From positions 1 through 64,000 of the forward strand of contig QJJF01000015.1 in the NCBI GenBank assembly GCA_003202005.1: a stretch of DNA of 64,000 nucleotides. Direction: 5' to 3'. The notes below the pieces were generated by a model. It was not told the origin of the DNA. It did not search any database and saw nothing but the letters and a program-made list of their open reading frames with translations. The DNA is from Williamsia faeni (GTDB lineage Bacteria; Actinomycetota; Actinomycetes; Mycobacteriales; Mycobacteriaceae). The translations under genes and the position numbers were made by a program. Positions 1-64,000 of the stretch are shown piece after piece. The first letter of the stretch is position 1. Each line of letters opens with the position of its first letter.

Positions 1-251
1 GGCACAGTGATACTGGATCTGCTGGTCACGGGTTGGGTCTGACTCTGTTTGGCACTGACGCTTACGGGTTGTCTTGCGAGCGATATGTCGACCCAGCTCG
101 TGGTCAGTAACCGCGCTGTGGGACAGAGCCGGACGGACTCGATGTGACTTGATAGGAGCCTGATTCCTACTCCAAAGTGACCCATCACTGTGGTGTCCAC
201 CAAGCATCGCCCGACCCTGCCACATGGCATTTCCCGTGTGAAAGGACGCCA
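1..251 (+). other. Noncoding 5' part of the IS110 element; possible bridge RNA region
   Basis: No convincing gene. IS110-type elements are known to encode a structured bridge RNA in the noncoding end next to the transposase. Here the segment contains small hairpins just before the gene: AGTGA at 176-180 pairs with TCACT at 185-189, and TGGTG at 191-195 pairs with CACCA at 198-202. The octamer ACGGGTTG occurs twice, at 28-35 and 64-71, each copy preceded by a GGCAC-containing stretch. Assignment to a bridge RNA is inference from element type and position. Confidence 0.35.
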
Positions 252-1331
252 ATGACCACGATGCCGCAGACACGATCCGATGTCACCACAGAGCCAACAA
301 TTTTTGTTGGAATCGACACCCACAAACACACCCACCACGCCGCCATCGTCGACCCTGCAGGCCGCGAACTGGCCGATGCCGAGTTCGCCGCCACCCCCTC
401 GGGTTATCAACAACTCCTGGCCTGGACGGCCAGCCACGGCACCGTCAGCACGTTCGGAGTCGAAGGAACCGGCACCTACGGCACCAGCCTGACCCGCGTC
501 CTGCACACCGCCGGCCACCGGGTCATCGACGTCGACCGACCCGACCGCAAAGCCCGCCGCGCTCACGGCAAAACCGATCCCCTCGACGCCTACGCTGCCG
601 CCCGCGCCGTCGCATCCGGTCGCGCCACCGCCGTGGCCAAAGACCGCAACACCGATGTCGAAGCACTCAGGTTGCTGCACATGGCTATTCGGCAAACCGT
701 CACCGCCCGGGCCACCGCCATCACCGAACTCAAAGCCAGCCTGGTCATCACCCCCGAACCACTGCGTAGCGACCTCGCCAACCTCACCGACACCGCCCTA
801 TTCCGGCGCTGCACCCACCTCCGACCCGATGCCACCAGCGACCCGGTACTACGAGCAGCGAAAACCGTGCTGCGGGCCACCACCCACCGCATCACCGCAC
901 TCACCACCCAAATCGCTGCCCTGCGCCGCGACCGCCGCACCCTGATCCACCAACTCGCCCCAACACTCCTGGAACAACCCGGCATCGGCGAAGACAGCGC
1001 CACTCAACTATTGATCACCTTCGGCGCCAACACCGACCGCATCAAAAGCGAAGCCGCATTCGCCCACCTGACCGGGACCGCACCCATCCCGGCATCCTCA
1101 GGGAAAACCAACCGGCACCGCCTCAACCGCGGCGGCGACCGCCAAGCCAACCGCAGCCTCTACATCATCGCCATCAACCGACTACGTTGCGACGAACGCA
1201 CCCGCACCTACGCCGCCCGACGCACCGCCGAAGGCAAAACCCGACGCGACATCATCCGCAGCCTCAAGCGCTACATCGCCCGCGAAACCTACCGACTCAT
1301 CACCACCCAAACCACCCCTTGCGCGTTATAG
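252..1331 (+). CDS. IS110 family transposase (DEDD recombinase)
   Basis: Catalyses excision and insertion of the element. The 359-residue product starts at the ATG preceded by AAAGGA with a 5-base gap; an upstream in-frame start at 177 has no ribosome site. The N-terminal RuvC-like DEDD domain shows the first acidic residue in FVGIDTHKHTHHAAIVD, a second in VEGTGTYG and the last two in the HGKTDPLDAYAAARAV stretch. The C-terminal Transposase_20 domain carries the helix-hairpin-helix LEQPGIGEDSATQLL and the ASSGKTNRHRLNRGGD segment that holds the family's catalytic serine. Length is somewhat short of the usual 330-450 range midpoint but both domains look complete, so it may be active. Confidence 0.92.
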   Translation: MTTMPQTRSDVTTEPTIFVGIDTHKHTHHAAIVDPAGRELADAEFAATPSGYQQLLAWTASHGTVSTFGVEGTGTYGTSLTRVLHTAGHRVIDVDRPDRKARRAHGKTDPLDAYAAARAVASGRATAVAKDRNTDVEALRLLHMAIRQTVTARATAITELKASLVITPEPLRSDLANLTDTALFRRCTHLRPDATSDPVLRAAKTVLRATTHRITALTTQIAALRRDRRTLIHQLAPTLLEQPGIGEDSATQLLITFGANTDRIKSEAAFAHLTGTAPIPASSGKTNRHRLNRGGDRQANRSLYIIAINRLRCDERTRTYAARRTAEGKTRRDIIRSLKRYIARETYRLITTQTTPCAL

Positions 1332-1339
1332 GAGCATCG

Positions 1340-1403
1340 CTCGGCGGTTCTATCGGCACGGTCGGCGGCTGGTTCGGCCCACTCGGCGGCTGGTTCGGCA
1401 CGC
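1340..1403. repeat. Three imperfect ~21-base tandem units after the IS110 transposase
   Basis: Units begin TCGGCGG at about 1340, 1362 and 1383. The second and third units are near-identical (TCGGCGGCTGGTTCGGC in both), and a fourth degenerate unit follows at 1404. In the plus frame they read as Gly/Trp/Phe-rich short repeats (GGWFGPLGGWFGTL), but no start, ribosome site or domain supports a gene. They lie in the 109-base gap between the transposase and dnaE2 stops. Confidence 0.55.
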
Positions 1404-1440
1404 TCGACGGCGGGTGGGTGGGCACGGTGGCGGCGGTGGG

Positions 1441-4400
1441 TCAGGCCCAATCGCGGGATCGGGTGGCAACCCGTAGGTCCATGCGCTGCATACGTTCTGC
1501 CACCACGGTGACCGCACCTTCGGCGTTCTGGACCCGGCCACGGATCAGCAACGCCGGCGACGATTGTGCGAGTTTGCGGTATTTGGCCCACAGACCCACC
1601 GAGCAGACCACGTTGACCATGCCGGTTTCGTCTTCGAGGTTCACGAAGGTGACGCCGGATGCAGTGGCCGGGCGTTGCCGGTGGGTCACCGCTCCCCCGA
1701 CCAGTACCCGGGAACCGTCGGGCACCGACAACAGGTCAACCGCCGCGACCACCCCCAGCTCTTTCAGCTGAGGCCGGATGAACTCGGTCGGATAGCTACC
1801 CGGGCTGACGCCGGTGGCCCACACATCCGAGGCGGCCATCTCCACATCGCTCATACCCGGCAGCGCGGGTGATCCGTTGACCTCGTGCAGAGCCAGCCGA
1901 TCCGACTTCTCCTGGGCAGCCGCGCCGGCATCCCACAGCGCCTGACGGCGACTGGTTCCAAAACACTCCAGCGCCCCTGCCGTGGCCAGCGACTCCAACT
2001 GCCTGGTGCTCACCTCACAGCGACGGGACAGATCCGCAGCTCCTTTGAACGGTCCTCCGGCCTCCCGCTGGGCCACGATCTGCTCTGCCAGGTCGATGCC
2101 GATGTTGCGTACCGCCCCCAGCCCGAGCCGGACATCGAGTCCTTTGTTCTCCAGATCCGCATAGGGCTGCGAAACATTGATATCCGGCTTGTGTACCGCG
2201 ACCCCATGCCTGCGGGCATCGGCAACCAGTGACTGCGGCGAGTAGAAACCCATCGGCTGGGCTTTGAGCAGCGCAGCACAGAAGGCGGCCGGGTGATGCA
2301 GCTTGAGCCACGACGAATAAAAGACCAGGGAGGCAAAACTCTGCGAATGACTCTCGGGGAAACCGAAATTGGCAAAGGCAGCCATCTTCTCGAAGATACG
2401 ATCGGCCATCTCCCCGGTGATGCCGTGCAGGTCTTTCATGCCCTGATAGAACCGGCCGCGCAGTCGGTCCATCTTCTCCGGTGACCGCTTGGATCCCATC
2501 GCCCGACGCAACTGGTCTGCCTCTGCGGCACTGAAACCGGCGACATCGGTCGCCAGTTGCATGAGTTGCTCCTGGAACAGCGGAACCCCGAGCGTCCGTT
2601 CGAGTGCCGCCTCCATCGACGGATGTTCGCAGGTCGGCGCTTCCAGCTTGTTACGACGACGAATGTAGGGATGCACCGAGCCACCCTGGATCGGCCCCGG
2701 CCGGATCAACGCGACCTCCACCACCAGGTCGTAGAACTTGCGGGGTTTGAGCCGGGGCAGTGTTGCCATCTGCGCCCGCGACTCCACCTGGAACACACCG
2801 ACGGTGTCGGCGCGACAGAGCATGTCGTACACCGCCTGTTCGGTGAGGTCGATCTTTGCCAGGTCGACGTGGATGTCCCTGTGCTCGGCCAGGAAGTCGA
2901 TGGCGTAGTGGATGGCCGAGAGCATACCCAGACCCAGCAGATCGAACTTCACCAAACCGATTGCGGCGCAATCATCTTTGTCCCACTGCAGCACACTGCG
3001 ACCCGGCATCCGCGCCCATTCGGTGGGACACACATCGGCGATCGGCCGGTCACAGATGACCATGCCACCGGAATGGATACCGAGGTGCCGCGGCATGCCA
3101 TTGATCTGCCCGGCCAGATCGAGCACGTCGTCGGGGATGTCGGTCTCGGTGGATTGCGCGGCGCCATACCGATGCACCTGTTTGCTCCAGGCATCCTGCT
3201 GACCCACCGAATATCCGAGGGCGCGGGCCATGTCGCGCACCGACGACTTACCGCGATAGGTGATCACGTTGGCGACCTGCGCCGCGTTCTGCCGGCCGTA
3301 GCGCCGGTAGACGTACTGGATGGCCTCCTCGCGCCGATCCGATTCGATGTCGACATCGATGTCCGGTGGGCCGTCCCGGGCCGGGGACAGAAACCGCTCG
3401 AACAGCAACCCGTTGCCCACCGCGTCCACGGCGGTGATCCCGAGCGCGTAACACACTGCGGAGTTGGCGGCACTTCCCCGCCCCTGGCACAGGATGTCAT
3501 TGGCACGACAGAACGAGACGATGTCGTGTACCACCAGGAAATAACCCGGAAATCCCAGTGAGTCAATCACATTCAGTTCATGTTCGATCTGCTGATACGC
3601 CTTGGGATGACTCTTCGGTGTGCCATACCGCTCCACGGCCCCCCGGGCCGTGAGCTCACGGAGCCACGAACTCTCGGTATGGCCCTGCGGCACGTCGAAG
3701 GGCGGCAATTGCGGTGCGATCAGATGCAGACCGAATGCCAGATCCTTGGCCAGCATGACGGCGTTGTCGATGGATTCGGGATGCGCTGCGAGCAACCGGG
3801 CCATCTCATCCCCGCTACGCAGATGCGCGCCGCCGAGTGGACCGAGCCAGCCGTCCATCTCATCGAGACTGCGCCGCGCCCGCACCGCGGCCATCGCCAT
3901 CGCCAGACGTCGGCGATGTGGCGCCGAAAAATGCGCACCCGTCGTCGCCACCGTCTGAACCCGATTGCGGTGGGCGATCTGCGCCAGCATCGCATTCCGC
4001 TCGTCGTCTTCGGCAACGCCTTGAGCGGTCAACTCCATCACCACATTGCCGTGGCCGAACTTGTCCAGCAGATCACGCAGCGCCTTCTCGGCCGCCGACG
4101 GACCACCCGTGTCCAGCGCTCGACGCACATCGCCTTTGCGGCAACCGGTCAGGATCAGCCAATGTCCTTGCGCCGCTTGTGCCAACGTGTCGATGTCAAA
4201 ACGCAACAGCCCCTTCTCCCCGGCCGCCATGTGGCCGTCGGCCAGCTGTCTCGACAATCGCCGGTACCCTTCCTGCCCTCGCGCCAGGACAAGCAGATGA
4301 GAGCCGGCCGGGTCGGCGACCCCGGTCCGGGATGAGTCGTGTTCCAGCGACAATTCGGATCCGAAGATGGTGGGCAGTTCCCATTCCAGAGCAGCCTCGG

Positions 4401-4728
4401 CAAACCGCACCACCCCGTAGAAGCCGTTGTGATCGGTGATCGCCAGCGCCTCGAGACCCAGCCGGTAGGCCTCTTCGGCCATCTCCTCGGGACTGCTGGC
4501 ACCGTCAAGAAAACTGTACGAGGAATGGGCATGCAATTCGGCGTATCGGGTGTCGGAAACACCTCTGCGAAGAGGCCCGGCCTCATACGGTTCGCGCTTG
4601 CGCGACCATGCCGGACTGTCACTGCCGTCACCGGCAAAGGTCTCACCGGACCGGCCACCGTTTGACGGTCGACCGGACAGTACGCGCTCCATCTCCGACC
4701 AGGTCGGAGGGCCATTGTTCCAGCCCAT
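1441..4728 (-). CDS. dnaE2: Error-prone DNA polymerase III alpha subunit DnaE2
   Basis: The catalytic polymerase of the ImuA'-ImuB-DnaE2 mutasome, which carries out damage-induced mutagenic synthesis in actinobacteria. The 1095-residue product starts at ATG 4728 with MGWNNGPPTWSEMERVL, the usual DnaE2 N-terminus. It then has the PHP domain (YAELHAHSSYSFLDGASSPEEMAEEA), the family-C palm region (FLSPARDGPPDIDVDIESDRREE, with catalytic aspartates), the helix-hairpin-helix region and a C-terminal OB-fold (SRVLVGGAVTHRQRP). The end (MQRMDLRVATRSRDWA) looks complete, so the nearby IS has not truncated it. A LexA-type box lies 12 bases before the start codon, and the partners imuA'-imuB lie 6.7 kb away on the same strand behind their own box. 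Confidence 0.96.
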   Translation of the reverse strand: MGWNNGPPTWSEMERVLSGRPSNGGRSGETFAGDGSDSPAWSRKREPYEAGPLRRGVSDTRYAELHAHSSYSFLDGASSPEEMAEEAYRLGLEALAITDHNGFYGVVRFAEAALEWELPTIFGSELSLEHDSSRTGVADPAGSHLLVLARGQEGYRRLSRQLADGHMAAGEKGLLRFDIDTLAQAAQGHWLILTGCRKGDVRRALDTGGPSAAEKALRDLLDKFGHGNVVMELTAQGVAEDDERNAMLAQIAHRNRVQTVATTGAHFSAPHRRRLAMAMAAVRARRSLDEMDGWLGPLGGAHLRSGDEMARLLAAHPESIDNAVMLAKDLAFGLHLIAPQLPPFDVPQGHTESSWLRELTARGAVERYGTPKSHPKAYQQIEHELNVIDSLGFPGYFLVVHDIVSFCRANDILCQGRGSAANSAVCYALGITAVDAVGNGLLFERFLSPARDGPPDIDVDIESDRREEAIQYVYRRYGRQNAAQVANVITYRGKSSVRDMARALGYSVGQQDAWSKQVHRYGAAQSTETDIPDDVLDLAGQINGMPRHLGIHSGGMVICDRPIADVCPTEWARMPGRSVLQWDKDDCAAIGLVKFDLLGLGMLSAIHYAIDFLAEHRDIHVDLAKIDLTEQAVYDMLCRADTVGVFQVESRAQMATLPRLKPRKFYDLVVEVALIRPGPIQGGSVHPYIRRRNKLEAPTCEHPSMEAALERTLGVPLFQEQLMQLATDVAGFSAAEADQLRRAMGSKRSPEKMDRLRGRFYQGMKDLHGITGEMADRIFEKMAAFANFGFPESHSQSFASLVFYSSWLKLHHPAAFCAALLKAQPMGFYSPQSLVADARRHGVAVHKPDINVSQPYADLENKGLDVRLGLGAVRNIGIDLAEQIVAQREAGGPFKGAADLSRRCEVSTRQLESLATAGALECFGTSRRQALWDAGAAAQEKSDRLALHEVNGSPALPGMSDVEMAASDVWATGVSPGSYPTEFIRPQLKELGVVAAVDLLSVPDGSRVLVGGAVTHRQRPATASGVTFVNLEDETGMVNVVCSVGLWAKYRKLAQSSPALLIRGRVQNAEGAVTVVAERMQRMDLRVATRSRDWA

Positions 4729-4739
4729 AGTGCATGGTA

Positions 4740-4755
4740 TCGAACACAGTTTCGA
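4740..4755 (-). promoter_or_regulatory. LexA (SOS) box before dnaE2
   Basis: TCGAACACAGTTTCGA matches the actinobacterial LexA consensus TCGAAC-N4-GTTCGA at 11 of 12 fixed positions. It lies 12 bases before the dnaE2 start, which fits repression by LexA and DNA-damage induction. The site is also 68 bases upstream of the divergent gene at 4824, which it might also affect. Confidence 0.88.
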
Positions 4756-4823
4756 ATGACAAGCGACCTGTTGCCCTCGTCGGCATCCATGCCACCGCAC
4801 CGACTCTGGCATTGTTGCCTCAC

Positions 4824-5936
4824 ATGACGGAACCCAACACCGGGCAACCCGGTCGTGGCCGGCGGATCCTGGCTGCCACCTCGGCGCTCGACACCCCATT
4901 CCTGGCTGTCGACGAACAGGTTCTCGACGCGAACATCGCTCGCATGTCCGCCTTCGCCGCCACGTCCGGACTCCGGTTGCGTCCACACGCCAAGACACAC
5001 AAGTCCCTCATCCTGGGGCAACGCCAACTGGATGGCGGCGCAACGGGACTGACCGTGGCCACCATCGCGGAAGCGGAAGCCTTTGCCGCCGGCGGATTCT
5101 CAGATCTGTTCATCGCCTATCCCCTGTGGATGACCGAGAACAAGGCGGCGCGATTGCGTGCGGTGATGGCGCGGACGCATGTCCTGCTCGCGATCGATTC
5201 GGTGGCCGGTGCCGAGCAACTCGCCTCCCTTCTTCCCGGGGCCCCGGTCCTGGTCGAGGTCGATTCGGGGCACCACCGCACCGGCGTCGCCCCGGAACTG
5301 GCGGGCGATCTGGGAGCCGCGGCGGGCGCCGCCGGACTGGAGGTGCTCGGCGTCTTCACCTTTCCCGGGCACAGCTATCGCCCGGGCGGCCCATCCGACG
5401 CCGCCGGACAGGAATCGCACGCCCTCGCCGTCGCCGCCGAATCCCTGCGCAGCCACCAGATCACCCCGGTGATCTGCAGCGGCGGCTCCACACCGTCGGC
5501 CGGCAACACCGACTCCACCGTCCTCACCGAGATCCGGCCGGGTGTCTATGTGTTCAACGACGCGGGGCAGGTCGAACTCGGGGTCGCTACCATGGCCGAT
5601 GTGGCATTGACGGCAATCGGCACCGTGGTGCACAGCAACGGGGCAAAAGCCGTTGTCGACGTCGGGAGCAAGGTACTCGGCGCGGACCAGCCGGCCTGGA
5701 TCAGCGGTGGTGGCCGGCTTCCCGACGAACCCGAGGCGCGCATCACCGCACTCTCCGAACATCATGCGACCATCGACTTCTCGAACGCATCGCGCCATCC
5801 GGTGGCCGGTGAACGGGTCCGGATCGCCCCCAATCATGTGTGCACGGCAGTCAATCTCGCCGATGCCCTCGTTGTGGTCGGTGCCGATGACGTCCTCACG
5901 CACTGGCCCGTCACCGCCCGCGGAGCCAACACATGA
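4824..5936 (+). CDS. D-threonine aldolase / D-serine dehydratase-like PLP enzyme
   Basis: A fold-type III (alanine racemase N-terminal) PLP enzyme of 370 residues. The family acts on D-hydroxy amino acids such as D-threonine or D-serine; the true substrate here is unknown. Lys57 in LRPHAKTHKS is the expected PLP lysine. The C-terminal D-serine-dehydratase-like domain ends with the metal-ligand motif PNHVCTAVN (His and Cys). Start is the ATG at 4824; an in-frame ATG at 4734 would cross the SOS box and lacks a ribosome site. The stop overlaps the start of the serpin gene (ATGA), so the two are translationally coupled, although no functional link between them is known to me. Confidence 0.85.
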   Translation: MTEPNTGQPGRGRRILAATSALDTPFLAVDEQVLDANIARMSAFAATSGLRLRPHAKTHKSLILGQRQLDGGATGLTVATIAEAEAFAAGGFSDLFIAYPLWMTENKAARLRAVMARTHVLLAIDSVAGAEQLASLLPGAPVLVEVDSGHHRTGVAPELAGDLGAAAGAAGLEVLGVFTFPGHSYRPGGPSDAAGQESHALAVAAESLRSHQITPVICSGGSTPSAGNTDSTVLTEIRPGVYVFNDAGQVELGVATMADVALTAIGTVVHSNGAKAVVDVGSKVLGADQPAWISGGGRLPDEPEARITALSEHHATIDFSNASRHPVAGERVRIAPNHVCTAVNLADALVVVGADDVLTHWPVTARGANT

Positions 5937-7204
5937 AGAACCTCGGAGCCGCGGCCCTGGCCGTCCTGATGCTGGGCATGTCCGCGTGCGCATCGGACGA
6001 ACCAGCAGACCTGACAGTGGAATTGGCCACCGCCTCCGACGTCGAGTTCGAGGAGATCGGCATCGATGAGGTCCGCGATGCGGCCACCGCACTGGTCAGA
6101 TACACCAGCGACCTGGGGATCGACATGATCCGCAGTGCGAAGCCCGCCGCCAATCAGGTGGTGTCCCCCTGGGGAGCGATGCTCACGCTGCAGATGCTGC
6201 GGGCCGGCGCCGGCGGCAACACCGCGGCCGAACTCGATTCCGTCCTGGGCGTCGCCGATACCGACGCCGTGGCAGCGCTGATCGGTCAACTCGATCAGGT
6301 CTCGGGCGATCCCGGTGGTGTGGACCCGAAGAACCCACCGTCGCCGCCGGTCTTTCACCAGGCATCAGGGATCTTCATCGACGACTCCCTCACGGTCGGC
6401 GACAACTACCTCGAGGTACTCGCACGCAGCTTCGGTACCGGCATCTACCCGGTCGACTTCTCGGTGCCCGAGACCGAATCAGCTCTCAACAAATGGATTT
6501 CGGTGAACACCGGCGGAGAGATCTCGCAGACGCCGACCGAGTACAGCACCGACACCGTGATCAGTGTGCTCTCCACCGTCTTCCTCGCCGCTGCCTGGCA
6601 GCAGCCTTTTTTGCCCGAGTCCACCTCCCCCGCAGAATTCACCACCGGCGACGGCTCGGTGGCGGAGGTCGACACCATGCACAAGACCTTGGATGTACCG
6701 CTGCGGCGTGGCGCCGGCTGGACCGCGGTACAACTTCCGTACTCGCAGAGCCTGGCGATGCAGATCCTGCTGCCCGACAACGGATCTGGCCCTGACGCCT
6801 TGCTGAACGGAACGGCACTGGCCGATGCGAACAGTGCGCTGCGGGCCGGTCCCGAGTCGTCGGTCGAGGTGAGTCTGCCCCGCTGGGACATCACCGGTCA
6901 GGTTGATCTCAAGACCACCCTCGAAGGCCGTGGCGTCCACGACCTGTTCACCGATGCCGCCGATCTCACCGCGATCAGCGATCAGTTGGTGGTAACTGCT
7001 GTCGCCCAGAACAGTTCGATCACAGTCGGCGAGAAAGGCACGGTCGCCGCCTCTGCCACGCAAGTCGACATCGGCGTGACCGCGCTCCCGCCCGAACCGG
7101 TTGACACCTTCATCGCCGACCGGCCGTTCGTGTTTCAGATCGTGGACACCGCAACCGGCCTGCCGTTGTTCCTGGGAATCGTCGCACGACCCGACAACAG
7201 CTAG
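5933..7204 (+). CDS. Serpin-family lipoprotein (serine protease inhibitor)
   Basis: Serpins trap serine or cysteine proteases by insertion of a cleaved reactive loop; bacterial members are uncommon. The 423-residue product begins with a lipoprotein signal peptide ending LGMSAC, so it should be anchored on the outer face of the membrane. The serpin core includes NQVVSPWGAMLTLQMLRAGA (helix B region) and INKW-like ALNKWISVNTGGEI. The hinge GEKGTVAASATQ, with small residues as needed for loop insertion, is followed by the reactive loop before the signature DRPFVFQIVDTATGLPLFLG. Length fits the family (about 370-420). It overlaps the preceding PLP enzyme gene by 4 bases. Target protease and P1 residue cannot be fixed from sequence. 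Confidence 0.88.
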   Translation: MKNLGAAALAVLMLGMSACASDEPADLTVELATASDVEFEEIGIDEVRDAATALVRYTSDLGIDMIRSAKPAANQVVSPWGAMLTLQMLRAGAGGNTAAELDSVLGVADTDAVAALIGQLDQVSGDPGGVDPKNPPSPPVFHQASGIFIDDSLTVGDNYLEVLARSFGTGIYPVDFSVPETESALNKWISVNTGGEISQTPTEYSTDTVISVLSTVFLAAAWQQPFLPESTSPAEFTTGDGSVAEVDTMHKTLDVPLRRGAGWTAVQLPYSQSLAMQILLPDNGSGPDALLNGTALADANSALRAGPESSVEVSLPRWDITGQVDLKTTLEGRGVHDLFTDAADLTAISDQLVVTAVAQNSSITVGEKGTVAASATQVDIGVTALPPEPVDTFIADRPFVFQIVDTATGLPLFLGIVARPDNS

Positions 7205-7256
7205 CAGTCACACCCGCTTCTGCGACTCGCTTCGTCTCGCGACTTTCTACTTTTAT

Positions 7257-7275
7257 GAATGTTAGGCTACCCAAA
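7257..7275 (+). promoter_or_regulatory. IdeR/DtxR-type iron box before the siderophore importer
   Basis: GAATGTTAGGCTACCCAAA matches 14 of 19 positions of the IdeR consensus TTAGGTTAGGCTAACCTAA, with the central GTTAGGCTA intact. It lies 62 bases before the first permease gene, close to a TATGAAT -10-like sequence at 7254-7260, where a bound regulator would block transcription in iron-rich conditions. Inference from motif and gene content. Confidence 0.75.
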
Positions 7276-7336
7276 CGCCGGGGGCCCTTCCCGGAGTCGA
7301 GCATCGTGAACACGCGTGAAAGTCGAGGTCGCCGAC

Positions 7337-8389
7337 ATGGTTCAGACGTTGGCACCTCCGACCACCACAAAGCCCCACGAGGGGTTGATCCAGAACGGCA
7401 AGCGCGTTCTCGCACTCGTGGTCATGGCCGGGTTACTCGTCGTGGTGATGTTCCTGAGCGTGTTCATCGGTAGCGGCGACATTCCGGTTTCAGATGTGTG
7501 GCAGGCGATCCTGCACGGCAGGGACGGCAGCACCAATGCCGAGATCATTCTTTCGAATCGAATCCCCCGAACACTGCTCGGCGTCATCGTGGGCGCCGCG
7601 CTCGGTGTCGCCGGAGCGCTCATCCAGGCGCTGACCAGAAATCCGCTGGCCGACCCCGGCATCCTCGGTGTCAACGCGGGTGCCTACTTCGTGATGGTCG
7701 TGGGTTTCGCGGTGTTCGGCGCCACGTCCATCTCGGGCAACGTCTTGTTCGCCATGCTCGGCGCCTTCGCGGCCTCGATCCTGGTCTACTTCGTCGGTTC
7801 CCGAGGACGCGGTGGGGCCAGCCCGGCCAAACTCGTCCTGACCGGTGTCGCGGTGAGTTGCGTATTCCAAGGCGTCGCCTTCGGCATCACCATGGTCGAC
7901 CCCAAGGCCTTTGACAACATCCGCAACTGGCAGGTCGGCTCACTACAGAAGGATCAGACCGACTCGATTCTCGACACGATCTGGCCGTACATCCTGGTCG
8001 GACTGGTGATCGCGCTCCTGCTGACCGCCTACCTCAATGCCATCGCCCTCGGTGATGACCGGGCACGGGCACTCGGAGTTCCGGTGACCTCCGTGCGGGG
8101 AGCCGGCTTCGTGTCCATGACGCTGTTGTGCGGCGCCGGTACCGCTGCGGTCGGTCCGATCACCTTTCTGGGACTGATGGTTCCCCACGCCGTTCGCACG
8201 GTGGTCGGTCCCGACCAGAAGTGGATCATCCCGGCCAGCATGCTCTTCGCGCCAGTACTCTTCCTCGGCGCGGACGTCATCGGCCGGGTCATCGCCCCGA
8301 CCGAGGTACCGGTCGGGATGGTCGTGGCGTTCATCGGTGCACCGGTCCTGATCTACCTCGCCCGCCACAGCAAGTTCAACGAGCTATGA
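7337..8389 (+). CDS. Iron-siderophore ABC transporter permease, FecCD family (first)
   Basis: Integral membrane permease of a siderophore or heme importer. The 350-residue protein has the family pattern of about ten hydrophobic segments and the typical stretches PRTLLGVIVGAALGVAGAL, NPLADPGILGVNAGA and PITFLGLMVPHAVRTVVG; the last contains the region that contacts the ATPase. Start chosen at ATG 7337 (GAGG eight bases upstream) rather than GTG 7316. It overlaps the next permease by ATGA, forming an operon of two permeases, ATPase and binding protein behind the iron box. Confidence 0.93.
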   Translation: MVQTLAPPTTTKPHEGLIQNGKRVLALVVMAGLLVVVMFLSVFIGSGDIPVSDVWQAILHGRDGSTNAEIILSNRIPRTLLGVIVGAALGVAGALIQALTRNPLADPGILGVNAGAYFVMVVGFAVFGATSISGNVLFAMLGAFAASILVYFVGSRGRGGASPAKLVLTGVAVSCVFQGVAFGITMVDPKAFDNIRNWQVGSLQKDQTDSILDTIWPYILVGLVIALLLTAYLNAIALGDDRARALGVPVTSVRGAGFVSMTLLCGAGTAAVGPITFLGLMVPHAVRTVVGPDQKWIIPASMLFAPVLFLGADVIGRVIAPTEVPVGMVVAFIGAPVLIYLARHSKFNEL

Positions 8390-9471
8390 GCACCACGACA
8401 GCACGCCCAGAACCCGCGATCTGGCCAAAAAGGACCAAATTCCTGCGGCCGTTCTCCGGCAAGATCAGCATCAAGATCGATCTGCGAACAGTGGTGATCA
8501 CCGCGATCCTCGCAGTCATCACCGTGTGCGTAGCCCTGTGGTCGCTGACCCTCGGATCCGCCGAAGGCTCGGACATACCCTTGGATCGGGTATTCGGGGC
8601 ACTCGCCGGAAACGAATCACCTTCCGTCACCCGAATCGTCGAGGGTCGGTTGCCGCGAGTACTGGTCGCCGTGTTCGGTGGCGCCGCATTGGCTCTGAGC
8701 GGTGCGATCTTCCAGACAGTGACCCGGAACCCCCTCGGTAGCCCCGACATCATCGGCTTCACAGCCGGGGCGAACGCCGGCGCTCTGATCGCAATGCTGG
8801 TGTTCGGTCTGGGCTACAACGGGGCGACCTTCGGTTCGCTGATCGGCGGGTTGCTCACCGGCGTCGTCATATATCTGCTGGCATTCCGCGGTGGGGTGCA
8901 GGGATATCGGTTGATTGTCATCGGTATCGGCGTCAGCGCGATGCTCACGGCCTTCAACGGATACCTGCTGGTACGTGCCCGCGTCGAGAATGCCGCGGCT
9001 GCCGCGGCATGGGGCCAGGGCATCTTCGAACAACTGCGGCTCAAAGACGTCATCCCCGTGGTACTCGTTCTGGTGATTCTCATCCCCGCCCTGACCTACT
9101 TCACACCGAACATGCGGATGTTCGAACTCGGCCAGGATTCGGCCCAGAGCAAGGGAGTTCACACCGAACGCGTCCAGGTGTATCTGATGATCATCGGTGT
9201 GGGTCTGATAGCTGTGGTCACCGCGGTTGCCGGACCGATCGCCTTCATTGCGCTCATCGCGCCGCAGGTTGCCATGCGGATCACGCGCAGCCCCGGTATT
9301 CCGCTGGTGACCGGCGCCGCGGTGGGGGCCACCCTGCTGGTGATCAGTGATGCGATCGCCCGCACCCTGCTGGCTCCGGTCCAGCTCCCGGTCGGTGTGG
9401 TGACGACCGCACTCGGTGGTGTGTATCTGCTCGGTCTACTCATCGTCCAGTCCCGAAAGGCAGGCTCGTGA
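8386..9471 (+). CDS. Iron-siderophore ABC transporter permease, FecCD family (second)
   Basis: Second permease half of the importer, 361 residues. An N-terminal cytoplasmic stretch of about 45 residues is followed by FecCD hydrophobic segments; diagnostic stretches are RLPRVLVAVFGGAALALSGA, NPLGSPDIIGFTAGAN and PIAFIALIAPQVAMRIT. Start ATG 8386 overlaps the previous stop (ATGA), and its own stop overlaps the ATPase start (GTGA), so all three should be made in a fixed ratio. It probably forms a heterodimer with the upstream permease. Confidence 0.93.
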   Translation: MSTTTARPEPAIWPKRTKFLRPFSGKISIKIDLRTVVITAILAVITVCVALWSLTLGSAEGSDIPLDRVFGALAGNESPSVTRIVEGRLPRVLVAVFGGAALALSGAIFQTVTRNPLGSPDIIGFTAGANAGALIAMLVFGLGYNGATFGSLIGGLLTGVVIYLLAFRGGVQGYRLIVIGIGVSAMLTAFNGYLLVRARVENAAAAAAWGQGIFEQLRLKDVIPVVLVLVILIPALTYFTPNMRMFELGQDSAQSKGVHTERVQVYLMIIGVGLIAVVTAVAGPIAFIALIAPQVAMRITRSPGIPLVTGAAVGATLLVISDAIARTLLAPVQLPVGVVTTALGGVYLLGLLIVQSRKAGS

Positions 9472-10334
9472 CCGAATCACCGACCTATACCGGCCGCCTC
9501 ACCGGCGAGTCACTCGACATCGGTTACGACAAGAACATCATCATCCCCGATCTCGACATCACCATTCCGGACGGATCGTTCACCGTGATCGTCGGCCCCA
9601 ATGCGTGTGGGAAATCCACACTGTTGCGCGCACTGTCGCGGCTACTCAAACCCAGTGGTGGCACCGTGCTGCTCGACGGCAAGGACGTTCACGGGTTCAA
9701 CGGCAAAGAGTTCGCCCGCGAGGTCGGACTGCTGCCCCAGCAATCGTTGGCTCCGGAAGGTATCAACGTCGTCGACCTGGTCTCACGAGGCCGCTTTCCG
9801 TACCAGAAGATGTTCAAGCAGTGGACGGATGCCGACGAGAACGCAGTTCGCCGGGCCCTCGCGGCCACCCGGTTGATGGATCTGTCCACCCGCCCGGTCG
9901 CCGCGCTGTCCGGTGGTCAGCGGCAACGGGTGTGGATTGCCATGGCGCTCGCCCAGGAAACACCCATCCTGCTGCTCGACGAGCCCACCACGTATCTCGA
10001 TCTGGCGCATCAACTCGAGATCCTCGAACTGTGCGCTCGACTGAACAAAGAGGGGTCCACCCTCGTGGCGGTCCTGCACGACCTCAACCAGGCAGCGCGG
10101 TACGCGACCCACCTGATCGCCATGCGCAGCGGGGTGGTCGTCGCCGAAGGTCCGCCGGCCGAAGTTGTCACCGAGGAGATCGTCGAATCCGTCTTCGGGG
10201 TCCGGTCCCGGGTGATCAATGATCCCGAAACCCAGACCCCGATGGTCATCCCATTGGCGAACGGAGCCGTACTGACGGCTGAAGTGCAAGGCGACACGGC
10301 CAATTTGAGGGCCGAACTCGATGATCTGGGCTGA
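9468..10334 (+). CDS. Iron-siderophore ABC transporter ATP-binding protein
   Basis: ATPase of the importer, FepC/FecE type, 288 residues. Walker A is GPNACGKSTLL (residues about 44-54), the Q-loop is in LLPQQSLAPEG, the ABC signature is ALSGGQRQRVWIAMAL, Walker B is ILLLDEPTTYLD and the switch histidine is in VAVLHDLNQAARYA. Starts at GTG 9468, overlapping the second permease stop. The final 30 residues after the core extend beyond the usual end without a recognised domain. Confidence 0.95.
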   Translation: MTESPTYTGRLTGESLDIGYDKNIIIPDLDITIPDGSFTVIVGPNACGKSTLLRALSRLLKPSGGTVLLDGKDVHGFNGKEFAREVGLLPQQSLAPEGINVVDLVSRGRFPYQKMFKQWTDADENAVRRALAATRLMDLSTRPVAALSGGQRQRVWIAMALAQETPILLLDEPTTYLDLAHQLEILELCARLNKEGSTLVAVLHDLNQAARYATHLIAMRSGVVVAEGPPAEVVTEEIVESVFGVRSRVINDPETQTPMVIPLANGAVLTAEVQGDTANLRAELDDLG

Positions 10335-10373
10335 CGCCGGGACCTACCGGCCTGATGGAAGGGCAAGCGAAAT

Positions 10374-11381
10374 ATGAGATCTGTGCGGCGTGTTCTAGGT
10401 GCGCTCACCGTTGCGATGGCGCTGACCACGGCGATGGCTGCGTGTTCATCATCGGATGATTCGTCCTCATCCGACGGCGAGGTCGTCGGTTCGGTCGCGA
10501 GCGGTCCCGACACCGTTGTCCGGAAGTCGGGCGACGAACTCAAAGTTGTCGCTTTGGGCTGGTCAGACGGTGAGATCTCGTTGTCCCTGGGCGTCAAGCC
10601 GATTGCCATCTATGACTGGCAGGGTCTGGGAGAGTCGAACAAGGGCGTCGGGTCCTGGGCGACCGATCTGTTCGGCGACTACTCACCCACCGTCATCAAG
10701 AACACCGGCACCACCTACAACTACGAGCAGATCGAACTGCTCGAGCCCGACCTGATCCTCAATGTCCGTGCGGCATCGGACGAGAGGGTTTTCGATCGGC
10801 TGGCCGAGATCGCACCGGTTGCGACCGCGCCACCGGGAACCCCTGACTTCGCCGTCGACTGGCGCACCCAGACCAAGATCATCGGCGAGGCGATCGGCAA
10901 AACAGCTGAAGCCGACCAGGCGGTGGCCGATACCTCGGCGAAGATCGAAGCGGCCGCGACTGCGAACCCCGATTTCAAGGACAAGACCTTTGTCTACGCG
11001 GCGAAGTTCGCTGACGCCTACGGCGCATATGTGGCCGGCGATGCCCGGTTCGACGTGTTCGCCGAGATGGGTTTTGTGGCCTATCCCCCATTGCTGGCAT
11101 TGCAGCCCAGCGGGTACTTTGCGGCTGTGTCGGCAGAGCAGGTGGCGGCGCTGAACGCGCAGGTGGCCATCTTCACCACGATCTCCAAACCGATGAGCGA
11201 CCTGACCTCGGACAATCTGATCAATTCACTCAGTGTCGTCAAGGACGGCCGGGCCATCATGCTCGACGAGAAGAGTGAGGTCAACGTCGCGTTGGCCGCG
11301 GGAACCCCGCAATCCATCGCGATCGCCGTCGACCAAGTTGTGCCGATGCTCCAGCAGTCAGTGGCAAAGATCCCCGCCTGA
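10374..11381 (+). CDS. Iron-siderophore substrate-binding lipoprotein
   Basis: Extracellular receptor of the importer, 335 residues. It has a lipoprotein signal peptide (LTVAMALTTAMAAC) followed by a Ser/Asp-rich linker. It is a class III (helical backbone) periplasmic-binding protein: GVKPIAIYDWQGLGESNKGV in the first lobe, YEQIELLEPDLILNV, then the long helix and second lobe. The start follows AAGGG with a suitable gap, 39 bases after the ATPase stop. Order permease-permease-ATPase-receptor and the upstream iron box support ferric-siderophore uptake; the exact siderophore is unknown. Confidence 0.92.
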   Translation: MRSVRRVLGALTVAMALTTAMAACSSSDDSSSSDGEVVGSVASGPDTVVRKSGDELKVVALGWSDGEISLSLGVKPIAIYDWQGLGESNKGVGSWATDLFGDYSPTVIKNTGTTYNYEQIELLEPDLILNVRAASDERVFDRLAEIAPVATAPPGTPDFAVDWRTQTKIIGEAIGKTAEADQAVADTSAKIEAAATANPDFKDKTFVYAAKFADAYGAYVAGDARFDVFAEMGFVAYPPLLALQPSGYFAAVSAEQVAALNAQVAIFTTISKPMSDLTSDNLINSLSVVKDGRAIMLDEKSEVNVALAAGTPQSIAIAVDQVVPMLQQSVAKIPA

Positions 11382-11388
11382 CCCGGTT

Positions 11389-11439
11389 GTGGTGGGTTCT
11401 GGAGCGCGACCTGCGGAAATGCTCGCCAGAACCCACCAC
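11389..11439. terminator. Bidirectional hairpin between converging genes
   Basis: GTGGTGGGTTCTGG at 11389-11402 pairs perfectly with CCAGAACCCACCAC at 11426-11439 (14 base pairs, 23-base loop). It fills the gap between the binding-protein stop and the imuB stop, which converge here. No T-run follows on either strand, so a structural terminator or an intergenic repeat are both possible. Its loop resembles that of the hairpin at 36850-36930. Confidence 0.6.
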
Positions 11440-11445
11440 TTCGGC

Positions 11446-13026
11446 TCATTCGTAGACCCCTTCCACCACCCACTTTCCTTGCTGGTAGAGAAGCAGCAGA
11501 GCTCGCGAATCTTCCAGCAGCACTTGAGCTCTCGCATACGAACCAACATGGCCACCACCGTCGGCGGCGGACCACCAGTGTTCGTCGACAGCCCACGGCC
11601 CGGCCCACCAACTCAGTGACCAAGTCCGCTTGCCCCAGCACAGACTGGTCGGCTCGGCGCTGAAACTGCCTCGGGCAGTGACCTCGACGGGTTGATCTTC
11701 GACGTCGAGTACCCGCACCGGGGCCATCGGCAGGATCGCCGGAGAGGGACCGGGCAATCTGCCCGGCCAGGGTGCCGACGGATCCGACGCCGCCGCCAGC
11801 TCATCACCCAACGGCACCAGTGTGATCTGCTGAGCAGGCCCCCGACCACCACTGCGCACCGGAACCTTGACCCTCTCACCACCGAGCAGGCCCTGTACCC
11901 GGACCAGGGCCCGGCGCACCCGCTCGGCCACCTCACCGTCACCACAGGTCAGTCCACCACCGGTGAATCCCAATTGCATTGCACCCGAACCGATCACCTC
12001 CACCGGATCCAGACGGAGCAGCACCACCGGGCCATCCGGGCGCTCGGCGGCACTTCGGCCGGAGAGCCACCCCTCCACCTGCCAGCGGATCCGGTCGGCC
12101 GTGGCATCCGGTGTCAACGGCTGGGCACACCGCCAGGTACGTGAATACTCACGACCGCTTTCGGTGACCGCCTGCACGGTCAGCCTGGTACAGGCCACCG
12201 ACGCCGCCGCCAACAGATCGTGGAGCTGAGCCGACAGCCGACGTCCGACAAAGGCGGCCGCATCCACCCGGTCGATCGGCGGGTCGCACTGATGCTCCAC
12301 CACCAGATTCTTTGGTGGCGCCTGCCCGGAGGCGGAACGCTGCGGTAGGGCCCGCGCCGTGCGGTGGGCGTAGATCGCATCGGCCGCAAACCGGGTTGCC
12401 ACGTCGGTCGCCGACAACGCCGCAAAGTCACCGATGGTCCGTAAACCCATCCGCCACAACAGATCGACAAGGGCAACCCGATCATCGGCGCACATACTCG
12501 GCTCCACCGCCAACTCCGAGATACGCAGCGGCGCCAGGAACCCGGCACCCTGCCCGGGGGGTATCACCAGCCCACGGCGGGCGGCGATGATCGCGGTGAA
12601 CAGTTCGTCGGCCACCCCGACCTGCGACTCGACACCACAGGCAGACACCACATCCGTCAGCTTCTCGGCCGCGATCTCCTCACTCCCGAAGTACCGGGCC
12701 ACTCCACGGGCCGGCAACACCAGCAACCCCGGCCGCAGCACCTCGACCACGGGGATCATCTCGGCGACAGCCGCCACCACCGGTTCGAACAAGCGTGCAT
12801 CGCGGCCGATGTCCGCATCGGCGATCACCAACTGCGGACATCGTGCCTGCGCATCGCGCTTCCTCATCTCCCGGCGCACCCCGGCGGCGCGCGCCGCGGC
12901 CGAGCACGCGACGATCCGCCCCGACTGCAGCACCGCCACCGGCCGGTCCGGTGAGATGTCGACCTCCGCCGCCGCGGCCACCGCCGGCCAATCGGGGCAC
13001 CAGACACCGAACACCCGTCCACTCAT
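11446..13026 (-). CDS. imuB: ImuB, inactive Y-family polymerase-like mutasome hub
   Basis: Adaptor that links DnaE2, ImuA' and the beta clamp during SOS mutagenesis. The 526-residue product has the family N-terminus FGVWCPDWPAVAAA. The acidic residues of active Y-family polymerases are absent where RPGLLVLPARGVARYFG replaces the SIDE motif. The thumb/little-finger region follows and then an extended C-terminal tail. In M. tuberculosis the clamp-binding motif is QLPLWG at 352-357; the matching segment here is QLGFTG at 351-356, which departs at the two hydrophobic positions. The start codon directly follows the imuA' stop with no gap, so the two are an operon. Confidence 0.93.
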   Translation of the reverse strand: MSGRVFGVWCPDWPAVAAAAEVDISPDRPVAVLQSGRIVACSAAARAAGVRREMRKRDAQARCPQLVIADADIGRDARLFEPVVAAVAEMIPVVEVLRPGLLVLPARGVARYFGSEEIAAEKLTDVVSACGVESQVGVADELFTAIIAARRGLVIPPGQGAGFLAPLRISELAVEPSMCADDRVALVDLLWRMGLRTIGDFAALSATDVATRFAADAIYAHRTARALPQRSASGQAPPKNLVVEHQCDPPIDRVDAAAFVGRRLSAQLHDLLAAASVACTRLTVQAVTESGREYSRTWRCAQPLTPDATADRIRWQVEGWLSGRSAAERPDGPVVLLRLDPVEVIGSGAMQLGFTGGGLTCGDGEVAERVRRALVRVQGLLGGERVKVPVRSGGRGPAQQITLVPLGDELAAASDPSAPWPGRLPGPSPAILPMAPVRVLDVEDQPVEVTARGSFSAEPTSLCWGKRTWSLSWWAGPWAVDEHWWSAADGGGHVGSYARAQVLLEDSRALLLLYQQGKWVVEGVYE

Positions 13027-13887
13027 CTACAGCGCCACCTTGAGCATCTCGGATTCTGAAATATTTTGTCCACCAACACTATTCGGATGATTTTCGGAGA
13101 TATCCGAGACCGGTGCGATATCGGCCGGAGAATCCACCAGCTGAACCCGGTTGTCGCGATGAACCACATCCAGTCGGGTGGTGGCCCCGGCAAACCCCCG
13201 GCCCCGCGAACGCACCATCAGAGACACCCCGCCGAGCCGTCCGTGCCCCCGTCGGCGCGGGGACTGCCCTGACCCCGACGGTTGATGCCGGTAATCGCAC
13301 ACCCGGGACTGCACCTTCACATGCGCACCCGACCACTCTCCGTCGGTGACCACCAGGACCGCACCCTTGCTGCGGGCGCGGGCCATCACCACCCGACTGC
13401 GGGAAGGCGGCACACTGAGCCCACCGAGCCCGACCACCACCAGATCAAGCCCGTCGAGCAAGACGGCCGCGATCTCCACCGGATCCGGCCCCGGATCGGG
13501 GATCACCGCGATCCTGGACAGATCCGCACCCATCTCCACCGCCGCCAACAGCCCCAACTGCGGCTGCCCGATCACGGCCACATGACCTCCGTCGGCGCTC
13601 ACCTGGGCAATCAACGACAACAACAGCGATCGCGCTCCTTCCAGCGCCAACACCGTGCCCCGAGCCAGCCCCGAAGGCGGCAACACCCGCTCGAACGCCG
13701 GCGGCACCGGCAGCCGATCCCGCTCCGAATACTTTTCATCAACGTTCCGAACAGCGGACATCTGACGCTGCGGCACAATGGATTCCGGCCGTGCCCGAGT
13801 GGTGGCAGCAGCAAGGGTCTGCCGCAACATCTCCAGCTTCTGCGCCCTACTCGGTACCGCTTCCGGCGCCGTCTCGATAGCTTGCAT
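13027..13887 (-). CDS. imuA': ImuA'-type mutasome protein (RecA-like fold)
   Basis: Accessory factor of the DnaE2 mutasome; ImuA' interacts with ImuB. The 286-residue product is RecA-like in its middle ([27 protein letters not shown], a degenerate P-loop region) with a divergent C-terminal tail. ATG 13887 is chosen because GGAGG lies four bases upstream; GTG 13890 would be too close to it. An SOS box sits 80 bases upstream and imuB follows directly. Confidence 0.88.
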
Positions 13888-13966
13888 CACACCTCCACAT
13901 CACTCTCCGCCGAGGCGAAGAAGTGGCACAGGGAAGGTGGGCCACCATCAGAACTCGAATAAAAAC

Positions 13967-13982
13967 TCGAACATGTTTTCGA
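13967..13982 (-). promoter_or_regulatory. LexA (SOS) box before imuA'-imuB
   Basis: On the minus strand TCGAAAACATGTTCGA matches TCGAAC-N4-GTTCGA at 11 of 12 fixed positions. Placed 80 bases before the imuA' start, it should put imuA'-imuB under the same LexA control as dnaE2. It is 121 bases upstream of the divergent kinase gene at 14104. Confidence 0.87.
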
Positions 13983-14103
13983 TGATCTGAGCGTAGGTCA
14001 GCCCTCCGACAAGCGTCAAACACTCACGGCGCGTCGGCCCCGAAATGCCGGGGCGGGCGGCACACCACCAACACGCGCCCCAGCGTCCACTAAGGTCAAA
14101 CCC

Positions 14104-15324
14104 GTGAGCGCCCCTTCGTACCGCGTTCCCGGCCCCGACTACCTCGTCGCCGGGCGATACCGCCTGCGTTCGAAGATCGGTGACGGCGGCATGGGCGCGG
14201 TGTGGCTGGCGCACGACACCCTCCTCGACCGCGAGGTGGCCGTCAAGCAGGTGCTCTCCGTCGCCGGGATGACCGAGGATTCAGCGGCCGAGATGCGGCA
14301 GCGCGCGATGCGAGAAGGCCGGATCGCCGCCCGGCTCAGCCACCGCAACGCCATCGCCATGCACGACGTCGCACTCGACTCCGGCGAACCCTGGCTCGTC
14401 ATGGAATACCTGCCCTCGCGCAGCGTGGCCGAGATCTTGCACCAGTCCGGCACCCTGCCCGTCGATCAGGTGGCACAGATCGGCGCGCAGATCGCCGATG
14501 CCATGGTCGAAGCACACACCGCGGGCATCCTGCACCGCGACATCAAGCCCGGCAACATCCTGATCGCCGAGGGGCGCAACGCCGGACTGGTCAAACTCAC
14601 CGACTTCGGGATCTCCCGATCCAAAGACGACGCCGCGCTGACACAGACCGGGGTGATCACCGGGACCCCGGCATACTTCGCGCCCGAAGTGGCCCGCGGA
14701 GAGGATCCCAGCGAGGCCTCCGACGTCTATTCCCTGGGGTCCACCCTCTACACCGCAGTCGAAGGTCAGCCGCCCTTCGGCGTCGACGAGAACTCACTTG
14801 TCGTGTTGCACAGGGTCGCCCGCGGTGAGATCGTCCCGCCCAAACGGTCCGGACCCCTCGAAGGTGCGCTCCTGGCGATGCTCGAACCCAGCCCGGCCCG
14901 GCGCCCCACCATGGCCCAGGTCCGCGACCGTCTCGCCCAGGTGGCGGCCGGTGACAACAGCAACACCGCGTTGATCCTGACCACACCAATCGATCGCAGG
15001 TCCGTCGGGACCCCGCATCGCACCACCACCCGGCGGATACCGACCGCCACCGAGTCCGGCCTCCCCGCTGCCACAGGTATGCCCGGCCCCACTCCGCAGG
15101 CGGGCACCCCGTCGTGGCCGAACCCGTCCCACACACCGCGACCGACCGGCCCCGATCCTTGGCAGGTCACCGGAGTCTCCGGACCGTCCTACCCGGCGTC
15201 CTGGGCTGCTCAGCAACCCCGAAATCAATCCCCAGAGCGTCACCTCGGCCTGGCCGCCGCGGTGTTCCTGGTGTTTGTGCTGCTGGCCGCCATCGCGATC
15301 ACCATCATCGCCCTGATCCGCTGA
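14104..15324 (+). CDS. Membrane-anchored serine/threonine protein kinase (Hanks type)
   Basis: Eukaryotic-like kinase of the Pkn family, 406 residues. Motifs in order: glycine loop KIGDGGMGAVW, invariant Lys48 (EVAVKQV), catalytic loop HRDIKPGN with Asp146, DFG at 167-169, and activation segment GTPAYFAPEVARG with the APE-type motif. A Pro/Thr-rich linker follows (about 300-375), then one membrane segment (about 381-403) right at the end, so there is no extracellular sensor domain; signals would have to come through the linker, the membrane helix or a partner. Start GTG 14104. It lies divergent from imuA' and beside a sensor kinase pair, but no shared pathway can be read from sequence. Confidence 0.95.
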   Translation: MSAPSYRVPGPDYLVAGRYRLRSKIGDGGMGAVWLAHDTLLDREVAVKQVLSVAGMTEDSAAEMRQRAMREGRIAARLSHRNAIAMHDVALDSGEPWLVMEYLPSRSVAEILHQSGTLPVDQVAQIGAQIADAMVEAHTAGILHRDIKPGNILIAEGRNAGLVKLTDFGISRSKDDAALTQTGVITGTPAYFAPEVARGEDPSEASDVYSLGSTLYTAVEGQPPFGVDENSLVVLHRVARGEIVPPKRSGPLEGALLAMLEPSPARRPTMAQVRDRLAQVAAGDNSNTALILTTPIDRRSVGTPHRTTTRRIPTATESGLPAATGMPGPTPQAGTPSWPNPSHTPRPTGPDPWQVTGVSGPSYPASWAAQQPRNQSPERHLGLAAAVFLVFVLLAAIAITIIALIR

Positions 15325-15387
15325 CACCTCAGCCATATCCACCTGGTGAAACTGGTGGCGGCGGGCGGAGCGGCTTGTTGTCGAGAG

Positions 15388-16059
15388 TCAGTGAATGTGC
15401 CGGTTCACGGCCCAGCGCGTGAGCGCATTGCGGTTCGACTGCTGGGTCTTGCGCAACACATTCGAGGCATGCGTTTCCACGGTCTTGATCGAGATGACCA
15501 GATCCTCGGCGATCTCGCGATAGGTGAACCCGCGCGCCAGCAACCGCAGGACCTCCATCTCACGCGGGGTCAGCGAATCGAGCTCTGGATCGAGATGCGG
15601 CTCGGGCACCGGCGAGCGGCCGGTGAACGAATCGAGCACAAACCCGGCAAGACGTGGGCTGAACACCGCATCACCGTCGGCCACCCGTCGCACCGACTCG
15701 GCCAGCTCGGCGCCGTCGATCGTCTTGGTGACGTAGCCGCGGGCACCCGCCCGGATGGTGGCGATCACGTCCTCGGCGGCGTCAGAAACGCTGAGCGCCA
15801 AGAACACCGGCGGATTGCTCGGCGCGGCGTCGGCGATCCCCCGGAGTACCGCGATCCCGCCACCGGCCGGCATATGGACGTCGAGTAACACCACATCCGG
15901 CGACGACTGCATGATCCCGGCGATCGCATCCGCCACAGATCCCGCCTCACCGACAACCTGAACATCGGCCTCGGACGCGAGTTCGGCACGGACACCGGAG
16001 CGGAAGACCCCGTGATCGTCAACCAAGAACACGCGGTACGGTCCGCTTCTTCCGGTCAT
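15388..16059 (-). CDS. NarL/LuxR-family response regulator
   Basis: DNA-binding regulator of the adjacent sensor kinase, 223 residues. The receiver domain has acidic pocket residues in FLVDDHG and phospho-acceptor Asp60 in VVLLDVHMP. The C-terminal LuxR helix-turn-helix is LTPREMEVLRLLARGFTYREIAEDLVIS (about 155-215). Its start overlaps the kinase stop (ATGA), so the two are co-translated. The likely target is the divergent PspC gene or its own promoter region, by analogy with such loci; not shown by sequence. Confidence 0.94.
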   Translation of the reverse strand: MTGRSGPYRVFLVDDHGVFRSGVRAELASEADVQVVGEAGSVADAIAGIMQSSPDVVLLDVHMPAGGGIAVLRGIADAAPSNPPVFLALSVSDAAEDVIATIRAGARGYVTKTIDGAELAESVRRVADGDAVFSPRLAGFVLDSFTGRSPVPEPHLDPELDSLTPREMEVLRLLARGFTYREIAEDLVISIKTVETHASNVLRKTQQSNRNALTRWAVNRHIH

Positions 16060-17321
16060 CGTTCCTGCTCTCCGTCCACCTGCGTCTCGTCGCCGATGTC
16101 CACCGGCGACTCGACACCGTTGTCGAGCGCCGGCTCGCCACCGTGCCCACCGCGCGGCATGGCCATCCGAACATCGACGCCTTTGCCCGGCACCGACTTG
16201 ATGTGAACGCTACCGCCGTGCCGGATCACCCGGCCCTTGATCGAACCCGACACACCGCGACGATCTTCGGGTACCTCGTCGGGATCGAAGCCGACTCCGC
16301 GGTCACGGACATACACCACGATCTGCCCGCCATCGACCTCGACGTACACATCGACCGAGCGTTCGCCAGAGTGCTTGGCCGCGTTCACCACAGCCTCCCG
16401 GGTGGCCGCGATCAGTGCGGCCCAGCGCCGGGCGTCGGTGGTCCATTCCGGATCGTCGGCGGTGACATCGCCGACCGTCACCACCTCGACCTCCACCCCG
16501 TAGTGGTCCTCCACCTCGGCCGCAACGGATTTGATGGCGGCGGTCAGCGAATCACTGTGTCGGTCAACCTCTCCGAACAGGTAGCTGCGAAGTTCTCGTT
16601 CCTGACTGCGGGCCAGCCGCTGAACCTCGTCGGCATGTCCGGAACGCTTCTGGATCAGCGCCAGCGTCTGCAACACCGAATCATGCAGGTGCGCTGCGAT
16701 TTCCTCGCGCTCGATGTTCCGGATCCGGGCGGCCCGTTCCATTCCGAGCATGCGGGCCATCCGCAACCACAGCGGAATCGTCAGCAGCATCACGCCGGTG
16801 AACGTGGCCGCGACCGCCAGCATGACGGTGCTCAAGCCGCCGATCTTGTTGTTGCTCGCCAGCACGACCACCACCAGTCCGATCACCACCAGCGTTGCGC
16901 CACCGGTGATCCGCGTCCAGGTGAGCGCGCGGGCCGATGCTGATCGTGGCCGCCAGCTCGAGTCGAGTTCCCGCCACACCAGCGACGCTCCGATGGCGAC
17001 CACCACCAGCGGGATGAGGAACTGCGCCGGGGTGCCGGAGGCGACAAATCCGACCAAGACCACCGCGACCAGACCGACGATGGCGAGTCCGATCCCTTGC
17101 CTACGTTCGGACTTGCTGGGCGGCACGGTGTCGGTACCGGGTGGGCACATGAACCAGAGCAGGCCGTACGCGCATATCCCGGCACCGGCCAGTGCACTGA
17201 GCACCACGAACACAACACGCACCCGAAAGGCGTCGACGCCGAGATGATCGGCCACACCGCCGGCGACCCCGCCGATGACGCGACCTCCATCACGTCGGTG
17301 GACACGAGCGGCAGTGGACAT
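16056..17321 (-). CDS. PspC-domain sensor histidine kinase
   Basis: Membrane sensor kinase of the HPK7 type, 421 residues from ATG 17321. It starts with a PspC domain (VIGGVAGGVADHLGVDAFRVR and a membrane helix), has further hydrophobic segments to about residue 190, then a HisKA_3 domain with phospho-acceptor His213 in AAHLHDSVLQTL, and a HATPase_c domain with VRDRGVGFDPDE. It should phosphorylate the regulator downstream, whose gene it overlaps. PspC domains sense or respond to envelope stress, which makes a membrane-stress input likely. Confidence 0.93.
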   Translation of the reverse strand: MSTAARVHRRDGGRVIGGVAGGVADHLGVDAFRVRVVFVVLSALAGAGICAYGLLWFMCPPGTDTVPPSKSERRQGIGLAIVGLVAVVLVGFVASGTPAQFLIPLVVVAIGASLVWRELDSSWRPRSASARALTWTRITGGATLVVIGLVVVVLASNNKIGGLSTVMLAVAATFTGVMLLTIPLWLRMARMLGMERAARIRNIEREEIAAHLHDSVLQTLALIQKRSGHADEVQRLARSQERELRSYLFGEVDRHSDSLTAAIKSVAAEVEDHYGVEVEVVTVGDVTADDPEWTTDARRWAALIAATREAVVNAAKHSGERSVDVYVEVDGGQIVVYVRDRGVGFDPDEVPEDRRGVSGSIKGRVIRHGGSVHIKSVPGKGVDVRMAMPRGGHGGEPALDNGVESPVDIGDETQVDGEQER

Positions 17322-17492
17322 CACCCGATAGTGGCACGCCCGGGCCGGTCGGCACATCGGGGACATTCCCCAGATCCGAAGACAGGGTGCAAATCAGGGT
17401 GAATCCCGATGGTGCTCGGGCCCGCTGCTCCGCAGAATTGAGGACAACAGAATTGAATCGACAGCACAGCACCGATGTATCGAGGCGGAGTC

Positions 17493-18842
17493 ATGACAAC
17501 CAGCAGCACCGGTACAGGTACCGACGACTTGCAGAAGCAAGTGCAGAAGATGTGGCAGACCCGGCCGGCCCGGGCGACCACCGGGTCGACGGTCGGTGGT
17601 GTCTGCGCCGGCATCGGTGCCCGATACAAGGTGGATCCGAACCTGGTCAAGGTCGCGTTCATCGTCGCGGCGCTGTTCGGTGGATCCGGCCTGGTGCTCT
17701 ACATAGCCGCATGGATCGTATTGCCCGAAGGTTCGACGACCTCGCAGCCGGGCGCCCGGCATCATCACCGCCGCTGGCATGGCTTCCGGCATTCGACATC
17801 GCATCCACCGACGATCGCGGCCATTGTCGTGCTGGTGATCCTTGTCCTCGTGCTGCAGCCCAACATGGCCTGGAGCGGAGGTGGCCTGGCCGGTACGGCA
17901 CTGATGTTGCTCGGCTGGTGGCTGCTGTATCAACGGACTCCGGTACCTGAACCAGGAACCAGCGCAGACACTCTCGGGCAGCAGTCCGGCAGTGCACAGG
18001 CCGTCGGTCCGCAGGCCGCTACCACCGGTTCGTGGTGGGCCAATGACTCCGGTAGCCCGGGTCAGGCGACCGACCAGTTCCAGCGGTGGACCCCGCGGTC
18101 GTGGCTCAAAGACGAAACGCCGGCCGGAGCGGACGGCCCCGCCGCGGGGGCGGGCGCCGATGCGGCCGCATCCGATCCCCTCTCGCCACCGTCGCCGCCC
18201 TCGTGGGACCCGTTGGGAGTTGCGCCTTTTGCCTGGGATCTCCCCGAACCCGCACCTCCGGAGGAGAAAAAACCCTCGTCGCGATTCACTCCGATCGTGC
18301 TCGGCCTCGCGATCATCGCGACGGCCGTGGCCGCTGGTCTTTCCAGTTTCGTGGACTGGCTCAGTCCGGCCGAGATCGCCTCGGTGGGATTGCTGGTGCT
18401 GGCCGTTGGACTGTTGATCGGCGCGTTCACCCGGCGCGGTCTGGGACTGATCCCGATTGCCATACCGGTTGCCGGATTCGTCGTTGTCGCATCGTTGATC
18501 AGCGGTATCGGCTTCCCCTCCGGTGGGGTGGGTGACCGCAACTGGAAGCCGCTGACGACTGCTGACCTGAAGGACAGCTACTCCCTTGCCATGGGCAACG
18601 GCACCCTCGACCTGACAAATATCGACCTCACCGAAAACGCAACGGTCACTGCGGAAGTCGGTGTCGGTGAGTTCAAGGTGATCGCTCCGGCCGGCATGAA
18701 CATCCGGGCCGATTGCGACGTCGCGGTCGGAGAGGTCAACTGCCCCGATGGCCTCGACGGCGGTGACGACGGAACCAAAGGTCCCGTCTTGGTCGTCGAC
18801 CTGAGTGCATCACTGGGAAATGTGGAGGTCACCCGTGAATAA
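17493..18842 (+). CDS. PspC-domain multi-spanning membrane protein
   Basis: 449 residues, start ATG 17493 behind GGCGGAG. An N-terminal PspC domain (TVGGVCAGIGARYKVDPNLVK plus helix) is followed by three to five more membrane segments separated by a Pro/Ala-rich cytoplasmic loop (about 170-255), and a C-terminal soluble beta-rich part (DLTNIDLTENATVTAEVGVGEFKVIAPAGM) that resembles cell-wall-active-antibiotic-response/DUF2154-like toast-rack domains. It is divergent from the PspC sensor kinase, 171 bases away, so both share a control region and probably one envelope-stress response. Function unproven. Confidence 0.88.
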   Translation: MTTSSTGTGTDDLQKQVQKMWQTRPARATTGSTVGGVCAGIGARYKVDPNLVKVAFIVAALFGGSGLVLYIAAWIVLPEGSTTSQPGARHHHRRWHGFRHSTSHPPTIAAIVVLVILVLVLQPNMAWSGGGLAGTALMLLGWWLLYQRTPVPEPGTSADTLGQQSGSAQAVGPQAATTGSWWANDSGSPGQATDQFQRWTPRSWLKDETPAGADGPAAGAGADAAASDPLSPPSPPSWDPLGVAPFAWDLPEPAPPEEKKPSSRFTPIVLGLAIIATAVAAGLSSFVDWLSPAEIASVGLLVLAVGLLIGAFTRRGLGLIPIAIPVAGFVVVASLISGIGFPSGGVGDRNWKPLTTADLKDSYSLAMGNGTLDLTNIDLTENATVTAEVGVGEFKVIAPAGMNIRADCDVAVGEVNCPDGLDGGDDGTKGPVLVVDLSASLGNVEVTRE

Positions 18843-19074
18843 CTTCTCCCCGACCCTGGCACTGAGCGGCCTCGGCGCACTTCTGGTCGCGGTGTGGGGG
18901 CTCCTCGGAGGCCCGGACATCACCAATTCGGCCACGGCGCTGTGGAGCGCGCTGGTCGTGGCCGTCCTGGTCGGACTCGTGCTGATCTTCAGCGGAGGAC
19001 GACACGACACGAACGGTCGAGCACACAGCAACCAGGACCAGGAAACCGCAGAGCCCGCCGAGCCCGCAGAGTAG
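18835..19074 (+). CDS. Small two-helix membrane protein
   Basis: 79 residues starting at GTG 18835, which has GGAGG six bases upstream and overlaps the end of the PspC gene by 8 bases. Two hydrophobic helices (residues about 6-25 and 37-58) flank a short loop, followed by a polar Glu/Ala-rich tail. No family recognised. The overlap with the PspC gene suggests coupled translation and a role in the same membrane system. Confidence 0.75.
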   Translation: MNNFSPTLALSGLGALLVAVWGLLGGPDITNSATALWSALVVAVLVGLVLIFSGGRHDTNGRAHSNQDQETAEPAEPAE

Positions 19075-19090
19075 GCTCAGCCGCCGGCGA

Positions 19091-20683
19091 TCATTCCCAC
19101 TCGATGGTGCCCGGCGGCTTGCTCGTCACGTCGAGAACCACCCGGTTGACCTCGGGTACCTCATTGGTGATGCGCGTAGAGATGAGTTCGAGGACCTCAT
19201 ACGGGATACGTGTCCAGTCGGCGGTCATCGCGTCTTCGCTCGACACCGGGCGCAGCACGATCGGATGACCGTAGGTACGGCCGTCGCCCTGGACACCCAC
19301 ACTCCGGACGTCGGCGAGCAACACGACCGGGCATTGCCAGATCTGGTTGTCGAGTCCGGCCGCGGTCAATTCCTCGCGAGCGATGAGATCGGCCTTTCGC
19401 AGCAGCTCAAGGCGCTCCGCATTGACCGAACCGACGATGCGAATGGCCAGCCCCGGACCCGGGAAGGGTTGGCGCGCAACAATTTCCTCGGGCAGACCGA
19501 GCTCACGACCAACCGCCCGGACCTCGTCCTTGAACAGCAGACGTAGCGGTTCGACGAGACTGAACTCGAGATCTTCCGGAAGTCCACCGACGTTGTGGTG
19601 GCTCTTGATGTTTGCCGTACCGCTACCGCCACCGGATTCGACGACATCCGGGTAGAGGGTGCCCTGCACCAGGAACTCGACCTTGTCGCCGTCGGCGGCC
19701 CGATCACCGAGGACATCGCTGATCGCACCCTCGAACGACCGGATGAACTCGCGGCCGATGATCTTGCGCTTGGTCTCGGGATCGCTGACATCGGCGAGTT
19801 CACGCAGGAAGGTCTCTTCGGCGTCGACGGTGACCAGGCGGGCGCCGGTCGCGGCGACGAAATCGTGCTGGACCTGTTCGCGCTCACCGGCGCGCAGCAG
19901 ACCATGGTCGACGAACACACAGGTCAGGCGATCACCGACAGCCCGCTGGACCAATGCCGCGGCCACTGCCGAGTCGACGCCACCGGACAGTCCACAAATG
20001 GCCAGACCGTCGCCGATCTGCTTGCGGACCTGCTCGACGAGAGCATCGGCGATGTTCGACGCGGTCCAGGTGGGTGCGAGCCCGGCAACCTCATACAGGA
20101 ACCGGGTGAGCACGTGCTGGCCGTGCGGAGTGTGCATGACCTCGGGGTGGTACTGGACGCCGGCCATCTGGCGCTCCACACATTCGAAGGCCGCAACCGG
20201 GGCCCCCGGTGTCGACGCGGTGACCACGAATCCGGGCGGCGGCTCCTGCACGGCGTCGTTGTGACTCATCCAGACCGGCTGCTGGTCAGGGGTTCCCCCG
20301 TGCAGCACACCGCCGGTCGTGGTCATCGTCGTGCGGCCGAACTCTCGGCCACCGGTGTTGGCAACCACACCCCCGAGCGCGTTCGCCATCGCCTGATACC
20401 CGTAGCAGATCCCCAGCACCGGAATCCCGAGGTCGAACAGACCACCGTCGATCCCCGGCGCATCCTCGGCATACACCGATGCGGGACCGCCGGAAAGTAT
20501 CAGCGCAACAGGATCTTTCGCCTTGATCTCATCCAGTGTCGCGGTATGGGCGACGACCTCCGAATAGATCCGGGCCTCGCGGACCCGCCGAGCGATCAGC
20601 TGCGCGTACTGGGCGCCGAAATCGACCACCAGTACCGGTCGCGGAGCTGCTGCTTGCACACCTGTGTCTACGCTGTCTACCAC
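19091..20683 (-). CDS. guaA: GMP synthase (glutamine-hydrolysing)
   Basis: Converts XMP to GMP with ATP and glutamine, the last step of guanine nucleotide synthesis. 530 residues. The N-terminal glutamine amidotransferase has nucleophile Cys93 in GICYGYQ; the ATP-pyrophosphatase domain has the PP-loop LSGGVDSAV; the C-terminal dimerisation domain ends KPPGTIEWE, a near-invariant end. Start is GTG 20683. It runs on the same strand as guaB3 and guaB, with the cholesterol-oxidase-like gene in between. Confidence 0.98.
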
Positions 20684-20738
20684 CGGACCAGTCTAAACGC
20701 GTCGGCCGGGTGATCTGCCTCTGGGGAGAAGATCGACA

Positions 20739-22559
20739 TCAGGCACCGGCCTGCAGTGGCTTGTTCACCACGGTCAAGGGAAGCCGCAGGGCACCGGGTG
20801 CGCCGTCGGGAACCACGGGAGCATTGGGCCGCGTGGGCGCAATCCGGACGTAGGGCTGTCCCTGTTCCGGCCGGTTGTCCGCTTCGCCCTTGTTGGGCCA
20901 CAACGCAACAGCGCGCTCTGCCTGCGCGCAGATCGACAACGACGGGTTCACACCCAGGTTCGCCGAGATCGCCGCACCGTCGGTGATGTGCAGGGTCGGG
21001 TAGTTCCACACGCGGTGGTAGGGATCGACCACACCGGTCTCGGGGCTGTCCGAGATGACACATCCACCCAGATAGTGGGCGGTGAGGGGCATGTTGAACA
21101 CATCGCCCCAGGTTCCGCCGGCAAGGCCGTCGAATTGCGCCGCCGCCCGCTCCGTTGCCTCGTTGCCGGCCGGGATCCACGTCGGGTTCGGTTCGCCGTG
21201 GCCCTGTTTGCTGTTCACAAAGCGCCACGGTCCGAACTTCTGCACGAAGGTCGTCAGCGAGTTGTTCCGGTTCTGCATCACCAGGAGAATCACCGTCCGT
21301 TGACTCCAGTGCCGCAGCCGGAACAGCTGGATCAGACTTCCCAACCCTTCCGCACGCACCTTGTCCACGAGTTTGAGCCGACGGGAACGCCCCGGTTCAC
21401 CGTCGGTCAACAAGGTCTGTAGCAACGCAATCGCGTTGGAGCCCTTGCCATAACGCACCGGCTCGATATGGGTATCGGGCGCCGGATGGAACGACGAGGT
21501 GATCGCGATGCCCTCGGAGAAATCCTGTGCCGGATCATATTTGCGCCGCATCGCACCGAGTATCGACTCGGAGTTCGTTCGGGTCAGCAGTCCCAGCGCA
21601 TCAGACACGTCGGGCAGCGCACCGCTGTTCTTGTTCAGGTGCATGATCTTCTGCGTGTTGAACGTGCCCGCGGCGACGATGACCTGGCTCGCGGTCAGAG
21701 TCCGGCGGCGTGCACCCACCCGGCCCCAGGCGGCCGACCGATTGGTCTGGACCGTCCAGCCACCATCGGCACGCTGCTCGAGGCCGGTCACCGTGGTGCG
21801 GTCGATGATCTTCGCCCCGCGGGATTCGGCCAGACCCAGATAGTTTTTGAGCAGCGTGTTCTTCGCACCCACCCGGCAGCCGGTCATGCACGCGCCGCAC
21901 TCGATGCACACGGTGCGGTCGGGACCGACGCCCCCGAAATACGGATCTGCCACATCTTCACCGGGAAGTCCTGTGCCACCGGACTTTTCACCGAAGAAAA
22001 CCCCAACGGGCGTGGGACCGAACGTATCCCCCACACCCATGTCGTCGGCGACCTTGCGCATCACCCGATCAGCATGGGTCTCGATCGGCGTGGTCACCAC
22101 ACCGAGCATGCGGCGGGCCTGGTCGTAGTAGGGCGAGAGTTCACTCTCCCAGTCGGTGATGTGCGCCCATTGCGGATCCTGGAAAAACGGCGTCGGCGGC
22201 TTGTAGAGGGTGTTGGCGTAGTTCAGTGAACCGCCACCCACCCCGGCACCGGCCAGGATCATCACGTCTTTGAGCAGGTGGATCCGCTGGATCCCGAACA
22301 TCCCCAGCTTGGGAGCCCATAGCCACTTGTGGAGGCGCCAGCTCGTCTTGGCGAACTGGTCGTCGGAGAAACGACGTCCGGCCTCGACGACACCGACCTT
22401 GTAGCCCTTCTCGACCAGCCGCAAGGCACTGACGCTCCCGCCGAACCCCGATCCGATGATCAGCACATCGAAATCGTGGTCCGACTGGGTCTCAGGCTGC
22501 GCGGGCTGCGAGTAACCGTTACCGCGTGATACAGACACCTTGACATCGTACCTTGTCAC
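20739..22559 (-). CDS. choD: GMC-type oxidoreductase, cholesterol oxidase-like (ChoD)
   Basis: FAD-dependent oxidoreductase close to mycobacterial ChoD; a steroid substrate is assumed from the family. FAD-binding motif VLIIGSGFGGSVSALRL near the N-terminus; the flavin/substrate region GAGVGGGSLNYANTLYKPP; the Cys-rich CIECGACMTGCRVGAKNTL seen in this branch; and the C-terminal GMC end HYLGGCVISDSPETGVV...NLGVNPSLSICAQAER. Starts GTG 22559 or GTG 22538 both fit; longer starts overlap guaB3 and lack a ribosome site. It sits between guaA and guaB3 as in mycobacteria, with no known link to purine synthesis. Confidence 0.88.
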   Translation of the reverse strand: MTRYDVKVSVSRGNGYSQPAQPETQSDHDFDVLIIGSGFGGSVSALRLVEKGYKVGVVEAGRRFSDDQFAKTSWRLHKWLWAPKLGMFGIQRIHLLKDVMILAGAGVGGGSLNYANTLYKPPTPFFQDPQWAHITDWESELSPYYDQARRMLGVVTTPIETHADRVMRKVADDMGVGDTFGPTPVGVFFGEKSGGTGLPGEDVADPYFGGVGPDRTVCIECGACMTGCRVGAKNTLLKNYLGLAESRGAKIIDRTTVTGLEQRADGGWTVQTNRSAAWGRVGARRRTLTASQVIVAAGTFNTQKIMHLNKNSGALPDVSDALGLLTRTNSESILGAMRRKYDPAQDFSEGIAITSSFHPAPDTHIEPVRYGKGSNAIALLQTLLTDGEPGRSRRLKLVDKVRAEGLGSLIQLFRLRHWSQRTVILLVMQNRNNSLTTFVQKFGPWRFVNSKQGHGEPNPTWIPAGNEATERAAAQFDGLAGGTWGDVFNMPLTAHYLGGCVISDSPETGVVDPYHRVWNYPTLHITDGAAISANLGVNPSLSICAQAERAVALWPNKGEADNRPEQGQPYVRIAPTRPNAPVVPDGAPGALRLPLTVVNKPLQAGA

Positions 22560-22602
22560 ATAGGCGTCCGGCGGGGACTCGGAATCAGGCCGACAAAGGA
22601 AC

Positions 22603-23745
22603 TCAGTCGCAGGCCGAGAGCCCGACCTTCTGGAACTCCTTGAGATTCGAGTAGCCGGCCTTGGCCATGGAACGACGGAGTGCGCCAACGATATTCAGAT
22701 GCCCGAACGGATCGTCAGTAGGTCCGTGCAGAACGGTCTCGAGGGACGGACGGCCCTCATCCGAGGACACCGGCAAGAGCGCACCCCGCGGCATCGACGG
22801 ATGCGCCGCGGCGGCCGGCCAGTAGTAGCCGCGACCGGGCGCCTCGGCAGAGGCTGCCAGCGGACTGCCCAGAACTGCGGCATCCGCGCCACAGGCGATC
22901 GCCTTGGCCAGCTCACCGGAGGTGTGGATGTCACCGTCGGCGATGACGTGGACGTACCGCCCGCCGGTCTCGTCGAGGTATTCGCGCCGGGCGGCAGCGG
23001 CATCCGCGATCGCGGTGGCCATCGGCACCCCGATACCCAGCACCTCACCGGTGGTGGTCGATCCCATCGTCGATCCGTATCCGACGATGACCGCAGCAGC
23101 GCCGGTACGCATCAGATGCAGGGCGGTGCGGTGATCGTGGACACCGCCGGCGATCACCGGCACGTCGAGCTCGGCGATGAAGGTCTTGAGGTTGAGCGGT
23201 GCCGAATCCTCTTGAGAGACATGCTCGGCGGAGATGATCGTGCCGTGGATCACCAGCAGCTCGACGCCCGCGGCCACCAGTACCGGGGTCAGCTCGGCCG
23301 CGTTCTGCGGACTGACGCGCACCGCGGTGGTCACACCGGCATCGCGGATCGTCTTGACTGCCAGACCCAGCAGATCGCGATCGATCGGGGCGGCATGGAG
23401 TTCTTGCAACTTGCGCACCGCGGCCGACGGATCGATGTCGTTCTCGGCGATCTCGACCACCTGGGCGATCTTGTCTTCGACATCGCGATGACGCGCCCAC
23501 AGGCCTTCACCGTTGAGGACGCCGAGTCCGCCGAGGCGTCCGAGCTCGATGGCCGACTGCGGCGACATCAGCGCATCGGTCGGATGGCTCAGAATCGGCG
23601 TGTCGAAACGGTATGCGTCGAGCTGCCACGTGGTCGACACCTCTTTCGACGAACGCGTCCGGCGGGACGGAACGATGTTGATGTCGCTGAGTTCGAATGT
23701 CCGCCGGGCAGTCCTGCCCATGCCGATATCCACAAGATCGCGCAC
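22603..23745 (-). CDS. guaB3: GuaB3-type IMP dehydrogenase-related protein
   Basis: 380-residue TIM-barrel paralogue of IMP dehydrogenase without the CBS pair. It keeps the N-terminal barrel start (FELSDINIVPSRRTRS) and the phosphate-binding segment, but where GuaB has GPGSICTTR the matching loop here reads GYGSTMGSTTTGEVLG, so the catalytic cysteine is absent. Start GTG 23745 with GAAAGG upstream. It lies 100 bases after guaB on the same strand. Whether it makes XMP, binds nucleotides as a regulator or does something else cannot be told from sequence. Confidence 0.92.
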   Translation of the reverse strand: MRDLVDIGMGRTARRTFELSDINIVPSRRTRSSKEVSTTWQLDAYRFDTPILSHPTDALMSPQSAIELGRLGGLGVLNGEGLWARHRDVEDKIAQVVEIAENDIDPSAAVRKLQELHAAPIDRDLLGLAVKTIRDAGVTTAVRVSPQNAAELTPVLVAAGVELLVIHGTIISAEHVSQEDSAPLNLKTFIAELDVPVIAGGVHDHRTALHLMRTGAAAVIVGYGSTMGSTTTGEVLGIGVPMATAIADAAAARREYLDETGGRYVHVIADGDIHTSGELAKAIACGADAAVLGSPLAASAEAPGRGYYWPAAAAHPSMPRGALLPVSSDEGRPSLETVLHGPTDDPFGHLNIVGALRRSMAKAGYSNLKEFQKVGLSACD

Positions 23746-23845
23746 GTGTGGTGCCTTTCGCGTTGCCGCTGCGCATCACACAAGTCGCGATGCAGCCAGC
23801 TGATTTGGCGTCTCCCCTGACGGCCGGTTCACACCGACCAGGTGT

Positions 23846-25387
<1,542 letters not shown>

Positions 25388-25594
25388 TCATTCCGGTCAG
25401 GCCATCTCGCGGGAGGGCACAGTCGTTTGAATGGCACTATCCTATCTGCTCGAAACCACAACCCTTGACACGGCAGCGGAGCTGCGCATCACACCTCGAC
25501 ACCGACTTCGCACTGTCATCCGGGTAACGGAAACTTTTCGCCTACTGGCGCGCGGAGTGGCGCTTGTGGGGTGCGGCTGACTACCGTGGTCAGG

Positions 25595-25987
25595 GTGCGA
25601 GACCATTTGCCACCGGGACTGCCTCCGGACCCCTTTGCCGACGATCCCCGAGGGGACCCTTCGGCAGCTCTCGATGCAGCCCCTCCCGGAGAGCCATTGG
25701 ATGCGGCCGAACGGATGGCGATCGAAGAAGATCTCGCCGATCTCGCCGTTTACGAGGCACTGCTCCATCGCCGCGGCGTCCGCGGTCTCGTGGTGATCTG
25801 CGACGACTGCCAGCTCGACCACTACCACGACTGGGACATGCTCCGCGCGAATCTGCTGCAGCTGCTGGTCGAGGGAACTGTGCGCCCCCATGAGCCGGCC
25901 GTCGACCCGTCGCCCGAGGCATACGTCACGTGGGATTACTGCCGGGGATACGCCGACGCGATGATGCACATCCGCGAAGACGACTGA
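25595..25987 (+). CDS. DUF5319 protein (Rv3412-like)
   Basis: 130-residue soluble protein of unknown function, strongly like M. tuberculosis Rv3412: it begins RDHLPPGLPPDPFADDP, has a CDDCQLDHYHDWDMLRANLLQLLVEGTVRPHEP core with two cysteines and a His-rich stretch that could bind metal, and ends VTWDYCRGYADA. Start GTG 25595 chosen by this alignment. It stands divergent from guaB and is followed at once by a strong terminator, so it is a single-gene unit. Confidence 0.9.
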   Translation: MRDHLPPGLPPDPFADDPRGDPSAALDAAPPGEPLDAAERMAIEEDLADLAVYEALLHRRGVRGLVVICDDCQLDHYHDWDMLRANLLQLLVEGTVRPHEPAVDPSPEAYVTWDYCRGYADAMMHIREDD

Positions 25988-26014
25988 ATCCACAACTGAA
26001 GCGTGGTTCTGAAG

Positions 26015-26050
26015 AACGGTGGTGATCGGATCCGATCACCACCGTTTTGT
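26015..26050 (+). terminator. Rho-independent terminator after the DUF5319 gene
   Basis: A perfect 32-base palindrome (26015-26046; arms begin AACGGTGGTGATCGGA) folds into a stem of about 14 pairs and runs into TTTTGTG on the plus strand. It ends transcription of the DUF5319 gene just before the convergent rsdA stop at 26071. Confidence 0.88.
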
Positions 26051-26070
26051 GTCTCCAACCATGACCGGCG

Positions 26071-27003
26071 TCAGCCCGGGGGAACCACCGGAACGCTGCT
26101 GCTGGGCGTCTCACTGGTCGACGAGTCAGATACCGGCGGCTCACTGACGCTCGTCGAAGGCGGTTCCGATGACGACGGCACAGGTTCGACGACGACTGTC
26201 TCGGTGGGTGTGATCGTCACCGTTTGCGGCGGAATCGTCACCGTTTTTGGAGGCGTGCTCGTCCCGACGATCGGCGGCACCTTGACCGGAATGGAACTGG
26301 TCGATGGCGAGGACGACTGCAATGTGGACGGGTCCTCCAGCAGTCCGCGCAACTTGTTGATCTTCCGCTGCAAGGGCGCTCGGTCACCGACGGATTGCAC
26401 ATCACCGAGCAGCGATTCGGCGGCGTCCAGGTGCTTCAACGCAGCTTCCTTGTCGCCGGCCACGAATGCCTGTGCGGCAAGCTCGATCTTGGTCTGGACG
26501 TCCGACATCGCCATGGTGGACGACGCGTCCGCGCCGAACATCACCTCTTTGACGCCCCACAGCGCGTCACCGGGCGCCGCGTTATGGGCAACAACACTCA
26601 CGCCACCGAAGACGAGAGCGACTGCGGCCGCGACGCCGCCGGCATAGCGGGCGAGACGAAGTGAACGTCGCTGGTTGTCGCGGCGCCGCGCGGCGGCGGC
26701 GATACCGGCCTCGATCTCATCAAGTGTCGGGTGCGGACCGACCGGCTCGGACAGCACGTCATTGCGCCAGTTCGAGAGGAGCCCGGCGAGTTCGTAGTCG
26801 ACCCGGCTCCGGGTCGGAACGATCGGCCGCGAGAGCAGTGCCTCGATGTACTCGTCATCGGCGCGAACAGCACCGAGATCGACCGGGGTCAGGTCTTCGT
26901 CGACCGAGTCTTTGTCCACCGCGGCATCCGGCGAGGGCATGGCTCCGAATCCCTTGTCGACACCGCCGACCCTGCGATCACGCTTTCTGGACACTACCCT
27001 CAC
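26071..27003 (-). CDS. rsdA: Anti-sigma-D factor RsdA-like membrane protein
   Basis: Binds and silences the extracytoplasmic sigma factor SigD encoded next to it. 310 residues: a cytoplasmic N-terminal part holding the SigD-binding region (VDLGAVRADDEYIEALL and LAGLLSNWRNDV), one membrane helix near residues 143-162 (YAGGVAAAVALVFGGVSVVAH), and an extracellular helical part followed by a Thr/Ser/Pro-rich tail typical of wall-spanning linkers. The sigD stop overlaps its start by up to 26 bases. Possible starts are GTG 27003, GTG 26994 and ATG 26940; none has a clear ribosome site because translation is probably coupled to sigD. Confidence 0.85.
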   Translation of the reverse strand: MRVVSRKRDRRVGGVDKGFGAMPSPDAAVDKDSVDEDLTPVDLGAVRADDEYIEALLSRPIVPTRSRVDYELAGLLSNWRNDVLSEPVGPHPTLDEIEAGIAAAARRRDNQRRSLRLARYAGGVAAAVALVFGGVSVVAHNAAPGDALWGVKEVMFGADASSTMAMSDVQTKIELAAQAFVAGDKEAALKHLDAAESLLGDVQSVGDRAPLQRKINKLRGLLEDPSTLQSSSPSTSSIPVKVPPIVGTSTPPKTVTIPPQTVTITPTETVVVEPVPSSSEPPSTSVSEPPVSDSSTSETPSSSVPVVPPG

Positions 27004-27565
27004 CGCCTTTCAACAACTCTTTCTTCAATTTCGCGAGCGCCCGGTGCTGGGCCACCCGCACCGCGCCCGCGGTACTGCCGATGGCAGCGGCTGTCTCTTC
27101 TGCAGACAGTCCCACCACCACTCGCAGTATCAGGACTTCTCGTTGCTTCTCCGGGAGTTTGGTGAGCAGTGCGTTCATCCGCCGACCCGCGTCGGAGTCG
27201 ATGGCCCGTTGTTCAGGGCCACCACCCGTGGCCAACTGCTCAGGCAACTCCTCGACCGGTTCTGACTTGTTCCGGCCTGCTGCCCGGTGAGCATCCGCGA
27301 CCTTGTGCGCGGCGATACCGTACACAAATGCCATGAACGGCCTGCCCTGGTCCTGATACCGGGGCAGTGCGGTCATGACGGCCATGCAGACCTCCTGGGC
27401 GACGTCGTCAGCGGAGAGCGAATGCCGCTCACCACCTCCCACCCGGGCTCTGCAATAGCGCACAACCATCGGGCGGACACTCTCTAAAACATCGGAGAGA
27501 GCTGACCGATCGCCCTGCGTTGCCGCAGCGACCGCCCGGTCCAACTCGTCACCTGTAAAAATCAT
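26978..27565 (-). CDS. sigD: RNA polymerase sigma factor SigD (ECF family)
   Basis: Alternative sigma factor, 195 residues from ATG 27565. Region 2 is VRYCRARVGGGERHSLSADDVAQEVCMAVMTALPRY with the DDxxQE-like signature, followed by GRPFMAFVYGIAAHKVADAHR. Region 4 is LPEKQREVLILRVVVGLSAEETAAAIGSTAGAVRVAQHRAL, a helix-turn-helix for -35 recognition. It is followed by its anti-sigma gene with overlap. In mycobacteria SigD controls lipid-metabolism and ribosomal genes; that role is extrapolated. An upstream in-frame extension to 27640 is less likely because family similarity starts near 27565. Confidence 0.94.
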   Translation of the reverse strand: MIFTGDELDRAVAAATQGDRSALSDVLESVRPMVVRYCRARVGGGERHSLSADDVAQEVCMAVMTALPRYQDQGRPFMAFVYGIAAHKVADAHRAAGRNKSEPVEELPEQLATGGGPEQRAIDSDAGRRMNALLTKLPEKQREVLILRVVVGLSAEETAAAIGSTAGAVRVAQHRALAKLKKELLKGGEGSVQKA

Positions 27566-27641
27566 CGCTCGTTGATGTCTCCGCGTTACTTTTCGCCAAA
27601 TGTCCTGGGTCCACGCGGGGACCATCCCCCAGCGAGTCACC

Positions 27642-27659
27642 CCGGGGGTTCGCCCCCGG
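27642..27659. terminator. Short GC-rich hairpin between the Rv3415c-like gene and sigD
   Basis: CCGGGGG (27642-27648) pairs with CCCCCGG (27653-27659) around a TTCG loop, a very stable small hairpin 45 bases after the upstream gene's stop on the minus strand. No T-run follows. It may be a terminator or part of the sigD leader. Confidence 0.5.
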
Positions 27660-27703
27660 TCGTCGTTTGCAAGCTTAGCCAGCCCCCCATCGCGCAGTTG
27701 ACG

Positions 27704-28540
27704 CTAACGCATCGCCCCACCCCGCTCGGCGAGTACACAACCCAGTCGCTCCGCCCGAGCCGCCCAGTTGTCTCCCGCTCCGACCCTCCGCACTCCTACC
27801 CCATCGAGCAGTTTGGCCGCCGCCCACTGCAGCGGAAGCTGACGGGCCGCCGCCGCCGCGTCGGCAACGCGTACAGCCCGTTCCCCGGCCTCCTGGACGT
27901 CACCGGACGCCGCTGCAGCAGCCGCGCCGATCAATTCGGTCTTGATCCGATGACGTAGCGACGGACCGGCGACTGCAATCACCTGTGCAGCGGCTGCATG
28001 TTCGACGGCCGCGGCCGGGTCTGACGTATACATGGCGAGCTCGGCCCGCACCCAGCGCCATCGCAGATCCAGCCGCTGTCCCCAGATCCAGGCCACCTCG
28101 TCGCCGGCGGGAACCGTGTCGCGATCACCGAGGATCTGCTCCACCCGGCAGAGAAGGATGTCCGCGGCCCCGAACATGCCTCTGCCGAGGTTGTCTGCGG
28201 CCAGTCCGGTCAGTGCGTCGCACCGGGCTGCCGCCACTTCAGGGTCGCCCAGATCCCTCTGGCCCACGATATATAGGGCGGCACCGTCATGGACCGCAGC
28301 GCGATGGTGCCGCCCGCCCTGCCGCAGGTGAGCCGCGCGCGTACTCGCTGCCAGCGACCTGAGCACCGGACCACAGTTGCTGTCCTCCATCCGACGCAAC
28401 TCGGTCGCCGCAACAGCATAAAAGCCCTGCCCACCGAGCGAAACCGCCCGCAACCACCTCGTCCACGGGTCGTGGGCCGGCGGTACGGCGTTCGCGCTCG
28501 CGCTGCCGCCGAACGCAATGGCGGGTAGTGTGATCTGCAT
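27704..28540 (-). CDS. Rv3415c-like conserved hypothetical protein
   Basis: 278-residue Ala/Arg-rich helical protein of unknown function; position beside sigD and whiB3 and overall character match M. tuberculosis Rv3415c. It has tetratricopeptide-like helix pairs (LAASTRAAHLRQGGRHHRAAVHDG..., RVEQILGDRDTV..., AAAVEHAAAAQVIAVAG) but no catalytic motif. Start ATG 28540 with AGGAG four bases upstream. It is divergent from whiB with a 437-base AT-rich gap between them. Confidence 0.78.
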   Translation of the reverse strand: MQITLPAIAFGGSASANAVPPAHDPWTRWLRAVSLGGQGFYAVAATELRRMEDSNCGPVLRSLAASTRAAHLRQGGRHHRAAVHDGAALYIVGQRDLGDPEVAAARCDALTGLAADNLGRGMFGAADILLCRVEQILGDRDTVPAGDEVAWIWGQRLDLRWRWVRAELAMYTSDPAAAVEHAAAAQVIAVAGPSLRHRIKTELIGAAAAAASGDVQEAGERAVRVADAAAAARQLPLQWAAAKLLDGVGVRRVGAGDNWAARAERLGCVLAERGGAMR

Positions 28541-28977
28541 CGCTCTCCTGGCTCGGGAAGTTCGAATTAGCGCAGATTTAACTTACCGGCGCCGGCCCAA
28601 ACGTCGACTCGATGTCAACGACAGATGGCCGCATTGTTTCCTCGAGGTTAATCGGCAACAGTTTCTGCGTGCCTTCGTAACGCGCCAGATCCGCGATACT
28701 GACGTACGCGTTGATCGCATTCACTGCCCGTGAACTGCACTGATTGCATTCAGCCCAACCTCTGACATCACAAATTCCCCACACCAGTCATGGTGACTCC
28801 GTTAAACGAATGGTTAACACAGATCTAACTTATCCATTCGGCAGCCCCCAAATATCGGGCTATTGACTCCATTTCACCCGTTTGCATACGGTGTGCAGGA
28901 CGACGAGGAAAAACGTCGAATCGGTTTCATAAAGCTCACAATTAAGCCGCAAAGGCACGTCAAAGAGGAGCAAGCAT
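28541..28977. promoter_or_regulatory. 437-base AT-rich control region with repeated motifs
   Basis: No gene seen. The segment is clearly lower in GC than its surroundings and separates the Rv3415c-like gene from whiB. The motif CAGATTTAACTTACC at 28573-28587 recurs as CAGATCTAACTTATC at about 28820-28834 (13 of 15 bases the same), one copy next to each divergent gene. A second pair, TTGATCGCATTCA at 28711-28723 and CTGATTGCATTCA at 28740-28752, is spaced 29 bases apart. These could be regulator sites; no known consensus is matched. Confidence 0.45.
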
Positions 28978-29274
28978 ATGCCTCAACCAAACCACCTCCC
29001 AGGACCCAACGCCGACGTCTGGGATTGGCAGATGAAGGGCCTGTGCCGCGGAATCGACTCGTCGATGTTCTTCCACCCGGACGGCGAACGCGGACGGGCC
29101 AGGGCCCAACGTGAGCGTCGTGCAAAGGAACTCTGCCACCAGTGCCCGGTCGTAGCGCACTGCCGTGAACACGCACTGGCCGTGGCAGAGCCCTATGGGA
29201 TCTGGGGCGGACTCTCCGAGTCCGAGCGTGGGATCTTGATGAAGCGCGGCGTCGGACGCCGCATCGCGAGCTGA
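28978..29274 (+). CDS. whiB3: WhiB-family iron-sulfur regulator (WhiB3-like)
   Basis: Redox-sensing transcription factor binding a 4Fe-4S cluster through four cysteines, here Cys23, Cys53, Cys56 and Cys62 (CxxC and CxxxxxC spacing). The GIWGG turn at 74-78 and the basic tail LMKRGVGRR form the sigma- and DNA-contacting end. 98 residues, start ATG 28978 with GAGGAG eight bases upstream. The position beside groEL1 and the Rv3415c-like gene matches M. tuberculosis whiB3, which controls lipid synthesis and redox balance; the same role is inferred. Confidence 0.93.
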   Translation: MPQPNHLPGPNADVWDWQMKGLCRGIDSSMFFHPDGERGRARAQRERRAKELCHQCPVVAHCREHALAVAEPYGIWGGLSESERGILMKRGVGRRIAS

Positions 29275-29399
29275 GAGCCGCGACGGCACCCACAAGTGAA
29301 CAGCAGACAACATCGTGATGTCGGCTAATTGAAATCAGTCTGAATACAATTCTTTTCAGTGTGGTTTCAGTGGAATATCAAATCAGAACCAGACAAAAC

Positions 29400-29435
29400 A
29401 ACGGTGCCCCGGCTGATTCCAGCCGGGGCACCGTT
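29400..29435 (-). terminator. Rho-independent terminator after groEL
   Basis: Fifteen perfect base pairs (29400-29414 with 29421-29435; arm ACGGTGCCCCGGCT) around a 6-base loop, followed on the minus strand by TTGTTTTGTC. It lies 36 bases beyond the groEL stop. It may also stop whiB transcripts arriving from the plus strand. Confidence 0.92.
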
Positions 29436-29470
29436 GTCGATCGGGGCTCCAATGCCCCTGCGTTCACGAA

Positions 29471-31183
<1,713 letters not shown>

Positions 31184-31212
31184 TCAGGTTCGATTGCTCG
31201 AGACCCGGTGAA

Positions 31213-31512
31213 TTACTTGGAGACGACTGCCAGCACGTCACGCGCGGACAGGATCAGGTACTCCTGGCCGGAGTACTTGATCTCGGTGCCGCCGTACTTG
31301 CTGTAGATGACGGTGTCGCCTTCTTTGACGTCGACCGGGATCCGGTTGCCCTGCTCGTTCACGCGTCCTTCGCCAACGGCGACAACGGTGCCTTCCTGCG
31401 GCTTTTCTTTCGCCGTTTCCGGGATGACCAGGCCGGACGCGGTCGTCGTTTCGGCCTCGATGGCCTGGACGAGGATCTTGTCCTCAAGCGGCTTGATGTT
31501 CACGCTCGCCAC
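31213..31512 (-). CDS. groES: 10-kDa co-chaperonin GroES
   Basis: Lid of the GroEL chamber, 99 residues. Mobile loop and roof regions are in [27 protein letters not shown], with the end [20 protein letters not shown] as in mycobacteria. Start GTG 31512 with GGAGGG nine bases upstream. First gene of the groES-groEL1 operon. Confidence 0.98.
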
Positions 31513-31633
31513 GATGTGAGCCCTCCACTTTCGGGGTAGTTCGGGTCCGAAGCGGACCCGTAGGTGTATTGCACGTATACGGCGCCTGGATCGGTCCCGT
31601 CGTCGCGGGTGCCGGAACCGAACTGGGTGCCGA

Positions 31634-31665
31634 CTAGCACTCTATACATGCGAGTGCCAGCACTC
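31634..31665 (-). promoter_or_regulatory. CIRCE (HrcA) operator and promoter of groES-groEL1
   Basis: CTAGCACTC (31634-31642), nine spacer bases, GAGTGCCAG (31652-31660) matches the HrcA operator TTAGCACTC-N9-GAGTGCTAA with three changes. A second palindrome GAGTGC-CA-GCACTC (31652-31665) shares its right arm. On the minus strand TTGAGT then, 17 bases on, TAGAGT make a plausible -35/-10 pair inside the operator, so HrcA would block polymerase and heat would release it. Confidence 0.88.
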
Positions 31666-31687
31666 AAGGCCCGAGGGTGCAAGTGTC

Positions 31688-33166
31688 TCAAGCTGCGACC
31701 GCCAACGTCCGCCGTCGACCGGCGAGGATCACGCCGACCGAGGTCACCAGGGCGACCACTGTCAGGATGGCGATCACCGTGATCGCCGGGACCATCCCGC
31801 CGATGAGTTCCCCCGGCGCACCGGGTTCGGAACTGCGCAGCATCGCCGTGGTCACCGCCATCATCAGAGCACCGCCGATCTGGGTGCTGGTGTTCACCAG
31901 GCCGGATGCCAGGCCCTGCTCCTCATCGGCGACACCTGCCGTGGCCTGCGAGTTCACCGAGGGAAAGGTGACCGCAAAACCCGCCCCGAGGAAAAGCACC
32001 GTGGGTAGCAGGAAGACCACATAGTTCATCCCGGGCTCTACCTGCAGGAACCACAGGTAGCCGATCAGGAAGGCCACGAACCCACCCGAGATCAGGAGTT
32101 TGGTGTCGACGCGGTCGAGCACCCGATCCATGAACAACGCACTGGCCACGACCAGGATCCCGGCCGGCAGGAAGCCCAGCGCCATCTGCATCGGCGACCA
32201 ACCCAGTGAATCCTGGAGGTAGAGCGTGACCACGAACTGGAACGCGACGTACCCGCCGAACATCGCGGCGGCCGAGAAGTTGGCGTGGACAAGCGCGATC
32301 GAACGCAGAATCCCGAGCCGCACCAACGGGTGCCGATGGCGTATCTCGATACCCACGAATCCGGCGGCCAGGAGCGCAGCAACCACGAACAAAATGATCG
32401 TCGCCGGCGCCAGCCATCCCACTTCGGGAGCCTGGACCACGGCGTACACCAGGGTGAGCAGCGCCGCGGTGGACGTGATCGCACCGAGCGCGTCGAATTG
32501 CGACCAACTGAAGTTCGTCGGCGCCGACTTCGGGATCACCCTGGCACCGACAACCAGGAGCAGCAGCGCCACCGGACCCGGGAAGATCAACGTTGCACGC
32601 CAGGACAATTCGGTGAGCAATCCACCGAACACCAGGCCGAGCGAAAATCCGCTGGCACCGCAGACGGTGTAGATGGACAACGCCTTGTTACGGGCGGGGC
32701 CCTCGGTAAATGTGGTGGTGATGATCGACAGCCCGGCCGGAACCGTGAACGCAGCGGCCACACCTTTGACGAACCTCAGGGCGATGATCAAACTGTTGAT
32801 CTCGGTGGCCGCGCTGATCACCGAGGCCACACCGAACACCGCGAGGGCGGTCAGGAACACCTTCCGTCTGCCGAGCAGGTCGCTCGCGCGGCCGCCGAGC
32901 AGGAGCAGACCGCCGTATCCCAGCACGTAGGCACTGACGATCCATTGCAGTTGCGATTGGTCCATGCCGAGGTCGGACCCCATGGACGGCAGGGCAACCC
33001 CCACCATCGAGACGTCGAGTCCGTCGAGGAACAGTGCTCCCGCGAGGACAACCAGAAGTAGCCAGGTCTTTCGGCTCCACCCACCGGCAGAGGTCACTTG
33101 GTCGGGCGGCGCTCCGAAATCGGTGAGCCGCGGTTGCGCAGTCTTTCGGTTCAGGTCAACAGACAT
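31688..33166 (-). CDS. MFS drug efflux transporter (DHA family)
   Basis: Major facilitator with about 14 membrane segments, 492 residues from ATG 33166 (an ATG at 33190 would give 500). Family motifs: LDGLDVSMVGVALPSM (motif C1-like start of the DHA2 group) and LLLLGGRASDLLGRRKVF (motif A, GGRxxDxxGRR). It probably exports drugs or toxic organics by proton antiport. A MarR regulator is encoded divergently with overlapping promoters, which suggests ligand-relieved repression. The start is uncertain because neither ATG has a good ribosome site. Confidence 0.9.
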   Translation of the reverse strand: MSVDLNRKTAQPRLTDFGAPPDQVTSAGGWSRKTWLLLVVLAGALFLDGLDVSMVGVALPSMGSDLGMDQSQLQWIVSAYVLGYGGLLLLGGRASDLLGRRKVFLTALAVFGVASVISAATEINSLIIALRFVKGVAAAFTVPAGLSIITTTFTEGPARNKALSIYTVCGASGFSLGLVFGGLLTELSWRATLIFPGPVALLLLVVGARVIPKSAPTNFSWSQFDALGAITSTAALLTLVYAVVQAPEVGWLAPATIILFVVAALLAAGFVGIEIRHRHPLVRLGILRSIALVHANFSAAAMFGGYVAFQFVVTLYLQDSLGWSPMQMALGFLPAGILVVASALFMDRVLDRVDTKLLISGGFVAFLIGYLWFLQVEPGMNYVVFLLPTVLFLGAGFAVTFPSVNSQATAGVADEEQGLASGLVNTSTQIGGALMMAVTTAMLRSSEPGAPGELIGGMVPAITVIAILTVVALVTSVGVILAGRRRTLAVAA

Positions 33167-33178
33167 GGGAGAAACTAT

Positions 33179-33251
33179 ATGCACTTGCATCTTATCTGTC
33201 TACATAAACTGCGTATACATTTAATGTCATTGCATGTGATAGACTGCGACC
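33179..33251. promoter_or_regulatory. Overlapping divergent promoters with a palindromic operator candidate
   Basis: On the minus strand ATGACA (33225-33230), a 17-base spacer and TTATGT (33202-33207) form a good promoter for the MFS gene. On the plus strand TAGACT (33240-33245) lies 6 bases before the marR ATG, which suggests a leaderless message. ATGCA-CT-TGCAT (33179-33190) is a perfect inverted repeat at the predicted MFS transcript start and is a candidate MarR site. Confidence 0.5.
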
Positions 33252-33695
33252 ATGTCCCACCCGCACCGAAGCGACGACGAGCTGGCCCAGGCCTGGCAGG
33301 CGCTGTCGGTGCGCTATCACAGACTGCAGTGCGACCTCGACCGCGAACTACAAGCCAGTCAACAGATCTCGAGCAGCGAGTTCGAAGTCCTCGAACTCCT
33401 CGCCAGCGCCGACAACTGCAAGTTGCGGATGAGTGAACTGTCCCGCCAGGTCCATTTGAGCCAGAGCGCGTTGTCCCGACTGGTGTCCGGCCTGGAGAAG
33501 GACGGACTTGTCGAGCGGACGATGTGCACCAACGACCGCCGGTCGGTATTCACCGAACTGACCGGTTCCGGCCGCACGCGATACGAGGCCGCGAAACCGG
33601 TACAACGCGCCATCCTCCGCGCCGAGGCCGGCGAGGACGGTTCCGGATCACTGTGCGGTGCAGCAGAACTGGATACGCCTGCCAAGTCTCGATAG
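33252..33695 (+). CDS. MarR-family transcriptional regulator
   Basis: 147-residue winged-helix regulator. The core is ISSSEFEVLELLASADNCKLRMSELSRQVHLSQSALSRLVSGLEKDGLVERTMCTNDRRSVFTELTGSGR, with recognition helix SQSALSRLVSGLEKDG and wing NDRRSVFTELT. The last 25 residues (AEAGEDGSGSLCGAAELDTPAKSR) do not form the long dimer helix usual in the family, so the C-terminus may be altered. It is divergent from the MFS exporter, its likely target. Confidence 0.88.
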   Translation: MSHPHRSDDELAQAWQALSVRYHRLQCDLDRELQASQQISSSEFEVLELLASADNCKLRMSELSRQVHLSQSALSRLVSGLEKDGLVERTMCTNDRRSVFTELTGSGRTRYEAAKPVQRAILRAEAGEDGSGSLCGAAELDTPAKSR

Positions 33696-33708
33696 CGGCG
33701 CCTCCCGA

Positions 33709-34566
33709 TCAGCGCCGCCGAGCGACCACAAGTAGTTCAACACCGGGTAGTTCGATCCCATCGGCGTTCTGATACTCGACGACGGAATCTCGTAGCCTGC
33801 CGCGCAGCGACTCCCTGACCTCGGGCGCCAAATTTTTCACGATCGCGACAACCGGTCCCGATATTGCCGTGATATGGCCCCACCATTGCTCGAAATCTTC
33901 TGCGACATAGGGATTATCGACGTCAGTGAGCGTCACGTCCAGAAATCCTGCCCCGTCGACCAATCCGGTCAGCGCGGACTTGTCGGCGAGTGAAAACGGT
34001 CCGGGGACACCCGGTGGTGGTACCTCGATACCCAACTCGGTGGCAACGGCATCCAACATCAGGCCGAGCCAGGGGTTCCTGTCTCGCGCCGCCCAGACCG
34101 AGACAGCCATCCGGCCACCGGGTTTCAGCACACGATGAATCTCGGTGAGAGCGCGTCCGGGGTCGACCGCGAACATCAGCCCCTCCCGGCAGAGCACCGC
34201 ATCAAAAGTGCCATCGGGCATCTCGATCTGTTCGATGTCGAGCACTGCGGTCGCGACATTGGTGACACCCAATTGCCTTGTCCGGTTGACCGCGACCTCA
34301 ACCATGTCGGGTGCCACATCAGACATCGTGACCATCCCGTCCGGACCTACCTGCCGCGCTGCCGCGATACCCGCGGCACCGGTTCCGCAGGCGAGTTCGA
34401 GGACTCGATCTCCGGGGGACAGGGCGAGCCCGTCGAGCATGAGCCCGGCAACACCCGATCCGCGTTCCTCGATGTCATCGACCTGCGCGGCCCATCCTGC
34501 GGCCACCGAGTTCCACACCGCATGGACCTGATTGCGCAACGGACCGATATCTTCGTGCTCGCTCAT
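33709..34566 (-). CDS. Class I SAM-dependent methyltransferase
   Basis: 285 residues from ATG 34566, with GGGAGG five bases upstream. The SAM-binding motif I is VLELACGTGAAGIAAA, followed by motif II VTMSDVAPDMVEVA and post-motif FDAVLCREGLMFAVD; the Methyltransf_11/UbiE-like fold. The substrate cannot be predicted. It converges with marR, with 13 bases between stops, and precedes tsaD by about 100 bases on the same strand. Confidence 0.88.
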   Translation of the reverse strand: MSEHEDIGPLRNQVHAVWNSVAAGWAAQVDDIEERGSGVAGLMLDGLALSPGDRVLELACGTGAAGIAAARQVGPDGMVTMSDVAPDMVEVAVNRTRQLGVTNVATAVLDIEQIEMPDGTFDAVLCREGLMFAVDPGRALTEIHRVLKPGGRMAVSVWAARDRNPWLGLMLDAVATELGIEVPPPGVPGPFSLADKSALTGLVDGAGFLDVTLTDVDNPYVAEDFEQWWGHITAISGPVVAIVKNLAPEVRESLRGRLRDSVVEYQNADGIELPGVELLVVARRR

Positions 34567-34665
34567 CGTGGCCTCCCGCCGACTACACGAGAATGCGCCC
34601 AATCGGCGTTGTTGTCACGGATCCGGTGGCACAAATGTCTCCGCTATGGACTGACCGTTGGTGGT

Positions 34666-35693
<1,028 letters not shown>

Positions 35694-35697
<4 letters not shown>

Positions 35698-36173
35698 TGC
35701 GAATCTCCCGACTGTGTCGTGTCACCGATCGCCGGGCGTCGCATGGTGTACGCATCGGCGCCACTGGGCTGATAGTAACCACGGCGAACGCCGATCTCGT
35801 CGAATCCGTTGCGGCGATACAGATTGATGGCGGTCTCGTTGTCGGTCCGGACTTCGAGGAACACCGGCGCCTTTCGGCTGTCCGCGATCTCGAGCAATGT
35901 CGCGAGCAATGCCCGACCGTGCCCACGGCCCTGGAATTCCGGGTCGACGGCGATGGTGTGGATCTCGCACTCCAGGTCACCGTCGAGCCCGAGCACGGAG
36001 ATCCCGGCATAGCCGATCAATGTCTCGCCGTCTCGCACTGCGAAGTAATGATTATGTGGCGCAAGGATTTCCGAACGGAATGCCTCGGCGGGCCACGGCG
36101 AATCCCCCGCGAACAGCAGCGCTTCGATCCTGGCGCATCGAGCCGAATCCCGGGCGACGAGCGGACCGATCAT
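35694..36173 (-). CDS. rimI: Ribosomal protein alanine N-acetyltransferase RimI
   Basis: GNAT acetyltransferase, 159 residues, expected to acetylate the N-terminus of ribosomal protein S18 or related substrates. Acetyl-CoA site is [16 protein letters not shown] (Q/RxxGxG/A); the end [31 protein letters not shown] is standard for RimI. It overlaps both tsaB and tsaD by ATGA junctions, the usual arrangement in actinobacteria. Confidence 0.95.
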
Positions 36174-36835
36174 TTCTTCCGGTCCTTGAGTTCCACGGCG
36201 TCGGGACGGCGGAGATACAACGGGATCAACGGTTTCGGAGCAACACCCGACAACAGGTCGGGCAATGCCACCGACACGAGCCCCACCGCGGTCGGTGCGG
36301 TCGGGGTGAGCACCGGGTATTCGAAAAGGCTTGTGTGACTCGGTGAGCCCGCGCTTGCGTCGATCGACTCACCGACCAGGCCGGCACCTAGTTCGGCCGG
36401 CGCCACCACGTCGGGCCCGTGGGTCCGGACGCCCTGGGAATAGCGCGCCCAGTAGACCTCGCGACGACGGGCATCGGTCACCACCAGCAGCGAGGCGACA
36501 TCGGTGGCCTGCGCAGCGATGGCGTCGAGTGAACACACCCCGTGGACCGGCAAACCCAGCGCGTCACCGAACGCGGCGCCGGTGGCCAGGCCCACGCGCA
36601 ATCCGGTGAAGGGTCCGGGGCCCTGACCGACAACCACGGCATCGAGATCGGATCGCGCCAGCCCGGCCTCGTCGAGGCATTCCAGGATTCTGGTGGTGAG
36701 GATCTCGGCGTGACCACGCGTTGTCACCTCGCTGCGCTGCGCGCGGACCGTGGGCGCCTCACCTATTTCTGCGGTCACTTCAACGATCCCGGTCACAACC
36801 TCGGGAGTGGCGGTATCGATGGCGAGCACAAGCAC
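36170..36835 (-). CDS. tsaB: TsaB, partner of TsaD in t6A synthesis
   Basis: 221-residue ASKHA-fold protein that dimerises with TsaD. N-terminus LVLAIDTATPEVVTGIV and the conserved DAVVVGQGPGPFTGLRVGLATGAAFGDAL mark the family. Start GTG 36835. It lies 103 bases after tsaE, a gap that carries a long inverted repeat. Confidence 0.94.
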   Translation of the reverse strand: MLVLAIDTATPEVVTGIVEVTAEIGEAPTVRAQRSEVTTRGHAEILTTRILECLDEAGLARSDLDAVVVGQGPGPFTGLRVGLATGAAFGDALGLPVHGVCSLDAIAAQATDVASLLVVTDARRREVYWARYSQGVRTHGPDVVAPAELGAGLVGESIDASAGSPSHTSLFEYPVLTPTAPTAVGLVSVALPDLLSGVAPKPLIPLYLRRPDAVELKDRKK

Positions 36836-36849
36836 GATGAGCCAGCCTA

Positions 36850-36930
36850 CCCGCCTCCCGATGATGTGCGGTTTTGGCGCAACTCACCTGGGCTTTTGTT
36901 CGCCAAAACACCACACCATCGGGGGGCGGG
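36850..36930. repeat. Long imperfect inverted repeat between tsaE and tsaB
   Basis: The 30 bases 36850-36879 pair with 36901-36930 at 26 positions, around a 21-base loop. It fills most of the tsaE-tsaB gap and would form a very stable hairpin in RNA or DNA. The loop side TTTTGGCGAACA...CAGGT resembles the loop of the hairpin at 11389-11439, so both may belong to one family of intergenic repeats. Confidence 0.7.
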
Positions 36931-36938
36931 AGCGTGGG

Positions 36939-37388
36939 TCAGTCGGTGATCCAGCCGTAGGTTGCGGTGCGTTCGTCGGTGTCGACGTCGCGGGACAGCC
37001 GGACCAGCAGATGCCGGCGGCTCAACCGTTCGGCCACACCCTCACCCCATTCGACCACCACCACCGAATCGTCGAGGTCGGTGTCGAGGTCGAGTGCGTC
37101 GAGCTCGTCGAGGCCGCCGAGGCGGTAGGCATCGACGTGGATCATGCCCGGCCGACCATCGGCACCTGCCCGGTGCTGACGGGCGATGATGAACGTCGGC
37201 GACGACACCCGCCCGATAACCCCGAGTCCGGCACCGATACCGCGGGCCAGCGCGGTTTTACCGGCTCCGAGCGGTCCGTCGAGGATCACCACGTCACCGG
37301 CGGCGAGGTCTGCCGCGAGTTCGCGGCCGAACGCCTCCGTGTCGGCGACGTCCGGCAGGGTGCACTGGTGTGGCAAAACCGGGTTCAT
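36939..37388 (-). CDS. tsaE: TsaE, ATPase of the t6A system
   Basis: 149-residue P-loop ATPase that resets the TsaBD complex. Walker A is GPLGAGKTALARGIG, followed by SSPTFIIARQH and the acidic VVVVEWGEGVAERL. Start ATG 37388 overlaps the stop of the upstream hydrolase gene (ATGA); a longer frame up to 37493 is antisense-like and has no family match. Confidence 0.95.
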   Translation of the reverse strand: MNPVLPHQCTLPDVADTEAFGRELAADLAAGDVVILDGPLGAGKTALARGIGAGLGVIGRVSSPTFIIARQHRAGADGRPGMIHVDAYRLGGLDELDALDLDTDLDDSVVVVEWGEGVAERLSRRHLLVRLSRDVDTDERTATYGWITD

Positions 37389-38434
37389 GACTGCCAGACC
37401 CGCTCGACCAGCGTCTCGATGGCGTCGGTGATGACGTCCGGGTTCTCCAGCATCACCATGTGCCCGCAATCGGCGATCCCGACCAGCTCGCATCCTGGAC
37501 CCAACCGGTTGTGGAGCTCGACCGAGTTCGGCAACGGCGTCACCTTGTCCTCATAGCCGCAGGCAACAAGAGTGGGAATCCCGGAAAGGACTGCGAGTCC
37601 GGAGGTTTCATCGTGTTCCTCGAGTGCGCGCAGGAAATTGACGACGGTGTCGATCCGGGTCCGCTGGATGACCGACTCCACGAACTCACTCACCGCCGGC
37701 GAATGAAACGTCGAACCGAAACTTCCGGCCGTCAACACCGGCGCCATCAGCATCCTGGTCAACCCGCGGCCGGCTTCCACCGCACGCGGCGCGCGCCGGA
37801 CGGACGTCCGGAATGCGTCGACCAGCGGATTCTGCAGGCCGCGTCCCAGCCCCACTTCCGCGATGCCGTGCGCCGCCGACGCGACCAGCCCGACACCGAG
37901 CACCCTGGATCCGAACAGTTCCGGTCGACGGCTCGCCAGTGCCATGACCGCCATCCCGCCCATCGAATGACCCATCAGGACAACAGGACCGGTGGGAACC
38001 ACCGTGCGCAGGACCGCTTCGAGGTCTGCGGCCATCTGGGTGATGGTGCACGACCCGGGCGAGGCCTGTCCGGACTCCCCGTGCCCGCGATGATCGAAGA
38101 AGATCATCCGAACGTCACCGCCCCAACGCTTTTCGAGGTCGCGCCGCTGGAAATGCCAGGTCGACATCCGGAGACAGAATCCGTGAACGAACACCACCGT
38201 CAACGGCGCATCGGCCGGACCGACTTCCCGAACAGCAAGCGGCACACCGTCATCGGCAACCACAATGCTGGCGTGATCGCTGTAGATCAGGCCGAAATCC
38301 TCGATGGAGTTCGGGTCGGGAGTGGTGGGTTTCCTTCGCGTCAGAGAGCGGGCCGCGGCACCGATGGCCACTGCGCCCAGCGTCGCGACACCCGCTGTCC
38401 CGGCCAGGATCTCAAGCCGTCCCGATCGCTCCAT
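37385..38434 (-). CDS. Alpha/beta hydrolase with N-terminal membrane anchor
   Basis: 349 residues. An N-terminal hydrophobic segment (about 9-28) should tether it to the membrane. The hydrolase core shows oxyanion-hole HG in VFVHGFCLRM, FFDHRGHGESG, nucleophile Ser157 in LMGHSMGGMA, and the catalytic histidine in ADCGHMVMLENP. Substrate unknown (lipid or ester). Cotranscribed between alr and tsaE, as in mycobacteria, with 1- to 4-base overlaps on both sides. Confidence 0.9.
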   Translation of the reverse strand: MERSGRLEILAGTAGVATLGAVAIGAAARSLTRRKPTTPDPNSIEDFGLIYSDHASIVVADDGVPLAVREVGPADAPLTVVFVHGFCLRMSTWHFQRRDLEKRWGGDVRMIFFDHRGHGESGQASPGSCTITQMAADLEAVLRTVVPTGPVVLMGHSMGGMAVMALASRRPELFGSRVLGVGLVASAAHGIAEVGLGRGLQNPLVDAFRTSVRRAPRAVEAGRGLTRMLMAPVLTAGSFGSTFHSPAVSEFVESVIQRTRIDTVVNFLRALEEHDETSGLAVLSGIPTLVACGYEDKVTPLPNSVELHNRLGPGCELVGIADCGHMVMLENPDVITDAIETLVERVWQS

Positions 38435-39579
38435 CAGACCACCTCACCGCTGATCGGACCGGAGACGTAGGTGCGGACTGCGCGGCCACGGATCCCCGAG
38501 ACGATCTCGTAGTCGATGGTGCCGATGGATTCTGCCCATTCCAGCGCGGTCGGGCCGTCGCCGGCGCCGGTACCGAACAGCACAGCTCGGTCCCCCGCGC
38601 TCACCCCCGCGGGGTTCTGGCCGAGGTCGACCACCATCTGGTCCATACAGATACGACCCACGTTGCGATACCGATGTCCGTTGATCTGAACGCTCAGCCG
38701 GTTCGACAACAGCCTCGGCACACCGTCTGCGTACCCGGCCGGGAGCAGCGCAACGGTGGTGTCGTTCGGGGCAACCCAGCTGTGGCTGTATGAAACACCT
38801 TGTCCTGCTGGAATCTTCTTGACCGACAGCACCTCGGCCGACAGTGTCATCGCCGGGACCAACCCGAAGTCGCCCAGCTCGGGTATCGGTGAGCGTCCGT
38901 AGACGGCGATTCCGGGACGCACGAGATCGCGGGCCAGATCTGGACGCGTCAGCGTGGCCGCCGAATTCGCTATGTGCCGCACGGCAACCGGAGCCCCCAC
39001 CCGGGCCAGGTCGTCAGCCGCCTCGTCGAGCCGCTCGGCCTGCAGATCGTTGAGCGGATGATCGGGTTCGTCAGCACGCACGAGATGACTCATCACACCG
39101 TGCATGGTGATCACCTGCTCGGCAACGGCTTTTGCCAGCGCATCCCTGGTGTCGTCCCATTCGGTGATGTGCACGCCATTGCGGGCCAGACCCGTGTCGA
39201 CCTTCACCGTCACCGACGCGGTGCGTCCGGCGGCACGCGCCGCGGCCACCACCGCATCGAGCTCCCGGGAGGAAGAGACGCCCAGTTGGACATCGGCCTC
39301 GATGGCCGAGCCGAAGTCGGCATTGCCGCCGTGCAACCAGGCGAGCACCGGCGCGGTGATGCCGGCGCGGCGCAGTTCGAGCGCCTCGCCGATCGTTGTC
39401 ACACCCAGCTGGGCGGCACCCGCGGCCAGGGCAGCGCGCCCGACCTCGACCGCGCCGTGGCCGTAACCATCGGCCTTCACCACGGCGACGATCTCGGCGC
39501 TGGTGTGCGCGCGCAGGACGCCGATGTTGTGCGACACCGCTGAAAGGTCGATCCGTGCTTCGAGTGCCGGAGTGTTCAT
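38434..39579 (-). CDS. alr: Alanine racemase
   Basis: PLP enzyme making D-alanine for peptidoglycan, 381 residues from ATG 39579. PLP lysine Lys35 in VAVVKADGYGHGAVEVG; catalytic tyrosine region VSYSHSWVAPNDTTVALLPAGYADG; metal-independent C-terminal beta domain RICMDQMVVDLG. It precedes the hydrolase gene (stop and start share one base) and follows nnr by 14 bases. Confidence 0.97.
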   Translation of the reverse strand: MNTPALEARIDLSAVSHNIGVLRAHTSAEIVAVVKADGYGHGAVEVGRAALAAGAAQLGVTTIGEALELRRAGITAPVLAWLHGGNADFGSAIEADVQLGVSSSRELDAVVAAARAAGRTASVTVKVDTGLARNGVHITEWDDTRDALAKAVAEQVITMHGVMSHLVRADEPDHPLNDLQAERLDEAADDLARVGAPVAVRHIANSAATLTRPDLARDLVRPGIAVYGRSPIPELGDFGLVPAMTLSAEVLSVKKIPAGQGVSYSHSWVAPNDTTVALLPAGYADGVPRLLSNRLSVQINGHRYRNVGRICMDQMVVDLGQNPAGVSAGDRAVLFGTGAGDGPTALEWAESIGTIDYEIVSGIRGRAVRTYVSGPISGEVV

Positions 39580-39593
39580 CACGTCCCATTCTT

Positions 39594-41015
39594 TCACCTG
39601 CGGCCGCCCAACAGTGCACGCAAGGTCGGTGAGAGGGCCTTGAGCAGGGCTGATGCCCCGATCGGTGCCGCGTCACCCGACGCGGTGCGTGCCGCCAGGG
39701 CGTGCACCCGCGCCGCGGCCGCCGCGGCGAGCGGTGTGTCGATCCCGGCCGCGAGCAGGCTTCCCGCGACACCGGAAAGGATGTCCCCGGCGCCCGCTGT
39801 CGCCGCCCAGGACGACCGGGCATCGTTGACCAGGGTGAATCCGTCGGCGTCCGCAATCACCGTGGCCCGGCCTTTGAGAAGAACCGTCGCCTGTAGTTCG
39901 GCAGCCAGCTCGCGAACGGCGGCGATCCGATCGGGACCCGGCGCCGATCCGGTCAGGCGGGCGAACTCGCCCGCATGTGGGGTCAGCAGTGTCGGTGCAT
40001 CGCGGCCCGTGACCAGATCGCGGTGGGCCGCGACGAGTGTGAGTCCGTCGGCATCGATCAGGACGGGCAGATCGGTCGACAACACGTACGCCAGCCGCCG
40101 CAGACCGGCCTCGTCGGTGCCGGCACCGGGGCCCACCACCCACGCCTGCACGGTCCCGGCGTCCTCGGGTTCGTCGGCGACCACGGTTTCGGGGAACTGC
40201 GCCAACACATGTGGGCCGGCTCCGCCCGCGTACCTGACCATGCCCGACGTCGCCGACACCGCGGCCCCGGTACACAGCACCCCGGCGCCCGGGTACCGGG
40301 CCGAGCCGGCGATGATCCCGACCACACCCTGGCTGTATTTGTCGTCGGCCGGCCCGGGAATCGGCCAGAGCGCCGCCACGTCGTCGTCGGTGAGCTGACT
40401 GATCGACGGCTCGCCGGCATCTATACCGATGTCCGCCACCACAATCCGGCCACACTGCGGGGCTGCCATCACGTGCGCGATCCGCGCTGCGCCGAACGTC
40501 ACCGTGACCGCGGCCTTGACCGCTGGAGTATTGACGTACCCGGTGTCGGCGTCGACGCCGGAGGGCAGGTCCACCGAGATGATCGGCGCCTCGCAGGCGG
40601 CGAGAACGTCTGCCGCCGCAGGTCGCAAGGGACCGGTTCCGCTGAGACCAACGATACCGTCGATGATCAGATCAACTGTGTTGGAAAGCTTTTCGACGAT
40701 CACACCACCGGACTTGCGATACGCGGCCAGGCCGGCGGTATGCGTGCGCTCCCCCCCGAGGAGGACCGCTTGCACCCGCACCCCGCGACGACGGAGTTCG
40801 GCCGCCGCGTACAGCGCGTCACCGCCGTTGTCGCCCGAGCCGGCGACAACGCCGACTGATCGGCCGTAGCATCCGCCACAGCGGGATTTCAGTTCGGCGA
40901 CAACCACTCCGGCGACCGCGTGGGCGGCCCGGCGCATCAACACACCATTGGCCAACAGATCGCCGGTGGCCTCCTCGGCCACCCGGATCCGTTCGGCGCT
41001 GAAGTAGTTGATCAT
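39594..41015 (-). CDS. nnr: Bifunctional NAD(P)H-hydrate repair enzyme Nnr
   Basis: Repairs hydrated NAD(P)H. 473 residues: N-terminal epimerase (YjeF_N) with VVAGSGDNGGDALYAA; C-terminal ADP-dependent dehydratase (carbohydrate kinase fold) with LLTPHAGEFARL and the end SWAATAGAGDILSGVAGSLLA (GAGD catalytic). Same strand and close spacing with glmS upstream and alr downstream. Confidence 0.95.
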   Translation of the reverse strand: MINYFSAERIRVAEEATGDLLANGVLMRRAAHAVAGVVVAELKSRCGGCYGRSVGVVAGSGDNGGDALYAAAELRRRGVRVQAVLLGGERTHTAGLAAYRKSGGVIVEKLSNTVDLIIDGIVGLSGTGPLRPAAADVLAACEAPIISVDLPSGVDADTGYVNTPAVKAAVTVTFGAARIAHVMAAPQCGRIVVADIGIDAGEPSISQLTDDDVAALWPIPGPADDKYSQGVVGIIAGSARYPGAGVLCTGAAVSATSGMVRYAGGAGPHVLAQFPETVVADEPEDAGTVQAWVVGPGAGTDEAGLRRLAYVLSTDLPVLIDADGLTLVAAHRDLVTGRDAPTLLTPHAGEFARLTGSAPGPDRIAAVRELAAELQATVLLKGRATVIADADGFTLVNDARSSWAATAGAGDILSGVAGSLLAAGIDTPLAAAAAARVHALAARTASGDAAPIGASALLKALSPTLRALLGGRR

Positions 41016-41032
41016 CGCCTGCGAACCTCGAC

Positions 41033-42895
41033 CTACTCGACGGTGACAGATTTGGCCAGGTTGCGTGGCTTGTCCACGTCGTAGCCCCGCGCCTGTGCGA
41101 CCGCGGCGGCGAATACCTGAAGCGGCACAGTCGAAACCAGCGGCTGCAACAGTGTCGGTGTCTGCGGGATCCGGATCAGGTGGTCGGCGACATCGACCAC
41201 CGACTCGTCACCATCTTCGGCGATGACGATGGTGGTTGCGCCACGTGCCTGGATCTCGCGGATGTTGCTGATCATCTTGGAGTGCAGCACAGCACGTCCG
41301 GTCAGCGACGGCATCACGATGATGACGGGCAGGTCATCTTCGATCAGCGCGATCGGGCCGTGCTTGAGTTCACCGGCGGCAAACCCTTCGGCATGGATGT
41401 ACGCCAGCTCCTTGAGCTTGAGTGCGCCCTCGAGCGCCACCGGGTAGCCGACGTGGCGGCCCAGGAACAGCACGGTGTCGCAGCCCGCGAGGTCGCGGCC
41501 AAGTGCGCGAACCGGTTCCATGGTCTCCAGCACCTTGCTGACCAGTGCCGGCATGGCTTCGAGGGCAGCGAACTCTCTGGCCACCTCGTCGGGATATTTG
41601 GTACCGCGGGCCTGCGCCAGAGCCAGGCCGACCAGGTAGGTCGCGGTGATCTGCGCCAGGAAGCATTTGGTGGAAGCAACGCCGATCTCGGGTCCGGCGT
41701 GGGTGTAGAGCACTGCATCGGATTCCCGCGGGATCTGCGCACCATTGGTGTTACAGATCGCCAGCACCTTGGCCTTCTGGTCCTTGGCATGCCGGACCGC
41801 TTCCAGGGTGTCGGCCGTCTCCCCCGACTGCGAGATGGCCACCACCAGGGTCGAACGATCGAGCACCGGATCCCGGTACCGGAACTCGCTGGCCAGTTCG
41901 ACCTCGACCGGGAGGCGGGTCCAGTGCTCGATCGCGTACTTCGACAGCAATCCGGCGTGGTAGGCGGTACCGCAGGCGACCACAAAGACCTTGTCGATGT
42001 CGCGCAGGTCGTCGTCGGTCAGGCGCTGCTCGTCGAGGACGATCCGCCCGTTCTCGAAGTGGCCGAGAAGGGTGTCGGCAAGCGCCTGCGGCTGCTCGGC
42101 GATCTCCTTCAACATGAAGTAGTCGTAGCCGCCCTTTTCCGCGGCAGCGAGGTCCCAGTCGATATGGAACGGCTTGCCCGGTGCGGCGTTTCCTTCGAAA
42201 TCGGTGATCAGGTAATTGTCGGCCGTGATGACCACGACCTGGTCCTGTCCGAGCTCGACTGCGTCGCGAGTGTGCTCGATGAATGCGGCCACATCCGAGC
42301 CCACGAACATCTCGCCGTCACCCACACCGACAACCAACGGAGTCGACCGGCGCGCGGCCACGATCGTGTCGGGGTGATCGGCGTGCGTGAACACGAGCGT
42401 GAACGCCCCGTCGAGCCTCGCGAGGACGGCATACGCACTGGCCACGAAGTCGCCCGCGGTGGGGCCGGAGGCATATTGCAGGTGGATCAGGTGCACAGCG
42501 GTCTCGGTGTCGGTATCCGACGAGAACTCGATACCGGCCTGCTCCACCTCGCCACGCAGCGCGGCGAAGTTCTCGATGATCCCGTTGTGGACCACAGCGA
42601 TCTTGCCGTCGATGCTGGTGTGCGGATGCGCATTGCGGTCGGTGGGCCGACCGTGGGTTGCCCATCGGGTGTGCCCGATGCCGGTGGTGCCGGCAAACGA
42701 CTCGCGGCCGATCACGGCGAGTTCCTTGTCGAGATTCTCCAGGCGACCGGCCTTCTTCTCGACTGCAGCGTTGCCCGCGCCGTCCAAAATCGCGACCCCG
42801 GCCGAGTCGTACCCGCGGTATTCCATCCGCCGCAGCGCCTCGACAACAACCTCGAGGGCATCGCGTTTGCCCACGTATCCGACGATTCCACACAT
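41033..42895 (-). CDS. glmS: Glutamine-fructose-6-phosphate aminotransferase GlmS
   Basis: Makes glucosamine-6-phosphate for UDP-GlcNAc and cell wall synthesis. 620 residues starting MCGIVGYVGKRDAL, so Cys2 is the N-terminal nucleophile after Met removal. The glutaminase part contains RMEYRGYDSAGVAI and HTRWATHG; two SIS isomerase domains follow (ISQSGETADTLEAV and HVGYPVALEGALKLKE); the end is YDVDKPRNLAKSVTVE. No glmS ribozyme or other leader structure was noticed. glmM, the next pathway enzyme, lies 4 kb away. Confidence 0.97.
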   Translation of the reverse strand: MCGIVGYVGKRDALEVVVEALRRMEYRGYDSAGVAILDGAGNAAVEKKAGRLENLDKELAVIGRESFAGTTGIGHTRWATHGRPTDRNAHPHTSIDGKIAVVHNGIIENFAALRGEVEQAGIEFSSDTDTETAVHLIHLQYASGPTAGDFVASAYAVLARLDGAFTLVFTHADHPDTIVAARRSTPLVVGVGDGEMFVGSDVAAFIEHTRDAVELGQDQVVVITADNYLITDFEGNAAPGKPFHIDWDLAAAEKGGYDYFMLKEIAEQPQALADTLLGHFENGRIVLDEQRLTDDDLRDIDKVFVVACGTAYHAGLLSKYAIEHWTRLPVEVELASEFRYRDPVLDRSTLVVAISQSGETADTLEAVRHAKDQKAKVLAICNTNGAQIPRESDAVLYTHAGPEIGVASTKCFLAQITATYLVGLALAQARGTKYPDEVAREFAALEAMPALVSKVLETMEPVRALGRDLAGCDTVLFLGRHVGYPVALEGALKLKELAYIHAEGFAAGELKHGPIALIEDDLPVIIVMPSLTGRAVLHSKMISNIREIQARGATTIVIAEDGDESVVDVADHLIRIPQTPTLLQPLVSTVPLQVFAAAVAQARGYDVDKPRNLAKSVTVE

Positions 42896-43053
42896 AGTGC
42901 TACAGGGTACTTGCCACGTACGGCAGGAGTGAATCGCCGATCTCCCGATGCTGCCCGCCACCGGATTTCTGATGCGGACACCTTCGGGAAGACTCGAAGT
43001 GGCCGGACAACGGCCTACTGCCGTTGGTCGGGGTGATCACCTAGAGTCAGACC

Positions 43054-43911
43054 GTGGCCAATCCCAAGAAGCTTCTTTCGCAGCTGTCCAGAACGGGACC
43101 GCATAAGGTTCTGCGCGGTGACATGGCGATTGTCGGGCTCCCCGGAACCATCTACACACCCGCCGAAGGCAAAGACCTCGCCGGCATCGCATTCGGACAC
43201 GGGTGGATGACCGGAGCCAAGCAGTACTACAAGACCCTCGCGCATCTGGCGTCGTGGGGCATCGTCGCGGCCGCGCCGTCCACCGAGAAGGGCATGCTGG
43301 GTTCGGACGAGGGACTCGCCGCCGACCTCGAGACAGCGCTGGCCGTGATCAGTCAGGTCCGGCTCGGCACCGGCCGCATCACGGTGAACAAGCATCGCCT
43401 CGGACTGGTCGGACACGGTTTCGGTGCGGGGGCGGCCACGCTCGCCGCCTCCCGGAGTGATCGTGCGAAGGCTCTGGCCGCGCTGTATCCCGCGCCGACC
43501 AGCAAAGCGGTCCTGCCGGCTGCCGAGGCGATCCGGATCCCGACGATGATCCTGACCGCACCGGGCGAACTCGAGTCGATGACCTCGAACTCGCTGGCGT
43601 TGCGCCGCGCACTGCCGGCCGAGGCCAATCCGGTCTTGCGCATGGTGCCCAAGGCCGACAATCGTGGCTTGGCCGAAGGATTCAGCATTCGTGGAACCCT
43701 CGGCGCCGGTGGAAACAGCAAGGCCACCCAGCGCGCCACCCGCGGCGTCCTCACCGGATTCCTGTTGCATCAGCTGACCGGCGAAAAGACCTACTCCGCG
43801 TTCAGCGAGCCCGAAGGTGTACTTGGCAAGCTGCACACCGTCGATCCCGAATCGTTGCCGCCGGGCACCGAGGACGTCATCGACCCGCTCACCAGGTTGC
43901 TCCGCAAGTAG
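43054..43911 (+). CDS. Alpha/beta-hydrolase-fold protein without the serine nucleophile (Rv3438-like)
   Basis: 285 residues, start GTG 43054, in the position of M. tuberculosis Rv3438. The fold is of the dienelactone-hydrolase/PET-hydrolase type: GIAFGHGWMTGAKQYYKTLAHLASWGIVAAAP gives the oxyanion segment. The nucleophile elbow, however, reads GLVGHGFGAGAA, placing Gly122 where serine is expected (GxSxG). It may therefore be non-catalytic or use another residue. The C-terminal part has the DNRGLAEGF and TRGVLTGFLLHQLTG helices. Divergent from glmS, convergent with the following operon. Confidence 0.82.
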   Translation: MANPKKLLSQLSRTGPHKVLRGDMAIVGLPGTIYTPAEGKDLAGIAFGHGWMTGAKQYYKTLAHLASWGIVAAAPSTEKGMLGSDEGLAADLETALAVISQVRLGTGRITVNKHRLGLVGHGFGAGAATLAASRSDRAKALAALYPAPTSKAVLPAAEAIRIPTMILTAPGELESMTSNSLALRRALPAEANPVLRMVPKADNRGLAEGFSIRGTLGAGGNSKATQRATRGVLTGFLLHQLTGEKTYSAFSEPEGVLGKLHTVDPESLPPGTEDVIDPLTRLLRK

Positions 43912-43928
43912 TCGCCGCCGGCCAACCC

Positions 43929-44300
43929 TCAGCGGTCGGACAGCCAACCGCTCTCGTAGGACGAGTCCGCACCCGCGGTGTCCACTGGGTCGTCATTGGA
44001 CGTCGTTGCGTCTGCGGCGGTGCGGGTCTCGTCGGTAGCGCCGCCGGCCGTATCGGATATCGGAGCCGGACCGGACATCGGACTGTGCGGACTGAGGTCG
44101 ATGTCGTCGGCCGGCAACAGGATCGCACCGCCTCGGGCGACTGATTCCCTGGTGACACCCCGGCGATGCCGGTCGTCTTCTGCCCGAACACGCACGCGTT
44201 CACCGAGTACGGCCATCTGTTGGTCGTAAGTCTTTGTGGCAGAGGCGGTTTTACGTCGTGCCGCGGACACGATCTCATCGAACAGATCGACGACGCTCAT
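43929..44300 (-). CDS. Unrecognised 123-residue protein, third gene of the T7SS-like operon
   Basis: No family recognised. The N-terminal 60 residues are charged and helical (LFDEIVSAARRKTASATKTYDQQMAVLGERVRVRAEDDRHRRG); the rest is acidic and Thr/Asp/Pro-rich, probably disordered. The start overlaps the stop of the 511-residue gene (ATGA), so it is coupled to it. A role as partner or chaperone of that protein is possible but unproven. Confidence 0.7.
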   Translation of the reverse strand: MSVVDLFDEIVSAARRKTASATKTYDQQMAVLGERVRVRAEDDRHRRGVTRESVARGGAILLPADDIDLSPHSPMSGPAPISDTAGGATDETRTAADATTSNDDPVDTAGADSSYESGWLSDR

Positions 44301-45832
44301 TGCTCACCTGCCAATGCCAGCTGCCCATCCTCCGGTGGCGGGCCCGCGTCGTCGGGCGCAGACGATTGTGGCGACACGGCCGTGTCCCGGTTCGGGGAGT
44401 TGTCACTCACTCCAGGGGTCCGGTGTGTGAACCCCGGCACGGGCGGGGCCGGGCTCTGAGGCGACACCTCCGGACCCGGTGCCACCGCTCCCGGTTCGAC
44501 GGGCGGACACGGTGTTTCGCTCGCTGTCGGCGGTACGACGCGACCATCGAGCGCCGCCTCCGCATCAGGTTCGACAGCAACCTGGACACCTTGCGTTTCG
44601 AGTGTGGGTTCGGGACCGTTCTGCCCGGTTGCCACGACCTCTCCGGTACCCACCTCCGGCGCACCGATCGACCCGTCCGGCCGTACTTCGAGCACGTGCG
44701 TTTCGGCATCGCCACCGGCCCCGGTCACCGTGAGATTCACCGACGCGCCATCCGCACCCGCTGCGATTTCGATGACCTTGTTCCCCAGCGTGATCGAGGC
44801 AGTCGCATCCGCTGATCCGTCGCCCGCGGCGGGTCCTGCCGAATCTCCCACCGGCGCCGTGTCGATCATCCCGCCGACCGACAGGCCGCCCTGCGCGACC
44901 ACGGTGGTGATCGCTTCGGCCAATCCGGTGACTGCTGCGGCCGCGATGGTGCCGACAACGACGAGCAGCGGACCCAGGAGTTCGGACGCTGACTCCCCCG
45001 ACAGCCCACCCGAGAAAGTCCCGGCGCTGCCCGCTGGGGTCCCACCGCCCGCCGGTGTCCCGCCACGTACCGGTTGGTCCCCGCCAGATTCCTGATCCTC
45101 GGACGCACACTCTTGATCCGACGGCGCATCGGCCGCACCGGTGAGTTGACCGACCGGCCCGGATCCAGTCGCTGGATAGTCGGAGGTGTCGACCTCGGCC
45201 ATGGCCGTGCACAGACCCGAGAGGATCGCTTCGATGGCCTCGTCGCAGGCGCTCACCGCAGTCCCGAACAGCTCCACGGTCGCCGCGATCGCTCCCCGGA
45301 GTTCGGTGTGGTGTGCAATGCAGGCCATCGTCATCCTCAGCCACAACGTGATCGGTACGCCGAGCAGATTGTTCGGGTCGATCCCGGCGATGCAGGTGTA
45401 CTGGGTGAAGCGTGCGACGTCGATGCAGTCTGCCGCGACCAGCATCCCGGTGCCGATCCCCGAGATCGCGGCCAGATCAGCCTCCGCCCGCGGCAGAATC
45501 GATTGGAGTTGTTGTTGTGCAACGATTCCGGAGCCATCCGGCCACGAACAGGCCAGTGCACCGTGCTGCTGCTTCTGTACGTCGACCTGCGAGGCCAGCG
45601 TGGCATGCAGTTGTTGCATCACCGCGCCGTCGGCGCGCAATTGCGCCGTGCTGAGGTCATCCGTCTGGCAGAAACGGCCTTCAAAGACCGAGAACTCGGG
45701 AAAATCTGTGATCCCGAGGCGCGAAGCCAACGGGGCGACGTGCGCAAAGAACTCGAGTCCGGATTTGGCAACCTCACGTGCTGTGGCCAGTTCGAACTGC
45801 AGATCAGCACCGGCGCCTGGCCCCTTACCCAC
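44297..45832 (-). CDS. Ala/Pro-rich protein, candidate type VII secretion substrate (Rv3439c-like)
   Basis: 511 residues from GTG 45832, in the position of Rv3439c. The first 270 residues form a long helical domain of the kind seen in ESX-associated proteins (FELATAREVAKSGLEFFAHVAPL..., GAVMQQLHATLASQVDVQKQQH). A Gly-rich hydrophobic stretch (about 300-335, LLGPLLVVVGTIAAAAVTGLAEAI) follows, then a beta-rich segment and a Pro/Val/Glu-rich low-complexity tail. There is no Sec signal. The start overlaps the small EspC-like gene by 8 bases. Function unknown. Confidence 0.75.
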   Translation of the reverse strand: MGKGPGAGADLQFELATAREVAKSGLEFFAHVAPLASRLGITDFPEFSVFEGRFCQTDDLSTAQLRADGAVMQQLHATLASQVDVQKQQHGALACSWPDGSGIVAQQQLQSILPRAEADLAAISGIGTGMLVAADCIDVARFTQYTCIAGIDPNNLLGVPITLWLRMTMACIAHHTELRGAIAATVELFGTAVSACDEAIEAILSGLCTAMAEVDTSDYPATGSGPVGQLTGAADAPSDQECASEDQESGGDQPVRGGTPAGGGTPAGSAGTFSGGLSGESASELLGPLLVVVGTIAAAAVTGLAEAITTVVAQGGLSVGGMIDTAPVGDSAGPAAGDGSADATASITLGNKVIEIAAGADGASVNLTVTGAGGDAETHVLEVRPDGSIGAPEVGTGEVVATGQNGPEPTLETQGVQVAVEPDAEAALDGRVVPPTASETPCPPVEPGAVAPGPEVSPQSPAPPVPGFTHRTPGVSDNSPNRDTAVSPQSSAPDDAGPPPEDGQLALAGEQ

Positions 45833-46139
45833 GACCGGCTTTCGCTTCGACTATCGACCGGCCATTCGCCCGGTCCTGTCCGTCCAAGGTGTCGGCGGCA
45901 TCGACCAGACCGTCACCGAACTGCCGCGCCGATTGCGCCAGCTTTCTCACACTCTGTGCGATCGCCAGCAATCCGGCGGAGTAGGCGAGCTCGTGGTGCG
46001 CGTACCGACTCCCGAGGTGCGCAGCCATATCGCACTCGCCCAAACCCGTGCACGCAACATCGGCCAGATGCGCGGTGTCCCCGAAGACACCGCCGACACG
46101 ACGTATCTCCGGCGGATCGATCCAGGTCTGATTCCCCAT
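45825..46139 (-). CDS. EspC/WXG100-like small helical protein (Rv3440c-like)
   Basis: 104 residues from ATG 46139, with GGGAGG six bases upstream. Length and two long helices separated by a turn (IRRVGGVFGDTAHLADVACTGL and YSAGLLAIAQSVRKLAQSARQFGDGLVDAADTLD) fit the EspC-like type VII secretion target family. There is no WXG motif, but EspC-like members often lack it. First gene of a three-gene coupled operon whose second gene is Rv3439c-like; the ESX-4 locus lies 3.4 kb beyond glmM-rplM. Secretion is inferred. Confidence 0.75.
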   Translation of the reverse strand: MGNQTWIDPPEIRRVGGVFGDTAHLADVACTGLGECDMAAHLGSRYAHHELAYSAGLLAIAQSVRKLAQSARQFGDGLVDAADTLDGQDRANGRSIVEAKAGRG

Positions 46140-46232
46140 GCTGACCTCCCGCCAGGTTGGACGCACCGGGCCCGAGTCCGGTTCCACGGATCACGACCTC
46201 GGTCTGCAACCACACTCAGCCCGGGAAACGGC

Positions 46233-46268
46233 GATGTCCGCGTCCCGAGTTCTCGGGACGCGGACATC
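46233..46268 (-). terminator. Strong hairpin terminator after the 26-residue gene
   Basis: GATGTCCGCGTCCCGAG (46233-46249) pairs with 46252-46268 at all 17 positions, leaving TT as loop (effectively 16 pairs and a 4-base loop). On the minus strand it lies 31 bases after the small gene's stop and runs into GCCGTTTCCC. It separates that gene from the downstream EspC-like operon. Confidence 0.8.
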
Positions 46269-46298
46269 AAACAAGCGAAGTGCAGGACCTACGCTGGC

Positions 46299-46379
46299 CT
46301 AGGCGCCAAACAACACTCCGGCGTTGTCGATGAGGAACTGGAAGATGTCCAGCCACGCGAACTCAAATGTCGAGGTCAT
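46299..46379 (-). CDS. 26-residue hydrophobic/aromatic peptide
   Basis: ATG 46379 to TAG 46299, not matched to any family I know. The peptide is rich in Phe and Trp, with acidic residues only at Glu6, Asp11 and Asp18 and no basic residue: MTSTFEFAWLDIFQF near the start, ending GVLFGA. It should form an amphipathic or membrane-active helix without a signal peptide. Evidence it is real: third codon positions are almost all G or C, AAGGG lies eight bases before the start, a promoter and 5'-UTR hairpin lie just upstream and a 16-pair terminator just downstream. Mycolic-acid bacteria encode comparable tiny unprocessed pore peptides (PorA/PorH type), one possible class; a toxin or leader peptide are others. 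Confidence 0.65.
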   Translation of the reverse strand: MTSTFEFAWLDIFQFLIDNAGVLFGA

Positions 46380-46400
46380 AGTGAATTACCCTTCGTAGTT

Positions 46401-46423
46401 GTGGGCGGAATGCATTCGCCCAC
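46401..46423 (-). promoter_or_regulatory. 5'-UTR hairpin of the 26-residue gene
   Basis: GTGGGCG (46401-46407) pairs perfectly with CGCCCAC (46417-46423) around a loop that is itself the palindrome AATGCATT plus one base. It begins where the predicted transcript starts and 22 bases before the ATG. A hairpin at the very 5' end commonly stabilises bacterial messages. Confidence 0.6.
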
Positions 46424-46430
46424 AGCGACA

Positions 46431-46460
46431 TACATAATTCGGAAACGGCCTGGGTCTCAA
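46431..46460 (-). promoter_or_regulatory. Promoter candidate for the 26-residue gene
   Basis: On the minus strand TTGAGA (46455-46460), an 18-base spacer and TATGTA (46431-46436) form a sigma-70-like promoter. The predicted start, about seven bases downstream near 46424, coincides with the first base of the 5'-UTR hairpin. Confidence 0.55.
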
Positions 46461-46922
46461 CCGATATCCGACCATACTGTTTCACAGCCAGACATATCTG
46501 TCACGACGAGAACGCGATCAATAGCCGACCAAGCCATCCGAATGACGGTAATCAGCAATTCATCGAGAAATTCCTTGCGCAATGAATGGAGACGGTATCA
46601 ATGCAGGCCAGAGGTCTATCGAGGGATAAACAACCGTTGACACGATTGCACGTCCGGAATATCAACATTCTTATCAACAGTCACAAAACGGACAAAACGC
46701 AACGCTGTTGATGCCCCCGACATCGGGGACACCAATTCCGAAAACCCCCGGCCCGGCGCATGAATAGGCCTGCAGACTTTCGTTGAACAGACCAATATAT
46801 GCGTGCACAAGAATAATTACCGAAGTGTTTACACGTCGTTCGAATCAACCGAGTCACCCAGAGGAATTGTGATATACCGCACATCGCAGAAAGCGGGCCG
46901 CTCGCCGGTGAAAGGTCGGCTG
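46461..46922. other. 462-base AT-rich stretch without a convincing gene
   Basis: Lower in GC than the flanking genes. Short frames exist on both strands (for example a 64-codon minus frame at 46616-46810 and a 36-codon plus frame from 46601 with a GGAG upstream), but none shows GC-rich third positions or a recognisable product. It separates the glmM stop from the 26-residue gene's promoter and may hold further control sites. Confidence 0.5.
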
Positions 46923-48254
46923 TCAGGCAGCCTCGACGACCGCCGCAATCCGCTCTGCGACCGACTGTGCCTGCTCCGCGGTGGCGGCCTCGACCATCAC
47001 CCGGACCAACTGCTCGGTTCCGGACGGACGGAGGAGCACGCGCCCGGTGGCACCGAGTTCGCCTTCGGCGAGGGCAACAGCCTGTTTGACCGACTCTGCT
47101 TGTGCAACGACATTCTTGTCGGCGACCCGGACGTTGATCAGCACCTGCGGGAGCGCGTGCATGATCGACGCCAGCTCGGCCAATGATTTGCCGGTGGAAG
47201 CCATGCGGTCCATCAGCGCGAGACCGGTCAGGATGCCGTCGCCGGTGGTGCCGTAGGACGGGATTACGACGTGACCGGACTGTTCACCGCCGAGGGCGTA
47301 GCCACCGGCCCGGAGTTCTTCGAGTACATAGCGATCACCGACACCGGTGGTGCGGACCGTGATTCCGGCCTCGGTCATCGCCAGGTGCAGTCCGAGGTTG
47401 CTCATGACAGTGGCCACGAGGGTGTTGTCGGAGAGGGTGCCGGCGTCCTTCATGGAGGTGGCGAGCACCGCCATGATGGCATCGCCGTCGACGATCTCAC
47501 CGGTTGCATCCACTGCCAGGCAGCGGTCGGCATCGCCGTCGTGGGCCAGTCCGAGATCGGCACCGTATTCCCGGACCGCGGCCTGAACCTGATCCAAATG
47601 TGTTGACCCACAACCATCGTTGATGTTGTTGCCATCGGGATCGGCACTGATCGCGATCACCGTGGCACCGGCTGTGCGGTAGGCGCGCGGTGCGGCCAGA
47701 TAGGCGGCGCCGTGGGCGCAGTCGACCACCACGGTCACGGGATTGAGGTTCGTATGGACGATCCCGGCCAAGTGGCGGAGATAGACATCGAGTGCGTCGT
47801 CGGCATCACGAACGCGGCCGACGTCTTCACCGGTCGGACGCTGCACTGCAGCGTCGAGCGCTGATTCGATGGCGTCTTCGGCTGCGTCGGCCAGCTTGTG
47901 GCCCCCGGGGCCGAAGAACTTGATCCCGTTGTCGGGCATCGGATTGTGCGAGGCCGAGATCATGACACCGAACGCGGCGTCGTAGTGGTCGGTGAGGTAG
48001 GCGACGGCCGGTGTGGGCACCACGCCGACGCGCAGGGCATCGACACCTGCTGCGGTCAGTCCGGCGCACACGGCTGCCTCGAGCATCTCCCCCGATGCCC
48101 TGGTGTCACGGCCGACGACCGCGACCGGTCGCCCGGACCCGCGTGCCGACGCGAGTACTCGCGCTCCGGCCTGTGCCAGTGATAGTGCCAGTTCCGGTGT
48201 CAGGTCGGCGTTCGCCAGTCCCCGAACACCATCTGTGCCGAACAGGTGCCCCAT
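46923..48254 (-). CDS. glmM: Phosphoglucosamine mutase GlmM
   Basis: Converts glucosamine-6-phosphate to glucosamine-1-phosphate, the step after GlmS. 443 residues: start [15 protein letters not shown], phosphoserine loop [15 protein letters not shown] with Ser102, metal loop AHDGDADRC, sugar loop [12 protein letters not shown], phosphate-binding end [15 protein letters not shown]. Same strand as rpsI and rplM, separated from them by a hairpin. Confidence 0.97.
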
Positions 48255-48278
48255 AAACCTTCCTCAGTTCCATGCACA

Positions 48279-48312
48279 CAGGCAGGCGTCCAGAGATCGG
48301 AACGCCTGCCTG
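48279..48312 (-). terminator. Hairpin after rpsI
   Basis: CAGGCAGGCGT (48279-48289) pairs with ACGCCTGCCTG (48302-48312), 11 perfect pairs and a 12-base loop, 38 bases after the rpsI stop and 24 bases before the glmM start. No T-run follows on the minus strand, so termination may be partial. Confidence 0.6.
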
Positions 48313-48350
48313 CGGTCAAGACGAGCTTTGTAGTTCTCGCGATGAAGTGA

Positions 48351-48866
48351 TCAGCGCTTGCTGTACTGCGAAGCCTTACGGGCCTTCTTCAGGCCGTACT
48401 TCTTGCGCTCCACGGCACGCGGGTCACGGGTGAGGAAGCCGGCCTTCTTGAGGGCCGGGCGATCATCCGGGGTGACCTCGATCAGCGCGCGGGCAATGGC
48501 CAGACGCAGTGCGCCGGCCTGTCCCGACGGGCCGCCACCATGCAGGTTGGCGAAGACGTCGAACGAATCGCTGCGCTCCACGGTCACAAACGGAGCCTTG
48601 ATCAGCTGCTGGTGCACCTTGTTGGGGAAGTACTCCTCCAGGGTGCGTCCGTTGAGCTTGAACTCGCCGGTGCCGGGCGACAAGCGCACGCGCACAACGG
48701 CTTCCTTACGACGACCGACGGTCTGAATCGGCTGATCGAACTCGATCGGCGCGCGGGTGACGGCAGCCTCTTCGGCAACAGCGTCATCCACGGTGTAGTC
48801 GTCGGCGCCGACCTCGGCCTCGACGACTTCAGCAGCCACAACTTCGGTTTCGGTCTGATCGGACAC
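48351..48866 (-). CDS. rpsI: 30S ribosomal protein S9
   Basis: 171 residues. Start taken as GTG 48866 because GGAGGAG lies six bases before it; the longer frame from 48890 would place that ribosome site inside the gene. An acidic, variable N-terminal extension of about 40 residues (common in actinobacterial S9) precedes the conserved [28 protein letters not shown] and [12 protein letters not shown] segments; the C-terminus [17 protein letters not shown] reaches into the P site. Operon with rplM. Confidence 0.97.
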
Positions 48867-48886
48867 GTTTTGCTCCTCCGGCGCCG

Positions 48887-49330
48887 TCACTGGGCAACCT
48901 GGGTGATCTCGAAGGGCACGGGCTGCTGGGCCGCGTGGGGATGGTTGGGTCCGGCGTAGACCTTGAGCTTGGACGCCATGGCGTTACCGAGCTTGGTCTT
49001 CGGGAGCATCCCGATGATCGCCTTCTCGACGAGGCGCTCTGGGTGGGTGGCCAGGGTCTCACCGACAGTGCGGGACTTCAGGCCGCCCGGGTGACCGGAG
49101 TGGCGGTAGAGCAGCTTGTCGTCGCGCTTGTTTCCGCTGACGGCAACCTTCTCGGCGTTGATGATGACGACGAAGTCGCCACCATCCATGTGAGGGGCGT
49201 AGGTCGGCTTGTGCTTGCCGCGGAGCAGGTTGGCGCTCTGCACGGCGAGGCGGCCGAGCACCACATCGGTGGCGTCGATGACAAGCCACGCATGCGTGAT
49301 GTCACTCGCCTTCGGGGTGTACGTAGGCAC
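48887..49330 (-). CDS. rplM: 50S ribosomal protein L13
   Basis: 147 residues from GTG 49330: [28 protein letters not shown], then [22 protein letters not shown] and the RMLPKTKLG-like [12 protein letters not shown]. First gene of the rplM-rpsI pair, 20 bases before rpsI. The 187-base gap upstream, up to the ESX-4 locus, should contain the ribosomal promoter; in M. tuberculosis esxU-esxT sit at this place but no such genes are present here. Confidence 0.97.
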
Positions 49331-49517
49331 AGATAGTCCTCTGTCTGGTGTTACGGGGCTGGTCCCGATACGCGGCAGAGGTTCTCCTGGCGACCAGTGG
49401 GGACCCAGGCCTCGACTCGTCCGGAATCCCGAATGGCCGCGCACCAACGAACAACAGTACCGGTCGGCCGTCGCCATGGTCAAAACGCCTACGACCAGCG
49501 ATCGCGGCGAGCAAGAG

Positions 49518-50780
49518 TCAGCGCTCGGTGACCCGCACCGATCCGACGGCAGCGCGGCACTGAGCGTCGACGGATTCGCCGGCAGATCCGCTCTGGCAAC
49601 CGATGCTGACCTGCAGGCCCCGCTCCACAGTCAGGTACCAGCGGATCGGCCCGCCGGAGACCGGGACCTCGCGATAGCTGATCACCTCGCGACCCGCGAA
49701 TTGAGTACTCGGGGAGAATTCCTGGACCACCCCGTCGCCGCGCTGGTCGATGCGGTTGCGCAGACTCACCGCGACCGACGCCAGCGTGGAGGTGTCCCGG
49801 ACGGTGTTCTGCAGGACGATCAGACGGCTGTCGTCGTCCGGGGCCGCAAACGTTGTCCTCGACACCACACCTTCGGTCGGTGGTTCACTGCTCTGGCGCC
49901 AGCCACCGGGAACCGTGAGGCTCGCGCGTCCGAGGTCGACGGAACGATCCACCGCCGCTGCCGGCGCCGGTGAGGTCGCGTCCCGCATCGCCATGACACC
50001 CACGGCAACCGCGGCCGCGATCACCACCAGCGCCGTCGCTGCTGCCGCGACGACCCGGCCCCGGCTCCGCGTGGTGGCCGGAGGCAGTGCGTCATCGACC
50101 CGTGGGGGCGGTAGTTCGGCGCCGCCGAATCGGCGCAACAGGGTCCGGTCGACCACGAGGACCCGGCCGACGATGGTCGACTCCTGTGCGCTCCGGCACG
50201 CCGCTTCGACCGCCGCCCGATCGCGACCGTCCACCAGGATCGCCTCGACACTGTTGTCCACGACACTGCGCAGGAGGTCGGGCAGGGCGTCCGGCTCGGT
50301 GAGTACCCGTGTCGAGGCGATCCGCCAGCCGTGCGCCGACGAGCGGAGTTCATGGACGTCGATCCGCCCGTGGACCTCGATGATCACCGCGCACTGTGCC
50401 GCCGACTCGAGATGAGAACGCGCCACCGCCACCGCTCGTGGAACGAGTTCGAGCTCGCCACAGTGCGCCGACGCCGCGCCACGCAAGATCTCGGTTCGCC
50501 GGCGGCCCCAGGTGGTCGGGTAGGTCAGAGTCACCGCACCGCGCCCGTCGATCGCCGAGGCGAACAACCGCGACCACGCCTCGGTGGTGTGCATCCGCCG
50601 ACCGTCGATCGTCAGCCCTGCGGAGTTGATACCCGAGACCAACGGAGCGATCGGAAGCGCGCTGCCCGTACCGACCGCAAGTTCGTCGTAGGCGATGTCG
50701 GCCACCACGGCACGGATACCGGGATCCGGACTCCCGGCGCTGCCGTTCAGCACCGTCGTATTCACACTGTTTCCGTTCAC
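49518..50780 (-). CDS. Type VII secretion-associated protein (Rv3446c-like)
   Basis: 420 residues in the place of Rv3446c in the ESX-4 locus. The N-terminal half resembles a degenerate actin-like/ASKHA fold ([54 protein letters not shown]). A membrane helix at about 240-262 ([23 protein letters not shown]) follows, then an extracellular domain ([20 protein letters not shown]..., [14 protein letters not shown] with a likely disulfide). Start overlaps the eccC stop (ATGA). Exact role in secretion unknown. Confidence 0.85.
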
Positions 50781-53700
50781 AGCGGCGACAGGTAGGCGAC
50801 TTGGATCATTTCCTGCGGTCGCGATCGCGAGACGAGTTCACCGCGGCCGGGCACCAGCTTCTGCAGACGGACCCGACCCAGCAGGTAGCCCTCGTCCCGG
50901 TCACCGCTCATCAGCAGGCCATCGGTCGAGAGGTCTTTGAGGCGCCCGATGATCGTGTCGAACAGTGCCCGCCCCGCACCACCCGAGCGTCTGGTGACGA
51001 TCAGGTGCAGACCGATGTCGCGGGCCTGTGACAGCAGGTCCACCAGTGGCGTCAATGGGTTGCCGCCACCGGTTGCCACCATGTCGTAGTCGTCGACAAC
51101 GATGTAGACGTCCGGGCCCGACCACCAGCCGGCTTCGCGCAACTGTTGTTGGGTCACGTTCTCGCCGGGTATGCGGGCGGTGAAGAACGCCACCAGCTCG
51201 GTCACCATCGGCGCCAGGGTCTGCGCCGAACTCGCGTATCCGGCAAGGTGATCCGATTCGATGACACCCAGCATGGTTCGCCGATAGTCGACAAGGACGA
51301 TCTTCGTCTCGTCGGCGGTGCCGTTTTCGACGAGGCCGGCGACGATGTTGCGCAGCAGCGTCGTCTTCCCGTGCTCGACGTCGGCGAAGGCCATGAAGTG
51401 CGGTTGCGTCCCGAAATCGAGGATCACCGGCTCCAATTCGGCTTCACCGACACCGATGGCAACCTGCTTCGGGCCCAGCGTGATCCCTCGTTCCCGCACG
51501 CTGTTCAACACGTCCTCGCGGTCGAGGTGGGATGCAAGCTTACGGACCGCCATCGCCCCACCGCCGGGGTAGACGGCACACAGCTTCGAAACCGTGTCGG
51601 CCAGTGCCTCGCCAAGCGACTCGATTCCGGTCTCGGAGTCGGTGCGCGGCAACGCGATCAGCATATGCAGTTGCTGCGGCGTCAGGCCGCGGCCCGGTCT
51701 GCCCTCGGGGACGAGCCCGGCGACCTTGCGGCCCATCTCCGAATCGAGCGGGTCGCCCAGGCGTAATTCGAGCCGGCTGCCGATCAGGTCCTTGATCGCC
51801 GGACGGACCTCGGCCCACCTCGCGGCCGTCACGATCACGTGGACTCCGTAGGACAATCCCTGCGCCACAATGCTGTTGATCTGTTCTTCCAGGAAATCGA
51901 ACTCGCCGCGGATCACCGCGTAACCGTCGACCACCAGGAACACATCGCCGAACACGTCCTCGGACAGCGTCTGATCACCGGCGCGCCGGCGGTTCCGGAA
52001 GTCGCGCATGGATTCGATCCCGAGTGCTGCGAACCGCAGCTCGCGTCGCCGAACCAGGGTCGCCACCTCGGCGACCGTCCGGCGCACCGCATCCATGTCC
52101 GCGCGTCCGGCGACCGAGCCCACGTGCGGCAACCCCGCGATACCGGCGAGCGAACCGCCGCCGAAGTCGAGGCAGTAGAACTGCACCTGCTGCGGACTGT
52201 GCGTGGCCGCAGCCGCAAGGATCAGGGCGCGCACCGCATTCGATTTGCCCGACTGCGGGCCACCGACAATCGCCACATTGCCACGCGAGCCCGAGACGTC
52301 GATGGTCAGCACGTCGCGGCGCTGGTCGTAGGGACGGTCGACGATGCCCAGCGGGAACTCGAGTTGGCCGGTCTGCGGGGTCTGCCAGTGCGGGGCCAGC
52401 ATGTCGATCGTCGGCGACTGGTCCAGCGGCGGCAACCACACCTCGTGCGCGGCGAGGCCCTGCCCCTCGATCTGGCCGACAACCGTCTCGAGCAACGTAC
52501 GGGTGACCGCTGCCGTCACGGCTTCGGGAACCTCTTCTGGCAGGGCAGGTTCGGGCGCCACGACCGGATCGAGCGGAACCCGGCCGGCGGTGAACATCTT
52601 GAGTCGGCCGGCGCCACCGGCAGCCGTAGAATACACCGCATCGATCGCTGCCTGCGGCGCCGTGTAGGGACCGGACACATAGCAGGTGTTGAAGCGGATC
52701 GGTTCGGCCGAATCACATTTCAGGTAGCCCGACCCCGGCACATTCGGCAGGTGGTACGCGTCAGGTACGCCCAGCACCGACCGGGATTCGTTGGCCGAGA
52801 AGGTCTTCAGACCGATCCGATACGACAGATGACTGTCGAGACCACGCATCTTGCCCTCTTCGAGGCGCTGCGACGCCAGCAGGAGATGTATGTGCAGCGA
52901 ACGGCCGAGTCGGCCGATCGCAACGAACAGATCGGCGAAGTCCGGCTTCTGCGCGAGGAGTTCGGAGAACTCGTCCACCACGATGAACAGTGCCGGCATC
53001 GGTTCCAGCGCCGCACCGGCGGCCCGCGCCCGTTCGTAATCACCGACGTTTGCGAAATTTCCGGCGGCCCGCAGGACCTCCTGACGCCGATTCATCTCAC
53101 CGGAGAGCGCATCGCGCATCCGGTCGACCATCGACAATTCCTCTTCGAGGTTGGTGATCACCGCAGCAACATGCGGGGCCGCATCAAGACCCAAAAATGT
53201 TGCGCCACCTTTGAAGTCGACCAGGACGAGGTTGAGTGCCTCGGGTGAATGGGAGGCGACCATCGACAGCACCAGCGTGCGCAGGAATTCCGATTTCCCC
53301 GACCCGGTGGCCCCGATACACAGACCGTGCGGGCCCATGCCACCCTCGGCCGCCTCTTTGATGTCGATCTCGACCGGCGTTCCGTTGACCGAGTAGCCGA
53401 TCGGCACCCGCAGCCTGCTGCGCGCGGTCCGCGGTGCCCACACACTTCGAAGGTCCAGGTGGGTCGCATCGGGGATGCCGAGGAGGTTCATCAGACCCGG
53501 ATCGGTCGGCGACACCTCCTGTTCCAGGCTGACGAGCTGGGCGGCGGTGGCGAGGCGATAGCGGGCCATCGCGCGGGCGAAGGCCTCGGCCTCCGGGACG
53601 CTCAGCGCATCCATGTCGGCGAACTCTTCGACACCGAACGCGCTTCGCGCGCCGACCTTTCCGTCCCGGATCACCAATTGCAGTCCGCGTCGGACAGCGA

Positions 53701-54775
53701 GACCGTCCGGCGGCGCGGACAGGTCGAGGACCGAGACGGCCTCCATGCCGGCGTCCCCGACGATCCGTTCGTCACCGGTCACGTGACCGTCATCGATGAC
53801 CACCACGAGGTGGGCGCGGCCGGCTGCCGGCGGCGCCGAACGCGAGAAACGGCCCCGCTCGAGGAGATCGGCGGCGAGGTCGTCCTCGAGATCTGCCAGC
53901 GACCGGTAGATCATCCGGACCGATCCGACGCCGTCGCGCTCGTAGGGATGCTGAACGTGCGGCAGCCACTTGCACCAGTCCCACGATTCGGCGGCTGGAT
54001 CGGCCGTCACCACCGCGATCATCATTTGATCGGGCCCGTGAAAGGCACACAACTCCAACATCATCGACCGGGCGAGCTGGCGGGTCTCCTGCCTGGCGCC
54101 CTCGATGTTGATCGCCGGGAATCCTCTCAGGGACACGGCGGTGGGCAGTCCGTGCACCACTGAATGTGTGCGCACAAAGCGGCGGAGCGCCACCGCCGAC
54201 ACCGGTTCGATGTCTTCGAGGGGCCCGGTCTCCGGCGGCATCAGCCGGGTCGCGAGGCGCTGCGATCCGACCCCGACGCGGACATGACCGAAATCGTTGT
54301 CGCCGCGGCGGCGTTCCCACATCCGCCTGCCGCCGACAACCCCGAGCAGGGCGGCGGGCTCGGGATGACTCCATTCGAGGGCGTCGCGTTGGGCCGCGCC
54401 GGTCTCGTGAACCTCGTCGCGGACCTGGCACAGGTACCGGAAATAGTCCTTGCGCTCTTCATTGAGTTCGGCTGCGCGCTTGCCTCCGCGGTTGCCGCCA
54501 CCGGCATACATGCCGAACATCGACATCAGCATCATCATCGGGAACATCATGGTCAGCGGATTCGACAACATGTTTCGACCGCCGGTCACGAACATCATCG
54601 CGATCATGCCGACGACGGCGAACACCATCACCACGGGCATCATCTTCATCAGGAGATTGCCCGGAACCACCCGCGGCACATCCGGTGGCACCTGCAGATT
54701 CACCTCGCCACCAGGCGCCCGCGGCGCCGGCACGCGAGCCCGACGGACAAAACCCTCGGTTGTACCCGCGGTCAT
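50777..54775 (-). CDS. eccC4: Type VII secretion ATPase EccC (ESX-4)
   Basis: Motor of the ESX secretion system, 1332 residues with all three FtsK/SpoIIIE-type ATPase domains in one chain. Two membrane helices lie near residues 42-90. Walker A motifs are GATGSGKSEFLR (about 487), GGPQSGKSNAV (about 838) and DVEHGKTTLLRNI (about 1130); the first is followed by LVLVDFKGGATFLGL. Start ATG 54775 gives the expected N-terminus (TTEGFVRRARVPAPRAPGGEVNLQ); the ribosome site is weak. Divergent from eccD across a 194-base control region. Confidence 0.95.
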   Translation of the reverse strand: MTAGTTEGFVRRARVPAPRAPGGEVNLQVPPDVPRVVPGNLLMKMMPVVMVFAVVGMIAMMFVTGGRNMLSNPLTMMFPMMMLMSMFGMYAGGGNRGGKRAAELNEERKDYFRYLCQVRDEVHETGAAQRDALEWSHPEPAALLGVVGGRRMWERRRGDNDFGHVRVGVGSQRLATRLMPPETGPLEDIEPVSAVALRRFVRTHSVVHGLPTAVSLRGFPAINIEGARQETRQLARSMMLELCAFHGPDQMMIAVVTADPAAESWDWCKWLPHVQHPYERDGVGSVRMIYRSLADLEDDLAADLLERGRFSRSAPPAAGRAHLVVVIDDGHVTGDERIVGDAGMEAVSVLDLSAPPDGLAVRRGLQLVIRDGKVGARSAFGVEEFADMDALSVPEAEAFARAMARYRLATAAQLVSLEQEVSPTDPGLMNLLGIPDATHLDLRSVWAPRTARSRLRVPIGYSVNGTPVEIDIKEAAEGGMGPHGLCIGATGSGKSEFLRTLVLSMVASHSPEALNLVLVDFKGGATFLGLDAAPHVAAVITNLEEELSMVDRMRDALSGEMNRRQEVLRAAGNFANVGDYERARAAGAALEPMPALFIVVDEFSELLAQKPDFADLFVAIGRLGRSLHIHLLLASQRLEEGKMRGLDSHLSYRIGLKTFSANESRSVLGVPDAYHLPNVPGSGYLKCDSAEPIRFNTCYVSGPYTAPQAAIDAVYSTAAGGAGRLKMFTAGRVPLDPVVAPEPALPEEVPEAVTAAVTRTLLETVVGQIEGQGLAAHEVWLPPLDQSPTIDMLAPHWQTPQTGQLEFPLGIVDRPYDQRRDVLTIDVSGSRGNVAIVGGPQSGKSNAVRALILAAAATHSPQQVQFYCLDFGGGSLAGIAGLPHVGSVAGRADMDAVRRTVAEVATLVRRRELRFAALGIESMRDFRNRRRAGDQTLSEDVFGDVFLVVDGYAVIRGEFDFLEEQINSIVAQGLSYGVHVIVTAARWAEVRPAIKDLIGSRLELRLGDPLDSEMGRKVAGLVPEGRPGRGLTPQQLHMLIALPRTDSETGIESLGEALADTVSKLCAVYPGGGAMAVRKLASHLDREDVLNSVRERGITLGPKQVAIGVGEAELEPVILDFGTQPHFMAFADVEHGKTTLLRNIVAGLVENGTADETKIVLVDYRRTMLGVIESDHLAGYASSAQTLAPMVTELVAFFTARIPGENVTQQQLREAGWWSGPDVYIVVDDYDMVATGGGNPLTPLVDLLSQARDIGLHLIVTRRSGGAGRALFDTIIGRLKDLSTDGLLMSGDRDEGYLLGRVRLQKLVPGRGELVSRSRPQEMIQVAYLSPL

Positions 54776-54969
54776 CGCGACATCATGGATTTCAAAACCC
54801 CACCCCCGAACCTCAACCTGCTCCCCTGAGCGCACATCATTCCTCATCGAATTGCCGGCGGCACCGCGAAGGGCCCAATTCATCCACATCGAGGCCGGTG
54901 GCAGGCGTCAGATGTCGGAACGGTTCGCTATGGTCATCGGTACTTGGTGGGGATCTCTTGGGGGGAATC

Positions 54970-56457
54970 ATGACCGCTGCTGACCTTTTGGCGGAGCTGG
55001 ACGCTGCTGCCGGCCGCGAACCGTCGCTCGCGCGGGTGTCCGTGATCGGTGGGACAACGCAGTTCGACGTCGGTCTGCCCGCCGCCGTCGCCGTGGCTGC
55101 GCTGATCCCTGACCTGGTGGCCCTGATCAGCACCCGGGCCCCTGTCACCGACGACGAGAACGAGGCCAGGCCCGGTCCTATCCGCGATCACTGGACGCTG
55201 TCGCGGGTCGGCCACGACCCGATCCCACCCAACCGGAGCCTGAGCGAGGCGGGAGTCCGCGACGGCGACCTGCTGATCCTGCGAGCCGTACCGGCGCGCG
55301 AAAGTGCAGTGCTGTTCGACGACGTCATCGACGCGGTCGCCCGCCTCGGCGAGGCCCAATTCTCCAGCTGGAATGCCGCCGCCGCCCGCCTGATGGGGTA
55401 CGTGGTGGCAGTCGGTGCCTCGACACTGTTGTCGCTGTCGTTGCTCCACGAACGCGGCGCCCGTGATCTGCTGTGGCCCATACTCATCGCCGCTCTGGCC
55501 GCCGGCGCCTTTGTGGTCGCCGGCGCGATCGTAGGTCGCTACTACGACGATCCGGGTACCGCGGCGATCACTTCGCTGTGCGCGATGGCCCCCGCGATGG
55601 CCACCGGAATGATGGTGCCACCCGGCGCATATGGCGCCGCCCACCTGACACTCGGATTTGCGGTCGTCACCATGCTGGCAGCACTCTCCTACCGCATCTC
55701 CACCGCCGGCCCGCTGATCCATTCCGCCGTCGGCACCGCTGCGGTATTCGGAACCTTCACATCGCTTGCGCAACTCCTCTTTTCACCGGGTGCGGTCAGC
55801 CTCGGTGCCGGTCTGTGCGCGGCCGCCATCGTGGCGATCTCGATGGCGCCGCGCATCACGATCCTGCTGGCCCGACTGCCGTTGCCCCCGGTTCCGACCG
55901 CGGGTGCCGCGATCGATCCGGCCGACTCGGCACCTCGCCCCGCGATTGAAGGCATCGGGGCGATCGGTGCCATGGCCCTGCCCTCGGCCGCCGCGCTCGA
56001 ACTCCGGGCGAGGACAGCCGCGCGGTATCTCACCGGCCTCCTTGCCGGCACCTCCGCGGCCGCGGTGGCCGGGATGACGATGGTGGCCTATCCCGTCGAC
56101 GAATTCAGTTGGCGTTGCACGGTATACGCATTGATCATCGCCGCGCTGCTGTGTCTACGCGGACGTTCCTATGCCGACCTCGCGCAGGCATCGACCCTCA
56201 TCGGTGCCGGAGCCATCGGATTCGGTGTGACCGCGGGCCTGGTGGTTCTCGGTCCCGGCGATCATGCGGCGGTTGCGATGTCGGCACTCGCTGCGGTCGC
56301 GGTACTGGCGCTGCTCTGTGGTGTCGTGGCGCCCCGGTCGTCGTTCTCTCCGGTGATGCGCCGCATCGTCGAGATCACCGAATACGTGCTGATCGCCATG
56401 ATCGTGCCGCTGATGTTCTGGATCATGGACCTCTTTGCCGCGGTGCGCGACCTGTGA
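54970..56457 (+). CDS. eccD4: Type VII secretion membrane channel protein EccD (ESX-4)
   Basis: 495 residues, start ATG 54970 behind GGGGGGA. An N-terminal ubiquitin-like (YukD) domain (about 20-100, RVSVIGGTTQFDVGLPAAVAVAALIPDLVALI) precedes about eleven membrane helices, as in all EccD proteins. It should form the pore-lining vestibule with EccC. Stop overlaps the mycP start (GTGA). Confidence 0.94.
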   Translation: MTAADLLAELDAAAGREPSLARVSVIGGTTQFDVGLPAAVAVAALIPDLVALISTRAPVTDDENEARPGPIRDHWTLSRVGHDPIPPNRSLSEAGVRDGDLLILRAVPARESAVLFDDVIDAVARLGEAQFSSWNAAAARLMGYVVAVGASTLLSLSLLHERGARDLLWPILIAALAAGAFVVAGAIVGRYYDDPGTAAITSLCAMAPAMATGMMVPPGAYGAAHLTLGFAVVTMLAALSYRISTAGPLIHSAVGTAAVFGTFTSLAQLLFSPGAVSLGAGLCAAAIVAISMAPRITILLARLPLPPVPTAGAAIDPADSAPRPAIEGIGAIGAMALPSAAALELRARTAARYLTGLLAGTSAAAVAGMTMVAYPVDEFSWRCTVYALIIAALLCLRGRSYADLAQASTLIGAGAIGFGVTAGLVVLGPGDHAAVAMSALAAVAVLALLCGVVAPRSSFSPVMRRIVEITEYVLIAMIVPLMFWIMDLFAAVRDL

Positions 56458-57899
56458 CGGCTCCGGTCCACATCCGGAACCCGCACCAACCGACGCGTCG
56501 CAAACGTATCGTTCGGCTTGCCGCACTGGCCGGTGTGGTTGCACTGCTGGCAGCACTTCCGGCACCGACCGCCGGCGCGATCACCCCACCGGTCATCGAA
56601 CCAGGCGCGCTGGTGCGCAATGCCCCGGTGGCACCACCGGAAGCCACCGAGCAGAAGATGTTGTGCGCCAAGCCCGTTCTGGCACCCGGCACCGACATCA
56701 CCGTGCCGTCGGCCGCGCAGACCATGATGCGCTTGCCCGATGCCTGGCGATTCAGCCGGGGCGCCGGCCAGAAGGTGGCGGTCATCGACACCGGTGTCAC
56801 CCGCCATCCACGTCTGCCCCGCGTCCAGTCCGGAGGCGACTACGTCGCGCGCACCGACGGCACCGACGACTGCGACGGGCACGGCACCCTGGTCGCCGGA
56901 ATCATTGCCGCGCAGCCCTCTTCGACCGATGCGTTCGCCGGGGTGGCGCCCGAGGCCTCGATCATTGCGATCCGGCAGTCGAGTGGAGCCTTCGAGGCCA
57001 AGGATCGGCGACAGAACACAACACCTGACCCGACGATCGGATCCGGCTTCGGAACCGTGCAGACGTTGGCCAATGCGATTGTGCGGGCGGTTGATCTGGG
57101 CGCCACGGTCATCAACATCTCCGAGGTGGCCTGCGGTTCGGCCGGCACCGACCTTCACGACAAACAACTGGGCGCAGCTGTGAAGTACGCGTTCGACCGC
57201 AACGTGGTCGTGGTCGCAGCGGCAGGCAATCTCACACAGGGTTCGGCCTGCTCGACGCAGAATCCACCGCCGAACCCCGCAAATCCCCAACTCGACGGAT
57301 GGGACACCGTCACCACCGTCGCCAGCCCGGCCTGGTACGCGCCGTATGTCCTGAGTGTGGCGGCGGTCGATTCAGAATCCGGGTCGCCCGCCGGGTTCAG
57401 TTTGTCGGGACCGTGGGTGGGCGTCGCGGCACCCGGCACCGGCATCCTGAGCCTGGACAGCGTCGGTGGATCGAACAAACTCGTCAACGCCCATGTTGGA
57501 GACCAGGGACTCACCAGCATCGACGGCACCAGTTTTGCCGCCCCGTACGTTGCCGGCGTGGTGGCCCTCGTCCGGGCGAAATACCCCGAATTGAACGCCG
57601 CCGAAGTGATCGAACGGATCACCCGGACCGCACACGCCCCGGGGACCGGCCGCGACAACACCATCGGTCACGGGGTGATCGATCCGGTCGCGGCGCTGAC
57701 CTACGACCTTTCGAATGTGCAGACCGATTGGACTGTCCCACAATCGATCTCGGCTCCACTCCACGAACCTCCGGCCGACACCGGGCCTCGCACGGCAGCA
57801 CTCATCGGAATCGGGGTGTGCGTGGTGATCCTTGTCGCCGGATGGGCGGTCTCGATGCCGGCGCGGCGCTTGCGCACACTGGAACCGGACGAGTACTGA
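56454..57899 (+). CDS. mycP4: Mycosin, subtilisin-like membrane protease of ESX-4
   Basis: 481 residues, GTG 56454. Signal peptide (LAALAGVVALLAALPAPTAGA), subtilase domain with catalytic triad Asp112 (VAVIDTGV), His143 (CDGHGTLVAG) and Ser360 (GTSFAAPYVAGVVALVRAKYP), then a C-terminal membrane helix (TAALIGIGVCVVILVAGWAV) and basic tail. Mycosins stabilise the ESX membrane complex and face the periplasm. No eccB follows, although it does at this place in M. tuberculosis; instead ispH converges 100 bases on. Confidence 0.96.
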   Translation: MTAPVHIRNPHQPTRRKRIVRLAALAGVVALLAALPAPTAGAITPPVIEPGALVRNAPVAPPEATEQKMLCAKPVLAPGTDITVPSAAQTMMRLPDAWRFSRGAGQKVAVIDTGVTRHPRLPRVQSGGDYVARTDGTDDCDGHGTLVAGIIAAQPSSTDAFAGVAPEASIIAIRQSSGAFEAKDRRQNTTPDPTIGSGFGTVQTLANAIVRAVDLGATVINISEVACGSAGTDLHDKQLGAAVKYAFDRNVVVVAAAGNLTQGSACSTQNPPPNPANPQLDGWDTVTTVASPAWYAPYVLSVAAVDSESGSPAGFSLSGPWVGVAAPGTGILSLDSVGGSNKLVNAHVGDQGLTSIDGTSFAAPYVAGVVALVRAKYPELNAAEVIERITRTAHAPGTGRDNTIGHGVIDPVAALTYDLSNVQTDWTVPQSISAPLHEPPADTGPRTAALIGIGVCVVILVAGWAVSMPARRLRTLEPDEY

Positions 57900-57999
57900 A
57901 CCCGCCGCCGGAACCCATCACCAGCCGCGGACCCGTTGTGGCCGGAGGCGGATGAGGGCTCCCGCTTCTTCCGAATCGAGCGCGCCGGGCACCCCGATT

Positions 58000-58968
58000 T
58001 TACTTCGTGCGGGCCGGACGCAGCTCGCGCGGCAAAGCAAACGTCAACGTCTCCTGCGCGGTGGTCACCGACTCGACGCCGTCGAAGCCGTGTTCTTGCA
58101 GCAGGTCCATGACACCGCGGACCAGCACTTCCGGCACCGATGCACCGGAGGTGATGCCGACCGTCTGCACACCCTCGAGCCACGCGAGGTCGATGTCACG
58201 GGCGTAATCGACCAGGTACGACGCATTCGCGCCGGCCTGCAATGCCACCTCGACGAGGCGAACCGAGTTGGACGAGTTCTGTGAACCGACCACGATCACC
58301 AGCTCACACTGCGGCGCCATGGCCTTGACGGCCACCTGCCGATTCTGGGTGGCGTAGCAGATGTCATCGCTCGGCGGGTCGTTGAGCAGCGGAAACTTCT
58401 CCCGCAGACGGGATACCGTCTGCATGGTCTCGTCGACCGACAATGTGGTCTGCGACAGCCAGATCACCTTGGATTCGTCGCGGACGGTGACCCGATCGAC
58501 GCTGTCGGGTCCGTCGACGAGCTGCACGTGGTCGGGAGCCTCACCGGCGGTGCCCTCGACCTCTTCGTGGCCCTCGTGACCGATCAGCAGGATGTCGTAG
58601 TCGTCGCGGGCGAACCGCTTGGCCTCCTGGTGCACCTTGGTGACCAGTGGGCAGGTGGCATCGATGGTGCGCAGGTTGCGGTCGGCGGCGGAGTCGTGGA
58701 CGGCCGGCGAGACACCATGGGCGGAGAACACCACGAGTGCCCCCTCGGGAACCTCGTCGGTTTCGTCCACGAAGATCGCACCGCGATTCATCAGCGTCTC
58801 GACGACGTGCCGGTTGTGGACGATCTCCTTACGCACGTACACGGGCGCGCCGTGCTTCTCCAGTGCTTTCTCGACCGTCTCGACGGCGCGATCGACGCCC
58901 GCGCAGTAGCCGCGCGGCTCAGCGAGCAGGATTTTCTTGCCTGAAGGGGTGGTTTCGGCCGAACTCAT
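58000..58968 (-). CDS. ispH: 4-hydroxy-3-methylbut-2-enyl diphosphate reductase IspH
   Basis: Last enzyme of the MEP isoprenoid pathway, 322 residues. Three cluster-binding cysteines lie in [25 protein letters not shown] and [11 protein letters not shown]; substrate-binding [17 protein letters not shown] and [11 protein letters not shown] are present. Divergent from the gene at 59032; converges with mycP. In M. tuberculosis its homologue (Rv1110) is far from ESX-4, so a rearrangement junction lies between 57900 and 58000. Confidence 0.97.
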
Positions 58969-59031
58969 GACAATCAGCGTACGGGCTATCCGGCCCTACT
59001 GGTGGCCACCGCCTGCGCCATGAGGCAGAGT

Positions 59032-59658
59032 ATGGACATGATCCGACCACCTTATGCCGCAAGGGTCGCCGCCGGGGTTGTTGTCACTGTGCTCGAAGAG
59101 ACACGCAAATTGCCGACCACAGCGATCACCCTTCCGATGACCGCAGTGAGCCAGACCTTGCAGGCTGTGATGCGCTTTCAGCAGGGCATCGCCGAAATGG
59201 CCATCAAGGGCGACGAGGTCTTCGAGTCATGGCTCGGGCAGGCGGAAGAAGAGCCGGAGTGGGCCACCTTCGACGAAGACGAAGACGACTACATCGCGCC
59301 GCCGGCACCGCGTCCGGTGACTCCGGCCACAGTTGCCGGCTCCGACACATCAACCGCCGCCGAATCCGACGACGAGTCCACGTCGCCGCCGTCGGGCTCG
59401 GGCCGGTTCGCGCTCTACAGTTCGACACCCGACCTCGACTCCGAGGAGGAGGCAGCGCCGCCGAGCACGAACGGTGATGCTCCCGAGATCGTCGAAGCAC
59501 TCGATTACGAGACGCTGACGCTGGCTCAGCTGCGGGCCAAGCTCCGCACCATCGGCCTCGCCGAACTCAAAGAACTCGCCGCTTACGAGAAGGCCACACG
59601 AGCGCGGGCACCGTTTGTCACCATGCTCGACAACCGTGTGACCGCGGCGAGCAAGTAG
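59032..59658 (+). CDS. Probable lipid-droplet-associated protein (Rv1109c-like)
   Basis: 208 residues from ATG 59032 (GAGG six bases upstream; ATG 59038 also possible). N-terminal amphipathic/hydrophobic region MIRPPYAARVAAGVVVTVLEETRKLPTTAITLPMTAVSQTLQAVMRFQQGIAEMAIKGD-like in two helices (first half), then EEPEWATFDEDEDD, an acidic Ser/Pro-rich low-complexity middle, and a C-terminal helical LAQLRAKLRTIGLAELKELAAYEKATRARAPFVTML resembling SAP-like repeats. The name comes from what I recall of homologues next to xseA; the direct role is unproven. Confidence 0.7.
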   Translation: MDMIRPPYAARVAAGVVVTVLEETRKLPTTAITLPMTAVSQTLQAVMRFQQGIAEMAIKGDEVFESWLGQAEEEPEWATFDEDEDDYIAPPAPRPVTPATVAGSDTSTAAESDDESTSPPSGSGRFALYSSTPDLDSEEEAAPPSTNGDAPEIVEALDYETLTLAQLRAKLRTIGLAELKELAAYEKATRARAPFVTMLDNRVTAASK

Positions 59659-59667
59659 CCTCCCCGA

Positions 59668-60918
59668 GTGAGCAACACGCCCGAATCGGCGTGGCCGGTA
59701 CGGACGATCAACACCAAGATCGCCGACTGGCTGCACAAACTGGGACAGGTCTGGGTCGAGGGTCAGGTGACCCAGATCAACCGCCGTCCCGGCACCCGGG
59801 TCGCATTCCTGACGCTGCGAGATCCCGCCGCAGACGTCTCGATCCAGATCACCTGCAAACCGGAGCTGCTGAACCGGGGACCGGTCCCCCTCACCGAGGG
59901 CGCTCGCGTGGTGGTTCTGGGCAGACCCAGCTTCTACACCGGTCGCGCGACGGTGTCGTTGTTGGTCACCGAGATCCGGCCGATCGGCATCGGTGAGCTC
60001 CTGGCCCGGATCGAACGACTGCGCCGGCTCCTGGCCGCCGAGGGATTGTTCGACGCCGGCCGCAAACGTCCGCTGCCGTTTCTGCCCGGCACCATCGGAC
60101 TCATCACCGGCCGCGCCAGCGCCGCCGAACGCGATATCGTGTCGGTCGCGCAAAAACGCTGGCCGGCAGTGCGTTTCGAAATCCGCAATGCCCCGGTCCA
60201 GGGTCCGACGGCGGTCCCGGCGATCCTGCGGCACCTGGCCGAACTCGATGCGGACCCCGACGTCGACGTCATCATCCTGGCGCGTGGCGGCGGCAGCGTC
60301 GAAGATCTGTTGCCATTCTCCGACGAGGCGCTGTGCCGGGCCGTCGCCCAGGTCACCACCGCGGTGGTCAGCGCGATCGGACACGAGCCCGACTCCCCCG
60401 TACTCGACCTGGTGGCCGACCTGCGGGCAGCAACTCCGACCGATGCCGCCAAGCGCGTGGTCCCCGACGTCGCCGTCGAGCTCGCCAAAGTCCGAGATCT
60501 TCGCGCGAGAAGTGCCGGAGCACTGCGTAATTGGGTGACCACCCAGGTTCGGGGACTCGATTCCCTGCGCGGTCGGCCGGTGCTGGCCCAGCCGTATCGC
60601 ATCGTCGACGACCGAATCGACGAGATCGAGCGCGCCGCCCGCGACATCCGCCGCGATGTCGCCCGACTCGTTTCCCACGAGGAGCAGCGGATCGAACATC
60701 TGCGGGCCCGGCTCTCCACCCTCGGCCCGGCACAGACACTGGCCCGCGGCTACGCCGTGGTGCAACGCGTACCCGGGGCCGCCAGTAGTTCCGGCGAAGA
60801 TCCCCATGTGGTGACATCGATCGACGACATGCCGATCGGAACCCAGCTCAGGATTCGCGTCGCCGACGGCGCGACCCGGGCCGCGGTGATGGGTGTGGAA
60901 AAGCCACAGCGGCGCTGA
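59668..60918 (+). CDS. xseA: Exodeoxyribonuclease VII large subunit
   Basis: 416 residues, GTG 59668, nine bases after the previous stop. N-terminal OB-fold ([32 protein letters not shown]), catalytic domain with [34 protein letters not shown] and [26 protein letters not shown], then a long coiled coil. With XseB it degrades single-stranded DNA in repair. Confidence 0.97.
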
Positions 60919-61007
60919 CGGACGCGCGTACAACAAGGCCAATCAACCGGGGCGCGGACACATGAGCACGACAGCACCGGCCCCGGGCCCGGAACAGAAG
61001 GAAGACA

Positions 61008-61277
61008 GTGGCAGCAAAGAACGACGCCGACAGCAACGAGCCGTCGATCGGCGAACTGGGCTACGAACAGGCGCGCGACGAGCTGATCGTGGTGGTCCGC
61101 ACCCTCGAACAGGGCGGGCTCGACCTGGACGCGTCGCTGGAACTCTGGGAGCGTGGCGAGGCTCTGTCCCGCCGGTGTGAGGAACATCTCGAAGGTGCCC
61201 GAAAGCGCATCGAGTCGGTCCTCGGGGTCGAGGACGACGGTGATTTCGAGGACGAGGACGTCGAGGATGAGGACTGA
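61008..61277 (+). CDS. xseB: Exodeoxyribonuclease VII small subunit
   Basis: 89 residues, GTG 61008 with AAGGA five bases upstream, 89 bases after xseA. Helical hairpin core [36 protein letters not shown] and [15 protein letters not shown] is diagnostic. The acidic tail (EDEDVEDED) is typical of actinobacterial XseB. Confidence 0.96.
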
Positions 61278-61358
61278 CGCCGGCTTCCGGCGTACCGATC
61301 TTCGTCGGTGATCATCGCCCGTTTATGACCATCGCGAGCTCCCTGCAATACTCGGGTA

Positions 61359-61961
61359 GTGGCTGCAAAACCCCGGATTCTGACCAACAACAAAGACATG
61401 ATCTGGTCTTTGATCCCTTTGTTGTTGCTGTGCATGTTCGTGGCAGCGGTATCCGGTAACTGCTCGGTCGGACTGACCGGCGGGGCCGGCGACGACAAGG
61501 TCCCCGCCTATGACGTGGACAGCGGACTGAAGGCCGAAGCCCGCAACTCGGCCTTCCCGATCCGGCTCCCGCAGACGCCCACAGATTGGAAGCCCAACAG
61601 CGGCACCACGGTTGCGCTCGAGGACACCACGGTCTCCAACGCCGGCTACATCACCGCCAACGGGGTATACCTCCAGCTGAGCCAGACCGGCGCCGCCGAA
61701 GACGCGCTGGTCGGCTATCTGGCGGGTGATGAGCAGCTGCTCGGCGCCGGTACCCGCGATGTCGGCGGTTCCAAATGGGTGGTCTACAGCAAGCCCGAGG
61801 GCGGACGTTCGGTGTGGGTCACCGATCTGGGTGACGTCCGGATCGGACTGATGACGAACAAGGCCGGGGAACCCGATTTCACGTCACTCGCCGAGGCGGT
61901 TCTCGCCGTTTCACCGCTGCCGGGCCTGAGCCCGGATGCGCAAGTTCTGCCCACCAAGTAA
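61359..61961 (+). CDS. DUF4245 membrane-anchored protein
   Basis: 200 residues from GTG 61359 (ribosome site weak; ATG 61398 also possible). One N-terminal membrane helix (IWSLIPLLLLCMFVAAVSG) followed by an extracellular domain with the family stretches AFPIRLPQTPTDWKPNSG, GYITANGVYLQLSQT and WVVYSKPEGGRSVWVTDLGDVRIGL. Function unknown; conserved near this place in mycolic-acid bacteria. Confidence 0.88.
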   Translation: MAAKPRILTNNKDMIWSLIPLLLLCMFVAAVSGNCSVGLTGGAGDDKVPAYDVDSGLKAEARNSAFPIRLPQTPTDWKPNSGTTVALEDTTVSNAGYITANGVYLQLSQTGAAEDALVGYLAGDEQLLGAGTRDVGGSKWVVYSKPEGGRSVWVTDLGDVRIGLMTNKAGEPDFTSLAEAVLAVSPLPGLSPDAQVLPTK

Positions 61962-62052
61962 CGGAAGACCTTGCCGGATAACGGAAGTTGTCCACAGCAC
62001 AAAATCGCTTCCTGGTGAGAGCGATGTCGGCACAAGACTATAAGCTCTGCTC

Positions 62053-64000
62053 ATGGCAATGTTCTTGTATCGGCTCGGGCGATTCTCCTTCAGGCACAAA
62101 TGGACCGTGCTGGCCGCCTGGCTGATCGCCGCCGTATTGGTGGTCACCCTGGTCAACACGCTGAACCCGAAGTTCTCCAAGGACTTTGAGCTGCCGGGTA
62201 CAGACTCGGACAAGGCGATGTCGTTGATGAAGGAGAACTTCACCGCCATCAACGAAGAGCAGACCCAGGCGTCGACCAGCGTTCTCGTCGCCGCTGACGA
62301 CGGCCTCGAGGCACACAGACAGACCATCGACGCGCTTGTCGCAGAGCTCAAGACATTGCCGGATCTCAGTGCGCCGGATTCCATCGCCAACCCGCTGGAC
62401 GTGGCCGCCGCCGATCCGGCTCTGGCAGCTTCGGTGATCGGTGACAACGGGACCGTCGGCCTGATCCAGGTCAAGCAGACCACCAACATCGAGGATCTGA
62501 CTGCGGACGACACGAAGCAGTTCGAAGACATCCTCGCCGAGTTCCGGGTCGGTGGCCTCCAGGTCGAGGGCACCGGTTCGCTGATGCAGGTCTTCGAACA
62601 GGGTGGCGCCGCCGAGATGCTCGGCTTTGTCATCGCCTTCATCGTGATGATCGTGGCGTTCGGTGCCATCGTCGCCGCATTCATCCCGATCATCACCGGC
62701 ATCCTCGGCGTGGTGATCACGATCATGCTGGTCACGCTCGGCGCGGGCGTCTTCAGCATCAACGAGAGCGCAACCGGCATCATCACGATGCTCGGCATCG
62801 CGGTGTCGATCGACTACGCCCTGTTCATCGTCTCCAGGTACCGCAGTGAGCTGAATCTGGGTGGTACCCGAGAGGCCGCCGTCGGCCGGGCCGTGGGTAC
62901 CGCCGGTTCGGCAGTCGTGTTCGCCGGCCTCACCGTGATGATCGCGGTTGCCGCGCTCTCCGTCGTCGGCATCCCGTTCATCTCACAGATGGGTCTGGCG
63001 GCAGCGCTCGCGGTCCTGATCGCGGTACTCGGTGCCATCACACTGATTCCCGGCCTGCTGGGCGCCTTCGGCCGGTTCGCGTTCTCGCCGCGGATTCCGA
63101 AGGTCCGGCACGGCGACGAACCGGAGTCGGAGGAGACCAACGGCCTCCGCTTCGCCAAGTTCATCACCAAGTACCCGTGGCCCGTCGCGGCGGTCTCATT
63201 GCTCTTCCTGATCGTGGTGGCGTTGCCGATGAGCAAGCTCGAACTCGGCCTCTCGTCGACCACCGACGCCGAGGTTCCGGCCACCGAACTGCTGCAGCGT
63301 GGATTCGGTGAGGGCATCAACGGCCCGCTGCTGGTAGTGCTCGACAACCCTGACGAGGGCGATGTGGCCCCGGTTGCGGAACAGACGATCGCGCACATCA
63401 AGACCCTGCCCAATGTCGCCAACCCGGATCAGATGACCTGGATCGGCAACGGACCCAACCAGACCGCGGACCCCGCGACCGGCCAGGTCGGAGCGACCTC
63501 GGCGTTGATCTTCGTGACACCGCAGCAGTCGCCGAGCGGCCCGCAGACGCACGACCTGATGGAAGAGATCCGCGACTATTCGGCGACCACAGAGGCCGAG
63601 GGTGTCACGCTCAACGTCGGTGGCCAGACGGCGATCATGTCCGACATCTCGGCGAAGCTGAGTTCGGCGATGATCCCGTACCTGATCCTGGTCGTCGGAC
63701 TCGCGTTCATCATCTTGATGATCGTGTTCCGGTCGGTCCTCGTCCCGCTCACCGCCACCATCGGCTTCCTGTTCTCGGTGTGTGCCACGTTCGGTGCCAC
63801 GGTGGCGATCTTCCAGTTGGGTCACTTCGGCCTGATCACGCACACGCAACCGATCATCTCGTTCCTGCCGATCTTCATGATCGGTGTGGTCTTTGGTCTG
63901 GCGATGGACTACCAGGTGTTCCTGGTGACCCGGATGCGTGAGGAATACGTGCACGGGCTGCCCGCCAAGCAGGCCGTGATCATCGGGTACAAACACGGTG
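62053..64000 (+). CDS. MMPL-family RND transporter (3' end outside the window)
   Basis: Starts at ATG 62053 and is still open at the window end (649 codons). First membrane helix after LYRLGRFSFRHKWTVL, extracellular domain (PGTDSDKAMSLMKENFTAINEEQTQAS), then a five-helix bundle with GIAVSIDYALFIVSRYRSEL, the MMPL motif holding the proton-relay Asp-Tyr pair, and the repeat half with GVVFGLAMDYQVFLVTRM. Members export lipids or siderophores and drugs; mycobacterial MmpL3 exports trehalose monomycolate. Which member this is cannot be settled without the C-terminal part. Confidence 0.93.
   Translation, partial: MAMFLYRLGRFSFRHKWTVLAAWLIAAVLVVTLVNTLNPKFSKDFELPGTDSDKAMSLMKENFTAINEEQTQASTSVLVAADDGLEAHRQTIDALVAELKTLPDLSAPDSIANPLDVAAADPALAASVIGDNGTVGLIQVKQTTNIEDLTADDTKQFEDILAEFRVGGLQVEGTGSLMQVFEQGGAAEMLGFVIAFIVMIVAFGAIVAAFIPIITGILGVVITIMLVTLGAGVFSINESATGIITMLGIAVSIDYALFIVSRYRSELNLGGTREAAVGRAVGTAGSAVVFAGLTVMIAVAALSVVGIPFISQMGLAAALAVLIAVLGAITLIPGLLGAFGRFAFSPRIPKVRHGDEPESEETNGLRFAKFITKYPWPVAAVSLLFLIVVALPMSKLELGLSSTTDAEVPATELLQRGFGEGINGPLLVVLDNPDEGDVAPVAEQTIAHIKTLPNVANPDQMTWIGNGPNQTADPATGQVGATSALIFVTPQQSPSGPQTHDLMEEIRDYSATTEAEGVTLNVGGQTAIMSDISAKLSSAMIPYLILVVGLAFIILMIVFRSVLVPLTATIGFLFSVCATFGATVAIFQLGHFGLITHTQPIISFLPIFMIGVVFGLAMDYQVFLVTRMREEYVHGLPAKQAVIIGYKHG

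Follow-up and report, generated by a model that had tools for sequence, protein, structure and literature searches.

A conserved gene for a 26-residue acidic peptide in Williamsia, a candidate small protein of the mycolic-acid outer membrane

A frame of 26 codons, its signals and its conservation

Is an open frame of 26 codons a gene and, if so, what could its peptide do? The question is raised by the minus strand of the window, i.e., the whole 64-kb stretch of DNA analyzed here, where an earlier note made from the letters alone had proposed a self-contained small-protein gene with a possibly porin-like or membrane-active product. Genes of this length escape routine gene calling and may well lack annotation. 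The position of the frame and its 26-residue product had been given correctly (Table 1). The peptide has a charge of -3 and contains no Lys, Arg or His, as expected from the net negative character described before, and the G+C content at codon positions 1, 2 and 3 (0.44, 0.33 and 0.85) bears out the proposed preference for G or C at third positions. The absence of a signal peptide also holds, judged by length, 26 residues leaving no room for a signal plus a mature part.

Table 1. Coordinates of the peptide gene and of the signals around it in the window.
Feature	Position	Strand	Details
Peptide gene, family A	46299..46379	minus	26 aa plus stop, MTSTFEFAWLDIFQFLIDNAGVLFGA; in 9/9 genus genomes; pN/pS 0.15-0.37
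Ribosome-binding site GAAGGG	46389..46394 (46394-46389)	minus	from sequence; 9-nt spacer to ATG
Leader hairpin, 8 pairs	46400..46424	minus	z -2.15; 8 of 200 shuffles as good
Hairpin 3' of the stop codon, 17 pairs; probable intrinsic terminator without U-tract	46232..46269	minus	z -6.8
Promoter proposed in the earlier note	46431..46460	minus	TTGAGA 46460-46455, 18 nt, TATGTA 46436-46431; from sequence; unconfirmed

The expression signals fared unequally. The ribosome-binding site, announced as AAGGG, is in place, and the other copies of the gene have either GAAAGG or GAAGGG. The hairpin at the 5' end exists as well, but with one pair more than the seven that had been counted. Similarly, the hairpin behind the stop codon is strong and one pair longer than the 16 described (the 74-nt stretch that contains it folds at -40.9 kcal/mol, equalled by none of 200 shuffles), but a terminator with a U-tract was not found by the consensus scan of positions 46150-46950; this hairpin is probably an intrinsic terminator without U-tract. 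The same scan, with the sigma-70 consensus, found no promoters in that region and did not recover the TTGAGA/TATGTA pair. Rfam at gathering scores gave no match in the window.

We have found the gene, hereafter family A, in all nine Williamsia genomes examined, at 12 places. These genomes are part of a family-wide draw of 301 genomes from 31 genera, and the frame is kept in all nine. A search with the single sequence at E 0.1 matched none of the 292 genomes of other genera. When the window gene was compared with the other 11 copies, change was found mostly at silent sites (pN/pS range in Table 1), and the pooled value for the family was 0.26 (11 distinct DNA copies). The copies encode eight distinct peptides, none with a basic residue. 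Since the frame is conserved in all nine genomes of the genus and under purifying selection, it is coding, and we are nearly certain that it is a real gene. The window was also scanned, outside long coding frames, for small frames that follow a ribosome site and encode 18-45 aa, with no more than one basic residue and one or more acidic ones. There were two matches, the peptide gene and a frame at 28578-28634 that looks like chance. Among 2000 Markov sequences modelled on positions 46188-46922 (735 nt), nine had a ribosome site followed by a frame for an acidic, basic-free product of 18-45 aa.

The comparison of the window with 10 other family A loci indicated how far the conserved unit extends. 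In eight of them a single piece of 62-81 nt was in common, always inside positions 46316-46396, that is, the gene and its ribosome site, where the common DNA ends; with the remaining two nothing was in common. The leader hairpin falls outside this DNA. The loci compared belong to six unrelated contexts, and, apart from the gene with its close borders, common DNA between contexts was limited to an inverted flank of about 726 nt (L013 against the group L015-L017). A glmM gene within 1.5 kb was found for one of the 12 copies, that of the window. Because the window shares the gene with its ribosome site and no more with eight loci, and nothing with two, we consider the gene autonomous and not a leader peptide. 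Its description as a self-contained small-protein gene is strongly supported.

Some of these surroundings deserve mention. In the window, the peptide gene is followed by frames of 511 and 104 aa (44297-46139, minus strand), neither of which reached the threshold of any Pfam or NCBIfam model; by position, the order of these frames and glmM (46923-48254) recalls what we take to be the mycobacterial Rv3441c-Rv3440c-Rv3439c arrangement. In genome G001, the family A gene is located about 350 nt upstream of a gene for a cutinase/PE-PPE-domain protein (L080, 8309-9289, minus strand), and in G008 an FtsX-type ABC permease gene (L081, 7077-9983, plus strand) ends about 310 nt before it. The Williamsia peptide gene also occurs in a database record labelled Kitasatospora arboriphila NRRL B-24581 (L018 and L021; NZ_JNYV01000006.1 and NZ_JNYV01000015.1). 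The flanks of L018 are about 92-95% identical to those of W. muralis (L019), and the genome is probably mislabelled.

Sister families and mycoloyltransferase loci

Williamsia carries a multi-family set of such peptides, family A being one of several that are acidic, basic-poor and 21-39 aa long. Families C (21-22 aa, six genes in six genomes) and D (22 aa, five genes) have the N-terminus and L10/F15 in common with A, and in an alignment of 15 rows from the three families M1, S3, L10 and F15 are invariant. A joint profile of A, C and D found 23 genes in the nine Williamsia genomes; in the 292 other family genomes its best match (E 0.07) was inside a long frame. Family B (30-33 aa, 13 genes) is likewise present in all nine and, outside the genus, in a single genome, G023 (E 3.7e-9), a match that was examined and kept. 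The B copy of the window's own genome (G000:C2:641082-641174) has no ATG and a putative TTG start; for three other copies a GTG start is likewise presumed. In five of the nine genomes, that of the window not among them, B has an A or a D gene within 300 nt on its own strand: B is 140 nt downstream of A in G002, while D comes 168-284 nt downstream of B in G001, G004 and G007, and B and then D are 241 nt apart in G006. Family E (26-39 aa) is found in eight of the nine genomes and F (28 aa) in six. In addition, a basic-free 29-aa frame, family H (MLETIFYFFEVIENTFWVIADAVATGSVG; L080, 5803-5892, minus strand), adjoins a globin gene in G001, with the gene of family A some 3.7 kb away. A candidate at G000:C1:173073 was rejected for an in-frame stop. 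The window genome yielded A and B alone, after a search for C/D and F by profile and for E, G and H at its mycoloyltransferase loci.

Several of these families are located next to mycoloyltransferase genes. Family C adjoins the gene of a mycoloyltransferase, assigned to Pfam Esterase, that in each genome was the best match; families E and F lie on the other side of the same gene, and in three genomes G (30 aa) is found 1.5 kb from another mycoloyltransferase. Against PDB sequences, the C-adjacent enzyme scored 266 bits with Cmt1, 166 with PS1 and 108 with Ag85A. In Williamsia, 100 mycoloyltransferase matches were counted and 30 loci scanned, eight of which had a tiny acidic frame, and these eight correspond to the orthologs of the gene beside family C in all the genomes but that of the window (L112). 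There, the eight stretches covering all nine mycoloyltransferase matches hold no such frame, so that the association is one of the sister families and not of the window gene, which adjoins glmM and not a mycoloyltransferase. The ortholog of the C-adjacent enzyme in the window genome (G000:C1:288900-289919) is also Cmt1-like. Actually, Cmt1 is the best PDB match of every one of the seven mycoloyltransferases compared (the enzyme beside family C, this ortholog and five other paralogs), with 266, 263, 243, 235, 225, 234 and 177 bits, the C-adjacent enzyme being the highest. As all of them prefer Cmt1 over Ag85, the proposal that singled out the C-adjacent enzyme as a peptide-specific Cmt1 was weakened, and such specificity is only suggested. 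Frames at five other Williamsia loci (L119, L130, L133, L134 and L135) came from a looser first scan, which allowed overlap with long frames, and were dropped by the stricter one.

In the same way, we looked for mycoloyltransferase in 30 other genera, each represented by a single genome. It was found in 29, and the search provided 30 test loci, two of them from G019, that were scanned with the frame filter extended up to 60 aa. Tiny acidic frames preceded by a ribosome site occurred at 10 of the 30 test loci, and the 34 control loci had none (Fisher p 2e-4), a comparison in which the controls were recruited through chance matches, come mostly from other genomes than the test loci, contain 27,948 bases of non-coding DNA versus 15,728 and are not independent, since 17 of the 34 were recruited via the same stretch of one protein (model positions 2-21). 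Judged by their composition, eight of the 10 frames look like PorA/PorH-type peptides; the other two (L197 and L212) look like chance. PorA/PorH-like frames of 40-52 aa lie beside the mycoloyltransferases of L189 (2553-2675), L190 (850-987), L205 (588-716) and L206 (3754-3912), and there are further frames beside those of L187, L202, L207 and L213. The frame of L206, with 52 aa, weakly matches the NCBIfam model PorACj_fam (NF038022) at E 0.0097 and 15.9 bits, below the cut-off of 28. Matches of profile A to other genera over positions 2-21 were discarded as chance, the six loci examined all falling inside one longer conserved protein, presumably UreG. Other weak matches outside the genus (profiles A, B and F), mostly in long frames, were not counted.

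Possible role of the peptide and alternative explanations

The paralogous families, the tandem pairs and the clustering of the sister families with mycoloyltransferases make the porin-like or membrane-active idea the best reading of the window peptide. The peptide had no match in Pfam, NCBIfam or PDB sequences, nor had the A and B members scanned. With moderate confidence we propose that the family A peptide most likely resides in the mycolic-acid outer membrane and has a function like that of PorA, PorH or ProtX, without being a member of these groups by sequence. For family A we infer the following steps, from transcript to pore. The peptide would be translated from its own short transcript and leave the cell without a signal peptide, through a route of the PorA/PorH type. 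A Cmt1-like mycoloyltransferase may then O-acylate it with mycolic acid on an N-terminal Ser or Thr, Ser3 being the candidate. One would naturally place the acyl chain at the N-terminus, as the only Ser/Thr residues are at positions 2-4 and Ser3 is invariant in A, C and D. Finally, the acidic helix might associate into a channel or a structural oligomer, either with copies of itself or together with another peptide, e.g., of family B. Amphipathicity was evaluated by the muH shuffle p, which was 0.15 for the window peptide, 0.055 for the A consensus, 0.068 for B, 0.38-0.58 for C, 0.049 for D, 0.23 for E, 0.15 for F, 0.015 for G and 0.017 for H. The window peptide and families C, E and F do not go beyond shuffles, and with an amphipathicity this weak a pore can be claimed less firmly than a place in the mycomembrane.

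A wider proposal, which we put forward tentatively and with more doubt than conviction, is that Williamsia, and probably much of the order, might carry a large overlooked class of acidic, signal-less peptides of 21-52 aa, often beside mycoloyltransferases, that would be mycolic-acid-modified outer-membrane proteins, some of them (such as A with B) forming the smallest protein channels known.

Other roles have to be weighed against residence in the outer membrane. The peptide could be a small helper of the inner membrane or the cytoplasm, a very short hydrophobic helix that attaches to a larger membrane protein and modulates it. The length, the hydrophobicity, the lack of a signal and the conservation as a small gene would all suit this role, but there is no constant neighbour among the six unrelated contexts, the peptide has three acidic and no basic residues, and the sister families cluster with mycoloyltransferases. 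We consider a helper unlikely. Phenol-soluble modulins of staphylococci are short helical peptides exported without a signal peptide, and a secreted surfactant-like or signalling peptide of this kind would agree with the size, the missing signal and the many paralogs. The FtsX-type permease gene upstream of family A in one species group (L081) could be seen in the same light, but the flanks are unshared and the permease is not a constant neighbour. Besides, unlike the modulins, family A has no basic residue in any of its eight distinct peptides and its sister families are tied to mycolic-acid enzymes, all of which leaves this explanation with a rather low probability.

A type I toxin or bacteriocin peptide would also be small and hydrophobic, and might have its own hairpin terminator. 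However, the gene is found in every genome of the genus examined, its product is basic-free and the family A consensus was unmatched at E 1 in 72,556 plasmid and 50,697 phage records; we regard this role as very improbable. The strong hairpin directly 3' of the stop codon could suggest a leader peptide or regulatory upstream frame of the next gene, an explanation to which we give hardly any weight with selection acting on amino acids and the protein sequence kept over six unrelated contexts, glmM being near the window copy alone. A chance open frame, short as this one is, is a negligible alternative in view of the nine genomes, the pN/pS values and the nine of 2000 Markov sequences.

A mycomembrane peptide is, then, the explanation that we prefer. 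To our knowledge, the passage of small solutes across the mycomembrane is poorly known outside Corynebacterium. If the wider proposal is true, this class of peptides would supply mycomembrane pores in genera without recognised PorA/PorH. The tiny peptides encoded genus-wide, some beside Cmt1-like enzymes, are candidates that can be easily synthesised.

Comparison with known small proteins of the mycomembrane

At the level of titles and abstracts, the open-licence literature searched on small mycomembrane proteins, cell-wall channels and mycoloyltransferase-linked peptides does not describe these genes, and that on Williamsia and porins includes only unrelated work. PorA (45 aa) and PorH (57 aa) of Corynebacterium glutamicum, helical proteins with genes in tandem, are reported to have no signal sequence and to be acylated with mycolic acid by Cmt1 (PMC12632848, PMC5310785), the enzyme reported to O-mycoloylate both (PMC11066868), on sites that are mostly Ser, less often Thr, with no strict motif (PMC11066868). 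A mixed channel has been proposed for the pair, with an AlphaFold model of five copies of each (PMC12632848). ProtX (Cgp_2875) is a signal-less protein of 38 aa acylated on Ser37 (PMC5310785), of a function given as unknown (PMC9671496). Single small signal-less helical peptides, PorACj (40 aa) and PorACur (37 aa), have been reported as pores (PMC3792995, PMC5944148), the latter length being the smallest reported for a channel subunit (PMC5944148). How general protein O-mycoloylation is within the order is described as an open question (PMC5310785).

The window peptide resembles PorACj and PorACur as a small signal-less peptide, but it has only 26 aa and no NCBIfam match, the frame of L206, in another genus, being the only one that matches, and below the cut-off. 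With ProtX it shares small size and lack of a signal. However, the acylated residue of ProtX is near the C-terminus, as is the mapped site S56 of PorH, whereas the Ser/Thr residues of the window peptide are N-terminal. The differences from PorA and PorH are several: families A to D are shorter (21-33 aa, below even the 37 aa of the smallest channel subunit), have no detectable sequence relation and occur at other loci as dispersed paralogs. The porH-porA tandem is located between groEL2 and ppk2, while the window gene stands alone beside glmM. As sequence relation and locus were both tested and neither was found, we do not file family A under PorA/PorH. The likeness lies in the tiny acidic peptides, in the tandem A-B and B-D pairs and in a Cmt1-like gene flanked by sister families.
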